DNA of 24,764 nt from a virus. The notes under the pieces were generated by a model. The model did no database searches. It saw nothing but the letters and a program-made list of their open reading frames with translations, and was not told the origin of the DNA. Below, in pieces: positions 1 to 24,764 of this stretch (positions are counted from its first letter, which is position 1; each line of letters starts with the position of its first letter). A program made the position numbers and the translations under genes. Location of the stretch: IMG/VR virus record IMGVR_UViG_3300042519_001112, positions 1 through 24,764 of that record. One strand, given 5' to 3'.

Positions 1-4
1 CTCC

Positions 5-271
5 TTAAACTTCAGTTTCGTATTCGTAAAACTTAACAGATGGATCCAACTGTTTTAGTTGTTTAGCGGCAGTCATTAATTCTTTGTAGCGACGGTTAAC
101 TTCTGCACGGGGCAATTCACCATCACAAGTCAGGTTCTCAGGGCTAAGAGCAGAATCAATTTGATCTGCCAAACGTTGACGACCAGCTTGAGTAGCAATT
201 TCGTACTGCTCACCTTTAAAGATTGAGTTCCAGTGATTCTTCTGGTCAATGTATTTTTGCAATGCTTTCAT
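5..271 (-). CDS. Small hypothetical phage protein, 88 aa
   Basis: I do not recognise this protein. It is a soluble, charged, mostly helical-looking 88-residue protein with no signal peptide or membrane segment. The ATG is preceded by a good ribosome binding site (CGGAG, about 8 bases upstream), and a consensus sigma-70 promoter lies 34 bases upstream of the start, so it is very probably expressed as the first gene of its transcript. The stop lies at the window edge, so its downstream neighbour is not visible. Its promoter and leader closely resemble those of the next gene upstream (336-671). Confidence 0.7.
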   Translation of the reverse strand: MKALQKYIDQKNHWNSIFKGEQYEIATQAGRQRLADQIDSALSPENLTCDGELPRAEVNRRYKELMTAAKQLKQLDPSVKFYEYETEV

Positions 272-304
272 GTTTAACTCCGTTGTTTAACTGTTTAAGA
301 TTCT

Positions 305-333
305 ATTATAAGCCCAAATCCATTTATTGTCAA
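305..333 (-). promoter_or_regulatory. Sigma-70 promoter for the gene at 5-271
   Basis: On the minus strand, TTGACA (333-328) and TATAAT (310-305) are separated by exactly 17 bases, a perfect match to the sigma-70 consensus. The bases just inside the -35 box (TTGACAATAAAT) recur in several other promoters of this window. The predicted transcript starts near 298, giving a leader of about 27 bases. Confidence 0.9.
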
Positions 334-335
334 AT

Positions 336-671
336 TTAAGCGGCTAATCTTTGTTGCGTTTTAGCAACATTATCTTGGACCAATTGCTCAAATCCTGCTT
401 TAGTGACCGGGTAGCCCTGTGCTTTAAGCATCTTTTTGATGTGGGGTTGAATATAGCCTTTAGATTGCAAGATTTCAAGTGGTGATTCACTCTTTTCTAA
501 GCGACCAAAGTATTCCTCAACTGTAAAGTTCTTTGTAAGGAATGTAAGGAAAGTTGCTTTGCTACCTTTAGCATATTTGAAACGTACTACAAATTTAGTA
601 GTACCGTCAACTGGGTTTGTATAGTCAACATACTCAGTACCGTAGAAATTGCCTTTGATGAATTTAGTCAT
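336..671 (-). CDS. Small hypothetical phage protein, 111 aa
   Basis: I do not recognise this 111-residue protein. The first half is rich in aromatic and beta-forming residues (KFVVRFKYAKGSKATFLTFL); the second half looks helical (ILQSKGYIQPHIKKMLKAQG) and basic, which would fit a nucleic-acid-binding protein, but no family motif is visible. The start is supported by an AAAGGAAA ribosome binding site about 6 bases before ATG. It has its own promoter (704-732) just downstream of a terminator, so it appears to be a single-gene unit. Confidence 0.7.
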   Translation of the reverse strand: MTKFIKGNFYGTEYVDYTNPVDGTTKFVVRFKYAKGSKATFLTFLTKNFTVEEYFGRLEKSESPLEILQSKGYIQPHIKKMLKAQGYPVTKAGFEQLVQDNVAKTQQRLAA

Positions 672-703
672 TTCGTTTCCTTTATCTAACTGTCTAAGAT
701 TCT

Positions 704-732
704 ATTGTAGCACTAAGTCCATTTATTGTCAA
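704..732 (-). promoter_or_regulatory. Sigma-70 promoter for the gene at 336-671
   Basis: Minus strand: TTGACA (732-727), 17-base spacer, TACAAT (709-704). The promoter plus leader is nearly the same as the promoter plus leader of the gene at 5-271, including the shared AGAATCTTA and ACAGTTA blocks, which points to duplication of the control region. Confidence 0.88.
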
Positions 733-743
733 ATTTTGGGTAT

Positions 744-772
744 AAAAAAGCCCCAAAAACGGGGCATTTTTT
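744..772. terminator. Bidirectional rho-independent terminator
   Basis: GCCCC (750-754) pairs with GGGGC (761-765) around a 6-base loop. The hairpin is flanked by an A-run on the left and a T-run on the right, so a U-tract follows the hairpin on either strand. For minus-strand transcription it ends the unit containing 787-1059 and insulates the promoter at 704-732. It is the only textbook intrinsic terminator I see in the window. Confidence 0.9.
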
Positions 773-786
773 GAGAACTAAAAGTA

Positions 787-1059
787 TTACTTTTTAGTAT
801 TAGTACTTTGATTAACAAAACCGTACATTTTTTCAGCAGTCTCAAGGATCTTATCTAGTCCTGGAAACTCTGGCATGTTTACTTTGTTAACAATTTGTCC
901 GGTCTTCTCATCACGTTCGGCACTGACTTCCCAACCCATATATTTAGCATGATACTCTTGACCTACTAGGTCTTTAGCCATTGATAAAATATCGGTACGA
1001 ATTTCGTAGCCATTTTTATTAAATTTAACTTCGGGTAGTTTTGGTGTATAGTCTGACAT
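787..1059 (-). CDS. Conserved T4-like phage hypothetical protein, 90 aa
   Basis: This small soluble protein has the layout NGYEIRTDIL, then a helix, a central charged RDEKTGQIVNKV strand, then MPEFPGLDKILETAEKMYGF near the C-terminus. From memory this resembles a small protein family of marine T4-like phages whose function is unknown; this has not been searched. AAGGAA lies 6 bases before the ATG. A weaker sigma-70-like promoter (1090-1118) lies upstream and the strong terminator at 744-772 lies just after the stop, so it appears to be transcribed alone or at the end of a read-through transcript. Confidence 0.75.
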   Translation of the reverse strand: MSDYTPKLPEVKFNKNGYEIRTDILSMAKDLVGQEYHAKYMGWEVSAERDEKTGQIVNKVNMPEFPGLDKILETAEKMYGFVNQSTNTKK

Positions 1060-1089
1060 TATATTTCCTTAGTGTGTAAATGTTTGTAT

Positions 1090-1118
1090 AGTATATAACA
1101 TTTTTTTAGGTTGTTCAA
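1090..1118 (-). promoter_or_regulatory. Probable sigma-70 promoter for the gene at 787-1059
   Basis: Minus strand: TTGAAC (1118-1113), 17-base spacer, TATACT (1095-1090). The -35 box is imperfect but spacing and position, about 30 bases before the ATG, fit. Confidence 0.55.
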
Positions 1119-1134
1119 ATCTTTCGGGAAAATG

Positions 1135-1218
1135 TTATTTCATTTTACTTGCTTTGTAGTCTTTGATAGATTGAATTGCCTCTAAGAGACTATTGAATAG
1201 TTGTTTAAGTGTGTTCAT
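1135..1218 (-). CDS. Very small hypothetical protein, 27 aa
   Basis: A 27-residue reading frame (starts MNTLKQLFNSLLEAI, ends KASKMK) begins at an ATG that overlaps the stop of the gene at 1215-1379 in the form ATGA, the same coupling seen across this genome. It would form one amphipathic helix with a basic tail. There is no separate promoter, so expression would depend on translational coupling. The coupling and position are the only support; the function is unknown and the gene could be spurious. Confidence 0.45.
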   Translation of the reverse strand: MNTLKQLFNSLLEAIQSIKDYKASKMK

Positions 1219-1379
1219 AGAAATTTCCAATTGGATTGTTTGCGATGGAACTCGTAGGTCAATCGCTCAATGTCGCCTACATCTTGTGGATTACGGCTGA
1301 CGATATATTTTTCTAACTCAGTGCCATAGGTGTCTGTAGAGAAACCTAGGAACACTAATAGTATTCCTAAGAGTTTCAT
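1215..1379 (-). CDS. Small exported or membrane protein, 54 aa
   Basis: This 54-residue frame opens with a lysine followed by a hydrophobic stretch (MKLLGILLVFLGFSTDTYG), which looks like a signal peptide or single membrane anchor. A polar segment follows that includes YIVSRNPQDVGDIERL. The start lies 2 bases after the end of the phasin-like gene at 1382-1669, and its stop overlaps the next small gene. It fills what would otherwise be a 320-base gap. The function is unknown; a cell-envelope role is inferred only from the hydrophobic N-terminus. Confidence 0.6.
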   Translation of the reverse strand: MKLLGILLVFLGFSTDTYGTELEKYIVSRNPQDVGDIERLTYEFHRKQSNWKFL

Positions 1380-1381
1380 AA

Positions 1382-1669
1382 TTACTTAGCCTTTGTAGAT
1401 TTAGCAGATTTAGCAATATTAAAAGCGGGTACCATTGCTTTATACTGGTCAGCTAATTGTGTGTAAAAATCTTTGCTTGTGAAAATCATACCCAAAGCCA
1501 TTGCTGATTGCATTCCTGCATCTGCGGCTGCTTTTGTGTATTTTGATTGTGCATCAACGAATGTATTCATTGCTGTTTTGATGCCTTCGTGTTGAACGGT
1601 TTGTTCTACGAATTTCTTTTTAAAGTCTGAAACGCCGTCAATAAAGGCGTAAGTTGCTGTGTTAAACAT
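1382..1669 (-). CDS. Possible phasin-like small protein, 95 aa
   Basis: The 95-residue protein is helical and alanine-rich (FIDGVSDFKKKFVEQTV, DAQSKYTKAAADAG) and ends in a lysine-rich tail. The layout recalls phasins, the small helical proteins that coat polyhydroxyalkanoate granules, but similarity is judged by eye and other helical families are possible. I place the start at MFNTATYAF because AGGAGA lies 7 bases upstream; the frame remains open 20 codons further upstream without a comparable site. A late-type motif CATAAATA lies about 65 bases before the start. If truly a phasin, it would suggest a granule-forming host. Confidence 0.55.
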   Translation of the reverse strand: MFNTATYAFIDGVSDFKKKFVEQTVQHEGIKTAMNTFVDAQSKYTKAAADAGMQSAMALGMIFTSKDFYTQLADQYKAMVPAFNIAKSAKSTKAK

Positions 1670-1732
1670 TTTATATCTCCTATGTGTGTGTTTAAAAGTT
1701 AGGTTTTTATGAAGAACCCGTAACTTCATATA

Positions 1733-1740
1733 TATTTATG
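1733..1740 (-). promoter_or_regulatory. Candidate T4-type late promoter (CATAAATA)
   Basis: The minus strand reads CATAAATA, seven of eight bases of the T4 late -10 element TATAAATA. It lies about 65 bases upstream of the phasin-like start and overlaps the stop of the gene at 1736-1984. Between it and the gene there is a small inverted repeat (ATGAAG, 9-base loop, CTTCAT). Confidence 0.35.
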
Positions 1741-1984
1741 CCACTTGATAGATTTCTCTATATTTTGACATAGCCATTTCTCTGGATAGGAACAATCTTA
1801 CCTTGACATAATCAGTTAATTCCTCATCGTTAATTAAAGAGGTTTGAATCTTTAATATGATACGACGGGAATTGACTAATATATCCTCATCACCAATTAG
1901 AACATTGTTAGGATCACGTCCCCAAGTTTTAATTGCGATAAGTCTGTATGGATTACTTCTTAGAAGTTTCGGCTTTTTTATCAT
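1736..1984 (-). CDS. Conserved-looking phage hypothetical protein, 82 aa
   Basis: The frame contains a convincing mixed alpha/beta protein with segments YRLIAIKTWGRDPNNVLI, RRIILKIQTSL and a helical C-terminus (ELTDYVKVRLFLSREMAMSKY). It overlaps the 3' end of the exported-protein gene at 1953-2189 by 32 bases in another frame. I place the start at 1984, where the sequence becomes protein-like; in-frame ATGs at 2005 and 2032 are alternatives. None has a clear ribosome binding site, so translational coupling is likely. The function is unknown. Confidence 0.6.
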   Translation of the reverse strand: MIKKPKLLRSNPYRLIAIKTWGRDPNNVLIGDEDILVNSRRIILKIQTSLINDEELTDYVKVRLFLSREMAMSKYREIYQVA

Positions 1985-2189
1985 CAGCTTTTGCTGGCTT
2001 GGCATCACTTTTTGTGTCTGCCTTGGGAGCATCCTTTTTCTTAGCCAATTTCATTTCTTCTTTTGGTACTTCTGCTTTAGCAGGTGCAGTAGCGGCTGGT
2101 GCAGTTGCTGGCTTAGCGGCAGGAGCTGTGGTCTGAGCCATTGCTGTTAGTGATAATGTTGATAGGATTACGATTGCTAATGTTTTCAT
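1953..2189 (-). CDS. Secreted Ala/Lys/Pro-rich protein, 78 aa
   Basis: The N-terminus is a classic signal peptide: a charged start, a hydrophobic core (LAIVILSTLSLTAMA) and a probable signal-peptidase site after AMA. The mature part is low-complexity, made of alanine, proline, threonine and then lysine and aspartate repeats such as KADTKSDAKPAKADDKK, and is predicted to be disordered. AAAGGAAA lies about 6 bases before the ATG. It should be exported to the periplasm, where a repetitive cationic protein might bind cell wall or membranes; that role is inference. Confidence 0.7.
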   Translation of the reverse strand: MKTLAIVILSTLSLTAMAQTTAPAAKPATAPAATAPAKAEVPKEEMKLAKKKDAPKADTKSDAKPAKADDKKAETSKK

Positions 2190-2268
2190 TTTAAGTTTCC
2201 TTTATGGTTAATGAAGTAGATTTTTACAGTCTACATATATATAACGCGGTAGCCAACTGTTTAGTTGA

Positions 2269-2276
2269 CATAAATA
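2269..2276 (+). promoter_or_regulatory. Candidate late promoter (CATAAATA) for 2281-2763
   Basis: CATAAATA ends five bases before the ATG at 2281. If used like a T4 late promoter, transcription would start at or next to that ATG and the mRNA would be essentially leaderless. No ribosome binding site is visible upstream of the ATG. Confidence 0.4.
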
Positions 2277-2280
2277 CATT

Positions 2281-2763
2281 ATGTTATATATATCTTATCA
2301 GGGAATCTTTGACGGAAAAGACTATGAAGATGCCAATACTCCTGACCAAATAGGAAAATCCTTTAATAATGGATTTGCTTGTATGGTCGATGTTTGGAGA
2401 ATAGATAATACGTTATGTGTAGGTCCAGAAGCTGCACCTATTCCAGTAACTGACAAATATCTACAGGGTAATCGTTTTTGGATTAAATCTGGGAATCAGG
2501 AAACATACGACTGGTTTACTACACAACCATTAAAAAATTATCCAAACTATTTTTATCAACCTAATCCTAATGTAAATGCATTAACTAGTAGCAATAAGTT
2601 ATGGACACCCGGTACTGTACCGGTAAATGATACTAGTATCATTGCGCTTCCTGAAATTAAGGATCGTGGATTACTTAGTACAGTACATTTAAGATGCTAT
2701 GGAATATGTAGCACCTATTTAAACTTCATTAAACGTATGCGTAATGAGGGTCAGCGGTATTAA
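2281..2763 (+). CDS. Degenerate PI-PLC/GDPD-like phosphodiesterase fold protein, 160 aa
   Basis: The order of blocks resembles the phosphodiesterase (PI-PLC/GDPD TIM-barrel) family in which ISHRGN, ENTP, EVDVW, LGHD, HAKN and FWHQ occur in sequence. Here they read ISYQG (4-8), ANTP (18-21), MVDVW (35-39), CVGPE (46-50), KSGN (69-72) and FYQP (91-94). The catalytic histidines and one acidic residue are therefore replaced, so the protein is probably not an active phosphodiesterase. It is also short. The start at the first ATG is chosen because the family match begins there. It is the only plus-strand gene in this part and meets the convergent gene 2760-2924 at a shared TTAA. Confidence 0.6.
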   Translation: MLYISYQGIFDGKDYEDANTPDQIGKSFNNGFACMVDVWRIDNTLCVGPEAAPIPVTDKYLQGNRFWIKSGNQETYDWFTTQPLKNYPNYFYQPNPNVNALTSSNKLWTPGTVPVNDTSIIALPEIKDRGLLSTVHLRCYGICSTYLNFIKRMRNEGQRY

Positions 2764-2924
2764 CCACCTCTACCCGTTCTACGAACAACACTTGCACCTC
2801 CAAAACCTTTACTAGGCTTTGGAACTTTCTGTTCAGACTTTTTACCTGTTAACATTGGTGTATTTTTCTTTTTAGCTTCGTTAGCTAAATTAATAAATGG
2901 ATTTGGGTTTTTCTTTTCTGTCAT
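2760..2924 (-). CDS. Small basic Gly/Lys-rich protein, 54 aa
   Basis: This 54-residue frame was found by direct reading. It starts MTEKKNPNPFINLANEAKKK and ends with a glycine/arginine tail (GFGGASVVRRTGRGG). The ATG overlaps the stop of the gene at 2921-3328 as ATGA, with AAGG a few bases upstream. The composition is strongly basic and probably disordered, suggesting nucleic-acid or virion binding, but there is no recognised domain. Its stop overlaps the stop of the convergent plus-strand gene by four bases (TTAA). Confidence 0.65.
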   Translation of the reverse strand: MTEKKNPNPFINLANEAKKKNTPMLTGKKSEQKVPKPSKGFGGASVVRRTGRGG

Positions 2925-3328
2925 TTTTTTACCTTTATGCTATCTAAATATTCATTTACATTTCCATATAAACTTATCATCATGGCAATTTTACTGTCAT
3001 AAAATCGTATGTAGGGGAAACTTCTTTTTTCAAGTTTATTTACCCCCATATAATATGGGCACTTAATTTTTTTATTAAGTTCTAATATATAAGCATGATA
3101 TTGAGTTTCAGGCTGTATTTTGAGTTCATACTGATAGAATTCTATTTCTGCTGTTCTAAATGCTAGATCACCTACATCAGTTAAACGCAATCCGTCTTGG
3201 CGCCCAGTCATCCACCATTTAAAAAGTAGTTTATCTACCGAGCTGTTTTTTTCTTGAATTAATGAATCAGGAAGTTGAGCCAATACAACTTCTGTTATAG
3301 TTTCTTTAAGTGTCTTACGCTTACTCAT
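2921..3328 (-). CDS. Conserved T4-like phage hypothetical protein, 135 aa
   Basis: A soluble protein with a helical first half (ETITEVVLAQLPDSLIQE, then LLFKWWMTGRQDGLRLTDVG) and a mixed second half containing KKIKCPYYMGV, PYIRFYDSKIAMMISLYG and a C-terminal EYLDS helix. The segments look like a small family I associate with marine T4-like phages; the function is not known to me. An upstream in-frame TTG at 3340 is possible, but the ATG at 3328 is the better start, giving an 8-base overlap with the preceding gene. Confidence 0.7.
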   Translation of the reverse strand: MSKRKTLKETITEVVLAQLPDSLIQEKNSSVDKLLFKWWMTGRQDGLRLTDVGDLAFRTAEIEFYQYELKIQPETQYHAYILELNKKIKCPYYMGVNKLEKRSFPYIRFYDSKIAMMISLYGNVNEYLDSIKVKK

Positions 3329-3614
3329 CTGGGTAGACAACTCTACCGGAATTCATAAAGACTACGGTAAACTTATCTGTTTTGAATTGTACATTCAATT
3401 TACGACATAAATTACGTGCATGTCCTGGGTTACTAAAGCTAGTCTTTTTATACTTAGGTGTTGCTTCGTTATCTAAATAATGTTGGCTTTTTAAATTGAT
3501 AGGTTGACCGTCAAAAAATACGGCCCATATACCCGCAGCCTCTACAATCTGGTCACATTTATATGTTACTTTGTCTACTAATTCAAGTAATATTTTAGGT
3601 TGTGTTCTACTCAT
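3321..3614 (-). CDS. Hypothetical phage protein, 97 aa
   Basis: I do not recognise this protein. It has a mixed alpha/beta pattern: IWAVFFDGQPINLKS in the middle, a central SNPGHARNLCRKLN segment and a strand-rich end (FTVVFMNSGRVVYPDE). There is no signal peptide or membrane segment. The ATG overlaps the stop of the next gene upstream as TAATG, so translation is probably coupled to it within a long minus-strand operon of small genes. Confidence 0.65.
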   Translation of the reverse strand: MSRTQPKILLELVDKVTYKCDQIVEAAGIWAVFFDGQPINLKSQHYLDNEATPKYKKTSFSNPGHARNLCRKLNVQFKTDKFTVVFMNSGRVVYPDE

Positions 3615-3814
3615 TAAAATCTACCACCGTTCATCTCTACTTGAAATATTGGTTCTACTTTGTTTGTATTCTGTAAAAGTTCATAGTTATCTACAAGTAA
3701 TTTAGTTAACTCATCACGCAATCCGCGGGCTTCACTTATGGGAATAACCACATCTCTTCCCTGTTTGCCTTCAATCAGGGTTACTTTATCCACGAATCGC
3801 TTAATATGTATCAT
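3614..3814 (-). CDS. Small conserved phage hypothetical protein, 66 aa
   Basis: A 66-residue protein with an N-terminal beta segment (IKRFVDKVTLIEGKQGRDVV), a predicted helix (SEARGLRDELTKLLVDNYELL) and a short C-terminal strand (IFQVEMNGGRF). It resembles small proteins I associate with marine T4-like phages, function unknown. Start and stop overlap both neighbours by one base (TGATG and TAATG), which supports it as a real member of the operon. Confidence 0.7.
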   Translation of the reverse strand: MIHIKRFVDKVTLIEGKQGRDVVIPISEARGLRDELTKLLVDNYELLQNTNKVEPIFQVEMNGGRF

Positions 3815-4275
3815 CAGTTATTTATCATGCTTTTTGCTTCATCTTCTGTTTTAAACGGACCTTGATATGGATAACGCTCAATAAAGATGTATTTAGGACA
3901 AAAAACTGTTGTTTTTTCACTTCCCTGTTGAATTACAAACCATCCTGCGGCATGATAGCACTTACTTTTAATACCTGTAGTAAACAAATGTAATTTACGT
4001 TTTATATCTAACATGCTATTGAACACTGTACCTGTTGTAGGATATACCTTAAAGGGCAAGTCGTGTTTAGTTTTATCTGCTTTTTGTACAGTTTCAAATT
4101 CAATATTTGTCTTACGTTTGATAGCTGTAGTATTTTTATAATGGCTTTTATTACCATTCAATTTAACTTCAAAGCCAGAACCATCAGCTAATACATTACC
4201 GACTTTTTCTTTGCCATCTGTAACAATCCAAAATTGATTTTTAACTACGGGTTTTGCAATTAGTGTTTTAGTCAT
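3814..4275 (-). CDS. Conserved phage hypothetical protein, 153 aa
   Basis: The protein starts MTKTLIAKPVVKNQFWIVTD and continues with short beta-like stretches (KVGNVLADGSGFEVKLNG, NIEFETVQ, FKVYPTTGTVFNSMLDIKRK) and a C-terminal part with GWFVIQQ, CPKYIFIERYPYQGPF. I recall similar proteins in T4-like marine phages but no assigned function. The start at 4275 is preceded by AGAGGAA about 7 bases upstream; the frame is open ten codons further up without such a site. A 29-base gap separates it from the upstream gene. Confidence 0.7.
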   Translation of the reverse strand: MTKTLIAKPVVKNQFWIVTDGKEKVGNVLADGSGFEVKLNGNKSHYKNTTAIKRKTNIEFETVQKADKTKHDLPFKVYPTTGTVFNSMLDIKRKLHLFTTGIKSKCYHAAGWFVIQQGSEKTTVFCPKYIFIERYPYQGPFKTEDEAKSMINN

Positions 4276-4304
4276 TTTTATTCCTCTGTGTAAGTGTAAC
4301 ATCA

Positions 4305-4589
4305 TTAAATGTATTTGTCAACCTTTGTACCCAAACTATATAGATATTGGTACTCCTGATATTCTTTTGTAAGTTTTAACGATTCATATCGTTTAACTTC
4401 CTGTATGCTTTCTAAAAACAATCTATGTTGATCCATACGTTTATCTGCTTGTATACTTAATATTTTATCTTTTTCCCGATTATCATCCCGTTTAATATCA
4501 GTTTTCTTTGTTGCTTCTATGATATCTTTTAACATATTATACCGTAAGGTATAATTAAGTAAGGGAGTGGGTGCGGATATGGTGCTCAT
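4305..4589 (-). CDS. Hypothetical charged helical protein, 94 aa
   Basis: The sequence is highly charged and helical (EATKKTDIKRDDNREKDKIL, RMDQHRLFLESIQEVKRYE) with a tyrosine-rich end (YQEYQYLYSLG). No family is recognised. Coiled-coil propensity suggests oligomerisation, which is inference. The ATG overlaps the upstream stop as ATGA, and AAGG lies about 9 bases before the start. Confidence 0.6.
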   Translation of the reverse strand: MSTISAPTPLLNYTLRYNMLKDIIEATKKTDIKRDDNREKDKILSIQADKRMDQHRLFLESIQEVKRYESLKLTKEYQEYQYLYSLGTKVDKYI

Positions 4590-4825
4590 GTGAATAACCT
4601 TATGTCTTTGTGTTTAACAAGTAAAATATTATATACTACATTTTTGTATTTGATAGGCAAATCTAAATGTACACTGATTCTCGGCCCTTCAATTTCATTA
4701 ATTAGTGTATCATTACCCACCGTGCCAACAAAAGGAATCTTATTCCATTTACCAATAACACGATCACCAATACTGTATTTACCCGAATATCGGTTAGCTT
4801 TGAAATATTCTGCTAGTGTTGGCAT
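4586..4825 (-). CDS. Small conserved phage protein, SH3-like pattern, 79 aa
   Basis: A 79-residue protein beginning MPTLAEYFKANRYSGKY, followed by a strand-rich body: IGDRVIGKWNKIPFVGTVG, a short acidic turn, ISVHLDLPIKYKNVVYNILLVK. The run of short strands separated by tight turns recalls small SH3-like barrels, but this is only pattern judgement. I associate the family with marine T4-like phages; role unknown. Start and upstream stop overlap as TAATG, so coupled translation is likely. Confidence 0.72.
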   Translation of the reverse strand: MPTLAEYFKANRYSGKYSIGDRVIGKWNKIPFVGTVGNDTLINEIEGPRISVHLDLPIKYKNVVYNILLVKHKDIRLFT

Positions 4826-5022
4826 TATAACATAAACTGTTTTAGTACACTATGTGCTAAAGACAAATCCTCTACTAGTGGTTCATCTAGCATTTTACGA
4901 TATTCTACAATGATTTCCATAGCATATGCTTGATCCTCATCATCTAATGTATTCCACCACTCATATAATTCATCTGGTGTTTTGTTTAAAATATATTGTA
5001 AATTTTTATAATCTCTTGTCAT
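4825..5022 (-). CDS. Small hypothetical protein, 65 aa
   Basis: An acidic, helical 65-residue protein (KTPDELYEWWNTLDDEDQAY, IIVEYRKMLDEPLVEDL). No family is recognised. It is embedded in the coupled small-gene operon: its ATG overlaps the upstream stop as TAATG, with GGAG about 8 bases before the start. Confidence 0.65.
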   Translation of the reverse strand: MTRDYKNLQYILNKTPDELYEWWNTLDDEDQAYAMEIIVEYRKMLDEPLVEDLSLAHSVLKQFML

Positions 5023-5204
5023 TATTCAACTCCAAAATGTTGTTTAATTAAATCCGAAGCAAGGAATGGTTCCGCAGTATCAGCAATATCAGCACATTTC
5101 CGAACAATCAATTCGGCGAATTTTTCTGAATTATCAACGTTCATCCATTTACCACTTACGTCGGTCCCTACTTGTTCAATCAATTCTTTAATTCGTTCAC
5201 TCAT
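5022..5204 (-). CDS. Small conserved phage hypothetical protein, 60 aa
   Basis: The sequence has the pattern MSERIKELIEQVG, then a WMNVDNSEKFAELIVRKCAD segment and a C-terminal IKQHFGVE. Small proteins with the same layout (ERIKELAEQ, EKFAELIVRECA, HFGVE) are, to my memory, very common in marine T4-like phages; their function is unknown. The ATG overlaps the stop of the exonuclease gene as ATGA, with AAGGAAG about 8 bases before it, so it is the next gene in the exonuclease transcript. Confidence 0.75.
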   Translation of the reverse strand: MSERIKELIEQVGTDVSGKWMNVDNSEKFAELIVRKCADIADTAEPFLASDLIKQHFGVE

Positions 5205-6202
5205 ACTAAACTTCCTTTATAAGGCGCATTCAACCATTTTGCATAATCTGCATTTTCTGAAATCTTTGTAAGTTCATACCGGCCGCAGAATTTCATAAAG
5301 TGAATTCCTACTTGAGGTGTAACTGTTATACGCACACCCGCACGAATGTTTTCATCTACTGATTTTTTAACTTCATCCGGCTGACAGGTAAGATCAATCA
5401 GTACACGATTTCTCTCATAATCATCACGCACCCTATGTTCTACTTGATTATGGTCCAACCAGCGTTGAAGTTGTAAATTGTTCCACGAAAATCCTTGCTT
5501 TTCTCTATCAGCATAGGCCTCAATCAATCCAACTTTATTCTTACTACCTTTAGTACGCACCCCGGGATAAGCACTGAACACGTTGTCTGTAGAATCTCCA
5601 CGCATACATTTTTCGAACAAAATAAATTGTGGGTCACCTAACAGTTTGGGCTCGCCAGTTTTTTTATCCTTAACAATACGACCTTTGTCATCAAAATAAC
5701 CCTCAAGTGTAATCAATTGATTAGTGATACCATTATAAATTTTAGTCTTTTCCGTAATGAGTTGTATAAAATCTGTATCGCTTGAAATTATAAAATTTTC
5801 ATCTTCCGGATGCAGTGCCACCCAACGTGCAATTAAATCATCAGCTTCTGCCTTAGGATCACGAAGGACACTTACGTTTGTCCGCTCACGCAAGAATGTT
5901 GTGAACTTTTCATACGTTTCCCAAAATAACTCGTTTTCTTCTTTCTCTGCTTGGGTTTGTGATTGTGCATCTACAATTCTATTCTTTTTATAGGGCTCAT
6001 AAAAATCTTTGCGCCAGCTACGGCCCTCGAGACAAAACACCACGTGATCAATTCCAAATTTTCTAACAATTTGATTACATGATGCAAGTGTAAGATGTAA
6101 AGCCATCGCCACCTTCTCCTCTGGATCACTGTTGCGAGAAGCAACATGCCGTGCCCTAAAGAAAAGATTAGCTGTATCCATAAGTGCGTATTTTTGTTTC
6201 AT
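5201..6202 (-). CDS. rnh: 5'-3' exonuclease / RNase H, T4 Rnh (FEN-1) family, 333 aa
   Basis: This is a flap-endonuclease-type 5'-3' exonuclease like T4 RNase H, which removes RNA primers and flaps from Okazaki fragments at the phage replication fork. Visible family features are ALMDTANLFFRAR near the N-terminus, the arch-region basic block RKDFYEPYKKNR, the metal-binding EADD, the SSDTDF block, and CMRGDSTDN followed by a region at the helix-hairpin-helix position. All main acidic ligands appear present. T4 Rnh is about 305 residues, so the length fits. I place the start at MKQKYALMDT (6202). An in-frame GTG five codons upstream lies inside the -10 box of the promoter at 6209-6237. The ATG falls at the predicted transcript start, with no ribosome binding site. 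Confidence 0.9.
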   Translation of the reverse strand: MKQKYALMDTANLFFRARHVASRNSDPEEKVAMALHLTLASCNQIVRKFGIDHVVFCLEGRSWRKDFYEPYKKNRIVDAQSQTQAEKEENELFWETYEKFTTFLRERTNVSVLRDPKAEADDLIARWVALHPEDENFIISSDTDFIQLITEKTKIYNGITNQLITLEGYFDDKGRIVKDKKTGEPKLLGDPQFILFEKCMRGDSTDNVFSAYPGVRTKGSKNKVGLIEAYADREKQGFSWNNLQLQRWLDHNQVEHRVRDDYERNRVLIDLTCQPDEVKKSVDENIRAGVRITVTPQVGIHFMKFCGRYELTKISENADYAKWLNAPYKGSLV

Positions 6203-6208
6203 GTCTCT

Positions 6209-6237
6209 ATTATACACTACTATTTAAATAATGTCAA
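6209..6237 (-). promoter_or_regulatory. Consensus sigma-70 promoter for the exonuclease gene
   Basis: Minus strand: TTGACA (6237-6232), 17-base spacer, TATAAT (6214-6209), a perfect consensus. Exactly six bases separate the -10 box from the A of the exonuclease ATG, so the predicted +1 is that A and the transcript would be leaderless. The promoter overlaps the end of the gene at 6224-6544. Confidence 0.85.
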
Positions 6238-6544
6238 TTTTGTGGGGCTTAGGCCATAATTCAAAAGGTTGTTTTTTCTCACTAATATACCGACCATATT
6301 TATTGCTAAATTCCGATGCCGAAAATAATTTATTAGGGTCAATACTAGCGTGAATTAACCACGTCCTCACAGTTCTACATACCTCTTCATCTGGCCAATT
6401 ATTTATAATATAAATAAGGTGTTTATTTGCTCGTTTATGGCTAAATCGTTTACCCTTCATATCTTCAAGCATGGACCAAGCTTGGTCACAATAATTATCC
6501 GATAAGATAGTCCACATAAGTTCTTGCTCTTTTGTAAGTGTCAT
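6224..6544 (-). CDS. Hypothetical phage protein, 106 aa
   Basis: I do not recognise this protein. It is helical and rich in tryptophan and charged residues (LMWTILSDNYCDQAWSMLED, IINNWPDEEVCRTVRTWLIH), ending in ELWPKPHKIDII. There is no signal peptide. It lies 18 bases downstream of the SPPY methyltransferase gene and no ribosome binding site is evident before the ATG, so expression probably depends on read-through from the methyltransferase cassette. It could be an accessory protein of that cassette, which is inference from position only. Confidence 0.6.
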   Translation of the reverse strand: MTLTKEQELMWTILSDNYCDQAWSMLEDMKGKRFSHKRANKHLIYIINNWPDEEVCRTVRTWLIHASIDPNKLFSASEFSNKYGRYISEKKQPFELWPKPHKIDII

Positions 6545-6562
6545 ATGGGTATTAATATAATA

Positions 6563-7723
6563 TTATTTTTTTTGAAATATATACACGCCTTCGTATTTGA
6601 AGCCGTTTTTCAATTTATTGTTACCTTTTCCCGGGCGTACATTTAACATCATTTTTAGAGTATCAACATGTTCAAAGTTTAGTTTCTTTGACAATTCAAT
6701 CCATCTATCAACAACTTTAGTTTTACCCTTATCGTAATCAGCAATATTTACAGCATAGATAGCATTATCTACTAGAACCTTGTATAACATAGTTAATGTA
6801 GGTTCAACATAGAAATCAAACCATGCGTCCAAATTGTTATAGCGATTCATACATTGAGTTTCTTCATCACTATAAATTTCTAAATTAAAGTAAGGCGGGC
6901 TACTAAACGCCGCATCAAATGATTTTTCAGGTGCATCAAAATCTTCACTACAACAATGATTCATTTGATATCCATTTCCAATTGATAAATCATTAAGCAT
7001 ACTACCTAATGCATCCAATCCAACATATGTACTAGTATTCGGGTCTATTCCCGTATAATTATATCGCATATTGCTAGTCATAGATCCTAACATTCTACCA
7101 CCGTAACCACTAGAAAAATCTAATACATTACCAAACATGTTAGGACAAATATATTCATATATAGCACGTGCGTTTAACGTTTTAAAATTTTGAATAGTTC
7201 CGCCTCCAGTGAGGTCTAATGCTCGGCGTATACTTTGTGGCAATACAGCTTTATCACCTTCATTTCTGTGTTTATAACAAATTTGAATAGCTGCCTTTAA
7301 TTTTTTGTCATTGTTAAACCTATGACGCAAACTAACTTCAGAGTAATTAAAAGTTTTTGCATCTTGCATATTAGGAAACCAGAAACGACTAAAACTTTGT
7401 CCTGCTGTCATTCCGGTTGGTATTTGTTTATTTTTTAATAACACTGATTTACTAGTTAAATTTTTTAATTCTTCCTCACACCCTTCTAGTGAATAGTAAG
7501 TAATAGGTAATATATTTTTAGTACGATAGATATCAAACACTTCCTGTTGAATCAAGACCTTTCCAGCATCATCAGCTTTTGTCCAGGCTTCCTTAGAAAG
7601 TTTTTTTAAATCTTTTTCAACACTTTCATATCCGGTTGCAGTTTTTTGTGTGGGTGTAAAATTCCATTCTTTGCATATATCACTATAGTATGTTAATACT
7701 TTAGGATTTGTAATATTTGTCAT
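6563..7723 (-). CDS. DNA methyltransferase with SPPY motif (amino-methyltransferase), 386 aa
   Basis: A SAM-dependent DNA amino-methyltransferase. The SAM-binding motif I is VLDFSSGYGG (200-209), the motif II acidic residue lies in GIDPN (225-229), and the catalytic motif IV is SSPPY (274-278). SPPY is typical of N4-cytosine enzymes and DPPY of N6-adenine ones, so N4-cytosine is the better guess but not certain. The first 190 residues are unusual for a minimal methyltransferase and may hold target recognition. AGAGAT precedes the ATG, and the start overlaps the end of the HsdM-like gene by 23 bases. It is the distal gene of the helicase/methyltransferase cassette and could protect phage DNA from host nucleases. 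Confidence 0.82.
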   Translation of the reverse strand: MTNITNPKVLTYYSDICKEWNFTPTQKTATGYESVEKDLKKLSKEAWTKADDAGKVLIQQEVFDIYRTKNILPITYYSLEGCEEELKNLTSKSVLLKNKQIPTGMTAGQSFSRFWFPNMQDAKTFNYSEVSLRHRFNNDKKLKAAIQICYKHRNEGDKAVLPQSIRRALDLTGGGTIQNFKTLNARAIYEYICPNMFGNVLDFSSGYGGRMLGSMTSNMRYNYTGIDPNTSTYVGLDALGSMLNDLSIGNGYQMNHCCSEDFDAPEKSFDAAFSSPPYFNLEIYSDEETQCMNRYNNLDAWFDFYVEPTLTMLYKVLVDNAIYAVNIADYDKGKTKVVDRWIELSKKLNFEHVDTLKMMLNVRPGKGNNKLKNGFKYEGVYIFQKK

Positions 7724-8879
7724 AAATCTCTTTAACTTTCTTATAATTATTTATTGTAGGGATTCTTTTCCAAAAAACAACTCCGTTAGCAGGTGATGTT
7801 GCACTTAGAGCCTTACTCAACATTGTAATTGGGCTAGTATTCCAATATTTAATAAAACGCTCTGCCTCATTTGGATCTTCCATTTTAATCCATAAAGAAT
7901 TATGACCCGTGCCGTATACGGGACTAGCATATTTTACCGGACTTTGATGGTTACGACCACCGTTTTTACTAATAACAATCTTATGTTGACCTACTCCCTC
8001 AGAGGGGGTAATGATAGTTTTACTCACATTTACTACTTTTCTATAGTCATCACCTTCTCTACCGACTTGAAAAATTAAAGGAACATTACCGGGATTGTTA
8101 ATAACTGCTTTACTATTTGTATAATATGATCCATATTTAGCATCATAACCTTTAAATGATTGATCCAATACTTCAAGTGCATATTGATATTGAATTAAAT
8201 CATTGTTTGGTAAGAATGGTGGATTATCTACAGTTAAACTGAGTTCATCATTAAAAATAGTAACTAGTTTGTTAGTTTTAACAGGTTCAAAAACCATCAT
8301 ACATTGAGGTGTGAATGATCCAGTCAATGCTAGATACCGATATGATGTTAATTCATGTATTTTATTTTCTGTATAAGAGTTTTGATTGGCCCTGCCCGTT
8401 ACAACCAATAGTTTACATTGTTTTCTCCAATGTGGTACAAATCTGTTGATAGTGGAATAGTCTAAATTACTTATTACATAATCAAACTTAGTACCTACTG
8501 ACATGCAATCATGTTGGTCAATATTAATGTTGAAGGTGTTATCATTAATAGCACGTTTCAAATTTGAATGCGCTACCTTTACTTGAGTAGCATCAATATC
8601 GCATCCAAATAATTGATTACCAAAAATATGCGTTAATCTTTGTGTTTCATCGGGTATTGCTTTAGCAAGTGTATTCATTAATACATCAGCAAGAACCAAA
8701 AGTATAGATCCTGTGCCACATTGTGGATCACAATACGTAATATTAGGATTAGAAAGGTCTTTTCTAGGTATTTGGTTAATCAGAATACGAATATGATCCT
8801 CAGGCAACATTGTTTGGTTGCTGTTAGCATCATAAAGTTTAATTTGATTGATACGTTTTTTAATGTTATTGAAAATCAT
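7701..8879 (-). CDS. HsdM/type IIG-like adenine methyltransferase with altered motif IV, 392 aa
   Basis: Motif I is DPQCGTGSIL (51-60), close to the DPACGTGGF of type I HsdM and type IIG enzymes, and GCDID (92-96) follows at the motif II position. At motif IV, where NPPY or NPPF is expected after a hydrophobic strand, the sequence reads VISNLDYS (135-142): the asparagine and tyrosine are kept but both prolines are replaced. Activity is therefore doubtful. Residues about 280-375 look like a target-recognition region (VGQHKIVISKNGG, GTGHNSLWIKM, FWKRIP). I start at the ATG at 8879, which overlaps the helicase stop by 14 bases; the frame is open 30 codons further up, inside the helicase gene. 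Position suggests it acts with the helicase. Confidence 0.75.
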   Translation of the reverse strand: MIFNNIKKRINQIKLYDANSNQTMLPEDHIRILINQIPRKDLSNPNITYCDPQCGTGSILLVLADVLMNTLAKAIPDETQRLTHIFGNQLFGCDIDATQVKVAHSNLKRAINDNTFNINIDQHDCMSVGTKFDYVISNLDYSTINRFVPHWRKQCKLLVVTGRANQNSYTENKIHELTSYRYLALTGSFTPQCMMVFEPVKTNKLVTIFNDELSLTVDNPPFLPNNDLIQYQYALEVLDQSFKGYDAKYGSYYTNSKAVINNPGNVPLIFQVGREGDDYRKVVNVSKTIITPSEGVGQHKIVISKNGGRNHQSPVKYASPVYGTGHNSLWIKMEDPNEAERFIKYWNTSPITMLSKALSATSPANGVVFWKRIPTINNYKKVKEIYDKYYKS

Positions 8880-11064
8880 TATACTGACCAATTGCCCGAT
8901 TAATTGAAATGATATTAATTGCTGGTTTAATCTTATTCCATTCTTTCGGAACAAGCCCGGTAATGTCATCTACTACTGTAATGTCTTTATAGTTGATAAT
9001 ATCATCTAATGAATTTATTGTCAAGTTATCGGCCCATGCTACATCAATTAATTTGAAAATTTGACGCAATGCATATTTGATACGCAGTACTGTTTCCTCG
9101 TCTTCGGAAACTTCCTTAGTGGTTGCATTAGAAGTTTTTTTGCTTAACCGTTTCTTATTTGGACCGGTAAGAATGTCATTGGTATTGAGTTGACTATTTG
9201 CATTTTTATTCTTTGGGTCAGCTTTCTTGTTAGCAAGTAATAGAATAATGTCGTCAGTGATACCGGCAATATCTACCGCATTACCCACACGATCCATATA
9301 GTTATTAATATCGGATAAGAAACGTGTAGAAATGGTTCCACCGTCAATTATATTCCAAACATTACCTACGTAATCATATACTTCACTTACAGCCAACCAT
9401 TCAGCTAGAATTTTATCTACTGGGCGATTTTCAGCAATACTTTGTTGTTCGCAATGTTGATACATTACATTTACTAGACGTTCAGGTGCATAATCAAAAA
9501 CAATAACACTTTCCTTTTGGCCGTCTGACCATGGAGTTTTGCAACGAAAGCTACTTTGAAAGTAATCGGCCGCACTCTTGTCGTTATTCATCTGATGTAC
9601 ACTCCACCATTCAGGTACACTTGTACCTTCCTTAAATCGGTCACATGAAAGTGTAATAGTACCGGCGCCATGCTCATCATCACTACGTTGAATTAAATCT
9701 TTAACGTCTTGAATATTTTTCACATTTCCACCACTAGCATTAATGATAGTACGTTTACTAAAAAAGGGATGTTCGTTAAGCATTTTTGCTAAAGCGACAA
9801 TGGCTTCAACATCGTCCGGCAACATCCAAAATGCATGTTTAGATACTTTGTCAGCAAATGACAAGAATCGTTTAGGAGGTTTCTTATACGTACTTACTAC
9901 AAAATTTAAAAACTCATTTACTGCCATTACATTTTTAAACACTCCATTCTCAGTTGCAAACAATTTGGGAAATGTAAATCCATCATCACCTAAATATGAT
10001 TTAACCTTGTCAGGCACATTAATCATTGCATAATTAATATCAGCACGATATCTAAAGCGTTCAGCCATATCACCGGTGGCTTGTTTACGCAACATTTGTT
10101 CTTCAATATAGTCAAAGTTGTAAATGTCATCCTTATCATACCTACCACTAAGCACAGTTTTATATGGGGTGCCGCTTAGTTCAATCTTTTTACCAAACTT
10201 TAATCTATTCCAAAGTCTTTGTGTGTTTTCAGTCAGCGTGGCATAATGTTGCTCATCAAAGAATACAATATCCCAATATTGGGCAAAGATTTGTTTCAAC
10301 AATTCAGTTGGCTTATCAAAGTGTTTATTGATATATTGCAAACTAATGAAAGTAACATTTACTTCAGCATTGTTATGAATTAGTTTTTTTGGTTTTTTAT
10401 AATTATGATACTCCCAGTTGCTATAATTTACATGGCTTTTTTCGCCACCGGGCAACAGTTCTGACCAACTGTCATTAACTCCAACTCTAGCAGTAACAAT
10501 TAATATTGATTTAGCTTTAGTGGCACGTGCAATTTCATATGAAATGAAACACTTGCCGGCTCGCATAATAGCATTAATTAACAAGTCATTCTTTGATGTA
10601 AGCCTGTCTACGGCCCAATCTACAATTTTTTGTTGATATGAGAGAGCCGAAAAGTTTTCTATTTCGGCTACCCCATATCTTTTCTCATTAACTAGTCTTT
10701 TTCCTATATTAACTACATTATCCACACTCTCGTGTTTTGGATCAAAAAACCACTCAGATCCACGACCATGGACCCACGTTCCCATATTTTTTTGTTTTTT
10801 GTGAAAGAAATCCTTTTCCAGCTTGCGAAGGTTACTTAAACTTGTACTCTCATCACCGGTTTCACAAAGATCGGAAAAATCTTCATAATGCAGAATTTCG
10901 TAAGTGTCACCTGTCGATGACGCCTCTCTAAATTGTTCTTTTATTCGTGATTCAGCGGCTTCGTATGCGCTGTTTGCTAATCGTCTAGCTGACCCGTTTT
11001 TAACTTCGTTAACAAGTCGTCTGGTACGGGAAGTATACCAATAAATTACGGTATAATATTTCAT
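8866..11064 (-). CDS. SF2 helicase/restriction-type translocase, 732 aa, possible GIY-YIG-like N-terminus
   Basis: A complete superfamily 2 helicase core is visible: a Q-motif-like YQQKIV (143-148), Walker A NAIMRAGKC (164-172), DEQH (270-273), SGTP (297-300), motif V around DRFKEGTSVPEWW and motif VI QSSFRCKT (503-510). It resembles helicase subunits of restriction enzymes more than replicative helicases. The first 110 residues may be a diverged GIY-YIG-type nuclease domain: ESRIKEQF (38-45) would supply the arginine and GSEWFF (102-107) the catalytic glutamate, but the GIY and YIG strands are not clear. The C-terminal 90 residues form a further charged helical region. It has its own promoter (11092-11120), AAAGGAA before the ATG, and overlaps the HsdM-like gene, so nuclease, translocase and methyltransferase may form one complex. 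Confidence 0.82.
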   Translation of the reverse strand: MKYYTVIYWYTSRTRRLVNEVKNGSARRLANSAYEAAESRIKEQFREASSTGDTYEILHYEDFSDLCETGDESTSLSNLRKLEKDFFHKKQKNMGTWVHGRGSEWFFDPKHESVDNVVNIGKRLVNEKRYGVAEIENFSALSYQQKIVDWAVDRLTSKNDLLINAIMRAGKCFISYEIARATKAKSILIVTARVGVNDSWSELLPGGEKSHVNYSNWEYHNYKKPKKLIHNNAEVNVTFISLQYINKHFDKPTELLKQIFAQYWDIVFFDEQHYATLTENTQRLWNRLKFGKKIELSGTPYKTVLSGRYDKDDIYNFDYIEEQMLRKQATGDMAERFRYRADINYAMINVPDKVKSYLGDDGFTFPKLFATENGVFKNVMAVNEFLNFVVSTYKKPPKRFLSFADKVSKHAFWMLPDDVEAIVALAKMLNEHPFFSKRTIINASGGNVKNIQDVKDLIQRSDDEHGAGTITLSCDRFKEGTSVPEWWSVHQMNNDKSAADYFQSSFRCKTPWSDGQKESVIVFDYAPERLVNVMYQHCEQQSIAENRPVDKILAEWLAVSEVYDYVGNVWNIIDGGTISTRFLSDINNYMDRVGNAVDIAGITDDIILLLANKKADPKNKNANSQLNTNDILTGPNKKRLSKKTSNATTKEVSEDEETVLRIKYALRQIFKLIDVAWADNLTINSLDDIINYKDITVVDDITGLVPKEWNKIKPAINIISINRAIGQYNDFQ

Positions 11065-11083
11065 AGAAATTCCTTTAGTGTCA

Positions 11084-11120
11084 ATACAAGTATTGTATCA
11101 GAAATTAGATTTATTGTCAA
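11084..11120 (-). promoter_or_regulatory. Sigma-70 promoter with palindrome, driving the helicase cassette
   Basis: Minus strand: TTGACA (11120-11115), 17-base spacer, TACAAT (11097-11092). A perfect inverted repeat, ATACAA-N3-TTGTAT (11084-11098), covers the -10 box and the predicted transcript start. It could be an operator or a 5' mRNA hairpin. Confidence 0.85.
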
Positions 11121-11121
11121 A

Positions 11122-11343
11122 TTATACAAAATCGTAACTATATTCACCATTTACAGGACCGTTGATTTGGACTTTTCCGAGACCAAATTCTTTGCTTAAT
11201 TTGTGAAAAATACTACGGGCGGTTTCTTCGGAACATTCGGCAAACAATGTGCCAGTATCAGCAAAAAATCCTGCATGTTCGTTGTCATTTAACAACGGAC
11301 GAACTAAGTACGACACATTACTTTCAAATTCTTCGTGAGACAT
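11122..11343 (-). CDS. Small hypothetical protein, 73 aa
   Basis: I do not recognise this 73-residue acidic protein. It has a helix-strand pattern (NVSYLVRPLLNDNEHAGFFA, CSEETARSIFHKLSKEFGLG) and ends VNGEYSYDFV. AAGGG lies about 8 bases before the ATG. It has its own promoter (11374-11402), and the helicase promoter starts directly after its stop, so it is a single-gene unit or reads through into the helicase cassette. Its small size, acidity and place before a restriction-like cassette would fit a regulator or antagonist, but that is speculation. Confidence 0.65.
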   Translation of the reverse strand: MSHEEFESNVSYLVRPLLNDNEHAGFFADTGTLFAECSEETARSIFHKLSKEFGLGKVQINGPVNGEYSYDFV

Positions 11344-11362
11344 TTTAACCCTTTATTAGCTT

Positions 11363-11402
11363 TAATACTATGTATTATACACCCAAAATGATTTATTGTC
11401 AA
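11363..11402 (-). promoter_or_regulatory. Consensus sigma-70 promoter with palindrome for 11122-11343
   Basis: Minus strand: TTGACA (11402-11397), 17-base spacer, TATAAT (11379-11374). A perfect inverted repeat, TAATAC-N3-GTATTA (11363-11377), overlaps the -10 box. A run of seven A residues lies immediately upstream of the -35 box and may act as an UP element. Confidence 0.88.
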
Positions 11403-11677
11403 CTTTTTTTCAAGTACAAAAAGACTTTTTTTGTACTTGAGGGAACCCATTTTTTAGCATCAGGTCCACAGGCTTCATAGGTACTACGCATTAATCCAGC
11501 AGTATGAAAATACCCTTCTTTGGTTACTCCTACTACCGGATCAAATTCGGGTTCGGTCCAACTTTCGGGAAGGGTGCATCTGAACCCATATGTAAAATTA
11601 GTCAGCCTGGACATAAAGCTAGCCTGGACATTCTTACAATCTTTACAGAGAAAGCTTTTGTTAAATTCTGTAGTCAT
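11399..11677 (-). CDS. Small Cys-containing, possibly zinc-binding protein, 92 aa
   Basis: A 92-residue protein with CKDC near the N-terminus (11-14) and later single cysteines (RCTLP, EACGPD), a spacing that could form one four-cysteine zinc site. The middle contains EFDPVVGVTKEGYFHTAG and the end is basic and aromatic. No family is recognised. The ATG is preceded by AAAGGAG and a promoter with a palindrome (11696-11732), so it is transcribed as its own unit. Its last codons lie inside a strong hairpin (11410-11440). Confidence 0.62.
   Translation of the reverse strand: MTTEFNKSFLCKDCKNVQASFMSRLTNFTYGFRCTLPESWTEPEFDPVVGVTKEGYFHTAGLMRSTYEACGPDAKKWVPSSTKKVFLYLKKS
11410..11440. repeat. 13-bp perfect hairpin at the 3' end of 11399-11677
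   Basis: TCAAGTACAAAAA (11410-11422) pairs perfectly with TTTTTGTACTTGA (11428-11440) around a 5-base loop. On the coding (minus) strand it is followed by an A-run rather than a U-run, so it is not a standard intrinsic terminator. It lies within the last codons of the gene and just upstream of the next promoter. Confidence 0.7.
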
Positions 11678-11695
11678 ATGACTCCTTTAGTTTCA

Positions 11696-11732
11696 ATACA
11701 ATTATTGTATCATATATCAGAATTATTGTAAA
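11696..11732 (-). promoter_or_regulatory. Sigma-70 promoter with palindrome for 11399-11677
   Basis: Minus strand: TTTACA (11732-11727), 17-base spacer, TACAAT (11709-11704). The inverted repeat ATACAA-N3-TTGTAT (11696-11710) over the -10 box has the same arms as in the helicase promoter, and the following leader (ACTAAAGGA) is shared too. Confidence 0.82.
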
Positions 11733-11780
11733 ATTTAATCCTCAAATAATTATTGATTTTCTTTTTAAAACTTCCACTTA

Positions 11781-12197
11781 TCAACTTACCTCAGTTCGTC
11801 CATTGCCAAGGTCCTTAGTACGGATAACTCTTGCATCACGATTCTCTGGATCTGCAACTTGCTGTTCATACATCTCTAAGGCCACGTTGCGACAAACTGT
11901 CTGAAACCAACGATCCACAATGATTACATCTGTATCATCATCACGTTGTTTATAACCTGCTCTAATTAAATTCAAAACAAACTTGTCATTGAAATCTAAA
12001 TCAAATGCACCATCATTGATATTCTCGGGATTGATTTCTACTTTAGTAATAGCAATGTAGGGTTCACTTGCTGCCGTTGCTTTTTCTTTTGCAGTAAGCT
12101 CCGGTGTAGGGGGTTTCTGTTGTTTAGGTTTGGGTTCTTTTTTAAGAACAGGTTCAACCTCTTGCTTTTTAAATAAGTTTTTTATTTTGTCAAACAT
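11781..12197 (-). CDS. Conserved T4-like phage hypothetical protein, 138 aa
   Basis: The N-terminal 35 residues are lysine/proline-rich and probably disordered. The rest is a compact acidic domain with AASEPYIAITKVEINPENI, DGAFDLDFNDKFVLNLIRAG, a DDDTD turn, IVDRWFQTVCRNVALEMYEQ and a C-terminal RTKDLGNGRTEVS. I associate this domain with marine T4-like phages, where its role is unknown. It starts inside the last codons of the UvdE gene (16-base overlap), so it probably depends on UvdE transcription and translation. Confidence 0.75.
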   Translation of the reverse strand: MFDKIKNLFKKQEVEPVLKKEPKPKQQKPPTPELTAKEKATAASEPYIAITKVEINPENINDGAFDLDFNDKFVLNLIRAGYKQRDDDTDVIIVDRWFQTVCRNVALEMYEQQVADPENRDARVIRTKDLGNGRTEVS

Positions 12198-13207
12198 TTG
12201 TATCTTTCATGTAATTTAAAGCTGGCAAGATTCTTTGCCTTTGATTCACACATCATATCAAAATTATCAATGAATGTCAATGCCCAATCGTTCACCGCTT
12301 CGTTCCAATAATAATCACTATGTGCCCGAAGTTTCTGTTTACTGTGACCTGCTTCAATCAACGCACCATGAGAGGGTAACTGTGATCCGGGATGGCCGAC
12401 AAGTACATCTTCACGACTGACGGAGTAATGGAGAGTAGGGCGAACGCCACGCCAACTATCAATGACCATTTTAACACGGTCATCAGTAGGTTGAATATAT
12501 TCACCTTCCCGAATCCAATTGTGATGAATGTCCATGACCGTAGGGACGAGGTCAGATAACGATAAGCAGTCAAGTAATCCATGTGTGTATTCCTCATTTT
12601 CTAGTGTTAGTGTGTTTCTCGCTTCTGGAGACAATCTATTGTACACATCTCTAATGCCTTGTGGGCCCCTACGTCCAGAGATGTGTACATTTACTTTGAA
12701 GTCTTGAAATGTCTTCCCATAGCCCATAAAACGAACCATGTCACAATGATATTCAAATTCTTCTATACTCTTATTTACTACCTCATCACGGTCACTCGCT
12801 AAAACTACAAATTGGTCAGGGTGAAAGCTAAGACGAACATCATTGGCTCTAGCTGTTTCACCAATGGGTGCAAACCAACGCTGTAAGCTATTCTGTACAT
12901 CAGTACTTTGCCAGAATTCTTTGTATCCATCCATAGTGTAGAAACTGAGCATATCACTAGTAAGACGAACCATACGCAATTCGGGTTCTAATGTAGCAAC
13001 ACGTTTAACTAATGCGTGAGTGTTCATAATGTTACGTTTAGCAACATCCATAATCTTTTCTTCTACTACACTACGATTATTACGCTTTGCCCACGCTTGT
13101 GTAGTACCACCTGTATTAAGGCCTTCTGCCGAAACAAGCTCACCTTTGTGGTTAATTTCTGCCCATTTACAAGCAAAGCCGATGCGTTTGATAGATTGAT
13201 TTGTCAA
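12182..13207 (-). CDS. uvdE: UV damage endonuclease UvdE, 341 aa, TTG start
   Basis: UvdE cuts DNA 5' to UV photoproducts and starts an alternative excision-repair route. The TIM-barrel family signature is clear: RIGFACKWAE near the start, RLSFHPDQFVVLAS, NVHISGRRG, TLENEEYTHG, VPTVMDIHHNW, RPTLHYSV and HSDYYW, which together supply the histidine, glutamate and aspartate metal ligands. The frame is open up to an ATG at 13249, but that ATG lies upstream of the -10 box of the promoter at 13240-13268, so it cannot be on that transcript. A TTG at 13207, with GGA about 11 bases upstream, gives a family-like N-terminus (TNQSIKRIGFACKW). The gene is divergent from the packaged-protein operon. Confidence 0.92.
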   Translation of the reverse strand: MTNQSIKRIGFACKWAEINHKGELVSAEGLNTGGTTQAWAKRNNRSVVEEKIMDVAKRNIMNTHALVKRVATLEPELRMVRLTSDMLSFYTMDGYKEFWQSTDVQNSLQRWFAPIGETARANDVRLSFHPDQFVVLASDRDEVVNKSIEEFEYHCDMVRFMGYGKTFQDFKVNVHISGRRGPQGIRDVYNRLSPEARNTLTLENEEYTHGLLDCLSLSDLVPTVMDIHHNWIREGEYIQPTDDRVKMVIDSWRGVRPTLHYSVSREDVLVGHPGSQLPSHGALIEAGHSKQKLRAHSDYYWNEAVNDWALTFIDNFDMMCESKAKNLASFKLHERYKCLTK

Positions 13208-13223
13208 AGTAATAGTCCAAAGT

Positions 13224-13231
13224 GATAAATA
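13224..13231 (+). promoter_or_regulatory. Candidate late promoter (GATAAATA) for the plus-strand operon
   Basis: GATAAATA on the plus strand matches seven of eight bases of the T4 late element and lies 55 bases before the ATG at 13287. Late expression would suit genes for head-packaged proteins. No convincing sigma-70 promoter faces this operon. Confidence 0.42.
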
Positions 13232-13239
13232 ATAGATAT

Positions 13240-13268
13240 AGTGTAGCATACCTACGCAATAAAGTCAA
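13240..13268 (-). promoter_or_regulatory. Sigma-70 promoter for uvdE
   Basis: Minus strand: TTGACT (13268-13263), 17-base spacer, TACACT (13245-13240). It predicts a transcript start near 13233, about 26 bases before the TTG start of uvdE. Confidence 0.75.
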
Positions 13269-13286
13269 CTATTTACGGATAACAAT

Positions 13287-14174
13287 ATGAGATTTAACGA
13301 AATTATATCAGAGAGTTCAGGAACCAAACTGAAAGACATAGCAAAAATTGCCACCAATATGCAGGATGCTGACTTTTGGTTAGTGCGTAAGGGTAGTGAT
13401 AAGACAGTAGGTAAGCCTGTTAAAGAGTTTGATCCTTCAAGGATTGGTATTAAAGTAGTAAAAACTGATGTTATTGACCCAAACTATCTTTATTATACAA
13501 TGATGAATTTACACAATCAGGGTCATTTTGCACGTATAGCTAATGGCACAACTAATTTAGTTAATATTACTGTAAATGATATTGCTAATATTCCATTAGG
13601 TCAACAGGGTATGAATGAAGCAAAAGACCCATGGAAAGAATATGAATTTATACACGATGGTCAAAAAATAGGACACATATATAGTAGGACAGGTCAGCCT
13701 CCCTTTACAACTAGAAGAAAAGTTGGTAGATTTATAAAGCAAATGAACCATAATAGTCTTAAAGATGCTCAGAATTATTTAATTAACAAATTTTTAGGTA
13801 GATCAACTTACTATGATACTAACGGGACACTTCAGCAAAATATAGATGAAGACTGGAACAAAGTCAATAAGAAAGACAAAACGTCCGGTATGAGCCGAAA
13901 AGCAGTTAAAGCATATCGTAGAGAAAATCCAGGCAGCAAATTGCAAACAGCAGTTACTACCAAACCTAGTAAATTAAAGCCTGGATCAAAAGCTGCCAAA
14001 CGCCGCAAGAGTTTTTGTGCCCGTATGAGTGGTAACAAAGGTCCTATGAAAAAGCCTAATGGTAAACCTACCCCTAAAGCATTAGCACTACGCAGATGGA
14101 ATTGCGAGAGTATAGAGCAAATGGAAGAATTAGTAATGCTAGCTGAACAATATATTAGGAACCTTAAGAAATGA
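13287..14174 (+). CDS. Predicted virion-packaged multi-domain protein with HsdS-like domain, 295 aa
   Basis: The N-terminus MRFNEIISE/SS resembles the T4 capsid-targeting peptide (MKTYQEFIAE/A in internal proteins and Alt), which is cut by the prohead protease after I/L-x-E. Residues about 18-107 resemble a type I specificity-subunit (HsdS) domain: ADFWLVRKGS, IGIKVV, DPNYLYYTMMNL, LVNITVNDIANIPLG. A second possible cut, GMNE/AK (111/112), precedes a domain with KEYEFIHDGQKIGHIYSR, and a third, NIDE/DW (188/189), precedes a basic tail. That tail ends in a phage block, PGSKAAKRRKSFCARMSG to ALALRRWNC (232-273), of unknown function. A GGATAAC ribosome binding site precedes the ATG, and the stop overlaps the next gene as ATGA. 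Packaging and cutting are inference. Confidence 0.68.
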   Translation: MRFNEIISESSGTKLKDIAKIATNMQDADFWLVRKGSDKTVGKPVKEFDPSRIGIKVVKTDVIDPNYLYYTMMNLHNQGHFARIANGTTNLVNITVNDIANIPLGQQGMNEAKDPWKEYEFIHDGQKIGHIYSRTGQPPFTTRRKVGRFIKQMNHNSLKDAQNYLINKFLGRSTYYDTNGTLQQNIDEDWNKVNKKDKTSGMSRKAVKAYRRENPGSKLQTAVTTKPSKLKPGSKAAKRRKSFCARMSGNKGPMKKPNGKPTPKALALRRWNCESIEQMEELVMLAEQYIRNLKK

Positions 14175-15928
14175 ACTTTACAGAATTATTTGAGGGTGCA
14201 ACACCTAAATTACCCGGAGCAGTAGCGGGTATAAAAGTTATGAGCATGGATCAATTCCTAGCTCAATCAGGTGATGAACCGGAAGAAAAAATAGATGAAA
14301 TGTCTTCCGAAGAATTAGATAAAATGTCACCTGAAGAATTAGCACAGTTTACACATAGGGCTAGAAAAGATAAATCTAAAATAGATCCTAATGCAATTGA
14401 TCAGGCTTATGGTAAAAGTATGTCTATAATGTTCCCTGATAGCAATAAACGCAATACACAATCTACAAATAATAAACAACAAAACGTAAATGAAGGTATT
14501 ATAGGTGATGTATACAATAAATTAAAATCAATGGTCCTAAAAGTGTTGGGTAAGAAACTAGTCAAAAACCCAGAGGATCAAATTGCCTTTCAACGTATGA
14601 TGAGTAGAGTTACTGGGCCACTTGATACCACTCAATATTCAAAATTATGGCAAGACTATAAAAATGACAAACACTACTATGTTAGGTTACCAACGCTTCA
14701 GGATATGAACAACAGCGAACATATGTATTTGTGGTCTAATAGTTTATCACAATACGTAATGGATAAATTTCCAAACGCTTCGACGGAAGCATTACTGCAA
14801 GCTGTAGAAGGATTAACGCAGTTAGCAGTGAAAGACTTTAAACAAAGCTATCGTGATTTAGATGAAGCAACCAAACTTCCAGCACAAACACGTGAACTAA
14901 AAGGTCAAGAACTAGACGATTACTTAGATAGGATTCGTAATCGTGAAAAGGGTAAAACAGACAAATATAAACTACCTTACATACATCGCTCAAGTGTAGT
15001 AAAATACTACAATGAAGAAGGTAAACGCTACAATACAGACCAAATCAAAACAGCATTGGGTGTTCGTCCAAAGAAACTTCTTAAACAAAATGAGAAGATG
15101 AAACATAGCAACGGTGAACTAGAACAATTCTATAACATTGGCTTTGCCGCATTAGTTGGTATAGCATTAGATGAGGGTACTAACGAACTAATAGTAGTTA
15201 ATACATGTCCGGGCGCTGGTTCATGCAAAATAGAGTGTTTTGCTATGAAGGGCGGTAAGGTTCAATTTGAAGGTCCTTGGTTAAGTGATGGAAGAATACT
15301 AACTTTCTTATTAAATGATCCAGATGGTTTCTTCAATCAACTAAGTAATGAAATTACAAAAGAAGAAAAACTAGCACAAAAAGGTGGTTACAATCTAACT
15401 ATTCGTTGGCATGATGCTGGTGATTTCTTTAGTCCAGAATATCAAGACTTAGCATTTAAATTAGCAGCCTCTCACCCTGATGTTAAGTTCTATGCTTACA
15501 CAAAAATAGCAGATGCGGCATTAGGTCAAAAGCCAAGTAACTTCATTGTTAACTGGAGTGAAGGTGCAAGTACTAGCCAAGAAAAACAAGTTAAACAACA
15601 AGATCCGCAATTAGATGTAACAAAGAATAGTCGTATTGTTCCTAGTAAGTTATTCTATGACTTATTGAAGAAAGATGAGTCAGGTAAGTTAGATAAGACT
15701 GCTGATGGCGCATGGCAACCAAAAGACTTGGCTGCATTAGAAGAATTAAAAGATAGATTGGCAAATCAATATAATCTAAAACGTGATAGTATTATTGATT
15801 ACAATGAGATGATGGCTACACCACAGAAGAATAACATCAAGAAATGGAATGTTATTATTGCTCCGGGTGAGGGTGATATCAGTGCTAATAGGCAAGATGT
15901 ATTGTCTACATTATTATTAAAACATTAA
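14171..15928 (+). CDS. Predicted virion-packaged protein with Gp88-like cysteine-motif domain, 585 aa
   Basis: The N-terminus MNFTELFE/GA again resembles a T4 capsid-targeting peptide with an L-x-E/G cleavage site. An acidic linker (20-105) follows. Further sites VNE/G (108/109) and LDE/A (232/233) separate a helical middle domain from a C-terminal enzyme-like domain. The latter resembles the phage Gp88-like family: NTCPGAGSCKIECFAMKG (344-361, cysteines 346, 352 and 356), an arginine/asparagine region, RWHDAGDFFSPEY (412-424) and FYAYTK (440-445). In this family the three cysteines could hold a metal or iron-sulphur cluster on a TIM-like barrel; the reaction is unknown to me. It is co-translated with the preceding packaged-type protein. 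Expression is probably late. Confidence 0.7.
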   Translation: MNFTELFEGATPKLPGAVAGIKVMSMDQFLAQSGDEPEEKIDEMSSEELDKMSPEELAQFTHRARKDKSKIDPNAIDQAYGKSMSIMFPDSNKRNTQSTNNKQQNVNEGIIGDVYNKLKSMVLKVLGKKLVKNPEDQIAFQRMMSRVTGPLDTTQYSKLWQDYKNDKHYYVRLPTLQDMNNSEHMYLWSNSLSQYVMDKFPNASTEALLQAVEGLTQLAVKDFKQSYRDLDEATKLPAQTRELKGQELDDYLDRIRNREKGKTDKYKLPYIHRSSVVKYYNEEGKRYNTDQIKTALGVRPKKLLKQNEKMKHSNGELEQFYNIGFAALVGIALDEGTNELIVVNTCPGAGSCKIECFAMKGGKVQFEGPWLSDGRILTFLLNDPDGFFNQLSNEITKEEKLAQKGGYNLTIRWHDAGDFFSPEYQDLAFKLAASHPDVKFYAYTKIADAALGQKPSNFIVNWSEGASTSQEKQVKQQDPQLDVTKNSRIVPSKLFYDLLKKDESGKLDKTADGAWQPKDLAALEELKDRLANQYNLKRDSIIDYNEMMATPQKNNIKKWNVIIAPGEGDISANRQDVLSTLLLKH

Positions 15929-15949
15929 GTTATGTGATTAAATATAGTA

Positions 15950-16690
15950 ATGACAAAACATTGCTTTATAGTGACCAGCGCGGTCAATACAAAATGGGGT
16001 ATGTATAACAATGAAACAAGGTTTAAACAAACGATTGACACCTTAGACAGTATACATAAATATGCCCCAAACAGTAAAATAATAATTATGGAATGCGCTG
16101 CCATTCCTTTAACAGAGTGGCAAACTCATGTACTAGGTGGCAAATCAAATTTGATTGTAGATTGGACTAATCATCATATAGTTCAACATATAAATGACCA
16201 ATCAAAAGATGAAAGTATATTAAAAAACTTTACAGAAATAAATTGTTTTCCCGGAACTATTGAACATTGTTTAGCAACAGATTTACTTAAAGATGTGGAT
16301 CGTGTACATAAAATATCAGGTAGATATACATTAAACGAACATTTTAATTTAGAATTATATGAAAATAATCAAAAAATTATAGTTGGACCTAAAAGACCAA
16401 GTCGCTTACCGTTCATATCAGCTTTAGTAGAGTTTGAATATCCATGTAGATTATGGAGTTGGCCGACTTCTATGTCTAGTGATATTGCAAAAATGTTTAA
16501 TGAAATGTTACCGTTTCTTGTTAAACATAGAGAAAGAAAATACATAAGTGAAACGGGTGAGGAACTGCAAGCATATATGGATCTTGAGCATTTATTATAT
16601 CGTTTCCTTGATCCAAATAAGGTTGAATCAGTTAGTAAATTAGGTCTTGATGGAAATCTGTCCTGGACAGGTGAACAAATTAATGATTAA
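15950..16690 (+). CDS. Glycosyltransferase-like protein, 246 aa
   Basis: The N-terminal HCFIVTSAVNTKWG, RFKQTIDTLDSIHKYAP and SKIIIMECA form the strand-helix-strand start of a GT-A-type fold, and VHKISGRYTLNEHF occurs in the middle, as in phage and bacterial glycosyltransferase-like proteins that I recall. There is no classical DxD motif that I can place with confidence, so the activity is uncertain. It lies 21 bases after the packaged-protein gene with no clear ribosome binding site and ends at a shared TTAA with the convergent epimerase gene. Neighbouring sugar genes support a glycan role. Confidence 0.6.
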   Translation: MTKHCFIVTSAVNTKWGMYNNETRFKQTIDTLDSIHKYAPNSKIIIMECAAIPLTEWQTHVLGGKSNLIVDWTNHHIVQHINDQSKDESILKNFTEINCFPGTIEHCLATDLLKDVDRVHKISGRYTLNEHFNLELYENNQKIIVGPKRPSRLPFISALVEFEYPCRLWSWPTSMSSDIAKMFNEMLPFLVKHRERKYISETGEELQAYMDLEHLLYRFLDPNKVESVSKLGLDGNLSWTGEQIND

Positions 16691-17514
16691 TTTTTTAACA
16701 ATTGATCCATAGTATATAGATTACGCATGTAGGGTGATAACTTTTCTAGTACACTAGATTCAATATCACCCTTTCTTCTTGGACCGTATTTCACGTTGAA
16801 GTTAACATTATTGACTTTTTGAAATTCATCAACAATCTCTTTAACAGTCCATCCTACTCCGTGACCTAGACATTCAGTACTATTGCTAGGCTTTTCAATT
16901 GCTTGTTTCAATGCGTCACATATTTCATTAACATGAACATAATCACGTACACAGGTGCCGTCACTTGTATTGTAATCATTTCCAAAAATTGTAAATTCTT
17001 TTGTAGTTCTAGCTTGTATTAAATTGTACATTAATCCGTCTGGATTAGTCGGTTCATACCCATCATTACCTATTACGTTATAGAATCTAAAAATACTATA
17101 ATCTTGTTGTTTATGTTTTGTGCAATATTCTCTAACAACATCTTCAGCGGCACGTTTACTGATACCATAAGCACTAGAACAATCTTGTGCGGCACCTGTA
17201 CTAGCAAAGATAAAGTTTTTAGTTTTTATCTTGTTAATCACATTCATAGTACCGTTTAGATTAGTGATATAGTATTTGATTGGTATCTGTTCACTTTCAC
17301 CCACACGTACTAATGCCGCTAAATGAATTACGCTATCATATTCAATGTCGTTGGGTATAACAAATTGTCTATTAATATCACAACGATAAAACTCATTTAA
17401 TGGTGCTTGGGGTTCTTCAATATCTAGCCCGTGAACTTCATAATCATTGGCTAACATCTTGGATAGATGTGAACCGATATATCCTGAGCAACCTGTAATT
17501 AAAATCTTTTTCAT
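16687..17514 (-). CDS. galE: NAD-dependent sugar epimerase, GalE family, 275 aa
   Basis: A short-chain dehydrogenase/reductase-type nucleotide-sugar epimerase, most like UDP-glucose 4-epimerase, which supplies UDP-galactose. Visible features are the Rossmann motif TGCSGYIG (7-14), HLAALVRVGES (64-74), the catalytic serine/threonine in FASTGAA (103-109), and YGISK (116-120) with the catalytic tyrosine and lysine. RDYVHVNEICDAL follows near the C-terminus. At 275 residues it is shorter than typical GalE (about 340), and the substrate may differ (any UDP-hexose). Its ATG overlaps the upstream glycosyltransferase stop by four bases, placing both in one operon for glycan precursor synthesis and transfer. 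Confidence 0.8.
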   Translation of the reverse strand: MKKILITGCSGYIGSHLSKMLANDYEVHGLDIEEPQAPLNEFYRCDINRQFVIPNDIEYDSVIHLAALVRVGESEQIPIKYYITNLNGTMNVINKIKTKNFIFASTGAAQDCSSAYGISKRAAEDVVREYCTKHKQQDYSIFRFYNVIGNDGYEPTNPDGLMYNLIQARTTKEFTIFGNDYNTSDGTCVRDYVHVNEICDALKQAIEKPSNSTECLGHGVGWTVKEIVDEFQKVNNVNFNVKYGPRRKGDIESSVLEKLSPYMRNLYTMDQLLKN

Positions 17515-18848
17515 AATCCCTCAAATAATGATAGACCTTCAGTTTCTTCTACTGGTTCAAAACTAGGGTCTTTTGTCAAAAATGTATCGTCATCGGTATA
17601 GATAACTCTAAACTTATGCTTATTAGTTAATACACTACGCACATCATCAATACAGATAATACTACGGTTTAAATCATTAATGTAATCTTGTAACCTTACT
17701 GTATTCTCGCTACAAATCTTTGCTGTATTGCTATTAGATTGTTTAGGCTTAAAGTCTCTAAAACATTCCATCCATTTATGAAATACGCCAGCTTCTTGTT
17801 CCTGTGCGTGTTGTAATGATCCCAAGTTATACCATCTTTCTGCTTTTTCAAAAATATCATATAACTCTTTAGCTTTACTTGCCATATCTTTTTTAGTACA
17901 AGTATAGAAAAAACTTTTATTGAAGTTATTAATCCAGCGTTGATTCTCTAATACAAGTGTAGGCATTTGAATATGTTGTTCATAGAATGCCATACCATAA
18001 CTCTCTACTGTACTAGGATTAAAAGCAATTCTAGCACTGGTCATAAAGTCAACTTTCTCTTTACCAATAATACTTACACGAATTTCGTAGGGTACACCAA
18101 TCTTCTGTAGTCGATCTTCAAACTTCTTAGCACCATTCGCACTAGTCATTACCTTAGCAGGCAATTTTGTTTGTTCAATCAAGTCTAAGAATAGTTCAGG
18201 ATTCTTACCTTCCTCCCAACGTCCTACAAACAATATACCTTCACGTGGTTTATGATGTTCTTCTAGTAACCCACGTTCAGTAATTGGGATAGGTAAGTGA
18301 TATGACGATTCATTTAAATGTATTTGATTGAATTTACTCTGTGTTCCCACATCAATATTTGTTAAACTTAATTGGTGACGCATTGCTACATTAGTGTTGA
18401 ACAAGAAGGGATTCTTAGTGTCTGTAAATATCTGGCTTTCTAAATGAGTATATGCAATGATTTGAATAACATCTTCAAGACCCATAGTACTAGCTACTTG
18501 TACTGTTTCATAGGTGTTACATATCAATGCATCATATAAATTATGTTCTAATGCTTCCACAATTGCTGTACGAAAGTTAGCCATTCGTTCATAACAAAAT
18601 GTATCACCATACATAAAGATATTGCTATGGTCAGTATACTTTAATGATTCTAATGGAGCAATGATATTCGCAGGAATAGATTTAATAAACTCTGTATCTT
18701 GTGGTTCTTTGTCTGTAATAATATCAACCTTGATATTATGTTGATCCATTAGTTCACAGAAGCTTTTAGTAAATTGTCCTATTCCCCCGTGTGGTATTAA
18801 TGTTTGATAGCTTACTAAAAAGCCAATTCGTTTATCATATGTTTTCAT
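17511..18848 (-). CDS. Glycosyltransferase, GT4-like (GT-B fold), 445 aa
   Basis: A GT-B-fold glycosyltransferase. The N-terminal domain has IGFLVSYQTLIPHGGIG and QFTKSFCELM; the C-terminal nucleotide-sugar domain has ILFVGRWEEGKNPELF and the donor-binding ExFGxxxxE-type block ESYGMAFYE. The last 90 residues extend beyond the usual domain and carry a YTDDDTFLTKD segment whose role is unclear. The ATG overlaps the stop of the 58-residue gene upstream as ATGA. The adjacent epimerase gene suggests that it transfers a galactose-type sugar to a phage or host glycan, which is inference. Confidence 0.75.
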   Translation of the reverse strand: MKTYDKRIGFLVSYQTLIPHGGIGQFTKSFCELMDQHNIKVDIITDKEPQDTEFIKSIPANIIAPLESLKYTDHSNIFMYGDTFCYERMANFRTAIVEALEHNLYDALICNTYETVQVASTMGLEDVIQIIAYTHLESQIFTDTKNPFLFNTNVAMRHQLSLTNIDVGTQSKFNQIHLNESSYHLPIPITERGLLEEHHKPREGILFVGRWEEGKNPELFLDLIEQTKLPAKVMTSANGAKKFEDRLQKIGVPYEIRVSIIGKEKVDFMTSARIAFNPSTVESYGMAFYEQHIQMPTLVLENQRWINNFNKSFFYTCTKKDMASKAKELYDIFEKAERWYNLGSLQHAQEQEAGVFHKWMECFRDFKPKQSNSNTAKICSENTVRLQDYINDLNRSIICIDDVRSVLTNKHKFRVIYTDDDTFLTKDPSFEPVEETEGLSLFEGL

Positions 18849-19021
18849 TTTGTTTCATTTACTGTGGGAACATCCTGCCAATCAGTCCATTCACGTTTTT
18901 TAGTAAAGCTACCTTGAATAGTGGTTGTACTATAATCTGTTACTTCAAATTGTGTTCTATATTGTAACACTTTTTCAAATCCGTCTGACGCTTTTCGGAC
19001 AAGATATCTTAATTCATACAT
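18845..19021 (-). CDS. Small hypothetical protein, 58 aa
   Basis: This 58-residue frame begins MYELRYLVRKASDGFEKVL and contains YRTQFEVTDYSTTTIQGSF and a C-terminal WTDWQDVPTVNE. It looks like a small beta-rich domain. AAGGT lies about 7 bases before the ATG, its stop overlaps the glycosyltransferase start as ATGA, and without it a 177-base gap would break an otherwise continuous operon. The function is unknown. Confidence 0.7.
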   Translation of the reverse strand: MYELRYLVRKASDGFEKVLQYRTQFEVTDYSTTTIQGSFTKKREWTDWQDVPTVNETK

Positions 19022-19025
19022 ATAT

Positions 19026-19247
19026 TTACCTTGTTAGTTTCCATATAATATGGGCATTCTTATCGTGCCATCTATACTCTAAGATAGACTCTCCGGGCCC
19101 TGTAATAATTCTAGTCATACGATAAGCCTTCTTTAACCAAATACGGTTACCAGTTAAGTAGCAAGTTTCAGGTAACCAAGCAAATTTATACTCAGTACCT
19201 ATCATCATTTTACTATAGAACGAATCGTATGCTTGTGTTTGTGGCAT
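19026..19247 (-). CDS. Small conserved-looking hypothetical protein, 73 aa
   Basis: A small aromatic-rich protein (MPQTQAYDSFYSKMMIG, YKFAWLPETCYLTGNRIWLK, ILEYRWHDKNAHIIWKLT). I suspect it is a small beta-rich domain found next to phage queuosine genes, but no function is known to me. The ATG at 19247 overlaps the QueE stop as TGATG and has a GGGG ribosome binding site about 8 bases upstream; an ATG four codons further up lacks one. Confidence 0.68.
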   Translation of the reverse strand: MPQTQAYDSFYSKMMIGTEYKFAWLPETCYLTGNRIWLKKAYRMTRIITGPGESILEYRWHDKNAHIIWKLTR

Positions 19248-20095
19248 CAAGTACCCCATTCGTTTTTAAACAATGGTACTTGAAGTCTATCACTATAACG
19301 ATAACCACGATTCATTGCTTCTATAGCAACATTCTTGGCATTCAAACTGTAGATACTTTCTACACCACCGCATGGCATAAAGTATACAGGGCCTCTAAAG
19401 CCACCATTACGAAACTCTTGCACAGCTACATCAGCTTCTAACGCATCTTCCTTAGTAGCGATAACAAACTTCAAATATACAAAGCCAACAGTTTCATATT
19501 GACGAATGATATTAGGACAAATTGCGTCTTCCCACTTCTCACCACTGATACTTAGTTTAGGACTAACACTAAATGTAAGTGCGTTCTTTTCTCTGTTAAT
19601 CTTCCATTGTTGTAGATATGTTGAAAGGTCTTGACTTAGTTCTTGTGTGCCGTTAGTTTCAAAAGTAATCTCTTTTAATGCTCTCATTTTTTCGTTTGAA
19701 AGTAGTTCAGGATACGCTCTTTGCCAGCCAAGTAGAGGTTCTCCACCAGTGATAACAAGGTGTTCATCCATCCAGCGATTATGAGGAAGCATGTCCATAA
19801 TGCTGTCAACAATACTATCGGTACTAAGCATAGGACTAAGATGCTTAAACCTAGGATCCCAACTAGCATAACTATCACACCCAGTACTAACCAACGGTAA
19901 TTTTTTATAATCATCATAATAGTGAACCCTTGACGCAATATCTTCTACTTCTTTACTAGTTTGACCTTTAGGCATGCCAAATCCTGCGCATGTAAAGTTG
20001 CAACCAAATGTTCTTAGAAAAACACTAGGTACCCCCATGTAACGACCCTCACCCTGAATGCTATAGAATAGTTCTGAAATTTTTAACTGTGACAT
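19247..20095 (-). CDS. queE: 7-carboxy-7-deazaguanine synthase QueE (radical SAM), 282 aa
   Basis: QueE turns 6-carboxytetrahydropterin into 7-carboxy-7-deazaguanine, using SAM, a [4Fe-4S] cluster and Mg2+. The family start ISELFYSIQGEGRYMGVPSV and LRTFGCNFTC are clear, as are the SAM-binding VITGGEP and ETNGTQEL. The usual CxxxCxxC cluster motif is altered: C32 and C36 are present but the third position holds phenylalanine (CAGF, 36-39). A cysteine in STGCDSYASWD (C73) may supply the third ligand after a long insert. The ATG overlaps the QueD stop as TAATG, so both are translated together. The product would feed queuosine or deazaguanine DNA modification. Confidence 0.88.
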   Translation of the reverse strand: MSQLKISELFYSIQGEGRYMGVPSVFLRTFGCNFTCAGFGMPKGQTSKEVEDIASRVHYYDDYKKLPLVSTGCDSYASWDPRFKHLSPMLSTDSIVDSIMDMLPHNRWMDEHLVITGGEPLLGWQRAYPELLSNEKMRALKEITFETNGTQELSQDLSTYLQQWKINREKNALTFSVSPKLSISGEKWEDAICPNIIRQYETVGFVYLKFVIATKEDALEADVAVQEFRNGGFRGPVYFMPCGGVESIYSLNAKNVAIEAMNRGYRYSDRLQVPLFKNEWGT

Positions 20096-20577
20096 TATTC
20101 AAACTCTCTATCTTCACGATGACCATTACGTCCTGCCATATTATTATCAGTCTCACGTACCTCTACTCTACAGCACCATACACGCTTTGCTTCTTCACTA
20201 CCGCAGTTAGGTAAAAAGATTGTATTAACGTATTCATATAAGAAGTCAGCAATACCTTCACAACCAGTACGTTCTACTTCTGTAATCTTTGCTAGTTTTA
20301 ATCGACCTAGTTCTAATAGATGTTCACGCATTGGGTCATCTTGTGCGACTAGTAGAGTATGGTCAAACCATTCTTCTAGTTTATCTTTAAGTGGTCGTAG
20401 TCCACCGAAGTCAGTTACCCAGTTACGGGCATCTAATGTATCAGCTTCAAATTCAAAGTGAAAACTCATAGCATAGCCATGAATTAAGTTACAATGACTG
20501 TCAGCACGCCATTGACGATATGCGACAGGACCTATTTGTCTGTATGTCTTTGTTGAAAAGAATTTTTTGTTTGCCAT
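20095..20577 (-). CDS. queD: 6-carboxytetrahydropterin synthase-like QueD, 160 aa
   Basis: A phage-type QueD-like enzyme (6-pyruvoyl-tetrahydropterin synthase fold), which makes 6-carboxytetrahydropterin from dihydroneopterin triphosphate. The family core is SHCNLIHGYAMSF (27-39) with the catalytic-type Cys29, VTDFGGLRPLK, FDHTLL (71-76, His73) and GCEGIAD (105-111, Glu107). The usual zinc site has three histidines including HGH; here HGY occurs and the first histidine directly precedes the cysteine, so the metal site differs. An AGGAG ribosome binding site and a consensus promoter (20596-20624) lie just upstream. It is the first gene of the QueD-QueE-glycan operon. Confidence 0.85.
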   Translation of the reverse strand: MANKKFFSTKTYRQIGPVAYRQWRADSHCNLIHGYAMSFHFEFEADTLDARNWVTDFGGLRPLKDKLEEWFDHTLLVAQDDPMREHLLELGRLKLAKITEVERTGCEGIADFLYEYVNTIFLPNCGSEEAKRVWCCRVEVRETDNNMAGRNGHREDREFE

Positions 20578-20595
20578 GATTTTCTCCTATGTTAG

Positions 20596-20624
20596 ATTAT
20601 AGCATAGAACGCAGAATTTGTCAA
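20596..20624 (-). promoter_or_regulatory. Consensus sigma-70 promoter for the queD operon
   Basis: Minus strand: TTGACA (20624-20619), 17-base spacer, TATAAT (20601-20596), a perfect consensus. A short leader contains the AGGAG site before the queD ATG. It should drive queD, queE, two small genes, the GT4 gene and the epimerase gene. Confidence 0.9.
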
Positions 20625-20654
20625 CCGGGGTGATGTTCTATAGACCGGTTATAG

Positions 20655-21125
20655 TTATTTACTATTTTTTAATTGTTCTGCTTCGGCAACCCGTTTTCGC
20701 AAACTACTAGAACTGAAACTATGGTCACGTCTATTGAATATTACTTGTATAGCACGACCTGCTCCCTCATTACGTCCGGTAAAGTTCTTATCCTCATACT
20801 CTGTACCTAAAATACGAACATCTAATGGAAGTATCAATAACAAGTCAATCAAGTCTTGTTCAGTTTGATAGACAACAACTTCATCAACATAACGACAAGC
20901 CGCCAGTTGAATCTGTCGTTCTACGATACTTTGAATAGGTTTATTCTTAGTATCAGGTCTATCAATAGTAGGATCAGTTTGCAATCCGCATATTAGATAA
21001 TCACAATGATTTTTTGCTTCGCTTAACATAGCAACATGTCCTGCATGAAGCATATCAAATGTGCTGAAGGTAATGCCAATCTTTTTACCTTGTAATTTTA
21101 ATTCTTTAATGTGATTAAAAATCAT
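20655..21125 (-). CDS. Cytidylyltransferase-like nucleotidyltransferase, 156 aa
   Basis: A nucleotidyltransferase of the HxGH class, most like glycerol-3-phosphate or sugar-phosphate cytidylyltransferases (TagD/RfaE C-terminal type). The signature is FDMLHAGHVAML with HAGH at 27-30, followed by RPIQSIVER-like residues (KPIQSIVERQIQLAACRYVD) and FSSSSLRKRV near the C-terminus, equivalent to the ISTTxLxxR motif. It would activate a phosphorylated substrate as a CDP derivative for glycan synthesis; the substrate cannot be told. The ATG at 21125 overlaps the upstream stop as ATGA; an in-frame GTG six codons upstream is less likely. Confidence 0.8.
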   Translation of the reverse strand: MIFNHIKELKLQGKKIGITFSTFDMLHAGHVAMLSEAKNHCDYLICGLQTDPTIDRPDTKNKPIQSIVERQIQLAACRYVDEVVVYQTEQDLIDLLLILPLDVRILGTEYEDKNFTGRNEGAGRAIQVIFNRRDHSFSSSSLRKRVAEAEQLKNSK

Positions 21126-21358
21126 TTTGAAAGAGTTCTCCACATTTTAGTTTGCTCATGCTCTTTTAAGAATTCATCTTCACCTACAAATGTAGGAGCA
21201 TCAGCCATAATCTCATCAAGCAACCATTTAATACGATGTAAATCTTTTTTAATTTCAAATTGATTAAAGCCGTCATTATAGTTGCTATGTAGTTCTACAC
21301 CAGACATATAGATTTGATGATGTACACTGTTGTAGTCCATTTGTTTACGCATTCCCAT
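21122..21358 (-). CDS. Small conserved-looking hypothetical protein, 78 aa
   Basis: A helical 78-residue protein with YNSVHHQIYMSGVELHSNYN, FEIKKDLHRIKWLLDEIM and a C-terminal EHEQTKMWRTL. I associate this layout with small phage proteins of unknown role. The ATG overlaps the FolE stop as TAATG, with AAGGG about 9 bases before it, so it is coupled to FolE translation. It sits between FolE and the cytidylyltransferase; a link to either enzyme is not shown. Confidence 0.7.
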   Translation of the reverse strand: MGMRKQMDYNSVHHQIYMSGVELHSNYNDGFNQFEIKKDLHRIKWLLDEIMADAPTFVGEDEFLKEHEQTKMWRTLSK

Positions 21359-22038
21359 TATTTACAACCCTTGTTAGCAATTTGTAAAAACTCTTGTCTT
21401 GCCGCTAGATCAGTTTTGAAACCTCCGCCTAAACGACTGGTAACAGTACTAGATCCTGTATCTTCTACACCACGACTTTTAACACAATAGTGTTGTGCAT
21501 CAATCATAACTGCAACATCTTCTGTATCAAGGATGAACTGTAAGGTGTGAAAAATCTGCTCTGTTAACCTCTCTTGAATCTGAGGTCTTTTGCTAAAATA
21601 TTCTACAATACGGTTTATCTTACTAAGCCCTAATACTTTTTGTTTAGGGACATAAGCTACAGTAGCCAATCCATCAATCACTACAAAGTGATGTTCGCAG
21701 TTAGATTGAACATTAACATTACGCTCTACAACCATTTCGTTGTATTGCATCTTGTTATTAACTGTTGTACATTTAGGGAATGCTTCATAATCAAGTCCCC
21801 AAAAGATTTCATTAACATACATCTTAGCTACACGTTTGGGTGTTTCAGTTAAGCTGTCATCAGTTAAATCTAATCCAAGATATTGCATGATAGCAGTGAA
21901 GTGTTCTTCAATGCGGTCAATCTTATCTTTTCTGTCTAAACTGTTTGGCAATGTAGGTGTCTCAACACCCATTTTGACCAAGTATTCGTGTACTTGTTGA
22001 CCCAACTCTGGATCTGTTTTTGTTTTATTATAACTCAT
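21358..22038 (-). CDS. folE: GTP cyclohydrolase I (FolE), 226 aa
   Basis: FolE opens GTP to dihydroneopterin triphosphate, the shared precursor of folate, biopterin and 7-deazaguanines. The type I signature is complete: NVQSNCEHHFVVIDG (109-123) with zinc ligands C114 and H117, LGLSKINRIVEYFSKRPQIQERLT, and the second zinc cysteine in QHYCVKSRGV (182-191, C185). The first 30 residues are less conserved. Start at 22038: AAGGAAGG lies about 7 bases upstream, whereas the frame is open 19 codons further up without one. A 9-bp inverted repeat lies between the upstream gene and this start. It probably supplies QueD in the deazaguanine pathway. Confidence 0.92.
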   Translation of the reverse strand: MSYNKTKTDPELGQQVHEYLVKMGVETPTLPNSLDRKDKIDRIEEHFTAIMQYLGLDLTDDSLTETPKRVAKMYVNEIFWGLDYEAFPKCTTVNNKMQYNEMVVERNVNVQSNCEHHFVVIDGLATVAYVPKQKVLGLSKINRIVEYFSKRPQIQERLTEQIFHTLQFILDTEDVAVMIDAQHYCVKSRGVEDTGSSTVTSRLGGGFKTDLAARQEFLQIANKGCK

Positions 22039-22073
22039 AGATAACCTTCCTTTGTGATGGTTTTGTTTTGATA

Positions 22074-22097
22074 TTGTGTTACCGTTGTGTAACACAA
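22074..22097. repeat. 9-bp perfect inverted repeat upstream of folE
   Basis: TTGTGTTAC (22074-22082) and GTAACACAA (22089-22097) are perfect complements around a 6-base loop, between the folE start and the preceding gene. No U-run follows on the minus strand, so it is not an intrinsic terminator. It may be an operator or an mRNA hairpin. A late-type GATAAATA lies just beyond it (22099-22106, minus strand). Confidence 0.6.
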
Positions 22098-22104
22098 GTA
22101 TTTA

Positions 22105-22335
22105 TCACTTTGATTTAGCAACTGATTTTTTTGATTTAGCTCTGACAGCAGGCTTCATATTGGCAAGTTCAACACTAGCGCAGGCCTCACGTACCTCTTT
22201 AACTAACGCATCCCAATCCCATTCTAATTCAGTACGACCGTCGGAGTAGGTAGACACAGTTAAGTGACTACCTACTTTTACTGAGTCTGGCAATGAACTA
22301 ACTTCTTGAAGTTGAATTTTCTTGCGGGTTGCCAT
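22105..22335 (-). CDS. Small basic-tailed hypothetical protein, 76 aa
   Basis: The first 50 residues form a small strand-helix unit (SVKVGSHLTVSTYSDGRTEL, WDWDALVKEVREACAS); the last 17 are lysine/arginine/serine-rich, ending AKSKKSVAKSK. A basic tail suggests nucleic-acid binding. No family is recognised. It starts 2 bases after the histone-like gene 22338-22532 and is followed by the inverted repeat and the folE start. Confidence 0.65.
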   Translation of the reverse strand: MATRKKIQLQEVSSLPDSVKVGSHLTVSTYSDGRTELEWDWDALVKEVREACASVELANMKPAVRAKSKKSVAKSK

Positions 22336-22337
22336 AG

Positions 22338-22532
22338 TTAAGCCTTAGCTTTTGCTTCTGCACGTGCGGTTTTTTCTGCTGTAATTTCGTTACGGCGAGC
22401 CTTAACTGCTTTAGCTAACTCTGCTAATGCTTTGCGGGCACGTGTACCAGCGGCTGCATTGCCTTTGTTAAACTTATCGTTCTCGGCATTGTATGCTGCC
22501 AAGCTAGTTTCAATATCATTTTGTGCGCTCAT
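22338..22532 (-). CDS. Histone H1/Hc1-like small basic protein, 64 aa
   Basis: A small helical, alanine- and lysine-rich protein with DKFNKGNAAAGTRARKALAE (position 19 onwards) and a C-terminal alanine/lysine tail. The GNxxAGTRARKAL segment is what is usually annotated as an Hc1-like histone H1 protein in bacteria and marine phages. Such proteins are thought to bind and condense DNA. An AGGAG site lies 6 bases before the ATG. It could act on phage or host DNA; that is inference. It sits beside a strongly acidic protein gene. Confidence 0.68.
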   Translation of the reverse strand: MSAQNDIETSLAAYNAENDKFNKGNAAAGTRARKALAELAKAVKARRNEITAEKTARAEAKAKA

Positions 22533-22555
22533 GTTTTCTCCTATTTGAAATGAAC

Positions 22556-22972
22556 TTATTCTGTATCACCAGAACCTACTACATTACCATCTTCATCTGA
22601 TAATTCTAACGGACCTTGTAAGATATAATCTGTATCATCATTACTCCATCCTAATTCTTCCATGCCTTCAAAGTAATTTTCTTCCCAAGCATTTTCAATT
22701 TCTTCTCGTTCTTCTTCAGTTATTTCATCAGGGTATTCCCATTCAGCCCAACACCCATCATCAAGACTTTCAAGTTCCCACTCATAATCATCTTGACCGA
22801 TTTCATAACCATCATCATTATCTAGGTCAATGTCGGGTTTTTCATCACTTTCGCAATAGAATGTCCCCCAACGATAACCTTCCTCACGGATGATTGTTTT
22901 ACCATCTTTGTACCAATGCTGTCTTTCATAAGCACTCTTTTTGTGAAGTGTTTTTAATGTCCATGTTGCCAT
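22556..22972 (-). CDS. Strongly acidic conserved phage protein, 138 aa
   Basis: The protein starts with a short neutral domain (MATWTLKTLHKKSAYERQHW, KTIIREEGYRWGTFYCESDE) and continues as an extremely acidic region rich in Asp/Glu and Trp (DIDLDNDDGYEIGQDDYEWE, EEREEIENAWEENYFEGMEE). I associate similar proteins with T4-like cyanophages; the function is unknown. High negative charge could suggest DNA mimicry or binding to basic proteins, which is inference. GGAAA lies about 7 bases before the ATG; it follows the membrane-protein gene by 2 bases. Confidence 0.72.
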   Translation of the reverse strand: MATWTLKTLHKKSAYERQHWYKDGKTIIREEGYRWGTFYCESDEKPDIDLDNDDGYEIGQDDYEWELESLDDGCWAEWEYPDEITEEEREEIENAWEENYFEGMEELGWSNDDTDYILQGPLELSDEDGNVVGSGDTE

Positions 22973-22974
22973 GA

Positions 22975-23664
22975 TTATTTCCTATCACCAAACAGTTGTA
23001 ACAAGTTGATGAACAAGTTGATAAAGTCCATATACAAAGTTAATGCACCACGTACTTCTGCAACATCACTGGCTTGTACACTGAGTTCCTCACGGATCTT
23101 CTGTGTGTCATAGGCAGTTAATCCTAGAAAGATAATGATGGCTAATGCTGAGATTACCATCTGCATCACCGTTGATCCAATAAAGATGTTGACAATGCTG
23201 GCAATGATGATTGCAATCAATCCAACAAACATAAACTTGCCAACACTATCTAAACTTTGTTTAGTAAAATAGCCATAGCCACTCATAACACCAAACAGTA
23301 TGGCTGCACCCATAAATGCTGATACGATACTACCCATAGTGAATACAGCAAAGATTGTAGCAAAACTCAATCCCATTAATGCCGCAAATCCATGTAAGCA
23401 TAACTGCGCTACACTCTTACTAGGGTTAGTAGCTAATATCATACTAACACCAAAGATTGCTACTAGCGGAGAAAAGATTACAATCCACTTTAGCATTCCG
23501 GTAAAAAAGAATTCAAGTAACTCTGGGCTAGAGCCTACAAAGTAACTAACAATCATTGATACAATAACAGCAACACTCATATGTCCGTAGACACGGCCCA
23601 TTGCTGAGTTTACCTCGCTTGCCGAACGATACGACATTTCATTTTCATAAGTTGTTTCAAACAT
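22975..23664 (-). CDS. Bax inhibitor-1-like (TMBIM/YccA/YetJ) membrane protein, 229 aa
   Basis: A polytopic inner-membrane protein with about seven hydrophobic segments beginning near residue 28. The family ending is clear: LTAYDTQKIRE (182-192) and LTLYMDFINLFINLLQLFG (209-227). The two aspartates D186 and D213 match the pair that in the bacterial homologue YetJ forms a pH-sensing calcium-leak gate. Family members leak calcium or other ions across membranes and modulate cell death in eukaryotes; the role in a phage is unknown but may involve membrane stress or lysis timing. AAAAGGAGAC precedes the ATG; the stop lies 2 bases before the acidic-protein gene. Confidence 0.88.
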   Translation of the reverse strand: MFETTYENEMSYRSASEVNSAMGRVYGHMSVAVIVSMIVSYFVGSSPELLEFFFTGMLKWIVIFSPLVAIFGVSMILATNPSKSVAQLCLHGFAALMGLSFATIFAVFTMGSIVSAFMGAAILFGVMSGYGYFTKQSLDSVGKFMFVGLIAIIIASIVNIFIGSTVMQMVISALAIIIFLGLTAYDTQKIREELSVQASDVAEVRGALTLYMDFINLFINLLQLFGDRK

Positions 23665-23676
23665 AATAGTCTCCTT

Positions 23677-24764
23677 TTAGTATTTATTTTCTCTGGTATG
23701 TTTGCGATAGTCTGTGTCCATACGCAACCAATCTTGTCCCTTACCCTCTAGAATATCGCAGATTCTATCAATAGTACCATCAGTCCAGTCACTAATCTTA
23801 CCTTGATTAACGTGCGGCTGATGTAACATATGATACAATTTAATAGTTGCATCTTCAACAGACCAGGGAGTATAAAGTCTTGTATAATCATTCGCAAACG
23901 TTTCTGGGAAACTGCGATATGCCGGGTACAATACATTACAACCTAATGCATCTGCTTCACTTACTGTATTACTTACCCAGTCTTGTAATGCACAGTTAAA
24001 CAATACTCTAGTATCGTTTAGTAACTCATAGTATGTATTCTTATCTAGGTCTTCACATATACGCAATAGACCACGATTTTGCATATCTTGTGTACGCTTC
24101 ATATAACTATCGTTGTTACTTTTTAGTTTACTACCACTAAACACACAGAACTCTACCCCACGATATACACCATGACGATCCTTCTGTCCATAACGGTTGT
24201 AGAATTCTTCAATCACATCCATATAGAAGTCTGGTTGTTTTTCTTGATCCCATCTTGCACTAAATGCAATACGCATAGGTCGTTCATTGAACGGCTTAAT
24301 GTTATTGTTGATACGACCACGAACTTCTTCTTTACCAAATGCTAGACCTGAGATATTGTAGATCGGTGCCTTCCAACCTGCAATCTTCATATGCATAACC
24401 ATTTCTTCATTACTAGCAAGTACGCCATCAACGAATGAGTCAACCATCTTCTCATAGTGTCCCATAAACTCACTCATACCCCACACGTGTACGAAATCAT
24501 CAGGGTCAATTGACTGAGCAAGACAGCGAACATAAATCTTAGGACGACTTGTGATCGGAATCTGTTTCATAATGTAGGGCAATGACTCAATGCCCGGCTG
24601 AAACATATCTTCAAAATAAACTATATCACCTGCGCCTACTTCGCCCTGCTTCATCATCTTAACTAGATTCATTAGTTGACTCATACCAAAGTATGTGCGA
24701 CCATGGGCATCTAATACTTGACCGGTAACAATAGCTTGGTCATTAGATAATGTTTCACCCGGGA
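23677..24764 (-). CDS. GT4-like glycosyltransferase, N-terminus beyond the window
   Basis: The frame is open through the right edge, so the true start lies outside. The visible part reads from LSNDQAIVTGQVLDAHGRTY through DIVYFEDMFQ to a GT-B-type C-terminal domain with MRIAFSARWDQEKQPDFYMD and a donor-binding region (VLFNCALQDWVSNTVSEADA, LGCNVLYP). This is the usual layout of GT4 glycosyltransferases, although the ExDALG-type segment differs somewhat from the standard. It lies 12 bases before the Bax-inhibitor-like gene. Together with the other sugar genes it suggests glycan modification; acceptor and donor are unknown. Confidence 0.72.
   Translation of the reverse strand, partial: PGETLSNDQAIVTGQVLDAHGRTYFGMSQLMNLVKMMKQGEVGAGDIVYFEDMFQPGIESLPYIMKQIPITSRPKIYVRCLAQSIDPDDFVHVWGMSEFMGHYEKMVDSFVDGVLASNEEMVMHMKIAGWKAPIYNISGLAFGKEEVRGRINNNIKPFNERPMRIAFSARWDQEKQPDFYMDVIEEFYNRYGQKDRHGVYRGVEFCVFSGSKLKSNNDSYMKRTQDMQNRGLLRICEDLDKNTYYELLNDTRVLFNCALQDWVSNTVSEADALGCNVLYPAYRSFPETFANDYTRLYTPWSVEDATIKLYHMLHQPHVNQGKISDWTDGTIDRICDILEGKGQDWLRMDTDYRKHTRENKY

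Follow-up and report, generated by a model that had tools for sequence, protein, structure and literature searches.

The window analysed here is a complete IMG/VR record of 24,764 bases with a low GC content of 35%, and its source is a virus infecting bacteria, a lake or freshwater-type phage. Two ORFs on the forward strand, joined by an ATGA overlap, had been described in a sequence-only reading as head-packaged polyproteins with capsid-targeting starts and protease-like sites at domain borders. Both ORFs are genuine, their starts (MRFNEIISE/S and MNFTELFE/G) lie where that reading placed them, and the four internal glutamate sites it named are exact (MNE/A at 111/112 and IDE/D at 188/189 in the first protein; VNE/G at 108/109 and LDE/A at 232/233 in the second). 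The parts of the two proteins are as follows, with the slash marking a proposed cut.

13287..14174, + strand: first protein ORF, 295 aa, start MRFNEIISE/S; leader and three modules, C-terminal DUF6321
13287..13313, + strand: leader MRFNEIISE/, residues 1-9, proposed cut after E9; E9 in 25 of 27 aligned rows
13314..13619, + strand: module 1, residues 10-111
13617..13619, + strand: internal site QQGMNE/A (E111); module 1 homology ends at E111, followed by different modules in relatives
13620..13850, + strand: module 2, residues 112-188, no known fold
13848..13850, + strand: internal site QNIDE/DW (E188); φ-x-E before D or G conserved in DUF6321 homologues
13851..14171, + strand: module 3, DUF6321 and tail, residues 189-295, net charge +21
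14171..15928, + strand: second protein ORF, 585 aa, start MNFTELFE/G; leader and four modules, C-terminal GP88
14171..14194, + strand: leader MNFTELFE/, residues 1-8, proposed cut after E8; E8 in 43 of 44 homologues
14297..14299, + strand: internal site EKIDE/M (E43); homology junction, E in 33 of 36 rows; missed by the sequence-only reading
14492..14494, + strand: internal site QQNVNE/G (E108); exact homology junction, within the low-confidence linker 84-113 of the model
14495..14866, + strand: helical module, residues 109-232; in relatives it starts at the residue following VNE/, VDE/ or ELDE/
14864..14866, + strand: internal site RDLDE/A (E232); E232 and A233 invariant in 44 of 44 homologues, model confidence falling at 225-233
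14867..15925, + strand: GP88 module, residues 233-585; well folded in the model

The gene pair is a conserved operon. Of the 81 homologues of the second protein, 47 have a DUF6321 protein encoded immediately upstream, in most cases joined by the ATGA overlap seen here, and a further leader-bearing gene lies behind many of the homologues; a scan of genome contigs returned only three distant relatives of the second protein. DUF6321 and GP88 are the only named domains among the three to four modules of each window protein, with no known effector domain in either, and modules in relatives include ART, GNAT, ParB, GH19 and CTP_transf. The late-type promoter upstream (GATAAATA at 13224), formerly taken as support, is uninformative, as such motifs show no enrichment at leader genes: NATAAATA lies within 150 bp upstream of 8 of 26 leader or linker genes versus 168 of 830 other genes, and TATAAATA of 1 of 26 versus 25 of 830. 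Elsewhere in the window, 7701-11064 (- strand) holds both a methyltransferase-like gene with a weak match to BREX PglX and an overlapping ResIII helicase-like gene, and the pair resembles pieces of a restriction or defence system carried by a phage. A UvdE-type UV endonuclease gene at 12182-13249 (- strand) lies divergently just upstream of the first gene; its listed ATG is probably too early, since the family similarity begins near residue 22.

Counted in the two proteins alone, φ-x-E motifs are not above chance (6 in the first protein versus 2.6 expected, 6 in the second versus 8.4 expected). Those left out by the sequence-only reading are E47, E281 and E287 in the first protein and E43, E335 and E525 in the second, and E335 sits inside the folded GP88 domain. 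Because the raw count is unremarkable, the claim stands or falls on the relatives.

Relatives were taken from IMG/VR, including five long records that were examined in their entirety. All five carry a short N-terminal peptide, typically MRASEFITE/A, on unrelated proteins, often in consecutive genes. Leaders of the T4 internal proteins read MKTYQEFIAE/A. Across all fetched loci, the strict leader MR(A/F)xE(F/I)(I/L)xE is present at 143 of 9136 ORF starts versus 4 of 18243 internal methionines, which makes it about 70 times rarer after an internal Met. Once the first 12 residues are removed, the 143 leader proteins form 21 clusters with no detected similarity between clusters. A φ-x-E leader is found in 67 of 132 GVAEG-linker proteins versus 58 of 632 controls (p=1e-25), and 9% of control proteins have φ-x-E among their first 14 residues. 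At the level of sequence, one exchangeable peptide recurs as the leader of unrelated proteins.

In the first protein, module 1 shares 53-56% identity over residues 14-104 with free-standing 95-aa plasmid proteins of Pantoea, Enterobacter and Klebsiella, and this match ends just inside E9 and E111. Module 1 has no Pfam match, and a sequence search for solved relatives gave nothing significant; against 18 PADLOC Specificity_I models, the best match (E=8e-6) covers a partial region only and indicates a weak likeness to HsdS, the specificity subunit of type I restriction-modification systems, which would, at a guess, fit a counter-restriction decoy. As a separate observation, module 1 (13314-13619) may represent an anti-restriction family common to plasmids and phages. 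After the equivalent of E111, different phages continue with AKDPW, GENW, DWQKV, GTEQQ or SSSQQ, and in L084 module 2 begins exactly after QQGLAE/, behind a different upstream module. In G007, one first-protein homologue, 826 aa long, contains several domains separated by QGVAEG. The DUF6321 (PF19846) profile matches residues 196-271 (E=4e-15; 56.6 bits versus a curated cut-off of 28.5), and this basic module (+21) may bind DNA. At the DUF6321 border, φ-x-E precedes D or G in all homologues with a readable border (84 rows) and the upstream module varies; in L026, L034, L041 and others, the leader abuts DUF6321 directly (MRATEFITE/DWN, MRADEIINE/DWQ). Of eight such borders from cultured T4-like cyanophages, three have Thr or Phe, not V/I/L/M, at P3. 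In seven non-T4 phages, among them pelagiphages, DSL-LC04 and a Microcystis phage, DUF6321 is free-standing (87-105 aa) with no site before it. AlphaFold models the first protein poorly (mean pLDDT 49), and only the low confidence of both linkers is taken from that model.

In the second protein, the GP88 (PF17338) profile matches residues 303-474 (E=5e-26; 92.5 bits versus a curated cut-off of 24.4), and the module contains invariant C346, C352, C356 and H414-D-A-G-D-F-F, which suggests, as a guess, that GP88 is probably a metal or Fe-S enzyme. AlphaFold predicts a confident GP88 domain and low-confidence linkers at 84-113, which holds E108, and at 225-233, which holds E232. The GP88 fold gave no PDB match at E<=0.001, and a sequence search for its solved relatives gave nothing significant; the radical-SAM enzymes TYW1, MiaB and MoaA appear as weak matches far down the list and were not used. 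Some of the 44 homologues in which E232 and A233 are invariant are only 35-39% identical. After the equivalent of E108, relatives continue with GIIGDV, ATKLPA, AGMNRRGFLKG, GEVSLHP or ADISRRGFLKG; for module 44-108, the ATKLPA continuation leads straight into GP88 and others lead into Tat-type modules. The whole stretch from E43 to E232 is absent in L094 and L096, which read NEIDE/ATK and EELDE/ATK.

When each window module is compared alone, homology breaks exactly at E111, E188, E43, E108 and E232. The internal sites had been proposed as domain borders, and in relatives each coincides exactly with a point where homology switches from one module to another; the conservation of the glutamates in homologues, on which that proposal had staked itself, was examined, and they are kept at the DUF6321 and GP88 borders. 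More generally, borders of similarity blocks in 291 proteins fall at φ-x-E in 36% of starts and 42% of ends, versus 12% and 15% at random. In all, 620 module copies were seen, with 92 families of two or more members, and 53 module families have at least two different downstream neighbours.

The linker of the relatives is an in-frame 18-bp element, CAAGGTGTGGCGGAAGGC, encoding QGVAE/G and found in at least 120 contigs; exact copies of CAAGGTGTGGCGGAAGG are found in at least 120 IMG/VR stretches. Giant multidomain phage proteins (L258, L277, L309, L333, L271) carry up to 7 copies of CAAGGTGTGGCGGAAGGC per gene. Of 294 distinct copies, 293 are open in the GVAEG frame, versus 4 and 1 in the two remaining forward frames. 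The linker codons are rare in these genomes (GTG 0.10, GCG 0.06), so part of the conservation is at the DNA level, which fits a recombination seam. Among 473 near-copies, changes at the first two codon bases number 4 for Glu versus 31 for Ala (P2) and 34 for Gly (P4), and the middle base of the P3 codon shows 1 change versus 15 and 23 (p<1e-5 for the Glu and P3 constraint, the p-values being indicative because near-copies are related and not fully independent). P1 is E in 469 of the 473, and P3 is V, M, L or I only, plus one A. A hydrophobic P3 and a Glu at P1 are the specificity expected of a gp21-type protease under the T4 gp21 rule. The window sites QQGMNE/A, QNIDE/D, QQNVNE/G and RDLDE/A are drifted forms of the relatives' QGVAEG linkers.

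A protease of this type is encoded among the relatives, where both T4-type gp21 (PF03420) and gp23 (PF07068) are present in the same 7 of the 31 records; the five longest (264-525 kb) belong to these 7. In 10 relatives, the end of the gp23 propeptide reads L(A/K)E/(S/N), in a position predicted by the T4 cut, and gp22 homologues also carry LVAEG. No gp21 was found in the window or in its closest long contigs, G001-G003; because these are fragments of 90-116 kb without head genes, we infer the presence of gp21 in the phage of the window. Additionally, Tat signals were predicted by pattern only (RR-x-F-L-K and a hydrophobic stretch), giving 25 distinct cases, 11 directly behind the leader and 14 inside polyproteins at residues 41-916. 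All 14 internal cases have φ-x-E at most 14 residues upstream versus a background of 18%. A predicted Tat signal this far inside a chain would serve no purpose unless the chain were cut there, which supports cutting. The cargo behind Tat signals includes GH19-type muralytic enzymes and HExxH (M48-type) peptidases, and one leader-bearing relative matches ART-PolyVal. As a side observation, Tat signals combined with GH19-like or HExxH modules, for example at L092:9890-11416, L187:7028-11365 and L083:10276-10965, point to possible delivery to the host periplasm after injection.

Published virion data are available for S-CREM2, a cultured T4-like cyanophage. ORF137 of S-CREM2, which is homologous to residues 103-273 of the first protein, is listed in the proteome of CsCl-purified virions (PMC10665884 Table 3), with 4 peptides and 4.1% coverage (PMC10665884), and carries DUF6321 after SSMNE/DW (SSMNE/DWQKANRKDKTDGMS). 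ORF160, which holds other modules of these polyproteins, is also detected there (PMC10665884). Among the detected virion proteins, a SAM hydrolase, a kinase, a cytidylyltransferase and ORFs 13 and 136 begin with MKxFxxFLTE-type leaders. With automatic starts, leader and virion detection are associated (5 of 17 versus 7 of 139, p=0.004). The authors caution that such regulatory proteins might have co-purified and not been separated from virions (PMC10665884). Separately, the listed virion proteins include a Cas9-like protein (OR473000.1:7704-10313; L347) with FMAE/A a little way into its annotated sequence, a pattern that would fit a T4-type leader and a start annotated too far upstream.

Taken together, the leader, the conservation of sites, the exact junctions, the shuffling and the presence of gp21 and gp23 in relatives lead us to regard it as likely that both proteins are T4-type head-packaged polyproteins of shuffled modules, cut at their linkers, whose modules enter the host. 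Cleavage, injection and effector function are what we infer from these patterns, and packaging of these very proteins is putative. In the proposed sequence of events, a T4-like capsid targeting sequence (CTS) would dock the precursor in the prohead core, and during prohead maturation a gp21-type protease would cut after (V/I/L/M)-x-E, taking off the leader and severing the chain between modules. The first protein would yield an HsdS-like module, an unknown module and the basic DUF6321, and the second would yield two short stretches, a helical module and the GP88 domain. DNA would be packaged alongside the freed modules, which would leave with it and act in the host as individual proteins, either early in infection or by binding DNA. 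Cargo modules of relatives include ADP-ribosyltransferase, GNAT, ParB-like, cytidylyltransferase, M48 peptidase and GH19 muralytic ones; in some of these, the cut alone would expose a Tat signal, and the linker DNA would double as a seam for swapping modules.

The same linkers could be recombination seams or flexible joints only, allowing in-frame module exchange in proteins that stay whole. The preservation of rare codons in the 18-bp element (GTG 0.10, GCG 0.06) and the 53 module families with two or more downstream neighbours agree with this explanation; however, drifted copies resist change only at the Glu and the hydrophobic P3, the DUF6321 and GP88 borders keep φ-x-E without the DNA element, the leader and gp23 obey the same rule, and internal Tat signals need a new N-terminus, and we consider it unlikely that the linkers are nothing more. 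It is quite improbable, in our judgement, that the proteins belong to the prohead core or its filler, as gp22, gp67 and gp68 do, and are chopped in maturation and mostly expelled instead of being delivered as effectors. Modules that are folded, conserved and enzyme-like (GP88 with its invariant Cys and His; ART, GNAT, GH19 and M48 in relatives), that vary between close relatives like accessory cargo, and whose homologues are listed as still present in mature S-CREM2 virions argue against a filler role, even though gp21 cuts T4 core proteins into multiple fragments (PMC9026906), DUF6321 and related modules are small and basic, and the gp22 homologues here carry LVAEG too.

A chance origin, with ordinary enzymes bearing E-rich N-termini and linkers unrelated to the head, would account for raw motif counts at the shuffled expectation and for the 9% of control proteins with φ-x-E in their first 14 residues. 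This explanation is contradicted by all comparative tests (leader, junctions, linker drift, block borders and Tat) and by the published listing of an S-CREM2 homologue among virion proteins; it is already largely refuted, and we give it almost no credence.

If the polyprotein reading is true, phages with T4-type heads use their capsid maturation protease for polyprotein processing, as many RNA viruses use theirs, and one gene could bring several proteins into a bacterium at once. It would also explain the recurrence of modules such as DUF6321 in virion proteins, and a leader combined with φ-x-E module borders would provide a sequence rule for hundreds of candidate injected proteins in environmental phages. 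A cultured phage such as S-CREM2 would then allow direct tests of packaging and cleavage. A broader version, for and against which we see the balance as even, is a cassette system in which freshwater T4-type phages would maintain a large pool of exchangeable head-delivered effector modules of about 100 residues, joined in frame by an 18-bp element that would be both seam and capsid-protease site, so that one gene would give many separately delivered proteins, some released with an N-terminal Tat signal for export to the host periplasm.

The closest known systems are the T4 internal proteins and Alt. T4 gp21 cuts by the rule L/I-X-E, ten residues of the IPIII leader suffice for head targeting (PMC9026906), and Alt is cut at both ends, at ITE-6 and LTE-619 (PMC9026906, PMC5694885). 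Like IPI-IPIII and Alt, the proteins described here carry a leader of about 10 residues ending in φ-x-E on unrelated cargo, with T4-type gp21, gp22 and gp23 in relatives. Unlike them, with their one product per gene, they join several modules in a chain with a site between each, and the modules are swapped at these sites. In phiKZ and SPN3US, ejection proteins are processed after Glu, sometimes at several places, by the gp21-related gp175 and gp245 (PMC5694885); those multiple cuts are read as propeptide clearance, unlike the module separation proposed here. S-CREM2 ORF137 and ORF160 (PMC10665884) share the same modules, with DUF6321 following MNE/DW in ORF137, and are annotated as hypothetical, the portion of that report used here containing no discussion of a leader or cleavage. 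The C-terminal domain of the second protein belongs to the GP88 family PF17338 (mycobacteriophage gp88 and others) and, unlike PF17338 elsewhere, is joined to a leader and upstream modules through LDE/A. A collection of open-access papers, searched for the repeat, for DUF6321 and for phage polyproteins, contained no earlier account; what appears to be new is a capsid protease segmenting proteins at module borders with its putative site serving as the exchange seam, of which no earlier description was found there. Polyvalent proteins (Iyer et al. 2017, PMC5512222) are multidomain phage proteins with ART, GNAT, ParB and other domains that are believed to accompany the DNA into the host, and for them delivery in one piece or cleavage by a metallopeptidase domain of their own was proposed (PMC5512222). 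Their cargo domains overlap with those of the relatives, whereas here the apparent signature of a capsid-maturation protease lies at every module border. The best reading is that the system represents a combination of T4 internal proteins with polyvalent proteins.
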